54,151 nucleotides of DNA from Verrucomicrobiales bacterium (GTDB lineage Bacteria; Verrucomicrobiota; Verrucomicrobiia; Verrucomicrobiales; V1-33). A program made the translations under genes and the position numbers. The stretch is from contig CANHIJ010000008.1 in assembly GCA_947460575.1 (NCBI GenBank), forward strand, positions 1-54,151. Reading direction: 5' to 3'. Below, piece after piece: positions 1 through 54,151 of this stretch. Numbering within the stretch: the first letter of the stretch is position 1; the number at the start of each line of letters is the position of its first letter. Below the pieces are notes generated by a model, which searched no databases, had not been told where the DNA came from, and saw only the letters and a program-made list of their open reading frames with translations.

Positions 1-261
1 AACACAAAGATCACAAAAGGTTCGCCGCAAGGACCTCGCTTTTTCGGGTAAACCGCTGACGTTGAATGGCTCAACGAGACCGAACCGGCCCTCAAAGCAC
101 CACATTGCGAAACCCTTTTTGTGCTCTTTGTGTTCTTTGTGGTTACCCCCCTCAGCGGCCCCAGCCCCGCCTTGGCTCTGCAGGTATTCTCCGCGGTAAT
201 TAACCACAAAGGCCACAAAGGTCTGAGGGGGTTGGTTGTAGATGGTGTCTTTGTGTTCTCC
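1..261. repeat. CTTTGTG-type repeat cluster downstream of the GxxExxY gene
   Basis: This gene-free stretch holds several copies of a CTTTGTG/CACAAAG motif in both orientations, at about 1-20, 116-146, 200-221 and 245-261. The copy at 116-145 matches the copy at 665-694 in 27 of 30 bases, in direct orientation, and the two bracket the GxxExxY gene. I see no other gene here. My recollection is that such motifs often accompany GxxExxY genes in PVC and related genomes; the motif's function is unknown to me. Confidence 0.6.
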
Positions 262-276
262 GGGGCTGGATTAGTT

Positions 277-663
277 CTACAGCGCATACTTTTTGATTTC
301 GAACTTGAAGGAACCGAAGTTGATGAGCAGTCCGTGCTGGAGGCGGGCGGACTTCAAATAGCCCATGATTTGCGCGGTGTGTTCAGGGGCCAGCAGCTTG
401 ACCGCCTTCAGCTCTAGGATCAGCCAGCCCTCGACAAGAATGTCCGCATGGTAATCGCCAATCGCCGTCCCATCCTCGTCATAGACCCTGATTGGTTCCT
501 GCTGGCCGACCACCAGCCCGGCCTTTCGCAGTCGATGCGCCAACGCATTCTCATACACCTTCTCCAAATGCCCCGGTCCATGGTAAGCGTGAATGTCCCA
601 GCTTGTCTGCCTCACCCGGTCGCAAAATGACTTCACCTCGCCGTCAGTCTTAAAAGCTTTCAT
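277..663 (-). CDS. GxxExxY family protein
   Basis: A 128-residue protein of the GxxExxY family, whose biochemical role is not established; the fold is thought to be related to PD-(D/E)XK nucleases. The diagnostic motif is seen as GPGHLEKVYENAL near residues 28-40. It is followed by the usual Y-HADILVEG and LILELKAV segments, in which the Asp, Glu and Lys resemble a nuclease-like core, and the C-terminal GLLINFG strand. I chose the ATG at 661-663, giving the normal family length; an upstream extension would read through low-complexity sequence and a repeat. The gene stands alone between two 30-bp direct repeats (116-145 and 665-694), one ending two bases before the start codon, which suggests a mobile or recombining cassette. 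The family call is firm; function is not known. Confidence 0.85.
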   Translation of the reverse strand: MKAFKTDGEVKSFCDRVRQTSWDIHAYHGPGHLEKVYENALAHRLRKAGLVVGQQEPIRVYDEDGTAIGDYHADILVEGWLILELKAVKLLAPEHTAQIMGYLKSARLQHGLLINFGSFKFEIKKYAL

Positions 664-664
664 A

Positions 665-694
665 TTTTTGTGCACTCTGTGTTCTTTGGGGTTA
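665..694. repeat. 30-bp direct repeat, partner of 116-145
   Basis: This copy matches 116-145 in 27 of 30 positions, same orientation, with mismatches at repeat positions 10, 13 and 25. It lies just upstream of the GxxExxY start codon, so it could carry its promoter or be a recombination boundary. Confidence 0.65.
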
Positions 695-1029
695 AAAAAG
701 CTCCCGGGTTCCCCTCGGCGGCGGCGTTTGGGGTGGCGCAACGGTTGCGCCACCGCCACCGCAGGGTAATGAAGGTTGGCGAGCCGACCGCCTGGCGGGG
801 GCCAGGCGCAAAATTCCTTGCCCGGCGGCATCCCGCCACACAATTTTGCCGGGCCGAGGCGCTGAAAGAGTCCGCCGCGCCCCATTTTCTTCCATTTTCT
901 CCCACTGCCTCCCATTCTTCCCCTTGTTATTTTCCCGCATTTCCCCAAAGACAGTCTTCTCTTCTGTCGCGCCTTCCCCTAAGGTTTGCAGAGAAACGCG
1001 GCCGAGTGCCCTCCCAGGGGCAAAACTAC
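695..1029. other. Gene-free region with palindromes upstream of the cyclase gene
   Basis: No convincing gene is present. A perfect palindrome at 733-753 has 10-bp arms (GTGGCGCAAC) around a single base, resembling the REP-like palindromes found elsewhere in this window. A longer imperfect inverted repeat spans about 800-855, with AAAATT and AATTTT as inner arms. A pyrimidine-rich stretch covers about 885-960. The promoter of the cyclase operon is presumably here, but I cannot assign it. Confidence 0.5.
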
Positions 1030-1944
1030 ATGACTGACAACGATTTACGCCCAAGGCTGATCAGCTTAGCGGATGGATCCGAAGTGATCCTCCCCGAAAC
1101 TGCGATCATCGGCCGCAAGCCCGACAGCACCTTAGCCTTGGCCGACAACCGGGTCTCGCGCCGCCACTCCATGATCCGCCGCCAAGAGGACGACGCCTTC
1201 TGGTTTTACGACCTGGGGAGCTTCAACGGCAGCTACATCAACAAGGAACGGGTCACCACCACCCGGCAGCTCGAGCCCGGCGACGTCATCCGCATCTGCG
1301 ACTTCGAATACCGCTTCGAATTGCCCCAAGCGGAGCGCAGCCCCCGGAGCGACGCCCAGGACATGCAGGTCGTCCCGATGATCATCCTGGTCAGCGATAT
1401 CAAAGGCTTCACCCGCCTCTCCGAAATCCTTCCGCCCGACGAACTGGCCCAAGTGATTGGCTCGTGGTATTCGTATTGCGATCAAGTGCTGACCGAGCAC
1501 GGCGCCGCGATCGACAAATTCATTGGAGACGCGGTGCTGGCGTATTGGACGGACGTCAGTCCGAATGCCCGGCAGTGGGCCCTTTCGGCGGCCCGCTACC
1601 TGCGGGAGAGCTGCTCCCTGATCCAAGAGGAAATGAAGTGGACCTTCGAGCGCTACGACGTGGAATTCAGCAGCGGCGTGGCCCTCCACCTCGGCGAAGT
1701 CTCCTGGGGCCAGCTCGGCCAAGGCGGCCTCACCATGCTTGGAGACGCCGTCAACACCACCTTCCGCGTTCAAGCCCTCACCCGCCAACTCGGCAGCGAT
1801 ATCCTGGTCTCCTCCGACTTCCTCCACGGCTGGCCCGAGGGCATGAAACACGTGCGCTCCCTCGGCACCCACGCCCTCAAAGGCAAAGAAAACCCGGTAA
1901 ACATCTACGCGCTCGAAAGCGCCCCTGAACTCTTCGTCCGGTGA
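1030..1944 (+). CDS. FHA domain-containing class III adenylate/guanylate cyclase
   Basis: Predicted cytoplasmic nucleotide cyclase of 304 residues. Residues about 10-100 form an FHA phosphothreonine-binding domain (GRKP at 28-31, SRRHS at 43-47, NGSYI at 66-70). Residues about 115-300 are a class III cyclase catalytic domain: metal-binding Asp123 (VSDIKGFT) and Asp167 (FIGDAVLAYW), plus the GDAVNTTFRVQAL segment carrying the conserved transition-state Asn and Arg. These key residues look intact, so activity is plausible; whether ATP or GTP is used is unclear. I chose the ATG at 1030 because upstream in-frame sequence is low-complexity, palindrome-containing DNA. FHA domains bind phosphothreonine peptides, so input from a Ser/Thr kinase is likely, but none is encoded here. 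The stop overlaps the next gene's GTG by 4 bp, implying translational coupling. Confidence 0.9.
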   Translation: MTDNDLRPRLISLADGSEVILPETAIIGRKPDSTLALADNRVSRRHSMIRRQEDDAFWFYDLGSFNGSYINKERVTTTRQLEPGDVIRICDFEYRFELPQAERSPRSDAQDMQVVPMIILVSDIKGFTRLSEILPPDELAQVIGSWYSYCDQVLTEHGAAIDKFIGDAVLAYWTDVSPNARQWALSAARYLRESCSLIQEEMKWTFERYDVEFSSGVALHLGEVSWGQLGQGGLTMLGDAVNTTFRVQALTRQLGSDILVSSDFLHGWPEGMKHVRSLGTHALKGKENPVNIYALESAPELFVR

Positions 1945-3680
1945 GCGACCCCCTCCACTCCAAAAAACGCGAAGGTTGGCTCGGATTGGCCCTGACCGCG
2001 CTCCTCTGCCTCGGCTTTCTCTATTGGTGGTTCCGCCCCGCCCGCGAAACCTGGCAGCCCCACAGCACGGCTCAACTGGTGGCCCGCGCCCTCGCCGAAC
2101 CGGGCCTCGATCTGCCCCCGCAACGCCTCGTGATCGACTTCGACCTCATGGAGACCGCCATCCTCCAAGCCCGGCTGGCCATGATCCCCGAAAGCCTCGA
2201 AACCGCCGCCCGCATCGCCGACCCCCTCGTCCAAGCCCGCGCCATTCGCCAACTCGCCCAAGCTCAACTCCATCAGGACTCCAAACACCTCGGCGAGGCC
2301 TTGACCATGTGCGACCGCATCGGCGACCACGCCCTGCGCGCCCGCATGAAGGAGGAAATCCTCCTCCAAATCGCCATGCTGGGCTTCGCCGACGTCGTCA
2401 TGCCCGAAGCCAAAACCCCCTTGCTGCGCGCCCGCTTGGCCCGGCGCCTCGCGGAAACCGACGATCAAGAGGCCGCCCGCACCCTGCTCGCCGAACTGGA
2501 AGCGGCCTTGCCGACCTTGCCCACCGCCGAGGGCGCCGCCCTCCTTCCCGAACTGGCTTGGACCCGGGTCCACCTCGCCATCGCCGACGGCCCCCAGCAA
2601 GCCTTTGAAGCCATCCGCCGCCTCCCCGCCCCCGTTCAAGGGGAACTCTGGCTCGACCTCTTCCGCGTCTGCTTCGGCCGGGGCGATTCCGCGGCCGCGG
2701 ATTCCGCCGCGGTGGCCGCCCAGGTCACCGACCCCGCTTTGCGCCGCCAAATCGAACTCGAAGCCCTCCAATCTAACATCCCCCTGCGCGAGGCTTCCGC
2801 CATCCTGGCCGAACTCCAACAAGAACGGCAAGCCGCCGCGCCCGGCGCCGACCAAATCCACGCCCTCCTCCAGTTGGCCGACGCCCACCGCCGCACTTCT
2901 GGCGCCGAGGCCGCCGCCATCCCCCTCCACACCGCCCTCCAGGCCGTTCAATCCCTCGCCGACCCCGTCGAGCGCGCCTCCCTCCTGGCTCAGTTGGCCG
3001 AAGTCCTCCCCGACGCCCTGCTCTTCGCTGAGTCCAAACAGGCCCTCCTCGACGCCACGGCCGCCGCCCGCACCGTGGTGGCCCCCGACCAGCGCCTCCC
3101 CCTCCTCATCCTCATCCTCCGCCACGCCTTCAACACTGGCGAAATCAAAGCCGCCGCTGACCTCGCCGCCGAAGCCCTCGAGCTCGCCCCCAAAGTCGCG
3201 CTCGCCCCCCCGCTCCTCCAGGAACTGGCCGATTTCCTCACCCGCCTGGGCGATTGGCCCGCCGCCCTCAGCCTCCTCCCCCCTGCCACCCCAACCGCCC
3301 CTCCCGGTTCCCCACCCAGCGTTTCCTCCCCCCCCGATTCTCCTTCCCCGCGCCAGCTCCTCCTCGACGCCATCGCCACCACCGCCGCTGAAGACGCCAT
3401 CGGCTACGACCCCTCCGACCCGCCCAGCCGCGGCGAGCCGCTCGATCGCATCCGCAACCGCGCTGTCGCGGACGAAGTCGGCGCCGCCGCCTACCTCCCC
3501 GCCATCCCCGTCGGCTTCCTGCGCGCCCGCGCTACCCTGGCCCTCGCCAAGGGTCGCCTGCTCCCCCCCCTCCCCGCCAGCGAAACTTCCCAGCCTTCCG
3601 ATCTCGACCCCGCGCTCCTCCTTGGCCAAGACCCTCCCGTCCCCCTCCTCCCCGCCGCGCCCTCCCCGGATCAACCCTAG
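1941..3680 (+). CDS. Membrane-anchored alpha-helical repeat protein, function unknown
   Basis: A 579-residue protein starting at a GTG that overlaps the cyclase stop codon. After a short charged N-terminus there is one hydrophobic segment at about residues 12-32 (LALTALLCLGFLYWWF), followed by about 450 residues rich in Ala, Leu, Glu and Arg with regularly spaced helices, resembling TPR- or HEAT-like solenoids. A Pro/Ser-rich linker sits near residues 445-470. I recognise no catalytic motif. Coupling to the FHA-cyclase suggests it belongs to the same signalling unit, perhaps as an anchored scaffold. The coding strand is strikingly C-rich. Reading frame, coupling and membrane anchor are visible; the solenoid and scaffold role are inference. 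Confidence 0.75.
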   Translation: MSDPLHSKKREGWLGLALTALLCLGFLYWWFRPARETWQPHSTAQLVARALAEPGLDLPPQRLVIDFDLMETAILQARLAMIPESLETAARIADPLVQARAIRQLAQAQLHQDSKHLGEALTMCDRIGDHALRARMKEEILLQIAMLGFADVVMPEAKTPLLRARLARRLAETDDQEAARTLLAELEAALPTLPTAEGAALLPELAWTRVHLAIADGPQQAFEAIRRLPAPVQGELWLDLFRVCFGRGDSAAADSAAVAAQVTDPALRRQIELEALQSNIPLREASAILAELQQERQAAAPGADQIHALLQLADAHRRTSGAEAAAIPLHTALQAVQSLADPVERASLLAQLAEVLPDALLFAESKQALLDATAAARTVVAPDQRLPLLILILRHAFNTGEIKAAADLAAEALELAPKVALAPPLLQELADFLTRLGDWPAALSLLPPATPTAPPGSPPSVSSPPDSPSPRQLLLDAIATTAAEDAIGYDPSDPPSRGEPLDRIRNRAVADEVGAAAYLPAIPVGFLRARATLALAKGRLLPPLPASETSQPSDLDPALLLGQDPPVPLLPAAPSPDQP

Positions 3681-4591
3681 CCGTGCGGCACCGCCACCAG
3701 GTCGGCATCGCGGAACGACGCCGGGTCTTCAATCGGCTCCAAGTGCGTCAGCACCTGCAAGCGCGGCACCGCCGCCCGCAGGGCCTCCTCCAATTCCTCC
3801 GCCAAATCGTGCCCGCGCTGCACCGTCCATTCCCCCGGCACCAACAAGTGCACCGACATAAAACGGCGCACCCCAGCCTCCCTCGTCCGCAACGCGTGCC
3901 AGTGTAGCCCTTGGGCCTCGTAGCTCGCCAGCACTGCCTTGATCTTCCCCAGTTCCTCCGCGGGCACCACCGTGTCCATCAAACCCAGCATCGACTGCCG
4001 CAGCAGGCCCACCCCAGTAAACACAATGTGGAAAGCCAGGATCAACCCCAGCGCCGGGTCCAGCCACGCCCAACCGGTCGCCTTCACTAAAAGCAGCCCC
4101 CCCACCGCCGCCACCGACGTCCAGACATCGGACATCAAGTGCTGCCCATCCGCCTTCAAGGCCACGCTGTGGTAGCGCCGCGCCGCCCGCAAGAGCAGCC
4201 GCGCCACCCACAAATTGATCGCCGACGCCCCCACCGAAACCATCAGGCCCGCCGTCAGCCCCGTCAGCGCCGCCGGATGAAAAAACCGCTCCACCGCGTT
4301 CCACCCAATCCCCGCCGCCGCCACTAAAATCAGCGCCCCCTCCACCCCCCCAGCAAAATACTCCACCTTAGTGTGCCCGTAGGGATGCTCGTCGTCGGCC
4401 GGGCGCGCCGACACCGTCACCGACGCCACCGCCACCAAGGCCGCCGCCAGATTGGCCACCGACTCCAGGGCGTCCGAAAGCAAAGTCACCGACCCCGTGA
4501 GGTGCCAAGCCACCAATTTCAGCACAAACGTCGCCACCGCGGCCCCCACCGAGAGCAAGGCAAAGCGGGTCACAGGCGAAGCGGGAATCAT
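3677..4591 (-). CDS. Cation diffusion facilitator (CDF) family transporter
   Basis: Inner-membrane divalent metal cation/proton antiporter of 304 residues. The N-terminal 210 residues hold about six hydrophobic segments, then a cytoplasmic metal-sensing domain. Family signatures: SDALESVAN at 39-47 in TM2, EHPYGHTK at about 68-75 in the loop, and ADGQHLMSD in TM5 with His151 and Asp155. In TM2 the metal-site positions read as Glu43 and Asn47 rather than the Asp/Asp or His/Asp of well-studied members; I recall SDALES-type CDFs being common, but the metal cannot be inferred. The start at 4591 (MIPASP) begins just before the first membrane helix. The stop shares the tetranucleotide CTAG (3677-3680) with the stop of the convergent gene. 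No partner genes suggest the substrate. Confidence 0.92.
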   Translation of the reverse strand: MIPASPVTRFALLSVGAAVATFVLKLVAWHLTGSVTLLSDALESVANLAAALVAVASVTVSARPADDEHPYGHTKVEYFAGGVEGALILVAAAGIGWNAVERFFHPAALTGLTAGLMVSVGASAINLWVARLLLRAARRYHSVALKADGQHLMSDVWTSVAAVGGLLLVKATGWAWLDPALGLILAFHIVFTGVGLLRQSMLGLMDTVVPAEELGKIKAVLASYEAQGLHWHALRTREAGVRRFMSVHLLVPGEWTVQRGHDLAEELEEALRAAVPRLQVLTHLEPIEDPASFRDADLVAVPHG

Positions 4592-4791
4592 CCCCCGAGA
4601 CTCCCCCCGCTCGCCACCCAATGCAACCCCGCGCCCACTGCGCCGCACCTGCATTTAACCCAAAAAGCGAACTGAGCCCTGCAGGGGCGACCGAATCGGA
4701 GGGCCCCATCGCGCACTTTTCCATGACATTTGGACGCCGTGCCATGACATTTGGGCACTGTGGGGTGCCCCGTTGGGGCGAAAAGGATTGT

Positions 4792-4881
4792 GACTTATGC
4801 CGCGCCAGGGCAACCCCGGAGGACTCATGCGGAGCCAAGGCAACCCCAGAGGACTTATGCCGCGCCAGGGCAACCCCGGAG
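4792..4881. repeat. 30-bp tandem repeat, three copies
   Basis: Three head-to-tail units start at 4792, 4822 and 4852. The first and third look identical over the unit; the middle differs at a handful of positions. Each contains a GCCANGGCAACCCC-like core. There are no spacers, so this is not a CRISPR array. It could be iteron-like or simply a minisatellite. Confidence 0.8.
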
Positions 4882-4892
4882 GGGTTATCCAT

Positions 4893-5104
4893 GACTAGCC
4901 GGGGGTTTCAACCCCCGGTTTGTCAGGCGCTATTGCCCCAGCCACAGCGTGGCTGCCCAATGCTCGGTCGACCCGCGGGCAGCTTGGCGGGCGCCGACGC
5001 GCTTGGCGGGCCCCGCCGCAAGGATCGACCCAGCATGGGGCAACCGCTTCGCGGTTGGGGGCATTTGGCTTCGATGTCCCGGGGGTTAAAACCCCCGGCT
5101 AGTC
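4893..5104. repeat. 212-bp module bounded by 16-bp perfect inverted repeats
   Basis: GACTAGCCGGGGGTTT at 4893-4908 is exactly inverted at 5089-5104. Each end is part of a palindrome (4899-4918 and 5079-5098, arms CCGGGGGTT/AACCCCCGG). Inside are CAGCCAC-AGC-GTGGCTG (4939-4955) and CAACCGC-TTC-GCGGTTG (5041-5057), both 7-bp arms with 3-nt loops, typical of REP-like elements. It encodes no protein I can support, so it looks like a non-autonomous repeat. Confidence 0.7.
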
Positions 5105-5109
5105 GTGGA

Positions 5110-5126
5110 GAACCGCTCTGCGGTTC
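5110..5126. repeat. REP-like palindrome
   Basis: GAACCGC-TCT-GCGGTTC: 7-bp perfect arms and a 3-nt loop, closely related to the palindrome at 5041-5057. It sits between the 212-bp module and the 121-bp element. Confidence 0.7.
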
Positions 5127-5129
5127 GTA

Positions 5130-5250
5130 GACGTGCCCGCAAAAAGTATTTTTATATTTGTTATAGACCCTTTTTGATTTTGCAACTCACTGGAAATCAA
5201 TTCCAAAATACTCGTAAATAAGACGATTTTGGACTTTTTGCGGGGACGTC
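5130..5250. mobile_element. 121-bp AT-rich element with 18-bp terminal inverted repeats (MITE-like)
   Basis: The left end at 5130-5147 and the inverted right end at 5233-5250 match in 17 of 18 positions (GACGTSCCCGCAAAAAGT, S marking the mismatch). The roughly 85-bp interior is much more AT-rich than its surroundings. I see no clear target-site duplication and no transposase. A MITE-like element is one reading; an AT-rich unwinding region or a large cruciform-forming site is another. Confidence 0.45.
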
Positions 5251-5252
5251 TT

Positions 5253-5276
5253 GGCAGGGATGCCAGCGCGGCAGCC
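5253..5276. repeat. Interspersed repeat, copy A
   Basis: Begins GGCAGGGATGCCAGC and continues with the same eight bases as copy B at 34263-34285; a short A-rich run follows both. Over 23 bases the copies differ at one position. Both lie in gene-free repeat blocks about 29 kb apart. Confidence 0.7.
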
Positions 5277-5407
5277 CCAAAAAAGGCTACGTACAAAGCG
5301 AAGGCCACCCGCGAATCGAAAGCCACCCGCGCCAGGGCTCCGCGCCCATCGAATACGATAGTCAACTCGCGATTTTATAATAAGCTAGGAAGCTCCCGTT
5401 TTGAGGA

Positions 5408-7450
5408 TTAGAGCTGGCCCGCGAGGCTGCGGATGAGGGGGGTGAGGAGGGCGTCGGAGGGGGAGGGCGCCGGGGTGCCGTTGATTTCGCGGCTGGAGCG
5501 GAAGCCGTCTTCGAAGAGGCGGCGCTGGAGGTCGGCGGTGGTGGTGGGGTCGCTGAAGCCGATGCTGAATTCGTGGTTCACGCGGAGGCTGAGGCGGTCG
5601 AAGTTGGCGGAGCCGACGCAGGCCCAGCCGTCGTAGAGGGCGGCTTTGATGTGGGACATGCCTGGGCGGAGGAAGACGCGGATGCCGTGGCGGCGGAGGA
5701 GGGGGATGAGGGCGCGGTTGTTGGCGGCCATGACGGCGTTGTCGTTGGTGGCGGGGAAGACGATGCGGACGTCGACGCCGCGGTGGCGGGCCGCGATCAG
5801 GGCGGCGAGGAAGGCGTGGTCGCTGAGGTAGGCGTTTTCGAGCCAGGCGCGCTGGCGGCAGCGGGCGAGGGCGGTGAGTTGAGCGGAGGCGATTTCGTGG
5901 TGCCAAGCGCTGGTGTAGAGCGGTTGGACGGGAAAGGCGCCTGGGGGGGCTGGGGGCGGGGTCGGGGAAGGGCGAGCGCGGTGGAAGGCTTCGGCGAGGT
6001 CGCCGCCCCAGCTGTGGCGGGCCCAGGCGCGGGCGAAGTCGTGTTCGATGACTTGGACGAGGGGACCGCGGACCTGGAGCATGAGGTCGTGCCAGTCGTA
6101 GCGGTATTCGCGGCCGATGTTCATGCCGCCAAGCCAGGCGACTTGGTGGTCGATGGCGATGATTTTGGTGTGGGAGGCGGTGAGTCCGGACATGGGCATG
6201 GTGCGGACTTGGATCTGGGACTGGAGGCGGAGGTAGGCGGCGATGTCATCGGGAGGGGTGAAATCGGAGCGGCTGGGGCTGTGGGCCGGGGGAGCGGCGG
6301 CGGCGGAGAGGGAGGCGGATTCGTCGAAGAGGACGCGGATGCGGAGGCCCTCGCGGGAGCGTTTTTTCATGAGGTCGGCGAGGGTGATGGCGTAGTCGTC
6401 GGTGTCGAAGATGTAGAGTTGGAGGTCGAGGGAGTGCTGGGCTTCCTGGAGGGCTTGGGTGAAGGCGGGGAAGAACGCGTCGCCGCCGAGTTGGAGTTGG
6501 AGGGAGGCGGCGCTGGGGGGTGAGGAGGTGAGTTTGGCGAGGTCGTGTTGCCAGGCGTGGAGGTCCATGGGGGGGGCCTGGGCGAGTGGGGGGGGAGGGG
6601 AGGTGGGGAAGTGGTCGAAGAGGTGGTCGAGGCCGGCGCGGGAGATGCTGGTGGCGCTGGCGGCGAGGCGGGCGGCGGTGGAGAAGGGGTTGCGGAGGAG
6701 CGCGAGGACGTTGCTGCGCCAAAGGAAGCTGGAGATTTGGCGGACGGCGTGGTTGCCGTTGGTCCAGGAGGCGAGGAGGAGGTCCTGGCGCTCGGGAGGG
6801 ACGGAGAGGAAGACGAGGCGGCGGGCTTGGTGGTCGAGGTAGGCGAGTTCGGGGAAGGTGCCGGTGAGGAAGAGGGCGGGGCCGGTTTGTCCGCCGGGGT
6901 GGTCGAGGGCGTCGCCGCGGAGGGTGAAGACCTCTTGGGCGAGTTCGCGGGCCTGGAGGGTGCGGGTGATGGTGAGGCCTGAGGGGCGCTGTTCGAGGGT
7001 CGTGAGGTGGCCCTGCTGGGCGAGGCGATGGGCGATGAGTTGACGGCCGCCGGCGAGGATGAGGGTGCCGTGGGCGGGGTTGGGGGGGGCGAGACGCAGG
7101 GCGAGGGCGTCGGCAGTGCGGCGCCAGACGTCGGGGCCGAAGACGGGGAGGGGACGGGCCTTTTTGCGGGGAGCGGCTTGGCTGGATGGGGCGGCGCGGG
7201 GGTCGGGCTGGAAGCGGAGGGCGGCGGTGGGGGCTCCGTCGAGGGGGCCGGTGGCGAAGGCGTCGCGGCCGGGGAGGAGGAAGCGGAGAGTGAGGAGGTG
7301 GCCGTCGGGGGAGAGGTGGGCGCGGACCGCTTTTTGGGTGGCTTGGCGGAGGTCGCGGGCTTGGGCGGTGGGGGCGGCGAGGCGGCAGGAGGGGAGGGCC
7401 AGGAAGGCCAGGAGGGCGAGGGCGAGCGGGAGCTGGATTAGCTGGCCCAT
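5408..7450 (-). CDS. Lipoprotein with two phospholipase D (HKD) motifs, cardiolipin synthase-like
   Basis: A 680-residue secreted protein. The N-terminus has a hydrophobic signal with lipobox LPSC (Cys22), so it is probably a lipoprotein. Residues about 30-300 form a region I do not recognise. The PLD half carries two HxK-x4-D motifs, at His427 (HTKIIAIDH) and His600 (HIKAALYDG), each followed by a G-SAN/GGMN segment, as in cardiolipin synthases and other PLD phosphatidyltransferases. Typical cardiolipin synthases are near 480 residues and membrane-anchored, so the extra N-terminal domain and lipid anchor are unusual. The ATG at 7450 overlaps the end of the upstream UbiA gene by 13 bp, implying co-translation. 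Likely chemistry is phosphodiester transfer or hydrolysis on a lipid; the true substrate is not evident. Confidence 0.85.
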   Translation of the reverse strand: MGQLIQLPLALALLAFLALPSCRLAAPTAQARDLRQATQKAVRAHLSPDGHLLTLRFLLPGRDAFATGPLDGAPTAALRFQPDPRAAPSSQAAPRKKARPLPVFGPDVWRRTADALALRLAPPNPAHGTLILAGGRQLIAHRLAQQGHLTTLEQRPSGLTITRTLQARELAQEVFTLRGDALDHPGGQTGPALFLTGTFPELAYLDHQARRLVFLSVPPERQDLLLASWTNGNHAVRQISSFLWRSNVLALLRNPFSTAARLAASATSISRAGLDHLFDHFPTSPPPPLAQAPPMDLHAWQHDLAKLTSSPPSAASLQLQLGGDAFFPAFTQALQEAQHSLDLQLYIFDTDDYAITLADLMKKRSREGLRIRVLFDESASLSAAAAPPAHSPSRSDFTPPDDIAAYLRLQSQIQVRTMPMSGLTASHTKIIAIDHQVAWLGGMNIGREYRYDWHDLMLQVRGPLVQVIEHDFARAWARHSWGGDLAEAFHRARPSPTPPPAPPGAFPVQPLYTSAWHHEIASAQLTALARCRQRAWLENAYLSDHAFLAALIAARHRGVDVRIVFPATNDNAVMAANNRALIPLLRRHGIRVFLRPGMSHIKAALYDGWACVGSANFDRLSLRVNHEFSIGFSDPTTTADLQRRLFEDGFRSSREINGTPAPSPSDALLTPLIRSLAGQL

Positions 7451-8361
7451 GGGAGCAGGTGGCGGGGGGCCAGGAGGAGGGCGAGGGTGGCGGCGGCGGA
7501 GAGGACGGTCCAGAGGATGATCCAGGGGTTGCGGAGGAGTTGTTCGGGTTCGAGGCGGGCGCCGATTTCGCTCATGGCGTGGTGGAAGTAGGCCACAATG
7601 GCGATGAGGATGATGGGGAAGACGATGACGAGGTTGTGAAGGGGGGGGTGGGAGGCGATGGCGAGGCCGGCGCCGAAGCAGAAGAGGTTGGCGTAGGTGA
7701 TCATGGCGATGATCAGGCTGCGCTCGGTGTAGGTGCCGAGGCTTTTGCGGTAGAGGCCGCTTTTTTCTTGGCCGCCGATGAAGCGGAACTCGGCGTAGCG
7801 CTTGCCGGTCATGAGGAGGCCGCCGAAGCACCACCAGGCGAGGACGATGGTGAGGGGGGGCCAGGAGCCCGGCCAGGGGGCGAGGGCGAACCAACCGAGC
7901 CAGAGGCGGATAGGGTTGTTGAAGGATTCGGCGATGACGTCGCCCCAGGGGCGGTCTTTCAGGCGAAGCGGGGGAACGTTGTAGACGAGGCCACTGGCGA
8001 GGAGGAGGGCGAGGGCGAGGGTGTAGCCGGGATTAAAGAAGGCCAGGGCGAGGGTGAAGCCGACCGCGATGAGGGCGGCAAAGAAGGCCCAGAGGGGGGG
8101 GATTTTGACCCGGCCGGAGGGGACGCCGCGGAGGCACTTGGTGGGGTGGAGGCGGTCGAAGGGGGCGTCGAGGATTTCGTTGAGGATGTAGTTGGCGGAG
8201 GCGATGAGGCAGGCGGGGACGAGGGAGAAGGCGGCGAGGGCGAGGGTGTGGGGGCCCTGCCAGGTGCCGGGGAGGAGGACGAGGGCCACGACGTGCCCGA
8301 AGAGGATGAAAATATTCTTCAGCCAATGGTCAGGGCGGGCGATTTTGAGATACTCGAGCAC
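7438..8361 (-). CDS. UbiA family prenyltransferase
   Basis: Polytopic inner-membrane enzyme of 307 residues that transfers an isoprenoid chain from a prenyl diphosphate to an acceptor. The N-terminal RPDHWLKN resembles bacterial UbiA members close to decaprenyl-phosphate phosphoribosyltransferase. The first Asp-rich motif reads NEILDAPFDRLHP rather than the usual NDxxDxxxDR, with Glu at the first acidic position. About eight to nine hydrophobic segments are visible. It starts at GTG (8361). The downstream PLD lipoprotein overlaps it by 13 bp, so the two are probably co-expressed. The acceptor (quinone precursor, phosphoribose or another) cannot be read from sequence; there are no quinone or arabinan genes nearby. 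Confidence 0.85.
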   Translation of the reverse strand: MLEYLKIARPDHWLKNIFILFGHVVALVLLPGTWQGPHTLALAAFSLVPACLIASANYILNEILDAPFDRLHPTKCLRGVPSGRVKIPPLWAFFAALIAVGFTLALAFFNPGYTLALALLLASGLVYNVPPLRLKDRPWGDVIAESFNNPIRLWLGWFALAPWPGSWPPLTIVLAWWCFGGLLMTGKRYAEFRFIGGQEKSGLYRKSLGTYTERSLIIAMITYANLFCFGAGLAIASHPPLHNLVIVFPIILIAIVAYFHHAMSEIGARLEPEQLLRNPWIILWTVLSAAATLALLLAPRHLLPWAS

Positions 8362-8433
8362 CGGGCGGGGGAGGGGGAGCGTGGGGGGACCAATATGCCT
8401 GCGGGGCCGGGGTCTGTCATGCGCGAAAACGGT

Positions 8434-9366
8434 TCAAGGCTGGGGGTGAGGGGCGCGGGGGAAGGCGATGGAGGCGGCGATGGAGAGGAGGAGGACGCCG
8501 ATAGTGACGCCGAGGGAGAGGCCGTTGCCGATTTTGAAGGGGGTGTGGGCGAGGAGCATTTTGAGGCCGACGAAGGCGAGGATGATGCCGAGGCCTGGCT
8601 TGAGGTAGTAGAATTTGTCGATGACGCCGCTGAGGACGAAGTAGAGGGAGCGGAGGCCCATGATGGCGAAGACGTTGGAGGTGAAGATGATGAATTGGTC
8701 CTGCGTGATGCCAAAGACGGCGGGGATGCTGTCGACGGCGAAGACGAGGTCGCTGATTTCGATGCAGATCAGGACGATGAAGAGGGGCGTGAAGAGGGTG
8801 CGGCCGTTTTCCTTGACGAGGAAGCGGTCGCCGCGCCAGTTGGGGGTGAGCGGGAGGACGCGGCGGGCGTAGCGGACCACGGGGTTATTGGCGGGGTCGG
8901 CTTCGAGTTCGGTTTCGGAGCGGAGCATTTTGAGGCCGGTGTAGAGGAGGAAGGCGCCGAAGAGGTAGAGGATCCACTGGAATTGGGTGATGAGTTGGAC
9001 GCCGATGGCGATCATCACGAAGCGCATCACGAGGGCGCTGAGGACGCCCCAGATGAGGACCTTGTGTTGATAGGCGGGGGGGACGGCGAAGTTTTTGAAG
9101 ATGAGGGCGAAGATGAAGACGTTGTCGGCGCTGAGGGAGAGTTCGATGAGGTAGCCGTTAAAGAACTCGAGGCCCTTGAGGTGGCCTTGGGACTGCCAGA
9201 TCCAGCCGCCGAAGAGGGAGGCCAGGACGGCCCAGATGCCGGTCCAGGTGAGGGCCTCGCGGAAGCTGATGGTGTGGGATTTGCGGGTGAAGATGCCGAG
9301 ATCGAGGGCGATCATGCCGAGGACGACGGCGGCGAAGACGATCCAGAAGATGGGGGTGACAATCAT
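8434..9366 (-). CDS. TerC/Alx family integral membrane protein
   Basis: A 310-residue membrane protein with about eight hydrophobic segments. Family signatures are LSLSADNVFIFALIFKNF near residues 77-94 and EISDLVFAVDSIPAVFGIT near residues 200-218, with the conserved acidic residues within the membrane. TerC/Alx proteins are implicated in manganese export and metallation of exported enzymes, and in tellurite or pH-related phenotypes. The start ATG at 9366 gives the canonical N-terminus. I see no yybP-ykoY-type riboswitch in the short upstream gap. It reads in the same direction as the UbiA and PLD genes, about 70 bp apart, so a shared transcript is possible. Confidence 0.93.
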   Translation of the reverse strand: MIVTPIFWIVFAAVVLGMIALDLGIFTRKSHTISFREALTWTGIWAVLASLFGGWIWQSQGHLKGLEFFNGYLIELSLSADNVFIFALIFKNFAVPPAYQHKVLIWGVLSALVMRFVMIAIGVQLITQFQWILYLFGAFLLYTGLKMLRSETELEADPANNPVVRYARRVLPLTPNWRGDRFLVKENGRTLFTPLFIVLICIEISDLVFAVDSIPAVFGITQDQFIIFTSNVFAIMGLRSLYFVLSGVIDKFYYLKPGLGIILAFVGLKMLLAHTPFKIGNGLSLGVTIGVLLLSIAASIAFPRAPHPQP

Positions 9367-9430
9367 GGGGGCGAAAAAGGAGCAGGGGGACGGGTTGGGG
9401 GATGCACCGCTTGGAGGAGGAGCGCCAGCC

Positions 9431-11074
9431 CTATTTTGGGATTTCCCGGGGCGGGGTGGGAGGGGAGCTGGAGGGCGGGATGAGGTCGAGGACTTGGTGG
9501 TCGGCGAGGAGTTGGGCCTGGAGGCGCGGGTAGTCGATATTTTGCACCGAGGTATTTTGCGCGAGGCTGTGGATGGCGGCGGTGGCGGCGCTTTGCCCGA
9601 GGACCATGAAGACGGGTTCCATGCGGATGCTGCCGAAGGCGATGTGGGAGGCGCTGAGGACGAGGGGCGCGAGGAGGTTGGTGCATTCGGCGGCGCGGGG
9701 GCGGATGGAGCGGTAGCTGATGGGGTAGGGTTTGCTGGGGACTTGGACGTCGCCTTCGTTGCGCAAGCGACCTTCGGCGGTGAGGTGGCGGCGCACGTGG
9801 TGGGAATCCATATTGTAGGCGCCCATGCCGATGGAATCGGTGACGACCTCGCGGCGGAGGCAGTTTTTTTCGGACATGACGTAGTCGCTGATCATGCGGC
9901 GGGCTTCGCGGACATAGAGTTGGCGGGGCCAGTGGTGGTTGTCGAGAAATTCGTCGGCGGCGAGGCCTAAGGTTTGGAATGCGGCGCGGATGGCGGGGGG
10001 GACGCGGGGGTGGTTGGCGAGGGTGTAGAGGAGGCCTTGGGTGTAGGCTTGGTGGTCTTGGATGATGGCGGCGCGCGTGGCGTAGTCGCCGTCGGGGTAG
10101 CGGTAGTTCATGCCGATGTAGTCGGTGCTGATGGCGAAGTTGTTGTTGGTGTCCGTCTTGCGATTGGGCATAAAGATCGGATTCCAGGGGACGCGGTGGT
10201 CGCCGACTTCGAAGTTGCGCAGGAGCAATTCGTAGCGCTGGGGGTCGTAGTTGGCGGGGCGGGGCCAGGGGAGGCGGTTGGCGGGGACGTCGGTGGTGCA
10301 GAGGCGGTAATTGTAGGCTTGGAGGCGGTGGTCGCCGCGGCCGTCGGGGGCGCTGGAAGAGGGTTCGATGCCGGGGAGGAGGCCGCTGTGGGGATCGCCG
10401 GGGACGATCCAGGGATCGACTTCGCGGGAGAACTGGTGGTGGAGGGCCTGGGCGGTTTGGATGCCGTTGAGGGTTTCGCCGTAGGTTTCGTTGGCTTCGC
10501 GACCGATGTGGTAGGAGACCCCGGCCTTGGCCATGAGGTCGCCTTCGTAGGTGGCGTCGATGAAGACGGGGGCGGCAAAGCGGGCGCCGCTTTCCATGAT
10601 GATTTCGGTGATGCGGGGGCCGTCTTTGCGGACGCCGTGGGCGAGGTCGAGGCGTTCGCCGAAGACGACGGGGACGTCGGCTTGGGCGATGAGCCGGTCA
10701 AAGATGGCGGAGGCGACCTTGGGTTCGAAGGTCCATTGGGTGTCCTCGGGGGTGGCGGGAGGCGGGGGGGAATGGGGCCAGGCGGAGGAGTCGCGGTAGT
10801 GGGATTTGATGAGGCGGTAGAACTGGCGGGCGAGGCCGCCGATGGCGGCTTTGTTGCCGATGTCGGTGGCGCCGAGGCCACCGGTGGTGAGGCCGCCGAG
10901 GTGTTGGGTGGGTTCGATGAGGATGACGCTGCGGCCGAGGTGGCGAGCCTGGAGGGCGGCGGTGACGCCGCCGGAAGTGCCGCCGTAGACGATGAGGTCG
11001 GCGCGGCGGAGGGGGGCGGCGGCGGCGGGGAGGAGGGCCAGGGCAAAGAGGGCGGCGAGGAGGGCAGGGTGCAT
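9431..11074 (-). CDS. Secreted FAD-dependent oxidoreductase
   Basis: A 547-residue protein with an N-terminal signal peptide (about residues 1-20, ending AAAAP) followed directly by an FAD-binding Rossmann motif (VYGGTSGGVTAALQA) and a glutamate at the end of the second strand (ILIEPTQHLGG). The GGLTTGG and DATYEGDLMAKAG segments are typical of the FAD_oxidored family (PF12831) that is abundant in Planctomycetes and Verrucomicrobia, often near carbohydrate-degradation genes. The export signal implies a periplasmic flavoprotein. Substrate unknown. It is transcribed away from ybeY, with a divergent gap of about 100 bp holding both promoters. Confidence 0.88.
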   Translation of the reverse strand: MHPALLAALFALALLPAAAAPLRRADLIVYGGTSGGVTAALQARHLGRSVILIEPTQHLGGLTTGGLGATDIGNKAAIGGLARQFYRLIKSHYRDSSAWPHSPPPPATPEDTQWTFEPKVASAIFDRLIAQADVPVVFGERLDLAHGVRKDGPRITEIIMESGARFAAPVFIDATYEGDLMAKAGVSYHIGREANETYGETLNGIQTAQALHHQFSREVDPWIVPGDPHSGLLPGIEPSSSAPDGRGDHRLQAYNYRLCTTDVPANRLPWPRPANYDPQRYELLLRNFEVGDHRVPWNPIFMPNRKTDTNNNFAISTDYIGMNYRYPDGDYATRAAIIQDHQAYTQGLLYTLANHPRVPPAIRAAFQTLGLAADEFLDNHHWPRQLYVREARRMISDYVMSEKNCLRREVVTDSIGMGAYNMDSHHVRRHLTAEGRLRNEGDVQVPSKPYPISYRSIRPRAAECTNLLAPLVLSASHIAFGSIRMEPVFMVLGQSAATAAIHSLAQNTSVQNIDYPRLQAQLLADHQVLDLIPPSSSPPTPPREIPK

Positions 11075-11171
11075 GGGGCGGCGGAGGTACGGGTGGGGCG
11101 GGGGGGATTTGTCCTCGAGAGGGCCCTAAATGGCGGGTGACAAAGGGGGGGCGCGGCGCGAGGAGGGGAGC

Positions 11172-11612
11172 ATGAAGCCGCCGGTGGAGTTGCAACTTTT
11201 TGATCACCAGGCGAGCCTGGCGCTGGACCTGGTGGGGTTGCGGGCGGTGGGTCAGGCGGCGCTGGGGCCGGTGCTGGCGGCGCCGGGGCCGCAGGCGCAG
11301 AACTTGATGGAACTGGAAGAAGTGGAGGTTTCGTTTTTGGACGACGCGGCGATTGCGCGGGTCCACGGGGAATTTTTGGCGGACGACGCGCCGACGGATG
11401 TGATCACCTTTGCCCATGGGGAGATCTTGATCAGCGCGGAGACGGCGGTGCGGCAGGCCGCGGAGTACGGACAGGCGCCGGAGCGGGAGTTGGCGCTCTA
11501 TTTAATCCACGGGCTGTTGCATTTAAATGGGCACGAGGACGAGAGCGAGGCGGGCTTGGCGCGGATGCAGGGCTTGCAGGAGGAGATCTTGGAGGGGGTT
11601 TGGCCGAAGTGA
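11172..11612 (+). CDS. ybeY: Endoribonuclease YbeY (rRNA maturation factor), variant zinc site
   Basis: Zinc-dependent cytoplasmic RNase of 146 residues that functions in 16S rRNA 3'-end maturation and 70S quality control. Signatures are LNEDAA-like SFLDDAAIARVHGEFL, the PTDVITFAHGEILIS strand and the metal motif HGLLHLNGHED at residues 113-123. In characterised YbeY the motif ends GYDH; here the third ligand position is Asp123 instead of His, while His113 and His117 are kept. The ATG at 11172 is set by a strong Shine-Dalgarno run (AGGAGGGG, 11161-11168); upstream in-frame residues are not YbeY-like. It is divergent from the FAD oxidoreductase. Confidence 0.9.
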   Translation: MKPPVELQLFDHQASLALDLVGLRAVGQAALGPVLAAPGPQAQNLMELEEVEVSFLDDAAIARVHGEFLADDAPTDVITFAHGEILISAETAVRQAAEYGQAPERELALYLIHGLLHLNGHEDESEAGLARMQGLQEEILEGVWPK

Positions 11613-11698
11613 GGTTTTTGGGGAGGGGTCCGCTAAGTTCTTTTGGGGGGAGGGCACCCCTGGCATTGAAATTTCTCGGGGGAGCGCCATAGTGTAAA

Positions 11699-12289
11699 AT
11701 GATGTCAGACCCGAACCCTGTTTATGAAGTGTCCCCCGGCGATGCGGATGAAGTGATCCGCGCGGTGCGGCTTTGTCTCACGGGCACCGAGGTGCCGACG
11801 AAGCTGACGTGGAAGATGGGGTTGTTTGATGCCTGGGCGAACCGGGTTTTTGTGGGCAAGATCGCGCCGCACCTGTTGGCGGTGCGGGCCGCGGCGGAAG
11901 CGGGGGACGTGGCCGCGGTATTGGCGGCCGACCAGGCCTTGGGGGGCGGCGAGCACAGCACGGCGGCAGGCCGGGCCTGGTTGGGCAAGCAGCGGGGCGG
12001 AAAGCATTTGGATATTTTGCCGCACCTTTCTGCGGCGGTGGGTGCGGGGCAGAGCGCGGGGGAATTCCACACCGTGTTGGCGCTGCAGGCCCACACTTTC
12101 CACGTGGCCTTTTTGCCGATGTTGCAAGCGGCGCTCTATTGCGAGTGGCGGGCGGCCCGCCCGGATGAGCGGAGCGTGCTTTCGGTGGAAGAATTTTTGC
12201 GGCGCTCCCGCCCGGTGATGAGTCAATTTGCTGCTTTGATTGCTGCCCATGTTCCCGCTGCCTCTCGCGACTCTGCGGTCAGCCGCTAA
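11699..12289 (+). CDS. Hypothetical protein, alpha-helical
   Basis: A 196-residue protein I do not recognise. It looks cytoplasmic: no signal peptide or membrane segment. It is Ala-rich and mostly helical, with several His residues (HSTAAGRAW, KHLDILPHL, HTVLALQAHTFH). It begins at tandem ATG codons (11699 and 11702). It lies 86 bp after ybeY and 34 bp before clpS, all in one direction, so it may belong to the same transcript as the proteolysis adaptor. Faint likeness to urease accessory helical proteins was considered but is not convincing. Confidence 0.7.
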   Translation: MMSDPNPVYEVSPGDADEVIRAVRLCLTGTEVPTKLTWKMGLFDAWANRVFVGKIAPHLLAVRAAAEAGDVAAVLAADQALGGGEHSTAAGRAWLGKQRGGKHLDILPHLSAAVGAGQSAGEFHTVLALQAHTFHVAFLPMLQAALYCEWRAARPDERSVLSVEEFLRRSRPVMSQFAALIAAHVPAASRDSAVSR

Positions 12290-12323
12290 CCTGGCCCGGG
12301 GGCTGCGCCGGGTCTGGGCCGTG

Positions 12324-12605
12324 ATGCCGGGCACGGAGGAGCGGCCTGCCGTGGAGCAGGAAAGCGGCTTGGACCAACCGTGGCACGTGGTGGTGTCCAA
12401 CGATCCCGTGAACCTGATGTCCTACGTCACTCTGGTGATCCGCCGGATTTTTGGCTACAGCCAAGAGAAGGCGGCGGAGATGATGTTGCAGGTGCACCAG
12501 AAGGGGCAGTGCATCGTGTGGACCGGGGCGCGGGAGCAGGCGGAACTTTACGTCAAGCAACTCCAGGAGCACCAGTTGCTCAGCTCGATGAAAAAGGCTG
12601 GCTGA
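12324..12605 (+). CDS. clpS: ATP-dependent Clp protease adaptor ClpS
   Basis: N-degron recognition adaptor for ClpAP/ClpCP, 93 residues. The core is seen as PWHVVVSNDPVNLMSYV (normally V-LxNDDxNxMxxV), followed by the IFGYSQEKAAEMMLQVHQKG helix and a C-terminal strand-helix ending in EHQL. The ND-x-NxMxYV segment forms the substrate pocket; here the second Asp of the usual NDD is Pro, so ligand contacts may differ slightly. I chose the ATG at 12324, giving the usual length; upstream in-frame sequence overlaps the previous gene. A DUF2017-like gene follows, a pairing known from Actinobacteria. Confidence 0.9.
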   Translation: MPGTEERPAVEQESGLDQPWHVVVSNDPVNLMSYVTLVIRRIFGYSQEKAAEMMLQVHQKGQCIVWTGAREQAELYVKQLQEHQLLSSMKKAG

Positions 12606-12662
12606 GCCGACCCGCTGCCGCTTTTCGGCCCCTTTTGGTTTCCTCCCCCCTCATTATTGCCG

Positions 12663-13229
12663 ATGCAATTGCAGAAACTCCCCAACGGCGCCGTCCGCTT
12701 CACGCAGCTCAATGCCTGGGACGTGCACACGTTTCGCAGTTTGCCCCGCTTGGCGGACTACGGAGCCGACCCCATGAGCGAGCAGCGCCTGCTGCCGCGC
12801 TTGGCGGACGCCGCCGAAATGACCCCAGAAATGGCGATGGATTGGGTGGAGTATGTGGTCCCAGAGTTGCGGGAGAGCTTTGCCTCCAACCTGGCGACGG
12901 TTCTCGCCGATTTGGCGGGCTTGGCGGCGGATCAGGCGGATCAGGCGGATCAGGCGGATCAGGAAGATCAGGCGGATCAGGAAGATCAGGCGGATGCGGC
13001 GGAGGAAGCACGCTTTGCGCTGACGATTCCGGCGGAGCACGTGGAGAGCTGGTTTCGGGCCATGAACCAGGCCCGCTTAGTGCTTTCGATGCGCTATGGG
13101 ATTGACTCGGAGCATCTACCGGATCTCCCGAAGCTGATGGAGTCGGGCCACCTGGAGTATTGGTTTCAGTATGAGTTGTTTGTGAGGCTGCAGGGTTGGT
13201 TGGTGGATGTGGTGTTGGATGCCGGGTGA
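12663..13229 (+). CDS. DUF2017-like protein paired with ClpS
   Basis: A 188-residue cytoplasmic protein. The C-terminal part (WFRAMNQARLVLSMRYGID) resembles the LRLVLGTRLGI segment of DUF2017 proteins encoded next to clpS in Actinobacteria, and the N-terminal PNGAVRFTQLNAWD is compatible. The middle (residues about 90-110) is an Asp-Gln-Ala repeat encoded by a 9-bp minisatellite and is probably a flexible acidic linker. I prefer the ATG at 12663 over the TTG two codons upstream. It starts 57 bp after clpS. Function is unknown; the pairing suggests a part in Clp-mediated proteolysis. The family assignment rests on local similarity and context. Confidence 0.6.
   Translation: MQLQKLPNGAVRFTQLNAWDVHTFRSLPRLADYGADPMSEQRLLPRLADAAEMTPEMAMDWVEYVVPELRESFASNLATVLADLAGLAADQADQADQADQEDQADQEDQADAAEEARFALTIPAEHVESWFRAMNQARLVLSMRYGIDSEHLPDLPKLMESGHLEYWFQYELFVRLQGWLVDVVLDAG
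12930..12992. repeat. 9-bp in-frame tandem repeat, seven units
   Basis: Seven consecutive 9-bp units, five GATCAGGCG and two GATCAGGAA, encode Asp-Gln-Ala or Asp-Gln-Glu. The unit is a multiple of three, so copy-number change would alter linker length without a frameshift. Confidence 0.9.
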
Positions 13230-13332
13230 GGGGGGCGATTCTGCGTTCGACGCCGGGGTTTCCAGGGGTCAGAGTAGAGCTCAGGTGCCGCCGCTGGGCT
13301 CGGGCGCAACACTTTAACTATCTATATTTCCG

Positions 13333-15261
13333 ATGTGCGGCATCTACGGTTTTTCTGGTTTCAGCGAAGACGGACTCCTCGAAAAGATGGGAGCGGTGCA
13401 GGGGCATCGGGGGCCGGATGGAAGCGGGCGCTATGACCGGCCGGAGCAGCGCTTTCACATGGGGATGAGGCGGCTGAGCATCATTGATCTGGAGGGGGGC
13501 TGGCAGCCGATTTACAATGAAGACCGGAGCTTGGCGATTGTGTTGAATGGGGAGATCTACAACTACCAGGAATTGCGCGCGGAGTTGGTGGAGAAGGGGC
13601 ACGTGTTTCGCACCGCGAGCGACACCGAGACCATTTTGCACGGATTTGAGCAGTGGGGCCTGCCAGGGGTGTTGGGGCGCTTGAATGGGATGTTTGCCTT
13701 TTGCATCCACAGCGCGGCCAGCGGCGAGTTTTGGTTGGGGCGGGACCGCGCCGGGCAGAAGCCGCTGTATTATTATGCGGCGGGGGGGCGCTTTCTGTTT
13801 GCCAGCGAGGCCAAGAGCTTGCTGCAAAGCCAGGAGGTGCCGCGGCGCTGCCGGGTGGCGGCGATCGATGCCTATTTGACGCTGCGCAATGTGCCAGAGC
13901 CGACTACGATGTTTGAGGGCATCTACACCCTGCCAGCGGCACAGTGTTTGCACCACCGGCCAGACGGGAGCTTTGTGATTGAGCGCTATTGGGAGTGCCC
14001 GCTGCACGACGGTCGGGAGGTGCAATCCGAGGGGGCCTGGCAGGAGGAGTTCGAGGAGTTGTTTGAGGATTCGATTCGGCTCGTGATGCGCAGCGATGTC
14101 CCGGTGGGAGCCTATCTATCGGGCGGGGTGGACAGCAGTTTAGTGGTGGCGGCAATGCGGAAGCACGCGCCCTCGGTGAATACCTATAGCATCGGTTTCA
14201 ACAGCCCGATCGACGAGACCGGGGACGCGGCCGAGACCGCGGCCTTTTTGGGGACAGTGCACCACACCATTCATGTGGAGCCGCAGGATTTTGACCGCTT
14301 ACCGGCGATTGTGCACCACATGGATCGGCCGGTGGGGGACGCCTTGATCATTGCGTTTCACAAGCTGGCCGAGGGGGCGGCGCGGGACTTGAAAGTGGTC
14401 CTCGGAGGGGAGGGGGCCGACGAGTGTTTTGCGGGCTATGATTTTCACAAAAAACTGCTTTTAGCGGAGAAGTTGGGGCCATTGGCGCCGTGGGCGGGGC
14501 GGGCCGTGCAGGCGATGCCGCACGCGCTGTTGAATCGCTTTTTCAACTTTCCAGCGGACCTGGGAAGCCAGGGAAAGAAGCGCGGGGTGGACTTTCTTTT
14601 GCAATACCGGCGGCGCCATCCGATGGCCAATTTTTATGCCCTGCGCACTCTGTGGGCCGAGGAGGAACGGCGCGATTTGTACACGGAGTCGTTCCAGCAC
14701 CTGGCCACGGAGGCCTGGATGCCGCGGGAGCGCGCGATTTTCCAGCCTGGGGCCTCGACGGTTTCGCGGGTCGAGGACGCGCCGTTTTTGGATCGGTTGT
14801 TGCGGATGCAATACGACGAGTGGCTGCAGGATTGGGCGTTGATTCGCCAGGACAAAAATACGATGGCGCACAGTTTGGAATACCGGCTGCCCTTTTTGGA
14901 CCACCGGCTGATCGAATTGGCGCAGCGGATGCCGCAGAGCTGCAAATTGCGCGGGGGCACCGACAAGTGGATTGAGCGCCAGCTGGCGGACAAGTATTTC
15001 GCGGGCATGCCGCGCAATCGGCCCAACGGGCGGCCCAAGATTCCGTTTTACTTGCCGCTAGACTTTTTTTTCCAACATCCGCAATTCCGCCGCCTGGTGG
15101 CGGAGACGCTCAACGAGTCGCAAGTGCGGTCGCGGGGTTATTTTGAGCCGAAGCGGGTGGCGGCGCTGCTGGAGCGCATGGAGACGCGGGAGTTCATCTA
15201 CCTCAAGCAGGTGATGTCGCTGGTGATTTTGGAGTTGTGGCACCGGGCGTTTATCGACTGA
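13333..15261 (+). CDS. asnB: Asparagine synthase (glutamine-hydrolyzing)
   Basis: A 642-residue class II glutamine amidotransferase/asparagine synthetase. The protein starts MCGIYGF, with Cys2 as the N-terminal nucleophile after Met removal. RRLSIIDLEGG, LNGEIYNY and SDTETILHGF are glutaminase-domain signatures. The synthetase domain has the PP-loop SGGVDSS near residue 265 and the GGEGADECFAGYD segment. It catalyses ATP-dependent amidation of aspartate, or of a related carboxylate in AsnB paralogues of cell-surface pathways. The length is usual for the family. A small membrane-anchored protein gene follows about 95 bp downstream. No polysaccharide cluster is present, so a housekeeping role is simplest. 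Confidence 0.92.
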   Translation: MCGIYGFSGFSEDGLLEKMGAVQGHRGPDGSGRYDRPEQRFHMGMRRLSIIDLEGGWQPIYNEDRSLAIVLNGEIYNYQELRAELVEKGHVFRTASDTETILHGFEQWGLPGVLGRLNGMFAFCIHSAASGEFWLGRDRAGQKPLYYYAAGGRFLFASEAKSLLQSQEVPRRCRVAAIDAYLTLRNVPEPTTMFEGIYTLPAAQCLHHRPDGSFVIERYWECPLHDGREVQSEGAWQEEFEELFEDSIRLVMRSDVPVGAYLSGGVDSSLVVAAMRKHAPSVNTYSIGFNSPIDETGDAAETAAFLGTVHHTIHVEPQDFDRLPAIVHHMDRPVGDALIIAFHKLAEGAARDLKVVLGGEGADECFAGYDFHKKLLLAEKLGPLAPWAGRAVQAMPHALLNRFFNFPADLGSQGKKRGVDFLLQYRRRHPMANFYALRTLWAEEERRDLYTESFQHLATEAWMPRERAIFQPGASTVSRVEDAPFLDRLLRMQYDEWLQDWALIRQDKNTMAHSLEYRLPFLDHRLIELAQRMPQSCKLRGGTDKWIERQLADKYFAGMPRNRPNGRPKIPFYLPLDFFFQHPQFRRLVAETLNESQVRSRGYFEPKRVAALLERMETREFIYLKQVMSLVILELWHRAFID

Positions 15262-15356
15262 GCGGGGAGGGGATTTGGCTTAGCGGGGATGCGGCGGGGG
15301 AGGGCGGAGGAGGGGCTTGCCAGGGGACTGAGTTGGGGGTACGGGGGAGGGGAGTT

Positions 15357-15827
15357 ATGATTCCGAATCTGAACGAATTGCCGAGCTGGAAGGAGGAGCC
15401 GAGGTGGCGGCGGCTGGGGCCGGTGCTGGGGGTCGTGCTCCTCGCGGGATTGGCGGGGGGGCTGATTTGGGTTTATGCGGCGGGGGTCAAGGAGTCCGTG
15501 CAGCAGGAGGCGGCCATGTCCGGGGCTTTGCAGGGGATCGCGGCGGACCTGTGGAGGAAGGGGACGGCGGCGGAAATGGGGGCGATGGACCCGGATTTGC
15601 CGGGGGAGATCGCCCGGCTGAGGGGGGGGCTGGGGGCTTCGCCAAAGGTCGTGGTATTGCCTTTGGAGGGCGTGGCTGGCGGCGGGAGCGGGACCCACTC
15701 CTTCGACTACCTGCGCGGAAAGCAGGTGGTGCTGCGGGTGCTGGTCCGGGTCGACCAGGCGGGCGGCCGGGTGGACGTGGTTTCGTTCCGGACCAGTCCG
15801 GAATTTTTGGAGGCGCGGCGGCGCTGA
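15357..15827 (+). CDS. Hypothetical single-pass membrane protein
   Basis: A 156-residue protein with a 20-residue charged N-terminus, one hydrophobic segment (about 21-41, LGPVLGVVLLAGLAGGLIWV) and an approximately 110-residue domain expected outside the cytoplasm. I do not recognise the domain. The ATG at 15357 is preceded by a purine-rich Shine-Dalgarno-like run, and an upstream start would overlap asnB by low-complexity sequence. It may be co-transcribed with asnB. Confidence 0.65.
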   Translation: MIPNLNELPSWKEEPRWRRLGPVLGVVLLAGLAGGLIWVYAAGVKESVQQEAAMSGALQGIAADLWRKGTAAEMGAMDPDLPGEIARLRGGLGASPKVVVLPLEGVAGGGSGTHSFDYLRGKQVVLRVLVRVDQAGGRVDVVSFRTSPEFLEARRR

Positions 15828-15939
15828 GTGCAGGGGACGGCGGGGAAAAATACAGGAACTCTGGCGAAAAGCGCACAAGAACGGGGTCGCCGGGCCCGTT
15901 TAGGAAGGTAGGTTTAGGCTGCGGCCGACTTATTTTTCT

Positions 15940-17232
15940 ATGAACACCACTGCGCTTACTTCCGCCCGTCGCGATATTCTCAAAGCTGGGGCCGCTGGAT
16001 TGGCGGCCTCGGTGGCCTTTCCCAGCCTTTCGTTTGGGGGAGATGACACGCGGCGCCTGAAAATCGGGCTGATCGGCTGCGGGGGGCGCGGCACGGGGGC
16101 GGCCCAGGACGCCATGAACGCGGACAGCAACATTGAATTGCACGCCGTGGGGGACGTCTTTGCGGAGTCGGCCGCCACCAGTTTGCGCAGTCTTAAGGAG
16201 CAGTTCCGCGACCGGGTGACGGTGGATGAAAGCCGCACCTTTTTGGGATTGGACGCCTACCAAAAGGTGTTGGCGAGCGGAGTGGACGTGGTCTTGCTGG
16301 CGACGCCTCCCGGCTTCCGGCCGATGCATTTTGAGGCCGCGGTGGCGGCGGGCAAGCACATCTTTTGCGAGAAGCCCATGGGGGTGGACATTCCCGGGGT
16401 GCGGCGGATTATGGCGGCGGCGGAGAAGGCCAAGTCGAATGGGCAGGCCATTGTGGGGGGATTTTGCTGGCGGCGGAGCGCCTCTCGGCGGGCGGCCTTT
16501 GAGCAGATTGCCAAGGGGGCGATTGGGGACATCACGAGCTATTACGCCACCTATTACACGGGCCCAGTGAAGCCGATGCAGCCGGCTTCGGCGCGCAAGG
16601 CGGAGTGGAGCGACGTGGAGTGGCAGCTGCGCAACTGGATGAATTTCTCCTGGCTGAGCGGGGACAGCTTTGTGGAGCAGGCGGTGCACAGCGTGGACAA
16701 GGTGGGTTGGGCCTTTCAGGACAAGGACCCGATCAGCTGCATCGCCACGGGCGGGCGGCAAAATCCGGCCGAAGGCGGCAATATCTACGACCACTTCAGC
16801 GCCATTTACGAGTTTCCGGACAACATTTTTGCCCACGTGGCGAGCCGCCAGCAGACCAACTGCGATGGGGAAAACGCCGACTACATCCGCGGCACCAAGG
16901 GGGTTTGCATCATCGGGAAGGGCGCCGCTCCGTTCATCAAGGGCGAGACCAACTGGCGCTTCCGGGAGGAAGACAACCAGATGTACACCCAGGAGCACGT
17001 CGAATTCTTCCAGTCGATCCGCGCCGGTAAGCCGGTGAATGACGGCTCCTTCATGTGCCACAGCACTATGCTGGGGATCATGGGGCGGATGGCGGCCTAT
17101 ACGGGCAAGCGGGTGACCTGGGAGCAGATCCTCAACAGCAAGGACGACCTGGCTCCGGAGGACGATTTGAAATGGGATTCCTCCTTCACGCCCACCCCGA
17201 TGCCCCGGCCGGGGGTGACGGCGGTGATCTGA
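15940..17232 (+). CDS. Gfo/Idh/MocA family oxidoreductase, Tat-exported
   Basis: A 430-residue NAD(P)-dependent sugar or inositol dehydrogenase-like protein. The N-terminus carries a twin-arginine signal (ARRDILKAGAAGLAASVAF). The Rossmann motif is IGLIGCGGRGTG, and the CEKPMG segment (EKP, with catalytic Lys) lies near residue 145. Exported members of this family are numerous in Planctomycetes and Verrucomicrobia; the periplasmic ones may use tightly bound cofactor. It is followed within 15 bp by a strong intrinsic terminator, so it is the end of its transcript. A second Tat-exported relative is at 22622-23971. Substrate not deducible. Confidence 0.92.
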   Translation: MNTTALTSARRDILKAGAAGLAASVAFPSLSFGGDDTRRLKIGLIGCGGRGTGAAQDAMNADSNIELHAVGDVFAESAATSLRSLKEQFRDRVTVDESRTFLGLDAYQKVLASGVDVVLLATPPGFRPMHFEAAVAAGKHIFCEKPMGVDIPGVRRIMAAAEKAKSNGQAIVGGFCWRRSASRRAAFEQIAKGAIGDITSYYATYYTGPVKPMQPASARKAEWSDVEWQLRNWMNFSWLSGDSFVEQAVHSVDKVGWAFQDKDPISCIATGGRQNPAEGGNIYDHFSAIYEFPDNIFAHVASRQQTNCDGENADYIRGTKGVCIIGKGAAPFIKGETNWRFREEDNQMYTQEHVEFFQSIRAGKPVNDGSFMCHSTMLGIMGRMAAYTGKRVTWEQILNSKDDLAPEDDLKWDSSFTPTPMPRPGVTAVI

Positions 17233-17245
17233 GGTGGCCAGAGGC

Positions 17246-17287
17246 GGCCCCTGAAAGGAAAATTCCTTTCAGGGGCCGTTTTTTTTT
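17246..17287 (+). terminator. Rho-independent terminator
   Basis: A perfect 15-bp stem (17246-17260 with 17263-17277) with a 2-nt loop is followed by G and nine T residues (17279-17287). It sits 14 bp after the oxidoreductase stop codon and is the clearest terminator in the window. Confidence 0.95.
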
Positions 17288-17375
17288 GACCAGAGGAGGC
17301 GGCGCAGAGCGTCCTGGGAGGAACCCGGAAAAACCATTGCTGGCTTTGCCCGGAGTCTGCTATTGGTTTCCCCCT

Positions 17376-17699
17376 ATGCCCGACCAGTCACCTGCCCCCA
17401 ATGACTTCATCCACAGCGAGGAATTTCTCCACGGTTTGATGCGGCGCCAGCTGCGCCTTTCGATCGGCTGTGCCTCGGCGTTTTTGCTGGTGTTGGTGGG
17501 CTTGCCCTTGGCGAATTATTTTGCGCCGGAATTCATGAGTCAGCCAGTGGGGGGGTTCACCCTGACGTGGCTGCTGCTGGGGGTGCTGGTGTTTCCTTTT
17601 GTGTGGATCATTGCGCGGGTGTTTATCACGCGATCCATGGCCTTGGAGGAGGCGGAGGTCGCCTTGGCGGCGGTCGGCAATGAGCAGCGCCAAGGCTAA
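17376..17699 (+). CDS. DUF485 domain small membrane protein
   Basis: A 107-residue protein with two hydrophobic segments (about 28-50 and 62-84) and the DUF485 layout of a short N-terminal helix (SEEFLHGLMRRQLRLSI) before them. DUF485 proteins such as YjcH are encoded immediately upstream of ActP-type acetate symporters and are thought to be accessory subunits. The symporter gene starts 21 bp downstream here, matching that arrangement. The ATG at 17376 gives the usual length. It follows the terminator at 17246-17287, so a promoter must lie in 17288-17375. Confidence 0.85.
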   Translation: MPDQSPAPNDFIHSEEFLHGLMRRQLRLSIGCASAFLLVLVGLPLANYFAPEFMSQPVGGFTLTWLLLGVLVFPFVWIIARVFITRSMALEEAEVALAAVGNEQRQG

Positions 17700-17720
17700 T
17701 TTCAACTTTGATTTATTTGC

Positions 17721-19517
17721 ATGACACTGGCATCTTTTGATCCTTGGATTCTGGCCTTTTCCGCCATCACCGTGGCGGTGACGATTTGGATGGGTTTTCG
17801 GTCGGCGAAGTCTTCCAAGTCGGCTTCGGACTTTTTTGTGGCCGGGCGGTCGGTTTCGGTGGGGTGGAATGCTTCGGCGATTTCTGGGGAGTACCTGAGC
17901 GCGGCGAGTTTCATGGGGGTGGCGGGGATGGTGATGCTCTCGGGGTACGATGCGCTGTGGTACCCGGTGTGCTATGCGTGTGGGTATCTTTTCTTGCTGC
18001 TTTTCATTGCGGGGCCGCTGCGGCGTTTTGGGGCTTACACCATCCCGGACTTTGCGGAAGGGCGGTATGATTCGCCGGTGTTCCGCAAGATTGCGGTGTG
18101 TTTTGTGCTGTTTATTGGGTTCTTTTATACCATGCCGCAGATGAAGGGGGCGGGCACGACGTTGATGTATATTTTCCCGGGTCTGCCCTATTGGGTGGGG
18201 GTGTTAGTGGTGGGCTTGGTGATCACCCTGAATGTGGCCCTGGGGGGCATGAAGGGGATCACCTTGGTGCAGGCGGTGCAGTACTGGGTTAAGATGTTTG
18301 CCATTTCGGTGCCGGTGTTTGTGCTGCTGTCGGTGTATGGGGGTTATGGGAAGAACTTGTCGCTGAACCAGGTGTCGGCGGCTCCTGGGGCGCTGGTGGA
18401 GTCGGTGGAGCGGGTGGCGCTGCCGGAGAAGGCGCCGCGCGATGGGATTTGGTTGGCGCCGTTTGGGCCGCTGACGACCAAGGCAGTGAAGTCGGCCTCC
18501 GAGGCGCTTCCGGCGGAGCAGCGGGCGGGGTATCTGGCGGAGCACCAAAAGCCGTATTCGCTGCTTTACACGTTTTCGCTCATTGTGGCCTTGGTGTGTG
18601 GCACCGCGGGACTGCCGCACATTTTGGTGCGTTTTTATACCAATCCCGATGGGGTGGCGGCCAAGAAAACCACCATGTGGGTGATGATATTGATTGGGGT
18701 TTTCTATGTTTTCCCGCCGATTTTTGGGGTGCTGGGGCGCAATTTTTTGCCGGAGCTGTATGCGGCTACGGGGTCGAAGGGGCCGGACAAGGTGGTGTTG
18801 GAATTGCCGACCTTGATTCGGGCCAAGTATGGGGTGCTGGGGTCGATTTTGAGCGGCATCACCTGTGCGGGGGCCTTTGCGGCTTTTATGAGCACGTTTT
18901 CCGGGCTCCTGGTTTCGATGACGGGAGCGTTGGCTCACGATGTCTATGGGCGGATGCTGCGCCCCCAGTCGACCGCTGAGGAGCGGATGCGGATGTTCAA
19001 GTGGTGCGCGGTTTTGGTGGGTGGGGTGGCGGTGTTGTTGGGTTCGCAGGTGGAGCAATTGGACATCAACTTCATGGTGGGGCAGGCCTTTGCGATTGCG
19101 GCGGCGAGCTATTTTCCACTGCTTTTCATGAGTGTTTGGTGGCGCGGGATGACCATGGCGGGGGCGGCCACGGGGATGCTCAGCGGTGGGATTTTGGCGC
19201 TGGGCTGTGTCACGTTGACCAGCATTAGCGATATCCTCGCCAAGACGGGCAAGGCGGCGGCCACGGTTTCTGGCGGCACTTGGCAGCCGGATGCCTTGAA
19301 TCACTTTTGGATTCAGCACCCCCTTTTGCGCATCCTCGCGGAGCAGCCTGCCTTGTGGGCGGTGCCGCTGGCGATTGGGCTGATGGTGGTGGTTTCTAAG
19401 GCCACGCGGGCTTCGGTCCCGGGGGACATCCGCATGAAGATGTTGGTGTTGCATGCTCCGGAAAAGCTAGGGCTCAAGCAGGAGTACATTCAGGAGCACC
19501 AGGGCGCGGGGCATTGA
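17721..19517 (+). CDS. Sodium:solute symporter, acetate/monocarboxylate (ActP-like) type
   Basis: A 598-residue inner-membrane transporter of the SSS family with about 13 hydrophobic segments. The N-terminal region has DFFVAGRSVSVGWNASAISGEYLSAASF-type signature residues (positions about 38-64), and the GYDALWYPVCYACGY segment is typical of ActP-like members. A long loop near residues 225-275 interrupts the helices, as in VC_2705-type symporters. It probably couples Na+ influx to uptake of acetate or another short monocarboxylate. The DUF485 gene 21 bp upstream supports this subgroup. The exact solute is inferred. Confidence 0.92.
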   Translation: MTLASFDPWILAFSAITVAVTIWMGFRSAKSSKSASDFFVAGRSVSVGWNASAISGEYLSAASFMGVAGMVMLSGYDALWYPVCYACGYLFLLLFIAGPLRRFGAYTIPDFAEGRYDSPVFRKIAVCFVLFIGFFYTMPQMKGAGTTLMYIFPGLPYWVGVLVVGLVITLNVALGGMKGITLVQAVQYWVKMFAISVPVFVLLSVYGGYGKNLSLNQVSAAPGALVESVERVALPEKAPRDGIWLAPFGPLTTKAVKSASEALPAEQRAGYLAEHQKPYSLLYTFSLIVALVCGTAGLPHILVRFYTNPDGVAAKKTTMWVMILIGVFYVFPPIFGVLGRNFLPELYAATGSKGPDKVVLELPTLIRAKYGVLGSILSGITCAGAFAAFMSTFSGLLVSMTGALAHDVYGRMLRPQSTAEERMRMFKWCAVLVGGVAVLLGSQVEQLDINFMVGQAFAIAAASYFPLLFMSVWWRGMTMAGAATGMLSGGILALGCVTLTSISDILAKTGKAAATVSGGTWQPDALNHFWIQHPLLRILAEQPALWAVPLAIGLMVVVSKATRASVPGDIRMKMLVLHAPEKLGLKQEYIQEHQGAGH

Positions 19518-19535
19518 GAACCGCAATTTTTTACG

Positions 19536-19562
19536 CTGCCAGGGCGCGGAAGGCCCTGGCAG
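19536..19562. other. Hairpin between the symporter and nitric oxide synthase genes
   Basis: CTGCCAGGGC at 19536-19545 pairs perfectly with 19553-19562 around a 7-nt loop. No T-run follows on either strand, so it is not a standard intrinsic terminator. It could be a transcript end, an attenuation element or another repeat palindrome. Confidence 0.5.
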
Positions 19563-19604
19563 GGGGCAATCGAGGTTTAGCCTAAAGAAGGAGCCAAGGT
19601 CGCG

Positions 19605-20618
19605 ATGGAAGATGGTTTTTTGGAATTGCCGGGGCGCCCACTGGGAGAGCGCGGTGCGGTGCTGGGGAGCGAATCCCTGCAGCAGATGGCGCGGCTGGCG
19701 TGGCGCAACAATGCGCGCTGCATTGGGCGGCTTTTTTGGAATAGCTTGCACCTGTTTGATGCGCGGGGGGCGCGGGGGGCCTCGGAGGTATTTGAGGCCT
19801 GCGTGGAGCATTTGCGCTATGCCACGGGGCAGGGGAAAATCCGGGCGGCGATTACGGTTTTTGCGGAAGCAGAGGCGGATGAGGTGGGGATGCGGATTTG
19901 GAATCGCCAGTTGATCCGCTACGCGGGGTATCGGGCGGCGGATGGCAAGGTATTGGGGGATCCTGAGCAAGTGGCTTTTACGGAGCGCCTTAGGGAGCTG
20001 GGATGGGTGCCGCCGCGGGAGCGGAGCGCCTTTGATGTGTTGCCCCTGGCGATTGCGTGTCCGGGGGAGTCGGTGCGGTTATTTACCCTGCCGAAAGAGG
20101 CGGTGTTGGAAGTGCCGATGGTGCACCCTGAGTTTGCCTGGTTTGGGGAGTTGGGGCTGAAGTGGCACGCGGTGCCGGCGGTTTCCGACATGGCCTTGGT
20201 GGGCGGGGGGCACCGGTTTCCGGCGGCACCGTTTAGCGGGTACTTTATGGGGACGGAGATTGGGTCGCGCAATTTTGGGGATGAGGGGCGCTACAACGTC
20301 CTGCCGCGGATTGCGGAGCGGATGGGACTAGACTGCAAATCGCGGGCGATGCTGTGGAAGGACCGCGCGCTCGTGGAGATCAACACCGCGGTGCTGCATT
20401 CTTTTCGGGAAGCGGGAGTGACGATCGTGGACCACCACACGGGATCGGCGCAATTTATGGAGCACGTGGCCAAGGAGGAGGCCTGCGGGCGGGAGGTGCC
20501 GGGGGATTGGTCGTGGCTGGTGCCGCCGCTTTCGGGGTCGATTTGTCCGGTGTTTCACCGGTACTACGGGGCAGAGCGGCCGGAGCCGGCGTTTGTGGCG
20601 CAGGCTCCGGCGTGGTGA
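19605..20618 (+). CDS. nos: Bacterial nitric oxide synthase, oxygenase domain
   Basis: Heme- and pterin-dependent enzyme of 337 residues that oxidises L-arginine to citrulline and nitric oxide in the cytoplasm. Seen directly: WRNNARCIGRLFW with the heme-thiolate Cys39; QLIRYAGY; LKWHAVPAVSDM; and FMGTEIGSRNFGDEGRYNVLP with Glu218, the arginine-guanidinium ligand. The C-terminal GDWSWLVPPLSGSICPVFHR is also typical. There is no reductase domain, as in Bacillus and Deinococcus NOS, so electrons must come from cellular flavoproteins. It is about 25 residues shorter at the N-terminus than Bacillus NOS. AAGGAG at 19588-19593 supports the ATG at 19605. It follows the symporter but is separated by a hairpin; the next gene is convergent. 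Confidence 0.95.
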   Translation: MEDGFLELPGRPLGERGAVLGSESLQQMARLAWRNNARCIGRLFWNSLHLFDARGARGASEVFEACVEHLRYATGQGKIRAAITVFAEAEADEVGMRIWNRQLIRYAGYRAADGKVLGDPEQVAFTERLRELGWVPPRERSAFDVLPLAIACPGESVRLFTLPKEAVLEVPMVHPEFAWFGELGLKWHAVPAVSDMALVGGGHRFPAAPFSGYFMGTEIGSRNFGDEGRYNVLPRIAERMGLDCKSRAMLWKDRALVEINTAVLHSFREAGVTIVDHHTGSAQFMEHVAKEEACGREVPGDWSWLVPPLSGSICPVFHRYYGAERPEPAFVAQAPAW

Positions 20619-20641
20619 GGGAGGGTCGGGCCTCCGAGGTT

Positions 20642-22408
20642 TTACTTGGGCTGGTTTTTGGTGCCTAGATTCCAGGCGTCGTGCATTTCTTCGGCGGAGG
20701 GGACTTGGAGGGGGCGGACGAGGCGCATGCCGAGGAACTGGGCGCTGGTGTGGTACCAGATGCTCTTGGGGAGCTGGGGATCCATGACCTTCCAGGTGTC
20801 CTTGGAGCCGCGGCGGGCGGCGCTGCGGAGTTCCTTGGCGTCGTCGTCCCAAGTGCCGCCGCGGACCGAGCGGGGGTAGAGGGTGACGGGCTTATTCCAA
20901 GGGGCGAGGGCGGCGTTGGCTTGGATTTGGGACTGGAGGGAGGCGTAGTAGGCGGGGTCGTATTGGTCGAGGGTCCATTCGGCGACGTTGCCGTGGATAT
21001 CGAAGAGGCCCCAGGGATTGGGTTTTTTCTGGCCGACCGGCTGGGTTTTGCCGTCGCTGTTTTCGAAATACCAAGCGTAGTCGCCGAGTTGGGCGGGGTC
21101 GTCGCCGAAGGAATAGGCGGTGGTGGTGCCGGCGCGGGCGGCGTATTCCCATTCGGCCTCGGTGGGGAGGCGGTAGAAGTGGCCGGTTTGGGCGCTGAGC
21201 CACTGGCAGAACTTGTTGGCGGCGTGTTCGGTCATGGAGATGGCGGGGAAGCCATCTTGGCCCATGCCGAAGGTCATGTCGGTGTAGGGGGCGGTGGGGC
21301 TGCTGATGGCGTCGACGGGCTTGTCCTGGGGGTTGGCGGTTTTTTTGCTGCCGTCTTTCCAGCGGGCGTCGGGGGTGACCATGAAGGGCATGTAGAGATC
21401 CCAGGTGACTTCGGTGGCGCCCATCCAGAAGGGTTCGATGTGGCGCTTGATCTGGGGGCCTTCGTCTGGCTTGCGGTCTTTTTCGGTTTCGGGGCTGCCC
21501 TGGGAGAAATCTCCTCCGGGGATGGGGACCATTTTGAAGGCCTTGTTGGTTTTGGGGATGGTTTCGCTGTAGGCCTGGGGGTCGCCGGATTCCTTGGAGG
21601 CGAGGAGGATGGCTTCGCGGATTTTGGCGGTGAGTTCGAGGGTATCTGGGGAAGGGGGGCGGTCCTCGGTTTTGGTTTTGGGGACGAGGACCACGCCTTC
21701 GGGCCAGGGGGCGCCTTGGAGGACCCAGAGGCGGAGTTTTTCCTGCATCACGGCGGCGAGGGGGCCGCCGCTTTTGACGGGGGGCATGAGGTCGTCGTCG
21801 TCGGCCTTGAGGGTGGTGTGGGAGTAGAGGGGGCTGGCGGCGGGGTCGAAGGGGACGAGAGAGGGGCCGTCTTCGCCGCCTTTGAGGGAGCTGGCCAGGG
21901 TAGTGAGGTCGAGCTCACCCTTCATTTTTTCTGGCTTGTGGCAGGTGACGCAGTTTTGTTCGAGGATGGGTTGGATATCGCGGACGAACTGCATGCGGGG
22001 CACGGTGGCGAGGGGGGTGGCGGAGGGCCACTTGGCGCCGGCGGCGATCCAGGCCTTGAGGTGGCCGGACTGGGTGGGGGTGAGGGCGGGCTCCTTGCTG
22101 GGGGGCATGACGAGGTCGTCGTCGGCGGGGAGGAGGGTGCTGGTGTAGAGCTTGCTGTCCTCGGGTTTGCCGGGGACGAGCCAGGGGCCGCTTTCGCCGC
22201 CTTTGAGGGCATTTTCGAGGGTATCGAGGCGGCCTTCGCCATTTTGTTTATCGGCGTTGTGGCAGTGGACGCAGGTGCTTTCGAGGATGGGCTGGACGAA
22301 GTGGGAGAAGTAGGCGTCGGAATCCGGAGCGGGATCGGCGGCGGAGAGGGGGAGGACCGCGGCGAGGCTGCTGGAGATCAGGCTGGGGAGAAAAAGGCGG
22401 GGGCGCAT
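20642..22408 (-). CDS. Secreted protein with two cytochrome-c-like CxxCH domains and a SUMF1 (FGE-like) domain
   Basis: A 588-residue protein with a signal peptide (about 1-24, ending LSAAD). Two planctomycete-type cytochrome domains follow, with CVHCH at 46-50 and CVTCH at 153-157, each continuing into the family's MPP segment (VMPPS, LMPPV). A formylglycine-generating-enzyme-like SUMF1 domain spans about 310-575 (MVPIPGGDFSQGSP, EWEYAARAGTT, GNVAEW, VRGGTW). True FGE has a catalytic Cys pair before the final A-R; here the segment reads KELRSAARRG with no Cys, so formylglycine formation is unlikely. The ATG at 22408 starts the signal peptide. It is convergent with nos and divergent from the second Gfo/Idh/MocA gene. 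Likely periplasmic, possibly electron-transferring. Confidence 0.88.
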   Translation of the reverse strand: MRPRLFLPSLISSSLAAVLPLSAADPAPDSDAYFSHFVQPILESTCVHCHNADKQNGEGRLDTLENALKGGESGPWLVPGKPEDSKLYTSTLLPADDDLVMPPSKEPALTPTQSGHLKAWIAAGAKWPSATPLATVPRMQFVRDIQPILEQNCVTCHKPEKMKGELDLTTLASSLKGGEDGPSLVPFDPAASPLYSHTTLKADDDDLMPPVKSGGPLAAVMQEKLRLWVLQGAPWPEGVVLVPKTKTEDRPPSPDTLELTAKIREAILLASKESGDPQAYSETIPKTNKAFKMVPIPGGDFSQGSPETEKDRKPDEGPQIKRHIEPFWMGATEVTWDLYMPFMVTPDARWKDGSKKTANPQDKPVDAISSPTAPYTDMTFGMGQDGFPAISMTEHAANKFCQWLSAQTGHFYRLPTEAEWEYAARAGTTTAYSFGDDPAQLGDYAWYFENSDGKTQPVGQKKPNPWGLFDIHGNVAEWTLDQYDPAYYASLQSQIQANAALAPWNKPVTLYPRSVRGGTWDDDAKELRSAARRGSKDTWKVMDPQLPKSIWYHTSAQFLGMRLVRPLQVPSAEEMHDAWNLGTKNQPK

Positions 22409-22621
22409 GATGGGGAAGAGGACAGAGCGGAGGGGAGGGCTTGCAACGGGAATCTGCAAGGCAACGCGGCAAATGTGCCCTTCCTACCAGCCCAAAGGGG
22501 AGAAAGTGGGGCCGCGGGGACGGCGGGAGTGAATCGGCGAAAGGCGGGCGCGCGGGGCGCGTTTGGCAAAAGGGCTGGCGGGGATCCCCTCCGCGGCCTC
22601 TCCTTTTTAACCTTTTTTGCT

Positions 22622-23971
22622 ATGTCCACGACGCGCCGCCGCTTTCTCGCCAGTTCTGCCTTGGCAGTGCCCTTTTTTTTGCCGTCGGGGCTGCGGGCCC
22701 AGGGGCCATCGCGGAAGTTGGCCCACGCGGCGATTGGAAGTAATGGGCAGGCGGCGAGCGATATCGATGCCTTGATGGTAGGAGACCGCTTGGAAGTGGT
22801 GGCGGTGGCGGACGTGGACTTGCGCAACCACGCGGCGGCCAAGGCAAAATTTCCCAACGCCCGGATTTACCAAGATTGGCGGGAATTGTTTGCCAAGGAG
22901 GGGGACCGGATTGACAGCGTGAATGTGTCGGTGCCGGACCACATGCACGCGGCCATCGCGATGACGGCGCTTTCGCTGAAGAAGCATGTGTATTGCCAGA
23001 AGCCGTTGACGCGGACAGTGGGCGAGGCGCGGGCGCTGCGGCTGGCGGCGCAAAAGGCTGGGGTGGTAACCCAGATGGGCAATCAGATTCACAGCAGCAG
23101 CGAGTACCGGACCGCGGCGCGGATGGTCCAGGAGGGATTGATCGGGAAAGTGAAGGAGGTGCACTGCTGGACGGGGGCACATTTTCCACAAAAAGTGCGC
23201 CCGACTGGGGAAGCGCCGGTCCCGGCGGGACTGGACTGGGACAAGTGGATCGGGGTGGCGCCGTTCCGGCCCTATCAGGAGTCGATTTACCATCCGTTTC
23301 AGTGGCGCGGCTGGCAGGATTTTGGGGGCGGGGCGATTGGGGATTTTGGGTGCCACATCATGGACACGCCGTTCAAGGCGCTGGGATTGACGGCGCCGCT
23401 GTCGATCGAGTGTACCGGGGCCGAGGAGGAATGGGTGCAGACGCCGGGGCGGTTCCAGGATTCGTGGCCCGCGTGGGAGACCTTGCGCTATGAGTTTCCG
23501 GGGAACGCCTTGACGGGCGGGGCGCCGCTGCCGCTTTACTGGACGGATGGGGGACGGCCTCCTGGGGCGGCGGTGTTGGAGGCCTTTAAGGACCGGCAAG
23601 TGCCGAGTAATGGGGCGCTCTTTATCGGGAGCACGTCCTCGCTGATGATCGTGCACTTTGGGGCGAGGCCTTATTTGCTGCCCTTGGAAAAAGACCGGGA
23701 GACGCGCTTTCCGGCCATCCCGGGGTCGCCTGGGGAGCACTACACGAGCTTCGTCAAGGCCTGCCTGGGGGAAGGGAAGACGACCGACCACTTTGACTAC
23801 GCGGGGCCCTTGGCGGAGGCCACTTTGCTGGGGACGATCGGGGTGCGCGAGCCGGGCAAAAAGTTGCTCTGGGACGCGGCCTCGCTGAGTTTTCCGGGCG
23901 AGGCGGCGGCGACGGCGCGGGTGCAGCCGAAGTACCGGGACGGCTGGAAAGTGGCCGGGCTGGGCGCCTGA
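22622..23971 (+). CDS. Gfo/Idh/MocA family oxidoreductase, Tat-exported (second copy)
   Basis: A 449-residue exported dehydrogenase-like protein. The twin-arginine signal (TTRRRFLASSALAVPFFLPSG) opens it at the ATG at 22622; longer upstream frames are antisense to the cytochrome-SUMF1 gene and are not coding. The Rossmann region (LAHAAIGSNGQAASDI) is atypical, without a clear GxGxxG. The catalytic segment reads CQKPLTR, with Gln in place of Glu of EKP but the Lys kept. PVC genomes have many such proteins. Start sites of this gene and the minus-strand cytochrome-SUMF1 gene are about 210 bp apart, so they may share a regulatory region. Substrate unknown. Confidence 0.9.
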   Translation: MSTTRRRFLASSALAVPFFLPSGLRAQGPSRKLAHAAIGSNGQAASDIDALMVGDRLEVVAVADVDLRNHAAAKAKFPNARIYQDWRELFAKEGDRIDSVNVSVPDHMHAAIAMTALSLKKHVYCQKPLTRTVGEARALRLAAQKAGVVTQMGNQIHSSSEYRTAARMVQEGLIGKVKEVHCWTGAHFPQKVRPTGEAPVPAGLDWDKWIGVAPFRPYQESIYHPFQWRGWQDFGGGAIGDFGCHIMDTPFKALGLTAPLSIECTGAEEEWVQTPGRFQDSWPAWETLRYEFPGNALTGGAPLPLYWTDGGRPPGAAVLEAFKDRQVPSNGALFIGSTSSLMIVHFGARPYLLPLEKDRETRFPAIPGSPGEHYTSFVKACLGEGKTTDHFDYAGPLAEATLLGTIGVREPGKKLLWDAASLSFPGEAAATARVQPKYRDGWKVAGLGA

Positions 23972-24030
23972 GCCTGAGGGGAGAGCTCGTCGGCCGCGCC
24001 CTGGGGGGCGCGGTCGGCGGGCGGAAAAAC

Positions 24031-26928
24031 TCAGGAAGCGCTGGGAGCGCTGGGGGCGGGAAGGGGAAAGGTGAGGCGGGCCTGGTTTTGGGGGTCGGCG
24101 AGAAGGGTAAGGCTGCCGCCGATTTGGTGGGCGAGGAGCTTGATGAGGCGTTGGGAGAAGGAGGCTTCGCGGAGGGCGCGGAGGGAGGCGGTGAGGGGGA
24201 TCCCGGTGTCGTGGAGGGTCAGGGTGCCGGTGGTTTCGTGCTGAGAGAACGTGATGGTGAGGTGGCCGGTGGCGCTGGGGTCGGGGAAGGCGTAGGCGAG
24301 GGCGGCGGCGATGAGTTCCTCAAAGATCAGGCCGAGGCCGATGGCGAGGCGCTGGGGCAGGATGAGGCCGGAGAATTCGGGTTGGAGGGTGATATTTCCG
24401 GGGGGGCGGCCCTGGGTGTCGAGGAGGGTGCGGCCAATTTCGGAGGTGAAGTGGGCGAAGTCTACGGTGTCGTTTTCGTGTTGGATGAGGCGGTAGACGA
24501 GGGCTACCGCGGCGAGGCGCTGGCGGCTTTCGAGGAGGGCGGCGCGGACTGGGGGGAGGTCGGCGTCTTCCGCCTGGAGGGAGAGCAAGCTGGAGAGGAC
24601 CTGGAAATCGTTGCGGGCGCGGTGGAGGCTGACCGAAGGGGCCGGAGCCGACGGAGCCGACGGAGTTGGAGGAGGCGGGGCGGCCGGGAGGGGGCGGAAG
24701 AGGAGGAGAAAGCCGCGGGCGCTGGAGGCCTCGTCAAAGACGGGGGTGAGGTCGAGTTGGCCCTGGGTGGGGGTGCCGTCCTTGCTGATGAGAGGGGACT
24801 GGGCGTGCCAGCTGCGGTGGGTTTGGAGTTGGCGGGCCAGTTCGGCGCTGAATTCCTCGGGGGCTTCTGGGCGGAGGAGGCGGGAGAGGGGGCGGTCGGC
24901 GAGTTCGGCGGTGGTGTAGTCGGAGAGGGCTTCGGCGGCGGGGTTGAGGTGGAGAATGCGCCCGCGCTCGTCGATGAGGATGGCTGGGGTGAGGAGGTGC
25001 TGCAGCAGGGCGACGCCGATGCCGCCGGGGCGGGCGTTGGCGCGGGCGCGAGAAAGGTCGCGGAGGGTGAGGCCAAAGCGGCTTGGGGGGCCGCCGGGAA
25101 GGAGGACGAGGCGGGCTTCGAGGGTGCGGGGTTCGGTTTCGCCTTTGGGGGTGACCTTGTATTCGCAGCGGGTTTCGTGGCCGGGGTGGTCGAGGAGGCG
25201 CTCGACCATGACGTCGAGGGGAAGGGGGGCGGCGAGGAGGGGGAGGGCGGCGTCGAGGAATTGGCCGCGGAGGGCTGGGGCGGGAGTGTCGCTGGGGGGG
25301 GCGAAATCGCGGGAGGTGGTGTGTTCGAGGATGGTGCCATCGGCGTCGAGGAGGAAGAGCCAATCGGGGGTGATGTCGGCCCAGGGGGCGGCGGGAGGGG
25401 CGTCGGAGAGGGGGGCGAGGAGGCAAGCGGTGAAGGCTGGCTGGCCTTGGTCGTTCCGGATGACGGCCGCGCTGAGGTGGACGGGGGTTTGGCTGCCGGA
25501 GCGGTGGCGCAAGCTGGAGGGGAAGGCCGGGGTGGGGCCTGCGGCGAGGGAGGCGGCCCGCAGGCGGTCGACGGTTTCGGGGGGGAGGAAATCGGTGAGA
25601 GGGGCGCGGCGGGCTTCGTGGCGGGCGAGGCCGGTGAGCGCCTCGAAGGCCGGATTGACTTCCGTGAGGTTGCCGGAGGGATTGATGATGAGCAGGGGGG
25701 CGGAGGCCTGCTGGAAGAGGCCGCGGTAGCGGGCCTCGCTGGTGCGGATGGCTTGCTCGTCGAGGCGGGCGTCGGTGACGTCGAAAATAGTGAGAAGGAG
25801 GCGGTCGCCCGAGAGGGTGGCGGGGCGGAACTCGATGTCCTTGACGAGGCCCTCGGCGTTGCGCAGGGAGCAAGTCAGGGAGGTGCGGCGGCGCCAGACG
25901 CTTTCCCACCACTCGTCGAGGGCGCGTTTTTGGAAAACGTCGTCGCCGACGCAGGCGCGCTCGAGCCAAGTTTGGATGGGTTCGTCGGCTTCGGCGGCAA
26001 AGCCCAGCACGGCGCGGTGTTGAGGGTTGGCGTAGAGGACGTGGGCTTCATCGTCGAGCAGGATCATGCCGAAGGGGGCGGCCTCGGCCATTTCGCGAAA
26101 AGAGTCGTCGCCCTTGGGGGTGGGCTCGGTGGCAGCAGAAGGAGGGGCCGCGGAACAGCTCAAGAGGAGGCCGCCGACCGCGCCGCTGGTGTCGCGCCAG
26201 GGCTGGATTTCCCAGTGCACCAGGCTTTGGCTGCCGTCGGGGCGCACCATGGCGTCGCGGAGGGCGTGGGGCTCGCCCGAGGCCAGGCAGCGCTCGTAGA
26301 GGCGGCGCCAATCGGGGTGGAGATCGGGGAAAATGTCGCAGTGGCTGCGGCCGATCAAGGGGGTGGGAGGGATTTGGAATTCGCGGATCCAGCGGGAATT
26401 GACGGCGAGGTAGCGCAGGGAGCGGTCGAGAATGGCGACCGCGGCTGGGAAATGTTCCAGGAGCTGAATCGCGGCTTGGTCCCAAGGCGGGGCCGGGGCG
26501 GGCAGGGCGCGGTAGGAGGGCGGGGCGGCTGGCCGCGCCGGGTGGCGGCGCTCGTCCAGGCACTGCAGGAGGGCGGCGGGCTGCTCAGAGTCGGAGAGGA
26601 GATCGTCGACCCCGTAGTGGGCCGCGCTTTCGCCAGGCGAAAGTTGGGGGTTAGCTCCCAGGGCGATGATCCACAGCGGCCGGGGACCGGCCGCGGCGCG
26701 CAGCCAAGCGCTGAAGGCCGGGAGGGCCGCCGACCCCGCCCCCAGGGAGGCCACCACCAGCCCCTCGCCGCGGTATAGTGCCTGAGCTTGGGCGAAATCG
26801 GCGCAATCCACCACTTCCAGCCCGCGCTGCCGCAGCGCCAGCGCAAGCCCCTCGCGGAGCGCGGCATCCGGCTGCACCAGCAGGGCGCGCCGCAGGCTGG
26901 GGGAGGGCAAAAGGGGGCTCAGGGTCAT
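24031..26928 (-). CDS. Multi-PAS sensor protein with a degenerate HisKA_2-type kinase domain
   Basis: A 965-residue cytoplasmic protein. Residues about 13-125 look like a receiver-type fold (LLVQPDAALREGLALALRQRGLEVVD), with no clear phosphoacceptor Asp. About four PAS domains follow between 165 and 740. The C-terminus resembles HisKA_2 kinases: HRARNDFQVLSSLLSLQ (candidate His769) and LGLIFEELIAAALAYAFP. In active relatives the latter reads NELxxNALKYAFP; both Asn are replaced (Glu and Ala) and the later G1 box is DTGIPL, so ATP binding is doubtful. The ATG at 26928 is preferred over a TTG 22 codons upstream. There is no adjacent response regulator. A sensory role is likely; kinase activity is uncertain. 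Confidence 0.8.
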   Translation of the reverse strand: MTLSPLLPSPSLRRALLVQPDAALREGLALALRQRGLEVVDCADFAQAQALYRGEGLVVASLGAGSAALPAFSAWLRAAAGPRPLWIIALGANPQLSPGESAAHYGVDDLLSDSEQPAALLQCLDERRHPARPAAPPSYRALPAPAPPWDQAAIQLLEHFPAAVAILDRSLRYLAVNSRWIREFQIPPTPLIGRSHCDIFPDLHPDWRRLYERCLASGEPHALRDAMVRPDGSQSLVHWEIQPWRDTSGAVGGLLLSCSAAPPSAATEPTPKGDDSFREMAEAAPFGMILLDDEAHVLYANPQHRAVLGFAAEADEPIQTWLERACVGDDVFQKRALDEWWESVWRRRTSLTCSLRNAEGLVKDIEFRPATLSGDRLLLTIFDVTDARLDEQAIRTSEARYRGLFQQASAPLLIINPSGNLTEVNPAFEALTGLARHEARRAPLTDFLPPETVDRLRAASLAAGPTPAFPSSLRHRSGSQTPVHLSAAVIRNDQGQPAFTACLLAPLSDAPPAAPWADITPDWLFLLDADGTILEHTTSRDFAPPSDTPAPALRGQFLDAALPLLAAPLPLDVMVERLLDHPGHETRCEYKVTPKGETEPRTLEARLVLLPGGPPSRFGLTLRDLSRARANARPGGIGVALLQHLLTPAILIDERGRILHLNPAAEALSDYTTAELADRPLSRLLRPEAPEEFSAELARQLQTHRSWHAQSPLISKDGTPTQGQLDLTPVFDEASSARGFLLLFRPLPAAPPPPTPSAPSAPAPSVSLHRARNDFQVLSSLLSLQAEDADLPPVRAALLESRQRLAAVALVYRLIQHENDTVDFAHFTSEIGRTLLDTQGRPPGNITLQPEFSGLILPQRLAIGLGLIFEELIAAALAYAFPDPSATGHLTITFSQHETTGTLTLHDTGIPLTASLRALREASFSQRLIKLLAHQIGGSLTLLADPQNQARLTFPLPAPSAPSAS

Positions 26929-27075
26929 GAACGGGTGGTTTGGCTGGTCGGAAAGGCGACACCGCAACGCGCTTGAGTCGCCTTTTTGCGACAATTATCT
27001 ATTTCGAGAAGACAATCAATGCTGATTAAGTAAAAGCGCGGTGGCCGGGGTGGCGGTGGCGGGGGCGGGGGCGGG

Positions 27076-27100
27076 AATTATTGCGATTCTCTTGCATTTA
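27076..27100. promoter_or_regulatory. Possible Fur-like operator upstream of tonB
   Basis: An AT-rich 25-bp stretch in GC-rich surroundings reads on the minus strand as TAAATGCAAGAGAATCGCAA and then TAATT. It resembles proteobacterial Fur boxes (TGC-A-GAGAAT-GCA). TonB-ExbB-ExbD genes are commonly Fur-regulated, which fits the position 31 bp before the start codon. The dyad is imperfect and verrucomicrobial Fur consensus is not known to me. Confidence 0.35.
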
Positions 27101-27131
27101 GATGGGGGGCGTGCATTTTCCGCCACTGCCC

Positions 27132-27911
27132 ATGAAGCGCCTCCATCCAGCCCCTGATCCGCCCCGCTGGGGCCCGCTGGCGCCGCAGTGGCGGGGACAC
27201 TTGGGGAGAGAGCCGCAGGATGGGGATTCCTGGCTGGGGGCGATGAATGCGGTGGCGCTGGCGTTTTTGTTGATGGCGCTGGCGGCAGCTTTGCCGGAGG
27301 CGGAGGGAAGGCTGGGGGCGGCCGACTTGCCGCGCGAGACCGAGACGGGGGAGGTATTTGTGGCGGTGGACTTGCCGCCGGGGCCCGTTGCGGCGGAGGC
27401 GGTAGAGGCGGCAAGCGGCGCCGCGGCGGCCTATCCAGAACTGGAGGCCTTGGTGGAGCCAGTGGAGCTGATTGAGCCGTCGGCGGCGCCGCGGGAGCTG
27501 ACGGCGCGACCGACGGCAACTTCCGCGCGGGCGACCCCCGCGCGGGAGGTTTCGGCGCGGGAGGCGGCTGGCCGGGAGGCTCCGGCGCAGGCCGCGGCTG
27601 GTCGGGAGGCGGCGGTTGGGGCCGTGGCGGCGGGGCCTGGGCGTGCGGTGGGGCCGGTGGGCCGTGGGGGAGGGGCGGGGAGCAATCCGCAGCCGCCATA
27701 TCCGGCCTTTGCGCGGCGGCAGCGGTTGCAGGGCACGGTGGTGTTGCGGATTGCGGTGCGGGATGGGGCGGTGGCGGAGGTGGTGGTGGCCCGGAGCAGT
27801 GGGTCGGCGGGGCTGGACCGGCATGCGGCGGGGCACGTGGAGCGGAGCTGGCGGTGGGCGCGGGGGACGGAGCAGACGTTTACCCAGGCCTTTCGATTTG
27901 TGCTGCAGTGA
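27132..27911 (+). CDS. TonB family energy transducer
   Basis: A 259-residue protein linking inner-membrane proton-motive force to outer-membrane receptors. A membrane segment lies at about 38-58 (MNAVALAFLLMALAAALP). A long Ala/Pro/Glu-rich periplasmic linker (about 60-195) follows. The C-terminal domain has the TonB pattern PPYPAFARRQRLQGTVVLRIAV followed by VVVARSSGSAGLDRHAA. The start ATG at 27132 avoids a low-confidence upstream extension. exbB and exbD follow (45 bp, then 1 bp), forming a complete TonB system; no receptor is in the window. A Fur-like site upstream suggests iron control. Confidence 0.88.
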   Translation: MKRLHPAPDPPRWGPLAPQWRGHLGREPQDGDSWLGAMNAVALAFLLMALAAALPEAEGRLGAADLPRETETGEVFVAVDLPPGPVAAEAVEAASGAAAAYPELEALVEPVELIEPSAAPRELTARPTATSARATPAREVSAREAAGREAPAQAAAGREAAVGAVAAGPGRAVGPVGRGGGAGSNPQPPYPAFARRQRLQGTVVLRIAVRDGAVAEVVVARSSGSAGLDRHAAGHVERSWRWARGTEQTFTQAFRFVLQ

Positions 27912-27956
27912 GGGGCGCGTTTTTTCCAAGATCTCATTAATCCAAACTCTGAATTC

Positions 27957-28595
27957 ATGCTTTATCCAGCAATAGCGGCGAATGTGGCAGTGGACCTGGC
28001 GCAGCGGGGCGGGCTGATCATGGTCCCGGTGGGGCTGACGGCGCTCTGTGCGGTGGCGATGGTGGGGGAGCGGGTGGTGTGGTGGGTGGGACTGCGGGGG
28101 CGGCGGGATCCGGCGCGGCTGGAGGCCATTTTTGCGGCCTTGGGGGCGGGGCGCGGGGGCGAGGCGGAGGCCTTGGCGGCGGATTCGCGGGATCCGGTGA
28201 TCGCCATGGTTTATGGGGGATTGCGGCATCGCCGGACGTCCCTGCAGGCGGCGCTGCAGGTTTCTGCGGGGCTGGTGTTGCAGCAGGCGGGGCGGTTTAT
28301 GGGGGCCTTGGACACCATCGTGACCTTGGCGCCACTGTTGGGATTGCTGGGGACGGTGACGGGGATCATGGGGGCCTTTGGGAGCATTGGGCAGGGCGAG
28401 TTGGCGGTGGAAAAGGTGACGGGAGGGATTGGGGAGGCCCTGATAGCCACCGCGGCGGGGCTGGGGATTGCGATATTCACCCTGATACCGCTGAACTATT
28501 TTCACGGGTGCCTGGCCCGCCTGCAGTTTGTGATGGAGGCGGCGGGCACCCAAGTGGAGTTGTTGACCGACGGAAAGGCGGCACCGGAAGCCTGA
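27957..28595 (+). CDS. exbB: MotA/TolQ/ExbB proton channel family protein
   Basis: A 212-residue inner-membrane proton channel subunit. It has a first membrane segment near residues 18-40 and a pair near 115-135 and 150-175, with the family signature TLAPLLGLLGTVTGIMGAF in the second and ALIATAAGLGIAIFTLIPLN in the third. It pairs with ExbD and TonB encoded on either side. The length and topology match ExbB rather than MotA. The stop is immediately followed by the exbD ATG. Confidence 0.92.
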   Translation: MLYPAIAANVAVDLAQRGGLIMVPVGLTALCAVAMVGERVVWWVGLRGRRDPARLEAIFAALGAGRGGEAEALAADSRDPVIAMVYGGLRHRRTSLQAALQVSAGLVLQQAGRFMGALDTIVTLAPLLGLLGTVTGIMGAFGSIGQGELAVEKVTGGIGEALIATAAGLGIAIFTLIPLNYFHGCLARLQFVMEAAGTQVELLTDGKAAPEA

Positions 28596-28596
28596 C

Positions 28597-29022
28597 ATGA
28601 AATTGCGCTCGCCTTTGCCGCCGCGGAGGAATCGGCTGGAGATCATCCCGCTGATCGACATCATGTTTTTTTTGCTGGCCTCCTTTATGCTTGTGAGTTT
28701 GACGATGAGTCGGCAGCAGGCGATCCCCGTGCAGCTGCCGGTGGCGGGGGCGGGGGCGGGGAAAGTGGTGCCGGACCAGATCAACTTGGCGGTGGATGCG
28801 GCCGGGGGGGTGCATTGGGGGACGCGCGGGGTGAGCCTGGGGGAATTGGCGGCGGAATTGGCGGCGCGGCACGCGGCGGATCCCGCGGCGCCGGTGTACA
28901 TCAGCGGGGACGAGGAGGCCCGGCACGGGGCCATGGTGGCGGTGTTGGAGGCCGTGCGCCGGGCGGGATTTCAAAAAGTGGCCTTTCAAGTGCGAGCGCC
29001 CAGCGCTCCGGCCGCGCCCTGA
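28597..29022 (+). CDS. exbD: ExbD/TolR family biopolymer transport protein
   Basis: A 141-residue inner-membrane protein with one N-terminal membrane segment (about 17-38). Its start LEIIPLIDIMFFLLASFMLV contains the family's conserved proton-carrying Asp in the P-L-I-D motif (about residue 24). The periplasmic domain is of the usual size. It starts one base after exbB ends, so translation is probably coupled. Together with TonB this forms the energising complex. Confidence 0.92.
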   Translation: MKLRSPLPPRRNRLEIIPLIDIMFFLLASFMLVSLTMSRQQAIPVQLPVAGAGAGKVVPDQINLAVDAAGGVHWGTRGVSLGELAAELAARHAADPAAPVYISGDEEARHGAMVAVLEAVRRAGFQKVAFQVRAPSAPAAP

Positions 29023-29043
29023 GTGTTTAGCCGATTTTATCCC

Positions 29044-29445
29044 ATGTATTCGCTGACGCGTTCGCTCCACGTTTGCCTGATGGCTCTGACGGCGGCGCTG
29101 TGCTTGGTTTGCCTATGGCAGTGGCAGCGGGAGGCGGCGGCGGGGCGGCGGGAGCGGGGGCTGCGGGCGGAGCTGGTCGGGGCGGAAGCGGGGGCCCGGC
29201 GCCAGGCGGCGGAGGTGGAGGCCTGCGGCAAAAAAGTGGCGCAGCTGGAGGCGGCCTTGGCCGAGCAGGTTCAGCAAAGCGCAGGCGCGCCGCAAGAGGA
29301 GGCACAGCGCCAAGCAGGGGCCCTGGCGGCGCAGGGGGCGCAATTGCGCCAAGCTTTGGAGGAGCGGGATGCCTTGGCGCGGCGCCTTAACGAGCGCACC
29401 CGGGAATTTAATGCCCTGGCGGAAAAATACCGCCTCGGAAAGTGA
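29044..29445 (+). CDS. Small membrane-anchored coiled-coil protein
   Basis: A 133-residue protein with one N-terminal hydrophobic segment (about 8-28) and then an approximately 100-residue Ala/Glu/Gln/Arg-rich heptad stretch that should form a coiled coil. No enzymatic motif. I chose the ATG at 29044 over a GTG overlapping the exbD stop. It follows exbD closely and is probably in the same operon, so an accessory role to the TonB system is possible. Family not recognised. Confidence 0.65.
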   Translation: MYSLTRSLHVCLMALTAALCLVCLWQWQREAAAGRRERGLRAELVGAEAGARRQAAEVEACGKKVAQLEAALAEQVQQSAGAPQEEAQRQAGALAAQGAQLRQALEERDALARRLNERTREFNALAEKYRLGK

Positions 29446-29451
29446 GCGCGC

Positions 29452-29808
29452 CTAGAGGACGCCGTGGTTGCGCAGTTGCAGGTAAAACCAAAAGACGAAG
29501 CTGATGAAGACAGCCACCAGGACGAGGGCCGAGATGGCTTGGCGGGAGCGGGCGCGGTTGAGGCGCTCGGCCTGCCAGCGGGTGCGGTTGAAGGGGCGGC
29601 CCTGAAAGGCGTCCTCTTCGGCTTCAATGAGGTGGCGGCGGCGCAGGCGGTCTCCCGCGAGGTGGACCGGGGCGGCCACAATGCTGGCTTCCAGCTTGTA
29701 GATTTTGGCTTTGATCTGGTCTTCCTCGAGCCGCATTTGGCGAATGCGCTCTTCTAATTCCGCTTGTTTGGCGCGGGTGGCACGGGTGATTCCTCGTTTG
29801 GGGGCCAT
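29452..29808 (-). CDS. Small coiled-coil protein with C-terminal membrane anchor
   Basis: A 118-residue protein whose N-terminal half is a predicted coiled coil (ATRAKQAELEERIRQMRLEE). The C-terminus has one hydrophobic segment (about 90-111), leaving the protein tail-anchored. It is convergent with the preceding coiled-coil gene (6 bp apart) and transcribed just after the next minus-strand gene, with which it may form a two-gene unit. Function not recognised. Confidence 0.65.
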   Translation of the reverse strand: MAPKRGITRATRAKQAELEERIRQMRLEEDQIKAKIYKLEASIVAAPVHLAGDRLRRRHLIEAEEDAFQGRPFNRTRWQAERLNRARSRQAISALVLVAVFISFVFWFYLQLRNHGVL

Positions 29809-29844
29809 GGCTGGGAGGGGTTGGAAGGGTGGGCGAGAAGGGGG

Positions 29845-30537
29845 CTAGCGGAGCGCCAGCCAGGCGAGAAAGAGGATCAGCGCGGTGGCGGCCAGCGGCG
29901 CGGTGAAGCCGCAGCCGCAAAATATCCAAAAGCGAAAGGTTTCGCGGTCCAGCGCCAAGGGGAGGCTGCCGGTCGGTCCCCTCCGGGCCGCGCTGGGCGC
30001 GGGGGCTGCCGCGGCGGGGCTGCCTGCCGCGGGCGCGCCGCCGAGAAAGGAGGTGCCCCGGGAAAACTCCGCCTGAGCTTCCTCAATCAGGCCCAGAGCC
30101 CGCCCCAAGTCGCGGGGAAGGTCTTGGGGGTTCCACTGCTCGGGGTTCAGGGAATCGATGACCTCGAGGTGGTGGCGGAAGCCCTCTTTGACCGCGAGGA
30201 GCTGCTCGACGCGGCGCTGGGCCTCGTAGGTTTCTCGGTCCAGTTGCCCGAGGGCCCGGCTGAGCTTTTCCCCCAAGTCAGCTCGACCGGACAAGAACTG
30301 CTGCTGTTGGCGGCTGAGTTCTTCAAAGCGGTGCTTCTCCTGCTCCAGGGCCTCCGCCTCCTGGCGCAGCTGGGCCAGGCGGTGCTGGGTGGTCTGGACG
30401 CGCTCGGCGAGGTCGCTGCCTCCCGGGGAGTCGGACGGTAGGACCAAACCTTCCCCGTCCAAATCGTCGAGGTGAAAGGTGGCTTCGCGCGGGCCGGGAC
30501 GGCTCTGGGAGAGAGGGCGGGAAGTCGTCGGGAGCAT
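29845..30537 (-). CDS. Coiled-coil protein with C-terminal membrane anchor
   Basis: A 230-residue protein. Residues about 45-125 form a strong coiled coil (rich in Glu, Gln, Arg, Leu), followed by an Ala/Pro-rich linker and a hydrophobic C-terminal segment (about 205-228). There is no signal peptide, so it is expected to be tail-anchored with the coil in the cytoplasm. The layout is like the smaller gene 36 bp downstream. Family and function unknown. Confidence 0.65.
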   Translation of the reverse strand: MLPTTSRPLSQSRPGPREATFHLDDLDGEGLVLPSDSPGGSDLAERVQTTQHRLAQLRQEAEALEQEKHRFEELSRQQQQFLSGRADLGEKLSRALGQLDRETYEAQRRVEQLLAVKEGFRHHLEVIDSLNPEQWNPQDLPRDLGRALGLIEEAQAEFSRGTSFLGGAPAAGSPAAAAPAPSAARRGPTGSLPLALDRETFRFWIFCGCGFTAPLAATALILFLAWLALR

Positions 30538-30748
30538 GGGAAGGGGATAAGACTATTAAGACATCTAAATATTACAGTATTCCTAAAACTTCCAGTGCTT
30601 TTGCGGGGCCGGGGGGAAAAAAGGGCGGGCGGGGGGGCGGCGGGATGGAATCTAGGGAAATGGCGGGTCGGCTGTAAGGTTTCCCCCGGGGGCCTGCGTT
30701 CTAGGAGGGCTTCTGAGCCTTTTTCCCCCTGATTATCCATTTTTCTGC

Positions 30749-31960
30749 ATGAGACGACGCAAACGCCGCTGGCCTTGGATTTTGGTTTTGTTGATGGCCG
30801 CCGGGGCGGGCGGGTGGTGGTACTATGGGCAGGCGAACCCAGCGGATGCGCCGCCGGAGTACGACACGGTGAAACTGGGGCGTGGGGACCTGACGAAGGC
30901 GGTTTCGGCGATTGGGGACTTGAATCCGCTGGTGAAGGTGGAGATTGGGTCCCAGATTTCGGGGACGATTGCCAAATTGTATGTGGATTTCAATTCGGTG
31001 GTCAAGGAGGGGGACGTGCTGTGCGAGTTGGACTCGGCGACGTACGATGCCAACTATGCGCAGACCAAGGCGGAGCGGGCGAGTGCGGAGGCGGAGCGGG
31101 ATTTGCAGCGGCGCAACTTGGAGCGCAAGAAGCAGTTGATGGAGCGGCAGTTGTTGTCGGTGGCAGAGTTCGACAAGGTGGAGTCGGACTTGCGGCGGGC
31201 CGAGGCGCAGTTGGAGTTGGTGGAGGCGCGGCACAAGAAGGCCAAGGTGGACTTGGAGCGCTGCCGGATTCTTTCGCCGATCAACGGGGTGGTGGTGGAC
31301 CGCACCGCGGAGATCGGTCAAACCATCGCGGCTAGTTTTAGTGCGCCCAAGCTGTTTGTCTTGGCGGCGGATTTGACCAAGATGCAGATCAACGCCAAGG
31401 TCTCGGAGGCCGACATCGGCCAGATCAAGGTCGGTCAGAAAGTTAGGTTTTTAGTGGACGCCTATCCGGAGTCTTTTTTAGGAGAAGTGGTGCAAGTGCG
31501 CAACTCGCCGATCACGGAGGAGAGCGTGGTGAACTACGACGTCATTATTGCGGTGAACAATCCGGACCAGAAGTTGAAGCCGGGGATGACGGCCACGGTG
31601 CAGGTGATCACGGGGGAGCGCAGCGGGGTGTTGCGGGTACCGAATGCGGTGCTGCGCTTCAAGCCGCCGACCAAGGGGGCGCCGGGCGCTGGGGGGCCCC
31701 CGCCGCCGCCGCCCGCCCTGGGCGGCGGGGCGACCTTCAAGCCCAAGGAGCAGAGCAACGAGCGGCAGGTCTATTTGAAGCCGACCCAACCCGGCGATGC
31801 CCTGGTGGCCGTGAAGGTGCAAGTGGGCCTGAGCGACGGGGTGCAGACGGAGATTTTGGGCGGGGTCAAGGAGGGGGACGAACTCATTTTGCTGCAGAAG
31901 CCCAGGAAGGATGAAGCGGGGGCCACTACCAATCCTTTTGGAGGCATGGGCCGCCGCTGA
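30749..31960 (+). CDS. macA: MacA-like periplasmic adaptor (membrane fusion protein)
   Basis: A 403-residue membrane fusion protein. One N-terminal membrane segment (about 8-25, WILVLLMAAGAGGWW) anchors it. A lipoyl-like half-motif (LVKVEIGSQISGTI), a coiled-coil hairpin (about 95-175) and the second half (ILSPINGVVVDR) follow, then beta-barrel and membrane-proximal domains. A Gly/Pro-rich insert sits near residues 310-330. MacA stimulates the MacB ATPase and bridges it to a TolC-type channel. macB starts 12 bp downstream. No TolC gene is in the window, as is common. Confidence 0.9.
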   Translation: MRRRKRRWPWILVLLMAAGAGGWWYYGQANPADAPPEYDTVKLGRGDLTKAVSAIGDLNPLVKVEIGSQISGTIAKLYVDFNSVVKEGDVLCELDSATYDANYAQTKAERASAEAERDLQRRNLERKKQLMERQLLSVAEFDKVESDLRRAEAQLELVEARHKKAKVDLERCRILSPINGVVVDRTAEIGQTIAASFSAPKLFVLAADLTKMQINAKVSEADIGQIKVGQKVRFLVDAYPESFLGEVVQVRNSPITEESVVNYDVIIAVNNPDQKLKPGMTATVQVITGERSGVLRVPNAVLRFKPPTKGAPGAGGPPPPPPALGGGATFKPKEQSNERQVYLKPTQPGDALVAVKVQVGLSDGVQTEILGGVKEGDELILLQKPRKDEAGATTNPFGGMGRR

Positions 31961-31972
31961 GGCTTGTCAGGT

Positions 31973-33949
31973 ATGAGCGAACACCCAGTTATTCTTTTGC
32001 GCGACCTGCGCAAGACCTATGCCACCGATGCCGGGGAGGTGCAGGCCGTCAAAGGCGTGAACCTCGAGGTGATGGCGGGGGATTTTGTGGCCATCATGGG
32101 CAGCAGCGGCTCCGGCAAGAGCACCATGATGAACATCCTAGGCTGCCTGGATCAGGCCAGCAGCGGGACTTTTCTGCTCGACGGAGTCGACACCGCGCAC
32201 TTGGATAGCGATGAGTTAGCGGAGCTGCGCAACCGCAAGCTGGGCTTTGTCTTTCAAGGCTTCAATTTGCTGTCGCGCACCACGGCGATGGAAAACGTGG
32301 AGTTGCCCCTGATCTATTCCTCGCGCCGCCTCAGCCCGGACCAGCGGGTCGACGACGCGGTGGCGGAATTGGAGCGGGTCGGCCTGGGCGAGCGCCTCGA
32401 CCACCACCCCAATGAACTTTCCGGGGGCCAGCAACAGCGCGTCGCGATCGCCCGCTCCTTGGTCAACCGTCCCGCCCTCCTCCTGGCGGACGAACCCACC
32501 GGCAACCTGGACAGCGCCACTAGCGAGGAAATCATGCGGCTCTTCAAGTCGCTCAACGAGAGCGGCATCACTATTATTATGGTGACGCACGAGCCCGACG
32601 TGGCGGCCCACGCCCGGCGCATCGTGGTCATGAAAGACGGCTTGATCCGCAGTGACGAGCGCCGCCTTCCGGTGGCCGCGGTGGCACCGGCGGCACCAGA
32701 ACCGCCCAAGGGGAATTTTTTGGGCGGGATTTACTTGGCCTTGAACATTTTGTCGACTTCGGGGCGGGCCCTGCTGCGCAACAAACTGCGCACCGTCCTG
32801 ACGGCTTTGGGGATCATTATTGGGGTGGCGGCGGTGATTGCCATGGTGGCGATTGGCCGCGGGGCCAGCGCCATGGTGGAAAAACAAATCCGCAGCATGG
32901 GGGACAACTTGCTGCTGGTTTTTTCGGGGCAAGTCTTTAGCGGCGGGGTGTACCGCGGCTACGGGGGCGACGGAACCCTGACGATCGAGGATTTTGAAGC
33001 GATCGGCCAGCAGGTGCCAGGCGTGGTGGCGGTGAGCCCGGAATTGCGCAGCACCGAGCGCTACACTGCCGAGGGCAAAAACTGGTCTGGCAACGTCCGG
33101 GGAGCGGCCCCGGCCTACTTTGAAGTGCGGGATTGGCCGCTCGCCAGCGGGACCATCTTTACCGAGGAAGACGTGCGCAGCATGGCCACGGTGGCCCTGC
33201 TCGGGCAGACCGTGGTTGACCGCATGTTCCCCGAGGGCGACCCCGTGGGGCGCACCCTGCGGGTGGGCACGGTGGCCTTTCAGGTCATCGGCGTGCTGGC
33301 CAAAAAGGGCGCCGCGCCCTGGGGCGAAGATCAAGACGACATCGTGATCATCCCCTACACGACCTCGATGAAGCGCATCATCGGGACCACCCGGGTGCGC
33401 AGCATCAATGTCAAAATCGCCTCCGCCCCCGAGATGCCGATCGCCCAGGAGCAGGTGAATTTGCTGCTGCGGGATCGCCACAACATTGGCGATCCTAGCC
33501 AGGATGATTTTTCGGTGCGCACCCAGGACGAATTTATCAAAATGGCCACCCAGACCACCCGGATTATGACCATTTTGCTGGGCTCCATCGCTGGGGTATC
33601 GCTGTTAGTAGGGGGGATTGGGATTATGAATATCATGCTTGTTTCCGTGACCGAGCGGACGCGCGAGATTGGGATCCGCCGGGCCGTGGGCGCCAAGGGG
33701 CGGGACATTCGCCTCCAGTTTATTGTCGAAGCCATCGTCCTGAGCAGCGTGGGCGGAGCCATCGGGATCGGGCTGGGGATTGGGGCGGCGCAGCTCCTGA
33801 CGCACTACGCGGGCTGGCCGGCTCTGGTTTCGGGGGCCTCGGTGGCCATCGCCTTCGGGGTCAGCTTTGCGGTGGGGGTCGTCTTCGGGTTTTTCCCCGC
33901 CCACAAGGCCGCCAAGCTCAACCCCATCGAGGCCCTGCGCCACGAGTAG
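31973..33949 (+). CDS. macB: MacB-like ABC transporter, fused ATPase and permease
   Basis: A 658-residue inner-membrane ABC exporter. The N-terminal ATPase has Walker A GSSGSGKST (about 44-52), signature LSGGQQQR, and Walker B LLLADEPTGNLD. After a linker come one membrane helix (about 285), a large periplasmic domain of MacB_PCD type and an FtsX-like three-helix block with GGIGIMNIMLVSVTERTREIG. MacAB-type pumps export macrolides, lipopeptides, virulence peptides or heme precursors; the cargo here is unknown. The ATG at 31973 is preferred to an upstream TTG. Codon use in the ATPase part is more balanced than in neighbouring genes. Confidence 0.93.
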   Translation: MSEHPVILLRDLRKTYATDAGEVQAVKGVNLEVMAGDFVAIMGSSGSGKSTMMNILGCLDQASSGTFLLDGVDTAHLDSDELAELRNRKLGFVFQGFNLLSRTTAMENVELPLIYSSRRLSPDQRVDDAVAELERVGLGERLDHHPNELSGGQQQRVAIARSLVNRPALLLADEPTGNLDSATSEEIMRLFKSLNESGITIIMVTHEPDVAAHARRIVVMKDGLIRSDERRLPVAAVAPAAPEPPKGNFLGGIYLALNILSTSGRALLRNKLRTVLTALGIIIGVAAVIAMVAIGRGASAMVEKQIRSMGDNLLLVFSGQVFSGGVYRGYGGDGTLTIEDFEAIGQQVPGVVAVSPELRSTERYTAEGKNWSGNVRGAAPAYFEVRDWPLASGTIFTEEDVRSMATVALLGQTVVDRMFPEGDPVGRTLRVGTVAFQVIGVLAKKGAAPWGEDQDDIVIIPYTTSMKRIIGTTRVRSINVKIASAPEMPIAQEQVNLLLRDRHNIGDPSQDDFSVRTQDEFIKMATQTTRIMTILLGSIAGVSLLVGGIGIMNIMLVSVTERTREIGIRRAVGAKGRDIRLQFIVEAIVLSSVGGAIGIGLGIGAAQLLTHYAGWPALVSGASVAIAFGVSFAVGVVFGFFPAHKAAKLNPIEALRHE

Positions 33950-34114
33950 TTCCCAAAGGGGCCCCTTCTCCCGCCCCGCGCCCTGGGGAGGGCCAAAAGC
34001 CTGGTGTGCCCCGCTGGGGCGCAGGTCCAGAGCGCCAATGGCGCGGCCTGAGCCAGCCCAGGGCAGCGCCCTGGGACTCGGGCCCAAACGGGTCCGGTAG
34101 ACACGCCCGGTGGC

Positions 34115-34195
34115 GATGCCAGAGGCATCAGGATGATGCCAGAACGCAGCCAAAGAATGATGCCAGAGGCATCCCAGGATGATGCCGGAGGCATC
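34115..34195. repeat. Array of GATGCC-AGA-GGCATC palindromes
   Basis: Three intact 15-bp palindromes (34115-34129, 34159-34173, 34181-34195; the last has GGA in the loop) and one degenerate copy beginning at 34135. Each has 6-bp arms and a 3-nt loop, spaced 20-24 bp apart. This resembles clustered REP elements; no REP-associated transposase is in the window. Confidence 0.8.
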
Positions 34196-34262
34196 CCAGC
34201 GGGTAGCCGGTGGTGAGCGAAGCGACACCACCGGATCCGCCTCGCAAGGGGGGCCGCACCCC

Positions 34263-34285
34263 GGCAGGGGTGCCAGCGCGGCAGC
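34263..34285. repeat. Interspersed repeat, copy B
   Basis: Begins GGCAGGGGTGCCAGC and matches copy A at 5253-5276 with one mismatch over 23 bases, both followed by an A-rich run. Found in a gene-free block like its partner. Confidence 0.7.
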
Positions 34286-34375
34286 TCCCAAAAGGCCGCG
34301 CGCTGGAGCGGCGCGATCGCTGGGGGCGCCGCCATGGGCCAGGCCACGGGCCCGCCTTGGGTGGGGCCTTTTTTG

Positions 34376-35497
34376 TCAGGTGGCGTCGCGGGCGCGGGCG
34401 ACGACGTCTTCCATGGCGTTTTGCTGACTTTCGATGGACTCCACGAGTTTGGCCTGGACGCGGAAGCGCTCGAGGTTGTGGAGGGGGTGGCGGGTTTTGA
34501 AGTAGGTGTCGCCGTTGAGGTGGTCGGCGAGGAAGCGGAGGCTGGTTTCGAGGGTGATGATCTTGCCGGAGAGGGCGAGGTGGTTGATTTCGGCCTCGTT
34601 GAGGAAGGAGCGGGCGCTGGAGAGGTAGCCGCGGACGAGGGCTTGGAACATGGGGAGGCGCATTTCCACGAGACTGACGTCCTGTTCGTCTTCGGCAGTG
34701 GAGATGGTGGTGGTGCGGACGAGGTCGCCGAAGTCGTAGAGCACCAAGCCGGGCATCACGGTGTCGAGGTCCATCACGCAGATGCCCTCGCCAGTGTGGT
34801 GATCAATCATGACGTTGTTGATCTTGGTGTCGTTGTGGGTGATGCGCTCGGGGAGGAGTCCGCTGGCCTGGGCGTTGAGGAGGAGGTCGACGAGGGGTTC
34901 GTGGGCGCGGCACCAGTCGAGTTCGGCGGCGAGGGAGGCGCGGCGGCCGACGCGGTCTTCCTCGGCGGCGCGCATCAGGGCGTCGTAGCGGCTGCGGGTG
35001 TGGTGGAATGCGGGGATGGTGTCGGCTAAGCGGGGGAGGGGGAGGTCGGCGAGGAGGGATTGGAAGTGGCCGAAGGCTTTGGCGGCTTCTTCGGCGAGGG
35101 TGGTGCTGTTGATGTGGCTGTGGGCCTCGGCGCCCTCGACGTAGAGGTAGGCGCGCCAGTGGTTGCCGGAGGGGTCCTGGTGCCAGTGGCGGCCGTCGCG
35201 GCAGGGGACGAGGGTGAGGACGCGGCGGTAGACGTCGCGGGCCTGGGCGGCGTGGAGTTTGTCCGCGATGTGGGTGGTGACGCGGTGGATATTTTCCATC
35301 ACCAGATCGGGTCGGGTGAAGATGGCGTGGTTGATGCGCTGGAGGATGTAGCGGACGGAGGTACCGGCTTGGTTGACGCGGACCTCGAAGGTGTCGTTGA
35401 TGTGTCCGTGTCCGCAGGGGGCGTGGCTGAGGTAGTCGCCTGGCATGCGGAATTCCGCAGCTAGGCGGGGGATGTCATGGCGGGGAAGGTCGGGCAT
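34376..35497 (-). CDS. APH-fold phosphotransferase resembling N-acetylhexosamine 1-kinase
   Basis: A 373-residue cytoplasmic kinase of the aminoglycoside phosphotransferase/choline kinase fold. It has the Brenner-type motif THNDTKINNVMID near residue 220 with the catalytic Asp, and the metal-binding segment VMDLDTVMPGLVLYDFGDLVR. The combination HNDTK-NNV and DLDTVMPG-YDFGD is what I recall for NahK (N-acetylhexosamine 1-kinase, lacto-N-biose pathway) and close relatives. It would phosphorylate an amino sugar at C1 using ATP. There is no phosphorylase or transporter neighbour, so the substrate is inferred from motif only. The ATG at 35497 is chosen because upstream residues are not kinase-like. 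Divergent from the protease gene. Confidence 0.8.
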   Translation of the reverse strand: MPDLPRHDIPRLAAEFRMPGDYLSHAPCGHGHINDTFEVRVNQAGTSVRYILQRINHAIFTRPDLVMENIHRVTTHIADKLHAAQARDVYRRVLTLVPCRDGRHWHQDPSGNHWRAYLYVEGAEAHSHINSTTLAEEAAKAFGHFQSLLADLPLPRLADTIPAFHHTRSRYDALMRAAEEDRVGRRASLAAELDWCRAHEPLVDLLLNAQASGLLPERITHNDTKINNVMIDHHTGEGICVMDLDTVMPGLVLYDFGDLVRTTTISTAEDEQDVSLVEMRLPMFQALVRGYLSSARSFLNEAEINHLALSGKIITLETSLRFLADHLNGDTYFKTRHPLHNLERFRVQAKLVESIESQQNAMEDVVARARDAT

Positions 35498-35620
35498 GGC
35501 GAAAGTGTGCCATGGCCGCTGGCCTCGTTTATTCAAGTTCATTCTTGGGAAACCGGGGGCGATTTTGAACTGATGGGGGCGCAGGAAACTCAAAAAGGCG
35601 GAGGATCGTAATTTTTTGCC

Positions 35621-37291
35621 ATGAAACCCCGAGTCGCCCAATTGTTGCCGCTGATCCTGGGGGGGATGCTGGCGGGTTTGCTGTTGCTGGTGTTGCCGCG
35701 GGACTGGGGGCGGGGCTGGGGGTTTTGGGCGGATCGGCGGGGTGGGGCGCCCCCCGGGGAGCCGCCCAAACCGTCGCAGCGCGGCGGGGAGCAAGCGGCC
35801 AGCGGGGCCTTTGATTTTTCCTTGGCGCAGCAGTGGTCGGATGCGGCGAGCCGGATTTTGGCGCTCTTAAAGGAGCGGCTCGAGGTCAAGGGGGCGCGGG
35901 ACCACGAGGCCCTGCTCAGCTTCAAGACGGAGGAGGCCTATCGGGATTTTTTGGCGCGGGCGGCCGCGGCGGGCTTGCGGGTCGTGGACCAGTTGGACGG
36001 GTTTCGCCTGGCTCGGGTGAGCTACGATGATTTGGGGGCGCTGCAGCGCGACCTGCTGGGGCACGCCTCGGGCTATGGGGAAGTGGGGGCCAATTACTAT
36101 GCGTACCTGCCGGACACCCCGGCCAAGGAGGAGCGCGCGGCCCAGCAGGAGGTCGCTTTTGGCGACGGCATGTTGCCCTTCCTGGGGGTGACGGGCGACC
36201 ACAGCCGCTGGGGCCAGGGCGTGACCATCGCGATTTTGGACAGCGGGGTGGCGGCGGACGCCACGTTTGGCAGCGGCCGCCTGCGCTATTTGGATATCGG
36301 CCAGGGTTTTCTGGGGAGCGGGGAAGGGGATGGGCACGGCACCGCGGTGGCGGCGCTGGCGCTCGGCGAGGCGGGCGACGCCATGGGGGTGGCCCCGGGA
36401 GCCCAGGCCCTGAGCATCAAGGTGACGGGCGCGGACGGCACCAGCGACCTCTTCACGCTGGCCAAGGGCATTCAGACGGCGGTCGACGCCGGGGCCCAGG
36501 TGATCAACATCAGCTTGGGGGCCTATCAAAATTCCACGGTGCTGGCGGAGGCCATTGGCTATGCCGTGGGGCGGGGGGCGGTTATCGTGGCTCCGTCGGG
36601 CAACGACCAGGCGGCCCAGATGACCTGGCCGGCCGCGGATCCGCGAGTGATATCGGTGGGCGCGGTGGATGCGGTGGAGCAGCAAGCCAGCTTTTCCAAT
36701 TCGGGGGACAATCTCAAAATAACCGCGCCGGGCTATGGGATCAACACCGCCTGGCTCAACGGGGAGCGGGTGGTCTTTGATGGCACTTCGGGGAGCGCGC
36801 CCATCGTGGCGGGGGCGGTGGCCGCCATGATGAGCGAGAATCCCGGGCTGAGCGCCAGCCAGGCCTGGGAGGTGCTGCAGCAGTATAGCAGCGACGGAGG
36901 AGCCCCTGGGGCCGACGCCGCTTACGGATCCGGGATTTTGAACTTGGGCTGGGCCATGAACCGCGGGGAGGTCGCCCGGGTCGACACCGCCGTTTCCAGC
37001 CACTACTTCAATAACCAGACCGGCCAGATGGAGTTTGTGATTCAGAACCGCAGTGGGTCGGTGGTTTCGGGGATGAACCTCTCTATTACGGACAACTTGG
37101 GGCAAAGCGCTTACGTGGTCCCGCCGCTGGCCCCGGGGGCTACGAGCACGGTGGCGGTGCCGGTCAACCAGCTGGAGCTGAGCCGGTCGGCCAACGGCAT
37201 TTCCTATCGCTCGCAGCTGATCAATCCGGCTGGCGCGGTGGACGTGCAGCCCGCCAACAATCAGAAGGCGAGCACCGTTGCGCCGCGCTAG
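35621..37291 (+). CDS. Subtilisin-like (S8) serine protease, membrane-anchored or secreted
   Basis: A 556-residue protein. An N-terminal hydrophobic segment (about 7-26) serves as signal or anchor. A pro-region (about 60-190) precedes the S8 domain, whose triad is visible: Asp207 (AILDSGVA), His239 (GHGTAVAA) and Ser390 (GTSGSAP). The oxyanion Asn is probably in APSGNDQ (Asn328). The C-terminal about 110 residues form a beta-rich domain (QMEFVIQNRSGSVVSGMNLSI) resembling CARDB-type adhesion modules. It probably acts outside the cytoplasm on proteins. No inhibitor or substrate gene is adjacent. Confidence 0.92.
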   Translation: MKPRVAQLLPLILGGMLAGLLLLVLPRDWGRGWGFWADRRGGAPPGEPPKPSQRGGEQAASGAFDFSLAQQWSDAASRILALLKERLEVKGARDHEALLSFKTEEAYRDFLARAAAAGLRVVDQLDGFRLARVSYDDLGALQRDLLGHASGYGEVGANYYAYLPDTPAKEERAAQQEVAFGDGMLPFLGVTGDHSRWGQGVTIAILDSGVAADATFGSGRLRYLDIGQGFLGSGEGDGHGTAVAALALGEAGDAMGVAPGAQALSIKVTGADGTSDLFTLAKGIQTAVDAGAQVINISLGAYQNSTVLAEAIGYAVGRGAVIVAPSGNDQAAQMTWPAADPRVISVGAVDAVEQQASFSNSGDNLKITAPGYGINTAWLNGERVVFDGTSGSAPIVAGAVAAMMSENPGLSASQAWEVLQQYSSDGGAPGADAAYGSGILNLGWAMNRGEVARVDTAVSSHYFNNQTGQMEFVIQNRSGSVVSGMNLSITDNLGQSAYVVPPLAPGATSTVAVPVNQLELSRSANGISYRSQLINPAGAVDVQPANNQKASTVAPR

Positions 37292-37294
37292 GCC

Positions 37295-37822
37295 TCAGGA
37301 GCCCGCGGAAACGGTGCGGCCCTTGCCGGTCATCCAGGCTCGCTTGGCGCTGCCGTGGAGGGCCTGGAGGTCGGCTTTGCTTTGGAGGCGGAATTCAATG
37401 GTGTGGGCGTGGGTGGCGAGGGGGTAGTCCTTGAGCACTTTTTGCCACACTTTGTCGCTGCCGGTGCGGTCGGCGGCCAGATTGGCCAGCTCGGTGACGC
37501 GGGCCTTGGCGACCTCTCCGGCGGCCAGTCCGCCGCCCGGCAGGGCCGCCTCCATGAAGTAAAAGCGGGCCAGGGCGTCGCCATCGGTCACGATGTTCAT
37601 TTCAGTGACGCGCCCGCCGGGCAGGTTAAATTCGTGGATACTGACCACGCTAATTTTGCTCAGGGCCACGGTGTAGCTGCCTCCGGGCAGGGTGCAGTCC
37701 CAGAAATTGTTCTGGTTTTCTTGGTCCGTCACCGCGGGGGCCGCTGGGGTCGCCGGGGCGGGAGCCTGGGCGAGGGACCAGGTGGGCAGGGCGGCGATGA
37801 GGAGGAAGGGGAGAATTTTCAT
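37295..37822 (-). CDS. Secreted hypothetical protein
   Basis: A 175-residue protein with a clear signal peptide (MKILPFLLIAALPTWSLAQA) and a short Ala/Pro spacer. The mature part has a beta-strand-rich region (TVALSKISVVSIHEFNLPGG) and a helical tail. It lies 3 bp from the protease gene in convergent orientation. I do not recognise the family. The ATG at 37822 is set by the signal peptide. Confidence 0.7.
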   Translation of the reverse strand: MKILPFLLIAALPTWSLAQAPAPATPAAPAVTDQENQNNFWDCTLPGGSYTVALSKISVVSIHEFNLPGGRVTEMNIVTDGDALARFYFMEAALPGGGLAAGEVAKARVTELANLAADRTGSDKVWQKVLKDYPLATHAHTIEFRLQSKADLQALHGSAKRAWMTGKGRTVSAGS

Positions 37823-37958
37823 GCGCGGTAGTTTGGCAGAGGTGGGGCCGGATGTCACGCCAGAGAATCGGTGGGCCCCTCGCGGATTTTTTGGGGGGGA
37901 GAATTTTCCGCGGGCGGGCGCTTGCGCTGGGCCGTCGGGCGGACAAGCTGGAATCCCT

Positions 37959-38261
37959 ATGTTCAGCCACGTCGTCATTTTTTGGATCAAGCCGGATGCC
38001 GCCCCCGATGCCGCCGACCAGTTGCTGGCCGGTTGCCACCAATACCTCACCGAGCTGCCAGGGGTCCTCAGCTTCCACGCCGGGAAAATGGTCTCCAGCC
38101 CCCGCGCGGTCGTCGATCAGACCTACCAGGTGGGGCTCAATGTGGTGTTCGTCGACAAGGCCGCCGAGGCCGCCTACCAAGTCCATCCGCGGCACCTGGA
38201 GTTCATCGATAAGGTATTTAAGCCGCTCTGCGCGCGGGCCACGATTTACGATTTCGCCTGA
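37959..38261 (+). CDS. Dabb family protein (stress responsive alpha-beta barrel)
   Basis: A 100-residue cytoplasmic protein with the Dabb (PF07876) pattern: MFSHVVIFWIKPDA at the start, GVLSFHAGKMV in the middle and the HPRHLEFIDKVFKPL helix followed by a terminal YDFA strand. Family members form dimeric ferredoxin-like barrels; most bacterial ones have no assigned reaction. It is divergent from the secreted hypothetical gene (about 135 bp apart). Single-gene transcript. Confidence 0.88.
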   Translation: MFSHVVIFWIKPDAAPDAADQLLAGCHQYLTELPGVLSFHAGKMVSSPRAVVDQTYQVGLNVVFVDKAAEAAYQVHPRHLEFIDKVFKPLCARATIYDFA

Positions 38262-38687
38262 GCTGGCGAGGGCGGCGGCGGGCCGCGGGGCGCCCGGGCC
38301 GCAGCGGGGGCCAGGGGCGGTGAACAATTGTTGCGGCCGAGCCAAATGCAGGCCTCCCCTGGGGAGCCGAGCGCGGCGCGGAGGGCCCCTCCCCAGGCGA
38401 TGGGGGAAGATAATCAGGTGCCCTCAGAATGTTTACCGGCGTGAATTTTGTTTTCAAATCATTGATAAACAAAGAATTACATCGGGATTAAATTACCATA
38501 AGTTTTTCGCCGGGATTTTCCCCGGCAAAACCCCGCGGGGCGGAGCAGGGGCGGTGAATGGCTTGTGAATAACTCGCGAACAAGTCGCCGCGGGCGGGGG
38601 CTGACGGGGGCAAAATTCCCTGTTCCACAGGGGGTTCCCCGGCTTTCCGCTTGCGCAGGTAGGCGAGGACCGGGAGGGGGGACCTGC
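38262..38687. other. Gene-free leader region upstream of tgt
   Basis: No gene seen. An AT-rich patch (about 38440-38508) contrasts with GC-rich flanks and includes a 7-bp inverted pair, TTTGTTT at 38447-38453 and AAACAAA at 38467-38473. Two hairpins follow: GCCGGG/CCCGGC at 38509-38526 and CCCCGCGGGG at 38531-38540. The patch is a likely promoter for the tgt-yajC-secDF operon. I could not match the hairpins to a preQ1 riboswitch. Confidence 0.45.
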
Positions 38688-39836
38688 ATGTTCGAGCTCC
38701 TCGCCACGGATCCACATTCGGCGGCCCGCCGGGGTCGCCTCACCCTCCCGCATGGGGCGGTGGAGACGCCCGCCTTTATGCCGGTGGGGACGCAGGGCAG
38801 CGTGAAGGCGGTATCGCCTGGGGAACTGGAGCAGGTGGGGGCCCAGATGATTTTGGGGAACACGTACCACCTGAACTTGCGGCCGGGGCTGGCGGTGCTG
38901 CGGTCTTTCGGCAGCCTGCACCGCTTCAGCCGCTGGCAGCGGCCCATTTTGACGGACAGCGGGGGCTACCAGGTTTTTTCGCTGGCCAAGTTGCGCCGGG
39001 TCAAGGAGGAGGGGGTCCATTTTCAGAGCCACCTAGATGGCTCAAAATGCTTTATCGGACCGGAGACGTCGATGGAAATTCAGGCGGTGTTGGGCTCGGA
39101 CATCGCGATGCTGTTCGACGAGTGCCCGCCGTGGCCCTGCGGGGAGCGGGAGGCCGACGCCAGCCTGAGCTTGACCCTGCGCTGGGCGCAGCGCTGCCAG
39201 GACTGGATCGGCCAGCACCAGCCCAAAACCGACACCGGGGCCCGGCAATCCCATTTTGGGATCGTGCAGGGGAGCGGCTACGCCCACCTGCGGGAGCGCG
39301 CCGCGCAGGCCCTGGCGGCGATGGACTTCGACGGCTACGCGGTGGGCGGAGTCAGCGTCGGCGAACCCGAGGAGGAGATGATGCGGGCCGTGGAGTCGAG
39401 CACGCCGCACCTCCCCGTGCACAAGCCGCGCTACGCCATGGGCTTGGGGACTCCTCCGCAAATTCTGGAAATGATTGCGCGGGGGATTGACCTGTTTGAC
39501 TGCGTGTTGCCGACGCGCCTGGCGCGGCACGGCACGGCCTTCACCATGGACGGGCCGGTGCACATCAAGGGGAAGCGGTTTGAGTTCGACCACGGGCCGC
39601 TGGATGCGGAATGCTCGCATCCGCTGACGGCGGATTTTAGCCGGGCATACATTCGGCATCTTTTCCGGGCGGGGGAAATCCTGGGATTGAGGTTGATTTG
39701 TCTGCACAATCTGCATTTCTACCAGTCCCTCGTCCGAGGTGCCCGCGAGGCGCTAGAGGCGGGGACCTTTGCCGCCTATCGCGCGGCTTTTTTGTCCCGC
39801 TACCCAGCCCGCCCTTCAGCCCTTCCTGCACTATGA
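38688..39836 (+). CDS. tgt: tRNA-guanine transglycosylase (queuine tRNA-ribosyltransferase), variant zinc site
   Basis: A 382-residue cytoplasmic enzyme that exchanges guanine 34 for preQ1 in GU(N)-anticodon tRNAs during queuosine synthesis. Catalytic features are intact: Asp90 (LTDSGGYQVFSL) and nucleophile Asp271 (DLFDCVLPTR). The structural zinc site usually reads CxCxxC plus a distant His. Here the segment at 309-314 is CSHPLT, so only Cys309 remains, with His311 in the second position and Thr at the third; His340 (HNLHFY) is kept. Folding or metal binding may differ. The ATG at 38688 gives the standard N-terminus. The stop overlaps the yajC start (ATGA), and the tgt-yajC-secDF order is widely conserved. 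Confidence 0.92.
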   Translation: MFELLATDPHSAARRGRLTLPHGAVETPAFMPVGTQGSVKAVSPGELEQVGAQMILGNTYHLNLRPGLAVLRSFGSLHRFSRWQRPILTDSGGYQVFSLAKLRRVKEEGVHFQSHLDGSKCFIGPETSMEIQAVLGSDIAMLFDECPPWPCGEREADASLSLTLRWAQRCQDWIGQHQPKTDTGARQSHFGIVQGSGYAHLRERAAQALAAMDFDGYAVGGVSVGEPEEEMMRAVESSTPHLPVHKPRYAMGLGTPPQILEMIARGIDLFDCVLPTRLARHGTAFTMDGPVHIKGKRFEFDHGPLDAECSHPLTADFSRAYIRHLFRAGEILGLRLICLHNLHFYQSLVRGAREALEAGTFAAYRAAFLSRYPARPSALPAL

Positions 39837-40183
39837 GCTTTGCCCTCTCCTCTCTTGTCGCCCAGGCCGCTCCGGCCGCCCAACCTCCCGGCTTGCAGCT
39901 GCTCATGCCAGTGCTGCTCATCGTGATGTTCTACTTCATGCTGATCCGCCCGCAGCGCCGCCAGCAAAAAGAACACGCCGCCCGCCTCGCCGCCCTCAAG
40001 ACCGGCGACGACGTCATCGCGGCCGGCGGCATCCACGGCCTCGTCACCAACGTCGCCGAGCGCACCGTCACCCTCAAAATTGCCGACGGCGTGAAAATCA
40101 AGGTCGAGAAGTCCAGCGTCTCCTCAGTCACCAAAAAGTCGGACGAGCCCGAAGTCGCCGCCACCGAGGTGGTTTCTTCTTAG
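39833..40183 (+). CDS. yajC: Preprotein translocase subunit YajC
   Basis: A 116-residue inner-membrane protein of the Sec holotranslocon. It has one membrane segment (about 22-40, LLMPVLLIVMFYFMLIRPQ) with the diagnostic FYFMLIRPQRRQQKE, then the LKTGDDVIAAGGIHGLVTNV domain. Its start overlaps the tgt stop by 4 bp, implying coupled translation; secDF follows 62 bp downstream. The coding sequence is C-rich, unlike the G-rich genes before it. Confidence 0.95.
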   Translation: MSFALSSLVAQAAPAAQPPGLQLLMPVLLIVMFYFMLIRPQRRQQKEHAARLAALKTGDDVIAAGGIHGLVTNVAERTVTLKIADGVKIKVEKSSVSSVTKKSDEPEVAATEVVSS

Positions 40184-40245
40184 GCGAGTTTTTTTGCCAG
40201 CGACGCTCTCTCCTGCCGCCTCTGCCTCCCTGACTTTTCTTTTTT

Positions 40246-42741
40246 ATGGATTTGAAGCCCTATCTCAAGCCGTTCGAGCCCTATTTGCCCTACATGGTGA
40301 TGTTCGTGGGGATCGCCTCCGCGGTGCTCTTTATTTTGTATTTTGCGGCGGAGACGGACCGGCGCAAGCGCAGCGCGGGGACGGTGCTCTCGGTGCTGCT
40401 CGGGCTGTTTAGTTTTTACTGCGTGGGGCTGGGCCTCAAGAAGGGGATCGACCTCCAAGGGGGCGCTTCCTTCCTGGTGCGGGTCCAACCGGCCCCGGGC
40501 CGCGACGTCAACGTGGAGTCGCTGCGCAGCGCTCAGGAGATCATTGAAAACCGCCTTAATCCCACCGGTTCGCTCGACGTCACCGTGACCCCCCAGGGCA
40601 CCGACGGCCTGTATGTGGAGGTGCCCGGACTCAGCGACGAAGAGATTCGCCAGAGCAAGGGCGTGATCGAGCGGGTCGCGAAATTGGAATTTAAATTGCT
40701 GGCGGACCGCAACACCGTGGGCGGCGGGATGCGCCCCAATCCCCCAGGCGATCCCGGCATTGAGCCCGGCTACATGGCACTGCCCTACAAGGACTCCAAG
40801 GGGAAGGACCCCAAGACCGGCAAGGAAATCGAAACTCCAGAGAGCGAAAAAGTCACGGTCTTCGTGAAAAATAAGGCGGAAATGGGCGGCAAGAGCGTCA
40901 AGTCCGCCTTCGGGGCCCTCAATCCCGGAGAACTGCACTACCACATTAGCGTGACCTTGCACGACGAGTACGGGCAGAAAATGAGCCAAATCACCAAGGA
41001 CAACATCGGCAAACCCTTGGCCATCGTCCTCGACAACGTGGTCATCTCGGCCCCGACGATCCAGAGCAGCTTTGGCGCCCAATTCCAAATCACCGGCAAC
41101 TTCACCGCCGAGGAAGCCCGCGACCTGGCGAGCGCCCTGGAAAATCCCCTGGAAAACCCCCTGGTGGTGGAGCAATCCAGCACCACCTCGGCCGCCTACG
41201 GCAGCGAAGTGATCAAGCAGGGCCTCTGGTCCGCTGGCTTTGGCCTGCTTTCGACCCTGGTCTTCATGATGATCTACTATCGCCTCTCCGGCATCATTGC
41301 GGTGATCGGCCTGGGCATGAACCTGCTGCTGCTGCTCGGGGTGATGCAGGTTTTTGGATTCACCCTCACCATGCCTGGGATCGCGGGGATCATCCTGACC
41401 TTGGGGATGGCGGTGGATGCCAACGTGCTGATTTACGAGCGCATGCGCGAAGAATTTGCCGCCGGCAAGTCGTTCTCCGCGGCCATTAAGGCTTCCTATG
41501 AAAAGGCCTTCAGCGCCATTTTTGACTCCAACCTGACGACCCTCATCACCTCGGTAATCATGATGGTGGTGGCCACCGGCGCCATCCGCGGCTTCGGCTT
41601 GGCGCTGACCATCGGCCTGCTGGCTTCGATGTTTTCCGCGCTCCTCATCACCCGCGTGTGCTTCCTATGGGTGGAGAAATTCGGGGTCAAGCGCCTCTCC
41701 TTCCTCAACCTGATCTCCAACCGCCTGATCGACTTCATGGGCATGCGCAAGAAGGCCTTCGCCCTTTCGGCGGTGCTGATCGCCGCCTGCATCGCGGTGG
41801 TCGCGCTGAAGGGCGATCGCGTCCTCGGCTATGAGCTGCGCGGCGGCGACTCCATCAGCCTGGCCCGCATTCCCGGCCTGACGGAAAAACAAATTTCAGA
41901 TTCCCTGGCCAACTTCAAGTTCGAGGCCAAGGGGCAACAATTTGACGCGGGCTCTTTCAATGTGCAGGCAGTCAAGCCGGTGGGCGGCGAGGCCTACTTC
42001 ACGATCCGGAGCGCTCCGGGCACTGCGGGCGCCCTGATTGAGAAGCTAAAGCAGGACCTCGCGGGTGGCGACGCCGAGCGGGCCAAGCTCTTCGAAGGCG
42101 CGGACATCCAAAGCATGGGCTCGGCGGTGGGCGGAAAAATGCTTACCAACTCCATCTGGGCCCTAGTGGCCGGGCTGGTGGGCATCTTTATCTACCTCAC
42201 CTTCCGCTTCGAATCCCCCTTCGCGGTGGGTGCTATTTTCGCGGTCCTCCACGACGTGATCATCGCGGTGGGCGCCTGCGCTCTGGTCGGCAAGGAAGTC
42301 GGGCTCATCCTGGTGGGCGCCTTCCTGACGATTGCGGGCTATTCGATCAACGACACTATCGTCATTTTTGACCGGGTGCGCGAAGAACTGCGCACCCGCA
42401 AGGGAGACCTCTCCGAGGTCCTCAACTACGCCATCAGCGCCACGTTGAGCCGCACCGTGATAACCAGTGGGGTCACCGCCCTAGCGGTGATCGCGATGCT
42501 CCTCTTCGGGGGCAAGTCCTTGGCGGACTTCTCCTTTGCGATGCTCATCGGCATGATCTCGGGAACGTATTCTACCATCTTTATCGCTTCCCCCGTGGTG
42601 CTCTGGTGGGCGGAGCGCCGCCAGATCAACCTGCGCAAGCAGATCCTGGACGCCGATGCCCGCGACCTCGAGGCCCTCAGCGGCATGGAGCGCGAAGCCC
42701 CAGAAAAGCCTAGCAAGGCTCCCAAGTCGCTGGAGGCCTGA
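40246..42741 (+). CDS. secDF: Protein translocase SecDF (fused SecD-SecF)
   Basis: An 831-residue inner-membrane RND-type protein that uses the proton gradient to pull preproteins out of SecYEG. SecD half: KGIDLQGGASF, a long periplasmic P1 domain, and GMAVDANVLIYERMREE with the conserved intramembrane Asp. SecF half (from about 500): GGDSIS near the start, and GYSINDTIVIFDRVREEL. About 12 membrane segments are expected. Fusion of SecD and SecF is seen in several phyla, including Bacillus and PVC members. It begins after two short helices not usually present in E. coli SecD. Third gene of the tgt operon. Confidence 0.95.
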   Translation: MDLKPYLKPFEPYLPYMVMFVGIASAVLFILYFAAETDRRKRSAGTVLSVLLGLFSFYCVGLGLKKGIDLQGGASFLVRVQPAPGRDVNVESLRSAQEIIENRLNPTGSLDVTVTPQGTDGLYVEVPGLSDEEIRQSKGVIERVAKLEFKLLADRNTVGGGMRPNPPGDPGIEPGYMALPYKDSKGKDPKTGKEIETPESEKVTVFVKNKAEMGGKSVKSAFGALNPGELHYHISVTLHDEYGQKMSQITKDNIGKPLAIVLDNVVISAPTIQSSFGAQFQITGNFTAEEARDLASALENPLENPLVVEQSSTTSAAYGSEVIKQGLWSAGFGLLSTLVFMMIYYRLSGIIAVIGLGMNLLLLLGVMQVFGFTLTMPGIAGIILTLGMAVDANVLIYERMREEFAAGKSFSAAIKASYEKAFSAIFDSNLTTLITSVIMMVVATGAIRGFGLALTIGLLASMFSALLITRVCFLWVEKFGVKRLSFLNLISNRLIDFMGMRKKAFALSAVLIAACIAVVALKGDRVLGYELRGGDSISLARIPGLTEKQISDSLANFKFEAKGQQFDAGSFNVQAVKPVGGEAYFTIRSAPGTAGALIEKLKQDLAGGDAERAKLFEGADIQSMGSAVGGKMLTNSIWALVAGLVGIFIYLTFRFESPFAVGAIFAVLHDVIIAVGACALVGKEVGLILVGAFLTIAGYSINDTIVIFDRVREELRTRKGDLSEVLNYAISATLSRTVITSGVTALAVIAMLLFGGKSLADFSFAMLIGMISGTYSTIFIASPVVLWWAERRQINLRKQILDADARDLEALSGMEREAPEKPSKAPKSLEA

Positions 42742-42897
42742 AGTGCCCCCAGGGGCCCCCTGCCAGGCTTAAGCCAGCAGCGGGCCCCGCGGGGTCGGAT
42801 GCCCGCCGAGCAGTCTAGGAGGCACCCCAAATGGGGGCCCCGCCTGCGCCGGAGGGCCTTCTTGCGCTTCCCGCGAAAGCGGGTGGCAGGTCAAATC

Positions 42898-43932
42898 TCA
42901 GGAGAACGACTGGAGGGCTTTGAGCACCGCGAGGGCCCGGCCTGCATCTACCGCTTCCCCCGCCAGGGCCAAGCCATCCTCCCAGGTGGCCGCCAGACCC
43001 ACTACCTGAAGCGCCGCGGCGACATTGACCAGGACCAGATCGCGCTTCGGGCCGCGGTCGGAACCGTCCAGAATGGCGCCGAGGATAGTGGCGTTTTCGG
43101 TGGCATCGCCTCCCTGAAGTTCAGTTAGAAGAGCCGGAGGGGACGGCCACTGATAGGTTGCCTCGCCGAGGTGGGTGGGCTCGGCGATGGCGATCTGGGT
43201 GGGGCCGAGGGTGGAGACCTCGTCCATGCCGCGGCCGTCGGCGGTGCGGCCGTGCACTACCCAGGCACGGCGGCGGCCCAGCGATTGCAGGATGCGCGCA
43301 TAGGTGGGGGGCAGGGCGGGATCGAAAACCCCCGCCAGCTGGAAGGCGGGCTGCAGGGGATTGAGAAGCGGCCCGATGATGTTGAAAATGCTGCGCGTGC
43401 CGCTGGCGGCGAGGGCGCGGCGCACCGGGCCTACCGCGGCGAAGGCGGGATGGTACTGCGGCGCTAGCATGAAGGCCGCGCCGTGGCGCCGCACCCCTTC
43501 GGCGAAGCGATCCGGGGGCAAGTCGATCCGCACCCCCAGTGCCTCCAGGACATCGGCCCCGCCGCTCTTGGAGGTGATGCCGCGGTTCCCGTGCTTTACC
43601 ACCGCGGCCCCACAGGCCGCCAACACAAACAGGGCCGTGGTGGACACGTTGAAGAGATGGAGTTGGTCCCCGCCAGTGCCGCAAATGTCGATCGCGGGCC
43701 GGTCCAACCCCGCGAGGTCCAAGGGCGGCCGCTCGGCGTGCCCGAGAAAGGCCCGCACAAAATCCGCAATTTCACGCGCCGTTTCGCCCTTCGCGCTGAG
43801 CGCCCGCAGGAGGTCGGCCTTTTGCGCGGGGTCCGCTTGCGGGTCGAGTAGAAAATCCGCTAGGGTCACGACGCCGTCGGCATCGAGTTCCTGGCGCTGG
43901 GTGAGGGATTCGAGCAGGGAAGCAGGGGACAT
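42898..43932 (-). CDS. trpD: Anthranilate phosphoribosyltransferase
   Basis: A 344-residue cytoplasmic enzyme catalysing transfer of phosphoribose from PRPP to anthranilate, the second step of tryptophan synthesis from chorismate. Signatures: DICGTGGD near residue 82 (PRPP-binding glycine loop), FNVSTTALFVLAACG, and KHGNRGITSKSGGADVLEALG (about 108-128). No other trp gene is nearby, so the pathway is dispersed in this genome. The ATG at 43932 is preferred over one ten codons upstream. Between its stop and secDF lie about 155 bp of GC-rich palindromic sequence without a T-run terminator. Confidence 0.93.
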   Translation of the reverse strand: MSPASLLESLTQRQELDADGVVTLADFLLDPQADPAQKADLLRALSAKGETAREIADFVRAFLGHAERPPLDLAGLDRPAIDICGTGGDQLHLFNVSTTALFVLAACGAAVVKHGNRGITSKSGGADVLEALGVRIDLPPDRFAEGVRRHGAAFMLAPQYHPAFAAVGPVRRALAASGTRSIFNIIGPLLNPLQPAFQLAGVFDPALPPTYARILQSLGRRRAWVVHGRTADGRGMDEVSTLGPTQIAIAEPTHLGEATYQWPSPPALLTELQGGDATENATILGAILDGSDRGPKRDLVLVNVAAALQVVGLAATWEDGLALAGEAVDAGRALAVLKALQSFS

Positions 43933-44209
43933 CGGGCGGAGAGGAGATCGGGGGACACGCAAGCAGCAGGGAGGCGGTCCTGCAAGCTCAGGCTGTGGCC
44001 GCGCCGGTTTTGCCCTAACGCGTTGGCGCCCCTCCGGCGGGGCCGCGCGGGGGGACTGGCGAATCCTACTGTTCTGTTACTTTCCAAAGATTTACGCTTC
44101 GCGCCACACTTGGTAAAGGTGGGCCGTCGCCATTGCGGGCGACAGGGGATGCTCCCCAGCGGTCTGCTAGCGAGGAGCTCTTATCCATGGAATCCAAAAC
44201 TGCTCTGCC

Positions 44210-45406
44210 GTGAAACTCCGCCACCCACTCCTCTTTGTCGGCCTGCTCGCTCCTGCTTCCCACGCCCACGCAGGAGGAATTCCACAAGAGTATGATTACG
44301 GCTTCCAGGTCTATCAAGAGGACGACGACCGAATCCGGGTGGAGTCGCACTACGTGCGCGGCCAGTGGAGCCTTTTGGAGGGCACAAGTTTTCGGATGCA
44401 GTATTTGAATGATGCCATTTCGGGGGCCTCTCCGACCGGGGCGCTACCGGGCGGGGTCCAGCCCTATGTGGCTAACGTGGAGGACGTCCGCACCGGAATC
44501 CTGGGGGCCTTGTCGCAGCAGTTGGGGCGGCACCGCCTAGAACTGGAAATTTCCCAGAGCAATGAAAACGATTATTTTTCCCAGGGCTACGCGCTGAGTG
44601 ACGCCATTGAGCTCAATCAGAAAAATACCACCCTCACTTTAGGGGTGAATGTGCTCGACGACACCGTAACCGTGCCGGGTTTAGGAGATAAGGGCAAGGA
44701 GAGCTATGATTTCTTCGGCGGAATCAGCCAACTCCTCGACAAGAATACTGAGCTCACCGGGTCGCTTACGCTGGGCTTCAGCCAAGGATATATGAATGAT
44801 CCTTACAAGGTGGTGCAGCGCGATGAGGTGTTCCGCACTCCCGATATGTCCATCGATGCCGGGGACGGAACGGCCATCCTAATTCCAGGGGTGGCGATTC
44901 CGATAACGAATATTTACCGGGAAAACCGCCCCGATAGCCGCTTTCGCCAGGTCCTCCAATTGGGCGGAAGGCACTATTTCGCCGCGGAAAAGGCCGCCCT
45001 CCAAGCCGCGCTCCGCTACACCCACGACGACTACGGCATTTCTTCCGAAATGGCCCAGCTCGAATGGAGGCAGGAACTGGGCGAACACCTCGAGATCGCT
45101 CCCTTTGTCCGCTACTATCACCAGAATGCTGCTAGCTTTTTTGTCAGGGACTTGAATCAAGTCGCGGTCGCCACTCCGGCCGACGATCCCAATGGCAGCG
45201 GTCCAAATTACTCGGCGGACTATCGGTTGTCGTCCTTTGACACCAACAGCATCGGGCTGCGCCTTTTGGCGAAGGTCTCCGAAAACCTCACCCTATCGGC
45301 GACCTATGAACGGTACACCATGAAAGGGGTAGGGGAGGACACTGCGCCCAGTGGCTCGTACCCCAGCGCCAACATGTTGACGGTCGGTCTGAAATTGAAG
45401 TTTTAA
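44210..45406 (+). CDS. DUF3570 outer-membrane beta-barrel protein
   Basis: A 398-residue protein starting at GTG (44210) with a signal peptide (about 1-21, ending HAHAG). The rest is alternating hydrophobic strands with Tyr/Phe aromatic girdles and ends in ...LKLKF, the C-terminal Phe typical of barrels inserted by BamA. The composition and the RVESHYVRGQWSLLEGTSFRM start match DUF3570, a barrel family I recall being encoded with DUF4266, ApbE and thioredoxin genes. It is first of five same-direction genes with gaps of 20-36 bp, so probably one operon. The 277-bp upstream region should hold the promoter, plus a GTCGCC/GGCGAC hairpin near 44127. Role: likely surface-exposed channel or anchoring platform, inferred. 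Confidence 0.82.
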   Translation: MKLRHPLLFVGLLAPASHAHAGGIPQEYDYGFQVYQEDDDRIRVESHYVRGQWSLLEGTSFRMQYLNDAISGASPTGALPGGVQPYVANVEDVRTGILGALSQQLGRHRLELEISQSNENDYFSQGYALSDAIELNQKNTTLTLGVNVLDDTVTVPGLGDKGKESYDFFGGISQLLDKNTELTGSLTLGFSQGYMNDPYKVVQRDEVFRTPDMSIDAGDGTAILIPGVAIPITNIYRENRPDSRFRQVLQLGGRHYFAAEKAALQAALRYTHDDYGISSEMAQLEWRQELGEHLEIAPFVRYYHQNAASFFVRDLNQVAVATPADDPNGSGPNYSADYRLSSFDTNSIGLRLLAKVSENLTLSATYERYTMKGVGEDTAPSGSYPSANMLTVGLKLKF

Positions 45407-45433
45407 ATACAACTCTAACTCACTAAGATTTCT

Positions 45434-46396
45434 GTGAAATCGGAGCCGGTTTTACCAGCAGATGCGCTAGGGATGCGCCACCTCCAATTCCGCGCCTTGG
45501 GGACCGCGTGCCAGATCAAGTTCCGCGAGCGGGAGGACTGCCGGGCCCTGCAATATGCTGCCGAAGCTTTGGACTGGATCGGAAAATTTGAAGCCAAGTT
45601 TTCGCGCTTTCGCGCGGACTCTCTGGTTTCCCAGATCAATGCCAGTGCCGGAAAGCAGTGGGTGGAGACGGATGCGGAGACCGAGCAGATGTTGGACGTG
45701 GCGGAAGGGGTGTTTCGGCTGACAGACGGCATTTTGGACCCGACGCTGTTGCCGCTTTTAGGGGTGTGGGATTGGAAAGTGGTCCCGGCGGCCTTGCCGG
45801 AGCGGAGCCGGGTGCAAAAGGCGCTCTCCTTGGTGGGTTGGCGGCGGGTCGAGCGGCGGCCTGGCGGGATTTTCCTGCCGGAGCCAGGAATGGGGTTAGA
45901 TTTTGGAGGATTTGGCAAGGAGTTGGCAGTGGACGCCCTGGCCAAGTTGGCGCGGAACGCGGGACTCAAGGATGTCCTGGTAGACCTCGGGCGCGATGTC
46001 TATGCGATGGGCGGGAATGGAAAGCAGGCGTTTTGGCACGTGGGGGTGGAGGATGGCCACCATCCCGGGCAATGCTGGGCGGGCTTGGCGGTCACGGAGC
46101 GGGCGGTTTCCTCCTCGGGCAATTACGCCCGGCAATTTACCCATGGCGGCGTGAGCTATGGTCACATCCTCGATCCGCGCACGGGCTGGCCGGTGGCCAA
46201 CGGCATGAAGGCGGTCACGGTGGTGGCCCCGACCTGCCTTGAAGCCGGTATTTACAGCACCGCGGCTTTCGTGCTGGGGACCAAAAAGGGGCTCAAACTA
46301 GCTTCGCGCGCCCCAGGCGTTTCCCTCTGTGCCCAATCCGAGCAGGGCATCGACGGCAGTCGCAACTTCGGCGATTGGCTCGTCAAGGCGAGCTAG
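45434..46396 (+). CDS. apbE: ApbE family FAD:protein FMN transferase, variant
   Basis: A 320-residue protein of the family that links FMN covalently to Ser/Thr in exported redox proteins. Seen: GTACQIKF (23-30), FSRFRADSLVSQIN (56-69), DPTLLPLLGVWDW, LDFGGFGKELAVDAL (155-169), DLGRDVYAMG, and SSGNYARQF with HILDPRTGWPV (244-254). Canonical ApbE has a Mg-binding Asp in A-D-x-x-[ST]-T near the C-terminus; here the segment is AGIYST with Gly272 in that place. The N-terminus shows no signal peptide, unlike lipoprotein ApbE enzymes, so it may act in the cytoplasm. It starts at GTG 27 bp after DUF3570. The candidate target is the Ig-like protein of the same cluster. Confidence 0.88.
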   Translation: MKSEPVLPADALGMRHLQFRALGTACQIKFREREDCRALQYAAEALDWIGKFEAKFSRFRADSLVSQINASAGKQWVETDAETEQMLDVAEGVFRLTDGILDPTLLPLLGVWDWKVVPAALPERSRVQKALSLVGWRRVERRPGGIFLPEPGMGLDFGGFGKELAVDALAKLARNAGLKDVLVDLGRDVYAMGGNGKQAFWHVGVEDGHHPGQCWAGLAVTERAVSSSGNYARQFTHGGVSYGHILDPRTGWPVANGMKAVTVVAPTCLEAGIYSTAAFVLGTKKGLKLASRAPGVSLCAQSEQGIDGSRNFGDWLVKAS

Positions 46397-46432
46397 TCCC
46401 GAAAACATAGCGCTTTTATCGCATTCCATTCT

Positions 46433-46930
46433 ATGAAACAAATCCTCTCCCTCCTGCTCGTTCTCGCGGGCGCCACCCCAGTTTTAACTGCGGCCGACAG
46501 CCTAAAGGCTGGGCAGGCGTTGCCCAAGTTAGCTCCCTTGCTGGCGGGGGCGAAGCTGCCGGACACTTCCGGCAAGGTGGTCCTGGTGGACTTTTGGGCG
46601 TCCTGGTGCGTACCCTGCAAAGCTTCCTTTCCGGCGCTCAATAAGCTGCAAGCCGAGCAGGCCGCCAAGGGCCTGGTTATCATTGCTATTGGGGTCGACG
46701 ACGATGCCGCCGACTTCAAGAAATTTGCTGCCGCGATGCAAGCGAAATTCCTCCTGGTGCACGACGCCGCCCATCAAGCGGTTGGGGCGTTTAACCCTCC
46801 GACGATGCCGACCAGCTACCTCGTGGATCGCAAAGGGGTGATCCGCTATGTGCACAGCGGCTTCAAGGGAGCCAAGACCGAAAAAGAATACACGGCTGAA
46901 ATCGAAACCCTCCTTGGCGAAGCGCGCTGA
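46433..46930 (+). CDS. TlpA/thioredoxin-like periplasmic protein
   Basis: A 165-residue thiol-disulfide oxidoreductase of the TlpA/ResA class. A signal peptide (about 1-20, ending LTAAD) directs export. The redox motif is WASWCVPC (Cys59, Cys62), and the cis-Pro region is TMPTSYLVD. Such proteins usually reduce or keep reduced specific periplasmic cysteines. In this cluster the obvious cysteine substrate is the CGC tail of the DUF4266 lipoprotein encoded 20 bp downstream. It starts 36 bp after apbE. Class is firm; the pairing is inference. Confidence 0.9.
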   Translation: MKQILSLLLVLAGATPVLTAADSLKAGQALPKLAPLLAGAKLPDTSGKVVLVDFWASWCVPCKASFPALNKLQAEQAAKGLVIIAIGVDDDAADFKKFAAAMQAKFLLVHDAAHQAVGAFNPPTMPTSYLVDRKGVIRYVHSGFKGAKTEKEYTAEIETLLGEAR

Positions 46931-46950
46931 ACTTCCTTGCCCCGCATTTT

Positions 46951-47181
46951 ATGAAATACCCACTTCCCTCTCTATTGGCCCTCGGCGCCGTCTTGTCCCT
47001 GAGCAGTTGTGCGGATTCCCTGGTCCGGGTGAAGCCCTATGACCGGGGTAATCTGGCGCGGCACATCATGGCAGATAGCCTGGACCCCCTGCAGACCGCG
47101 ATGACGGAACACGCCTATTTCTCGCGCGAAGCCGGCTTTGGCGGCGGCGGCGTGGGCGGCGGCGGCTGCGGCTGCAACTGA
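46951..47181 (+). CDS. DUF4266 small lipoprotein with Gly-rich CGCN tail
   Basis: A 76-residue exported protein. The signal peptide ends in lipobox LSSC (Cys20), so the mature lipoprotein is only about 57 residues. The conserved DUF4266 core is VRVKPYDRGNLARHIMADS followed by a short PLQTAMTEHAYFSREA segment. The C-terminus is almost only glycine and ends CGCN (Cys73, Cys75). A short anchored peptide with a Cys-x-Cys end could bind a metal ion, be modified, or exchange disulfides with the TlpA-like protein encoded just upstream. The family usually occurs with DUF3570 and ApbE; its biochemical role is unknown to me. Confidence 0.85.
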   Translation: MKYPLPSLLALGAVLSLSSCADSLVRVKPYDRGNLARHIMADSLDPLQTAMTEHAYFSREAGFGGGGVGGGGCGCN

Positions 47182-47215
47182 CCCCATTTTCGCTCCCCCC
47201 TATCCTCAAAATCCT

Positions 47216-48916
47216 ATGAAACGCCAGCTCCCGATTGCGCCCCATGTCCGTCGTCTTTTCGGCCGTTTTGGGCCCCTTATGTTCATCTGCCAGCGCACTC
47301 CCGTGGGGCAGGTGATCGCCCATGAAGCGAGGAGTCTGGGTGTTTCTGGCTTTACCCAGGTTGCCAAATGGAGCGCGACCTTGGTTTCCGGTCTGGGGGC
47401 TTTTGACGCGGTTTCCGGAGCTACGGTGGTCATGCAAATCGCACCCACGCTAGGTTCGGCCACGGTTACGGCGCCTAACGGAAATGCGCTGAGCTTTATT
47501 GTGCAGGTGACCGGGGCCCCATCGACCGCCAAAAGTTGGAAATTGACCGGCACTCTCCCCACTGGTTTGACCCACAGCAATGCCACCAACAGCAACACTG
47601 ACAGCGTCACTGGCATCCCGCGACAGAATGGCAACTTTCCCGTCACCCTGACGGCTTATGAAAAAGCGGGGTACTCCGGTGGTTCGAAGTCGGCCAATTT
47701 TACGATCATGGTTTCCGGTGGCGTGACGCCTCCGGTGATTTCGGTGCAGCCATTGCCGGTTTCCATCAGCGCCGGTGCTTCCGCCGTGCTCAGCGTCGGG
47801 TCCACCGGGGCGGCCTCTTTCCAATGGTATAAGGGGGCCTCTGGAGATATTGCTAGCCCTGTGGCGGGCGCCACCGCGGCCACCTATACGACACCGCCGC
47901 TGACCGCCTCGGCGAGCTATTGGGTTCGGGTTGCGAACTCTGGAGGATCGGTCAATTCGTCCTCGGCGGTGGTCACCGTGATCGACCCGCCCGTCCTCAC
48001 AAGTCAGCCCATGGCGGCGACGATTGATCCGGGCGGATCGGCCCTCTTGAGCGTGGCCGCCACCGGCGCAGCGCCCTCGTTTCAGTGGTATGCGGGGGAG
48101 TCTGGGGACACCGCGAATCCCATGCCTAACGCGACAGGCGCGACCTGGACGACGCCAGTTCTCGCGGAGACGGCGCGGTTCTGGGTCATGGTGCGCAATG
48201 CCGCGGGAAGCGTCAATTCGAGCACGGCGGTGGTGACGGTGCGGGTGCCCCCGGCGATTCTTTCCCAGCCGTTGGGGACGAGGGTGGCGATGGGCAGCGC
48301 GGCCACTCTCAGTGTGGCGGCCTCTGGTACGGGGTTGGCTTTTCAGTGGTATCTCGGGGACTCCGGCGATACCGCTCATCCCGTGGCGGGGGCCACGGGA
48401 GCTTCGTTGATGGCCACCGCCACCAGCGCTGCCGCCAGTTATTGGGTGAAGATCAGCAACTCCGCTGGGTCCGTCCACTCCAATGGGGCGGTCGTTAAAG
48501 GGTTTGATACTTTTGCGAGCTGGGCCGCGGGCCGCTTCACGGGAGCGCAGTTGGGTGACCCTCTCATTTCCGGCGCGGCGGGAGACCCGGACGCCGACGG
48601 ATGCACCAACGAACAAGAGTTTGTCTACGGCACGGCGCCGCTATCCTCCAACCCGCCGCTGGTCTTGGGGGTGGCGTCCGCCGGGGCTCCCCTGTCGCTG
48701 AGTTTTGCCGCCGCGGCCGCCAGCGGGACTGGTTATGTCGGAATCACGCGGCATTACGCGTTAGAGTGCTCTCCCAGCCTGGGAAGCGGCAGCCAGTGGT
48801 CGGTCTGTTATGGATTTGCGGATATCGTCGGGCTAGGACAAGAGGTCCGGTTTACGGCGGCGGCGGGTCCCGCCGCTAACTTCTACCGAGTCAAGGTATG
48901 GCTGGTTTCGGAATAG
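47216..48916 (+). CDS. Ig-like repeat surface protein with an ApbE-type flavinylation motif
   Basis: A 566-residue protein. The N-terminus (to about 60) has no classic signal peptide, although a hydrophobic patch (GPLMFIC) occurs near 19-25. Residues 64-70 read DAVSGAT, matching the D-x-x-[ST]-G-A-T acceptor motif of FMN-modified proteins such as NqrC and RnfG; Thr70 would carry FMN. A putative-Ig domain (about 80-175) follows, then three Ig-like repeats, each with PxISxQP-type starts and FQWY cores (about 180-440). Near 455-500 is a GDPDADGCTNEQEF motif, a calcium-binding type common in PVC surface proteins. It is last in the apbE cluster, 34 bp after DUF4266. Flavinylation is inferred from motif and context. 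Confidence 0.75.
   Translation: MKRQLPIAPHVRRLFGRFGPLMFICQRTPVGQVIAHEARSLGVSGFTQVAKWSATLVSGLGAFDAVSGATVVMQIAPTLGSATVTAPNGNALSFIVQVTGAPSTAKSWKLTGTLPTGLTHSNATNSNTDSVTGIPRQNGNFPVTLTAYEKAGYSGGSKSANFTIMVSGGVTPPVISVQPLPVSISAGASAVLSVGSTGAASFQWYKGASGDIASPVAGATAATYTTPPLTASASYWVRVANSGGSVNSSSAVVTVIDPPVLTSQPMAATIDPGGSALLSVAATGAAPSFQWYAGESGDTANPMPNATGATWTTPVLAETARFWVMVRNAAGSVNSSTAVVTVRVPPAILSQPLGTRVAMGSAATLSVAASGTGLAFQWYLGDSGDTAHPVAGATGASLMATATSAAASYWVKISNSAGSVHSNGAVVKGFDTFASWAAGRFTGAQLGDPLISGAAGDPDADGCTNEQEFVYGTAPLSSNPPLVLGVASAGAPLSLSFAAAAASGTGYVGITRHYALECSPSLGSGSQWSVCYGFADIVGLGQEVRFTAAAGPAANFYRVKVWLVSE
47405..47425 (+). other. Putative FMN attachment site (DAVSGAT)
   Basis: Encodes Asp64 to Thr70 of the Ig-like protein. 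ApbE enzymes attach FMN to the last Thr (or Ser) of D-x-x-[ST]-G-A-[ST] in NqrB/C, RnfD/G and FMN_bind proteins. An apbE gene lies about 1 kb upstream in the same direction. Confidence 0.5.
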
Positions 48917-49077
48917 CGCCGCGAACGCTTTGGCCGGGGGCACTTCGCCGAGCCTTGGGTCCTTTCGCGCCCGCTTGAACCTCCCCGGGCCGCAGGGAAT
49001 AGTGTTTTGGACGACTGAAGCACTCCGCCTCCGGCGCGGCGGAACCGTTGCTTGACCCTGATTTCGCCACCACCCCC

Positions 49078-49767
49078 ATGAAAGTTTTGCTCGTTGAGGA
49101 TGAACCTGATCTGGGCGTTCAGGTGTCGCGGGCTTTGACTGCGGCGGGGCACGTGGTGGAGCTGCGCCGGGATGGGACCGCCGCCCTAGCGGCTTTGAAG
49201 GTGGAGCATTTTGAAGCCCTGGTGCTCGATGTCAACCTGCCGGGCTGCAGTGGCCTGGATGTCTTGCAGGTGGCCCACGCGCTGCGCCCTCGTCCGGTTG
49301 TGCTGCTGCTGACGGCCCGGGCCGAGGTGGGGGACCGCGTGGCCGGACTCAATGCCGGGGCGGATGATTACCTGACTAAACCATTTGCGATGGCGGAACT
49401 GCTGGCGCGAGTCAGCAGCATGGGCCGGAGAGGTCAGGGCGGCGCCGCCGAGAGCGTGCTTCCGGGCGGCAGCTTGCGCTTAGACGCCCAGCGCAGGCGC
49501 GTGACCCTCGGCGGGCAAAGCATCGCTCTTTCCCCCCGCGAGTTTGATTTGTTAGCAATCTTCATGCAGGCTCCGGGGCGGGTTTTCAGCCGGGATGAAT
49601 TGTGTGAGCGGATTTGGGAGCGATCGCACGACTACGATACGCGGACGGTGGAAATCTATATTATGCGGCTGCGCAAGAAGCTCGACGGGCCGGGGGCGCC
49701 GACCATTGAGACGGTGCGGGGATGCGGCTACACCATGAAACTGCCTTGCGGCGGCCCTGGCGGCTGA
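49078..49767 (+). CDS. OmpR/PhoB-type response regulator
   Basis: A 229-residue DNA-binding regulator. The receiver domain (1-120) has the acidic pair in VEDEPDL, phosphoacceptor Asp51 (LVLDVNLPG), the conserved Thr (LLLTARAE) and Lys (DDYLTKPF). A winged-helix domain (about 130-225) with LSPREFDLLAIFMQAPGRVFS and the EIYIMRLRKKLD recognition region follows. The ATG at 49078 is preferred over a TTG ten codons upstream. It forms a pair with the histidine kinase gene 58 bp downstream. It follows the flavinylation cluster by about 160 bp and could regulate it; not shown by sequence. Confidence 0.93.
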   Translation: MKVLLVEDEPDLGVQVSRALTAAGHVVELRRDGTAALAALKVEHFEALVLDVNLPGCSGLDVLQVAHALRPRPVVLLLTARAEVGDRVAGLNAGADDYLTKPFAMAELLARVSSMGRRGQGGAAESVLPGGSLRLDAQRRRVTLGGQSIALSPREFDLLAIFMQAPGRVFSRDELCERIWERSHDYDTRTVEIYIMRLRKKLDGPGAPTIETVRGCGYTMKLPCGGPGG

Positions 49768-49825
49768 GGGGATGAGGGGGGCGCGACTTCCTTGAAAGGG
49801 GGCCTGGCTGGGGCGAGATTGGACG

Positions 49826-51181
49826 ATGCGCGCTTGCTCCTTGAAGCTTCAATTTGCCCTGCTTTCGGCGGTTCTGGCGGTGTTGGCGCTGGGTTTGGCG
49901 GGGGCGGTATTGTTGCCGGTGGTGCGCCATCGCCAATTGTACGACCTGGATGAACAACTCGCCCGGGACGCCGCGGTGCTGCAGGGCATTTTTGCTGCCA
50001 AGGAAGCGGAGATTCTCGCCGGGACTCCCGGCGTGGTGGCGGGCCTTTTGCCCCCGAATTTGCGGCTGCGCTATCTGGAGGTGGAAGCCCTTGACGGTCG
50101 GGTGCTCCACCGCTCCGGCAACCTGCGGGGACTAGACCTAACTGGAGAGGTGGGGCGGGCGCACCCCGCCACCATTGCCGGGCAGGCAGCGCGCCTGCGC
50201 ACGGCGCGCCAGGGCGAGTTGGTGCTGCACGTGGGGACCCGCCTGGGCACGCTGGATAAAACGCAGCGCGACTTGGCGATGAGCTTGTTGACGGTCCTGC
50301 CGCTAGTGGTGCTCGGGGCCTTTGGCGGGGGCTTGCTGTTGGGGCGGCGCGCCGTGCGGCCGATCGCCGCGCTCACCGCCGCCGCGGAAACCATCAGCAC
50401 CGAGCGGCCGGGGGACCGCTTGCCGGTACCCCCAACCGGCGATGAAGTGGCTCGACTAACGGAAGTTCTAAACCGGAGCTTCGATCGCCTGCAGCGCGCC
50501 TATGAGGCCGCGGCGCGTTTCTCGGCCGACGCCTCCCATCAGCTCAAGACTCCCCTGGCAGTGATGCGGGCCGGGGTTGATGCCCTAGGCAAAATGGGCG
50601 GCCAAGTCCCGGAAGTGCAGGCGGAGGTCGAGGTGCTGCGGCGGCAATCCCGCCGCCTAACGACGATGGTGGACGATCTGCTCTTGTTGGCGCAGGTCGA
50701 TGCGGGGCGCTTGGAATTGGAGAGCGGGCCATCGGATTTACAGCCCCTGTTGGAGCGGGTTTGGGAAGACCTGGAGGCGCTGGCGGCGGAGCAAAATGTG
50801 TCGGTGGAGCGCTCCTGGCCAGAGGCCTTGCCCTGTCATGCGGATCCGCGCCGGGTCGCGCTCATTTTGCAAAATTTGTTAGAAAATGCCATTAAATACA
50901 CCCCGCCGGGCGGGCGCATTCGCGGCGTGGCCACGGCGGGCGCGGCGGGGGTGGAATGCCGCATCGCCAACACCGGCGCGCCGATTGCCGCGGCCCAGTG
51001 CGAAGCCATATTTGAGCGGTTTCACCGCAGCGGCGCGGGCGAAAACGTCCCTGGCCACGGTCTGGGGCTGAACATCGCGCGGGCCTTGGCGCGGGCTCAC
51101 GGAGGGGATTTGTTTTTGGATAGGGATGAAGCGGGGTGGACGACTTTTGTCCTGCGGCTGCCGCGGGCCCCTGCAGGCTAG
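49826..51181 (+). CDS. Sensor histidine kinase
   Basis: A 451-residue inner-membrane kinase. Two hydrophobic segments (about 9-32 and 153-172) enclose a periplasmic sensor loop of about 120 residues, followed by a HAMP domain, the HisKA dimerisation helix with phosphoacceptor His238 (SHQLKTPLAVM) and an ATPase domain with N box NLLENAIKYTPPG and GHGLGLNIARALARAHGG. All core motifs look intact, in contrast to the PAS protein at 24031-26928. It acts on the regulator encoded just upstream. The signal is not deducible from the loop. Confidence 0.93.
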   Translation: MRACSLKLQFALLSAVLAVLALGLAGAVLLPVVRHRQLYDLDEQLARDAAVLQGIFAAKEAEILAGTPGVVAGLLPPNLRLRYLEVEALDGRVLHRSGNLRGLDLTGEVGRAHPATIAGQAARLRTARQGELVLHVGTRLGTLDKTQRDLAMSLLTVLPLVVLGAFGGGLLLGRRAVRPIAALTAAAETISTERPGDRLPVPPTGDEVARLTEVLNRSFDRLQRAYEAAARFSADASHQLKTPLAVMRAGVDALGKMGGQVPEVQAEVEVLRRQSRRLTTMVDDLLLLAQVDAGRLELESGPSDLQPLLERVWEDLEALAAEQNVSVERSWPEALPCHADPRRVALILQNLLENAIKYTPPGGRIRGVATAGAAGVECRIANTGAPIAAAQCEAIFERFHRSGAGENVPGHGLGLNIARALARAHGGDLFLDRDEAGWTTFVLRLPRAPAG

Positions 51182-51405
51182 GGCCGCCCGGTGGCGCTTC
51201 GGCCTCCTCTCGCAGACACGGTTTGGCCGTTGGCGGGGGCAAAACCTGACCCGGGGGCGGCGCGCTACTGGGGGCGGCTCCGCCTAGCCAGATCTGTAGG
51301 GCCGACCGAGTCGGCGGCGAATTCCTTCCGATTCGTTACGCTATTGTCTTTGCGCTTGGCCGGAGATGCTGACTATGCTGGAAGATTAAAGTTTTTTTCT
51401 AATTT

Positions 51406-52593
51406 ATGAATTGCCTGCGCCCCTCTCGCCTGCGCTGCGCCGCCGCCTTGGTGGGGTTGGCCGCGCTGTGGCCGGGGTCGCTCGGCGCGGCCCGCGCGGC
51501 CCCGGATTTGGATGGGGATAGCATTCCGAACATCGTGGACCTCGACGTGGATAGCGACGGCATCCCCAATGCGCTGGACGACAACATCGATGGCGGTTTT
51601 GCCAAAATGGGACCCTATTTGGGCACCTATATTGGGGACCATGTGGACAACCGCAACGCGGCTGAATGGGACATCGACGGCGACGGGCGCAATGATGATT
51701 GGCTCGGGGAGGACGATATCGACGGCGACGGCTACGACGACGACGACGCCGCGGAAATGGACCTCGATGGAGACGATAGGTTTATTGGATCCACGGAGGA
51801 GGGCGACCGCGCTGGCCCTGGCCGGAGCGACGGAGAAGGCGAAGACGACAACAAAGACGGGGGCGGCGCTGCCGCCGACGGCTCTCGGGACCCTTCTGGG
51901 AAGCAGACGCTTCGCCAGGAACTCACCGCCCGCCCCGCGGCTCCGGGCGAGGCCATGGCCCGGGCGCATATTCACCTGCGGGATTCCGGCAGCGTGGTGT
52001 TTGCGGTAGCGATCGCGCACGGTTGGGCGGGAACCTATGGAGTCCGGGTGGGGGAGGTGGCCAGGGGAGTGATCACGATTGCGGCGGGTGAGAGCGCGGG
52101 GCAGCTGGCTTTTGACACGCATCCCGATGAGCCCGGGGAGGGGCTGCTCGACTTCAACCCTGCGGGTTTGTCAGTGCGCATTTTCCGTGGCGCGGAGGAA
52201 TGGTTCGCGGGTCCAGTGCCGACGCCGCGCGCTGTGGGCGAGGGAGCCCGCGGGTGGGCGGCGGAGTTTAGGGGAAGCCTGGCGGCCGCGCCCGAGGCCG
52301 CGGGCGAGATGGAATTGGGGGTATCCCATGCCGGGGAAGTGGCCCTGGTGCTCGCGGTCAGGCATGTGGCCGCCGCCGCCTATGATGTGAGGATTGGGGG
52401 CGTCATCCGCGGCCAAATGGCCATTTTGCCGGGCGCGGAGCGCGTTTCCACCCTTTTGACATTTGTCGCTGATCCGCTCCGGCGGGGGGAAGCGCGGCTC
52501 GACTTTGAAGCGGCCCATCAGGAGGTGGCGATTGAAAAGGGCGGGGTCGTCTACTTGTCAGGGATGAGCCCAGGGCCGCCATCCGGGCCTTGA
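51406..52593 (+). CDS. Secreted calcium-binding-type (DxDxDG) protein with a duplicated domain
   Basis: A 395-residue protein with a signal peptide (about 1-30, ending AARA). Residues about 33-150 contain repeated D-x-D-x-D-G motifs (DLDGDSIPN, DVDSDGIPN, DIDGDGRND, DIDGDGYDDDD, DLDGDD) of thrombospondin type-3/EF-hand kind, expected to bind Ca2+. The remainder is two similar copies of an approximately 90-residue beta-rich unit: compare YGVRVGEVARGVITI with YDVRIGGVIRGQMAI. Upstream lie about 220 bp with an AT-rich end, so it probably has its own promoter. It follows the two-component pair in the same direction. Function unknown. Confidence 0.75.
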   Translation: MNCLRPSRLRCAAALVGLAALWPGSLGAARAAPDLDGDSIPNIVDLDVDSDGIPNALDDNIDGGFAKMGPYLGTYIGDHVDNRNAAEWDIDGDGRNDDWLGEDDIDGDGYDDDDAAEMDLDGDDRFIGSTEEGDRAGPGRSDGEGEDDNKDGGGAAADGSRDPSGKQTLRQELTARPAAPGEAMARAHIHLRDSGSVVFAVAIAHGWAGTYGVRVGEVARGVITIAAGESAGQLAFDTHPDEPGEGLLDFNPAGLSVRIFRGAEEWFAGPVPTPRAVGEGARGWAAEFRGSLAAAPEAAGEMELGVSHAGEVALVLAVRHVAAAAYDVRIGGVIRGQMAILPGAERVSTLLTFVADPLRRGEARLDFEAAHQEVAIEKGGVVYLSGMSPGPPSGP

Positions 52594-52637
52594 TTTCGGC
52601 CGCGGGTGGCCTGGTGGCGCGGAACGGCTGATATCAG

Positions 52638-53999
52638 CTAGGCAATGATGGGGGCCACGACCTTGCCGTGGACGTCGGTGAGGCGGAAGTCGCGGCCACT
52701 GAAGCGGTAGGTGAGGCGTTCGTGGTCCAGTCCCATGAGGTGGAGAATGGTGGCGTGGAGATCGTGCGCGGTGACGGGGTTTTCCACGGCGGCGAAGCCG
52801 AATTCATCGGTGGCGCCGTGGACGGTGCCGCCTTTGATGCCCCCGCCGGCCATCCAGATGGTGAAGCCATAGGGGTTGTGGTCGCGGCCTTGGGTGGCTC
52901 GGTTCGCGGAGAGCTCCACCGTGGGGGTGCGGCCGAATTCTCCGCCAAAAATCACCAGGGTATCGTCGAGCATGCCGCGCGATTTGAGGTCGGCGAGGAG
53001 GGCGGCGATGGGTTGGTCGATTTCCGCGGCGAGCTTGCGGTGGGAGGCCTCGAGGTTGTCGTGGTGGTCCCAGGGTTGGCCGACGCCGTGCCAGAGTTGG
53101 ACAAAGCGGACGCCGCGCTCGAGGAGGCGGCGGGCGATCAAGGTTTGGCGGCCGTGCACCCCGTCGCCGTAGCGGTCGCGGATGGACTGGGGTTCGCGGG
53201 TGAGGTCAAAGGCATCGGTGGCCTCGCTTTGCATGCGGAAAGCGAGTTCGAAGGAGGCGATGCGGGCGTCGAGGCGGGGGTCGAGGCGGCCGACCCGGTG
53301 GGAGGCATTGAGGGATTGGAGGAGGTCTAACTGTCGGCGCTGGGCGCCTCGGGAGGTGTGCGGGCTGCGGATATTTTCCAGGAGGGCGTCGACATTTTGG
53401 TGTTGGGAGTCGACGTAGGTGCCCTGCATGGCGCCGGGCAGGAAAGCGGACTGCCAGTTTTCCGCGCCCTTGATGGGGAGTCCGCCTGGGCACATAGCGA
53501 CGAAGGCGGGGAGGTTTTGGTTTTCCGAGCCGAGTCCATAGCTGAGCCACGAACCGAGGCTGGGCCGGGCCTGGATGGAGTCGCCGCAATTCATCAGCAT
53601 CAAGCTGGGTTCATGGTTAGGAACCTGGGCGACCATGGAGCGGATCACCGCGATGTCGTCGATGTGCTGCGCGGTTTTGGCGAACAGTTCGCTGACTTCG
53701 ATGCCGCTTTGGCCAAAGCGTTGGAAGCGGAATGGGGAGGGGAAGGCGGCGCCGGTTTTGCGCTCCGTGAGGAGTGTTCGGGGGAGCGGTTTTCCGGCGT
53801 AAGTGGCGAGGGCTGGCTTGGGGTCAAAGGTGTCGACGTGGGAGGGGCCGCCATTGAGGAAGAAGTGGATCACCCGTTTGGCCTTGGGGGCGAAATGGGG
53901 GCCGGGCGGGGCCGCGGAGGCATGGGGCGCGAGGATTCCCGCTAGGCCCAGCATGCCGAAACCCATGCCGGAGCGCTGGAGAAATTGGCGTCGATGCAT
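52638..53999 (-). CDS. DUF1501 family protein (sulfatase-related fold), Tat-exported
   Basis: A 453-residue protein with a twin-arginine signal (MHRRQFLQRSGMGFGMLG). Diagnostic DUF1501 segments are HFFLNGGPSHVDTFDPKP (about 45-62), LGSWLSYGLGSENQNLP and VIFGGEFGRTP with GRDHNPYGFT. DUF1501 genes follow DUF1549/DUF1553 genes in very many Planctomycetes and Verrucomicrobia, and the fold is related to alkaline phosphatase/sulfatase. The upstream minus-strand gene here is a DUF1553 protein, 12 bp away, so they form an operon. The catalytic role is not established. Confidence 0.92.
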   Translation of the reverse strand: MHRRQFLQRSGMGFGMLGLAGILAPHASAAPPGPHFAPKAKRVIHFFLNGGPSHVDTFDPKPALATYAGKPLPRTLLTERKTGAAFPSPFRFQRFGQSGIEVSELFAKTAQHIDDIAVIRSMVAQVPNHEPSLMLMNCGDSIQARPSLGSWLSYGLGSENQNLPAFVAMCPGGLPIKGAENWQSAFLPGAMQGTYVDSQHQNVDALLENIRSPHTSRGAQRRQLDLLQSLNASHRVGRLDPRLDARIASFELAFRMQSEATDAFDLTREPQSIRDRYGDGVHGRQTLIARRLLERGVRFVQLWHGVGQPWDHHDNLEASHRKLAAEIDQPIAALLADLKSRGMLDDTLVIFGGEFGRTPTVELSANRATQGRDHNPYGFTIWMAGGGIKGGTVHGATDEFGFAAVENPVTAHDLHATILHLMGLDHERLTYRFSGRDFRLTDVHGKVVAPIIA

Positions 54000-54011
54000 C
54001 GAATGATAAAG

Positions 54012-54151
54012 TTAGTCAACAAAGGAGAATTCATTGGAGAGCAGGAGGGCCTGCGCCAGTTGTTCCCAGGGGGTGAGATCTTCCGCGGCGCTGCCGGAGA
54101 AATCGGCCTGGGCCTGCCAGGGGGGCGCGTCGAGCGCGGGGATTTTGGCAA
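54012..54151 (-). CDS. DUF1553 (PSD1-type) protein, C-terminal end, truncated by the window
   Basis: Only the last 46 or so codons are present; the gene continues beyond position 54151. The frame ending at the TAA at 54012-54014 reads PWEQLAQALLLSNEFSFVD, the conserved C-terminus of DUF1553/PSD1 proteins (LAQALL-SNEF-FVD). The partnership with the DUF1501 gene 12 bp downstream is characteristic. Complete members carry DUF1549 and DUF1553, often with an N-terminal cytochrome-like CxxCH domain. The gene is transcribed from the right. Confidence 0.82.
   Translation of the reverse strand, partial: AKIPALDAPPWQAQADFSGSAAEDLTPWEQLAQALLLSNEFSFVD

Follow-up and report, generated by a model that had tools for sequence, protein, structure and literature searches.

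Why would a gene cluster built around an FMN transferase include an Ig-repeat protein, and could that protein be one of the enzyme's substrates? This question is raised by five plus-strand open reading frames at 44210-48916 of the window (the whole 54,151-nucleotide stretch of Verrucomicrobiales DNA analyzed here), separated by intergenic gaps of 27, 36, 20, and 34 bp. The first-pass annotation had described them as co-directional genes for a DUF3570 barrel, an ApbE-type transferase, a thioredoxin, a DUF4266 lipoprotein, and an Ig protein, and both the reading frame coordinates and the Pfam matches agree with this description. It had overlooked a response regulator and a histidine kinase (49048-51181) that follow the Ig gene on the same strand, the former probably being the regulator of the cluster. 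The features of the locus are as follows.

44210..45406, plus strand: DUF3570 outer-membrane beta-barrel, 398 aa (Pfam PF12094, 1e-60)
44411..44431, plus strand: DAISGAS, flavinylation site of DUF3570, residues 68-74, acceptor Ser74 (alignment)
45434..46396, plus strand: ApbE-type FMN transferase, 320 aa (PF02424, 1e-67)
46247..46249, plus strand: Gly codon replacing the Mg-ligand Asp of canonical ApbE (aligned with PDB 4xdt and 4xdr)
46433..46930, plus strand: TlpA/ResA-like periplasmic thioredoxin, 165 aa (Pfam/NCBIfam; Redoxin/AhpC-TSA, about 1e-20)
46607-46618, plus strand: CVPC of the thioredoxin
46951..47181, plus strand: DUF4266 lipoprotein, 76 aa (PF14086, 7e-20)
47167-47178, plus strand: CGCN, C-terminal end of DUF4266
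47216-48916, plus strand: Ig protein, 566 aa counted from ATG (Pfam Ig_7, 4e-26)
47216..47425, plus strand: N-terminal module of the Ig protein, residues 1-70 (profile A2)
47405..47425, plus strand: DAVSGAT, proposed second flavinylation site, acceptor Thr70 (conservation of position 7)
47426..48916, plus strand: beta-sandwich domain and three Ig_7 repeats (Pfam; AF2 model and Foldseek)
49048..49767, plus strand: OmpR-type response regulator (Pfam; likely ATG at 49078)
49826..51181, plus strand: HAMP/HisKA sensor histidine kinase (Pfam)

A published flavinylation set and a fifth gene

Clusters of DUF3570, ApbE, thioredoxin, and DUF4266, four of the window's five genes, form a published set that also features VIT1 iron transporters, and the cognate ApbE has been shown, with mutants, to flavinylate DUF3570 in an assay that used the ApbE of Chlorobium luteolum (Méheust et al. 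2021, eLife, PMC8238504). The earlier statement that these families co-occur with no defined function was hence too strong, since they constitute a published flavinylation system. Within the open-access library searched, DUF3570 or DUF4266 is named in no other paper. The window agrees with the published clusters in bringing together DUF3570, ApbE, a thioredoxin-like protein, and a DUF4266 with a C-terminal CxC, as well as in the flavinylation site of DUF3570, [ST]GA[ST]. However, the published DUF3570 has two such sites and the window copy has one, no second site being found in it. Moreover, an adjacent DsbD is optional in the published clusters, whereas none was found among the cluster neighbors examined in the window; the one DsbD_TM match above cut-off in this genome lies on another contig. 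Finally, the window adds the adjacent two-component genes and an Ig-repeat protein with a site of its own. It is this fifth gene that is new, the other four being already published. Judged from sequence, the locus is probably a flavinylation cluster of the DUF3570/DUF4266 type that has one further component, the Ig protein, serving as a second substrate of ApbE.

The remaining parts of the locus fit the earlier description. DUF4266 has a lipobox (LSSC), a mature chain of 57 residues, and a CxC present as CGCN at its C terminus, GCGCN being invariant in an alignment of 16 sequences. A close relative from a metagenome-assembled genome (L207) has the same order of all seven genes, with a DUF3570 that is 89% identical; response regulator/histidine kinase pairs adjoin many related clusters, and the named loci among the relatives belong to Verrucomicrobiota. 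Just 3' of the histidine kinase (window 51406-52593) lies a protein of Asp-rich, calcium-binding-like repeats resembling thrombospondin type 3, for which Pfam gave no match.

The barrel and its transferase

The first-pass annotation proposed the Ig protein as the flavin carrier and missed DAISGAS in DUF3570. This assignment is incomplete, as DUF3570 is itself an established ApbE substrate (PMC8238504) and the window copy carries the site; the barrel, and not the Ig protein alone, is thus expected to carry flavin. Most DUF3570s linked to such clusters align to [DNS]xx[STAV]G[AS][ST]P at this position. The AF2 model of the protein (pLDDT 94) is an all-beta barrel with Foldseek matches to the OmpG, FadL, and Occ barrels, consistent with the earlier placement at the outer membrane, and counting the strands and applying the usual rule on loop lengths would place the flavin site where the third strand ends on the outer side.

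Some relatives differ in this gene. In clusters that lack the N-terminal module of the Ig protein (L081-L090, L239, L280), DUF3570 often holds a low-complexity insert of 124-159 aa, and these inserts carry extra [GA]A[ST]P sites, possibly a second flavin position. We considered and dropped the idea that a second DUF3570 site and the module strictly replace each other: clear second-site inserts occur in module-less loci, yet many loci have neither. In a divergent DUF4266/DUF3570-like set (L091, L092, L093), ApbE is canonical (ADAL) and bears a signal, and the search for a flavinylation site in DUF3570 found none. In L088 (10679-12087), the cluster is complete except that DUF3570 is broken into three reading frames, likely a decayed or misassembled copy. 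In the module-less cluster L065 (9064-13722), the gene after DUF4266 encodes a protein of 1552 aa whose N-terminal region has a sequence like CxxCH (CITCH).

The window ApbE belongs to its family by both fold and sequence (PDB 4xdt, 8e-33). At the position of the Mg-ligand Asp (DAD/ADAL motif), the window ApbE has Gly, as do 136 of 143 linked ApbEs, which read AG and not AD. The same position is Ala in the aligned PDB 4xdr, which we take to be the D284A mutant of ApbE, with activity lost. The window ApbE has no N-terminal hydrophobic segment, export signal, or lipobox, and the score-defined main group of linked ApbEs (n = 119) contains a single possible hydrophobic N terminus; most of the few linked ApbEs that do have the Asp also have a hydrophobic N terminus. 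The Gly-type, signal-less form is nearly universal in DUF3570/DUF4266-linked copies (L061-L286), proteobacterial ones included. ApbEs located in the cytosol are known, an export signal or lipobox being typical but not universal. The genome of the window holds two further ApbE genes, and no FMN_bind domain was found in it. Both features of the linked ApbEs, the missing signal peptide and the Gly for the Mg-ligand Asp, count against a flavinylated Ig protein. The former also makes the extracytoplasmic ApbE step assumed earlier doubtful: flavinylation might take place in the cytosol before export or, alternatively, in the periplasm if ApbE were exported by an unrecognized route.

A conserved putative acceptor at the end of the module

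The first 70 or so residues of the Ig protein form a module with a basic N terminus, a helix containing LLQRTP (Q in 71/76, P in 76/76), a hydrophobic helix, and then [DHN]xx[SATV]-G-A-[TS]. Neither Pfam nor PDB yielded a match to it, and NCBIfam gave one marginal match in one member (E = 0.013). Since basic residues cluster ahead of the hydrophobic helix, toward the N terminus, the sequence suggests a topology with the N terminus in and the motif out; the topology was not taken from the AlphaFold model, whose confidence around the motif is low (pLDDT 40-50). Residues 71-170 are modeled by AF2 as a beta-sandwich with Foldseek matches to Ig and S-layer proteins. Among relatives, the domains downstream of the module vary (Ig, PKD-like, NHL repeats), and total length ranges from about 400 to 2,571 aa.

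To map its distribution, the first 70 residues were used as a profile (A2) in a search of 384 genomes of the class. The module was found in 49 of them and DUF4266 in 62, all 49 module genomes being among the 62 (hypergeometric P about 3e-50). These genomes are a sample in which relatives are not independent, a kinship that the genus-level test addresses in part: the module occurs in 28 of 39 DUF4266 genera among 171 (P = 1.6e-23). An iterated profile added a few more DUF4266 genomes, and sampled DUF4266 loci from outside Verrucomicrobiota yielded no module. Most copies lie directly 3' of DUF4266, others follow the response regulator and histidine kinase, are arranged in tandem, or lie away from the cluster; in L072, L080, L162, L167, L180, and L186, extra copies outside the cluster keep the motif. 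In L171, L172, and L174, apbE, alone or with tlpA, adjoins a module gene, and DUF3570 is missing.

The DAVSGAT that the first-pass annotation had noticed ending at Thr70 is confirmed at residues 64-70 as the sole strict D-x-x-[ST]-G-A-[ST] match in the Ig protein, and this protein and DUF3570 hold the only two strict matches in window open frames of at least 100 aa. Over 125 distinct copies, whose modules share about 22-45% identity, the consensus is [DHNQ(E)]-[AST]-[VL]-[ASVT]-[GA]-A-[TS]. Position 7, the putative acceptor, is Thr in 101 copies and Ser in 24, with no other residue; position 6 is Ala in 124; position 5 is Gly in 112, Ala in 11, and Arg in 2; position 1 is always D, H, N, Q, or E; and a Gly stands two residues ahead of the motif in 121. 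Entropy at positions 5-7 is 0.07-0.71, compared with 2.7-3.1 just downstream, the residue after the acceptor being free (3.1 bits versus 0.71). The canonical Asp is missing in about half of the copies, as is the canonical Ser/Thr at position 4, which speaks against the flavin reading; some of the most divergent copies present the full DAVSGAT or DAVSGAS. The earlier proposal had been tied to conservation of DxxSGAT in apbE-linked homologs; it survives, because Thr/Ser is kept in every copy of the module (125/125), although the strict motif gives way to [DHNQ]xx[SATV][GA]A[TS]. Together with the restriction of the module to cluster genomes in the class sample, this supports the Ig protein as a flavin carrier.

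Other ApbE substrates (FMN_bind, DUF2271, NqrB/RnfD) share with the Ig protein a short acceptor sequence resembling D-x-x-[ST]-G-A-[ST]. Neither FMN_bind nor DUF2271 was found in the Ig protein, however; its site directly follows an N-terminal hydrophobic helix, and its relatives often have His at position 1 and Ala at position 4. When DUF3570 and module were contrasted at position 4, 8 cases were concordant, none discordant, and 13 unchanged, a comparison confounded by phylogeny. Covariation at this position (Fisher P = 1e-5) was rejected as proof of a shared enzyme, as close relatives lack a joint change, and is weak and suggestive only.

Flavin attachment, signal cleavage, or docking

The best-surviving alternative, though an unlikely one, is that the motif is nothing but a signal peptidase I cleavage site (SGA|T) ending an unusually long signal sequence, with the Ig protein exported free of flavin and its gene clustered for another reason. 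Signal peptidase I follows the -3,-1 rule and needs neither Thr/Ser at +1 nor a polar residue at -6. Accordingly, A/S/V/T at -3 (125/125), A at -1 (124/125), and a hydrophobic stretch preceded by basic residues all agree with cleavage, which at SGA|T would cut Thr70 off from its recognition sequence, but the conserved Thr/Ser at +1, the polar D/H/N/Q at -6, and the preceding Gly (121/125) are left unexplained. The layout, a long N-terminal extension ahead of a hydrophobic core, is also that of autotransporter extended signal peptides; yet no autotransporter domain was found, and within the class sample only genomes with the ApbE cluster contain the module. Neither this exclusive co-occurrence nor the apbE-module pairs without DUF3570 are accounted for by cleavage. 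We favor flavinylation because the DUF3570 site, outside any signal context, likewise accepts S, T, A, or V at position 4, and because signal peptidase does not explain the Thr/Ser and the polar residue at position 1. The two processes might also combine, with modification coming before cleavage or preventing it.

It seems less probable still, and rather improbable overall, that the module is a flavin-free binding or sorting tag for the barrel, DUF4266, or the thioredoxin, its Thr/Ser serving for docking. Exclusive co-occurrence, tandem copies, copies away from the cluster, and a Q..P of LLQRTP conserved as strongly as the motif would suit such a tag, but the seven-residue site fits the motif that the neighboring enzyme recognizes in its substrates, even at loci where apbE stands without DUF3570. 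A chance match in a Ser/Gly/Ala/Thr-rich protein, for which one might cite bare GAT within the Ig repeats (SPVAGAT, HPVAGAT) and the strict motif in 1% of shuffles (one match, P = 0.011, weak evidence from a single sequence), has next to no probability for an N-terminal site outside the repeats and was ruled out by conservation across 125 copies.

Labeling of the Ig module by ApbE is thus supported at the level of sequence, and a mechanism can be sketched. ApbE would move FMN from FAD onto Ser74 of the barrel and Thr70 of the Ig protein, whose module would act as signal or membrane anchor, so that the acceptor would come immediately behind the hydrophobic helix and just ahead of the exported Ig domains. 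A DsbD-type protein might feed the thioredoxin, electrons then passing from the thioredoxin/DUF4266 thiol pair to the flavins carried by both the Ig protein and the barrel in the outer membrane. This flavin attachment, topology, and electron route are what we infer; the surface flavins may in turn reduce or oxidize an external substrate at the cell surface, possibly a metal. Hints of a link to metals are anecdotal: judged from translations, a gene next to L064 looks like RND efflux and one next to L085/L086 like a copper ATPase, and VIT1 iron transporters figure in the published clusters.

It is tempting to speculate, as a tentative extension that we hold to be rather less likely than its converse, that the module is a portable flavin tag whose carriers, within and outside the cluster, are flavinylated by the signal-less ApbE lacking the Mg-ligand Asp, perhaps while still in the cytosol, making large Ig-repeat surface proteins redox-active. 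The linked ApbE subfamily, with Gly and no export signal, raises the question of where exported proteins receive their flavin. If the Ig protein is indeed flavinylated, it would represent a further class of ApbE substrate, whose defining feature is a short module at the N terminus instead of a domain that binds flavin; a redox cluster that has been described but not explained would gain a likely surface-exposed partner, and a widespread protein-modification system a new kind of substrate.
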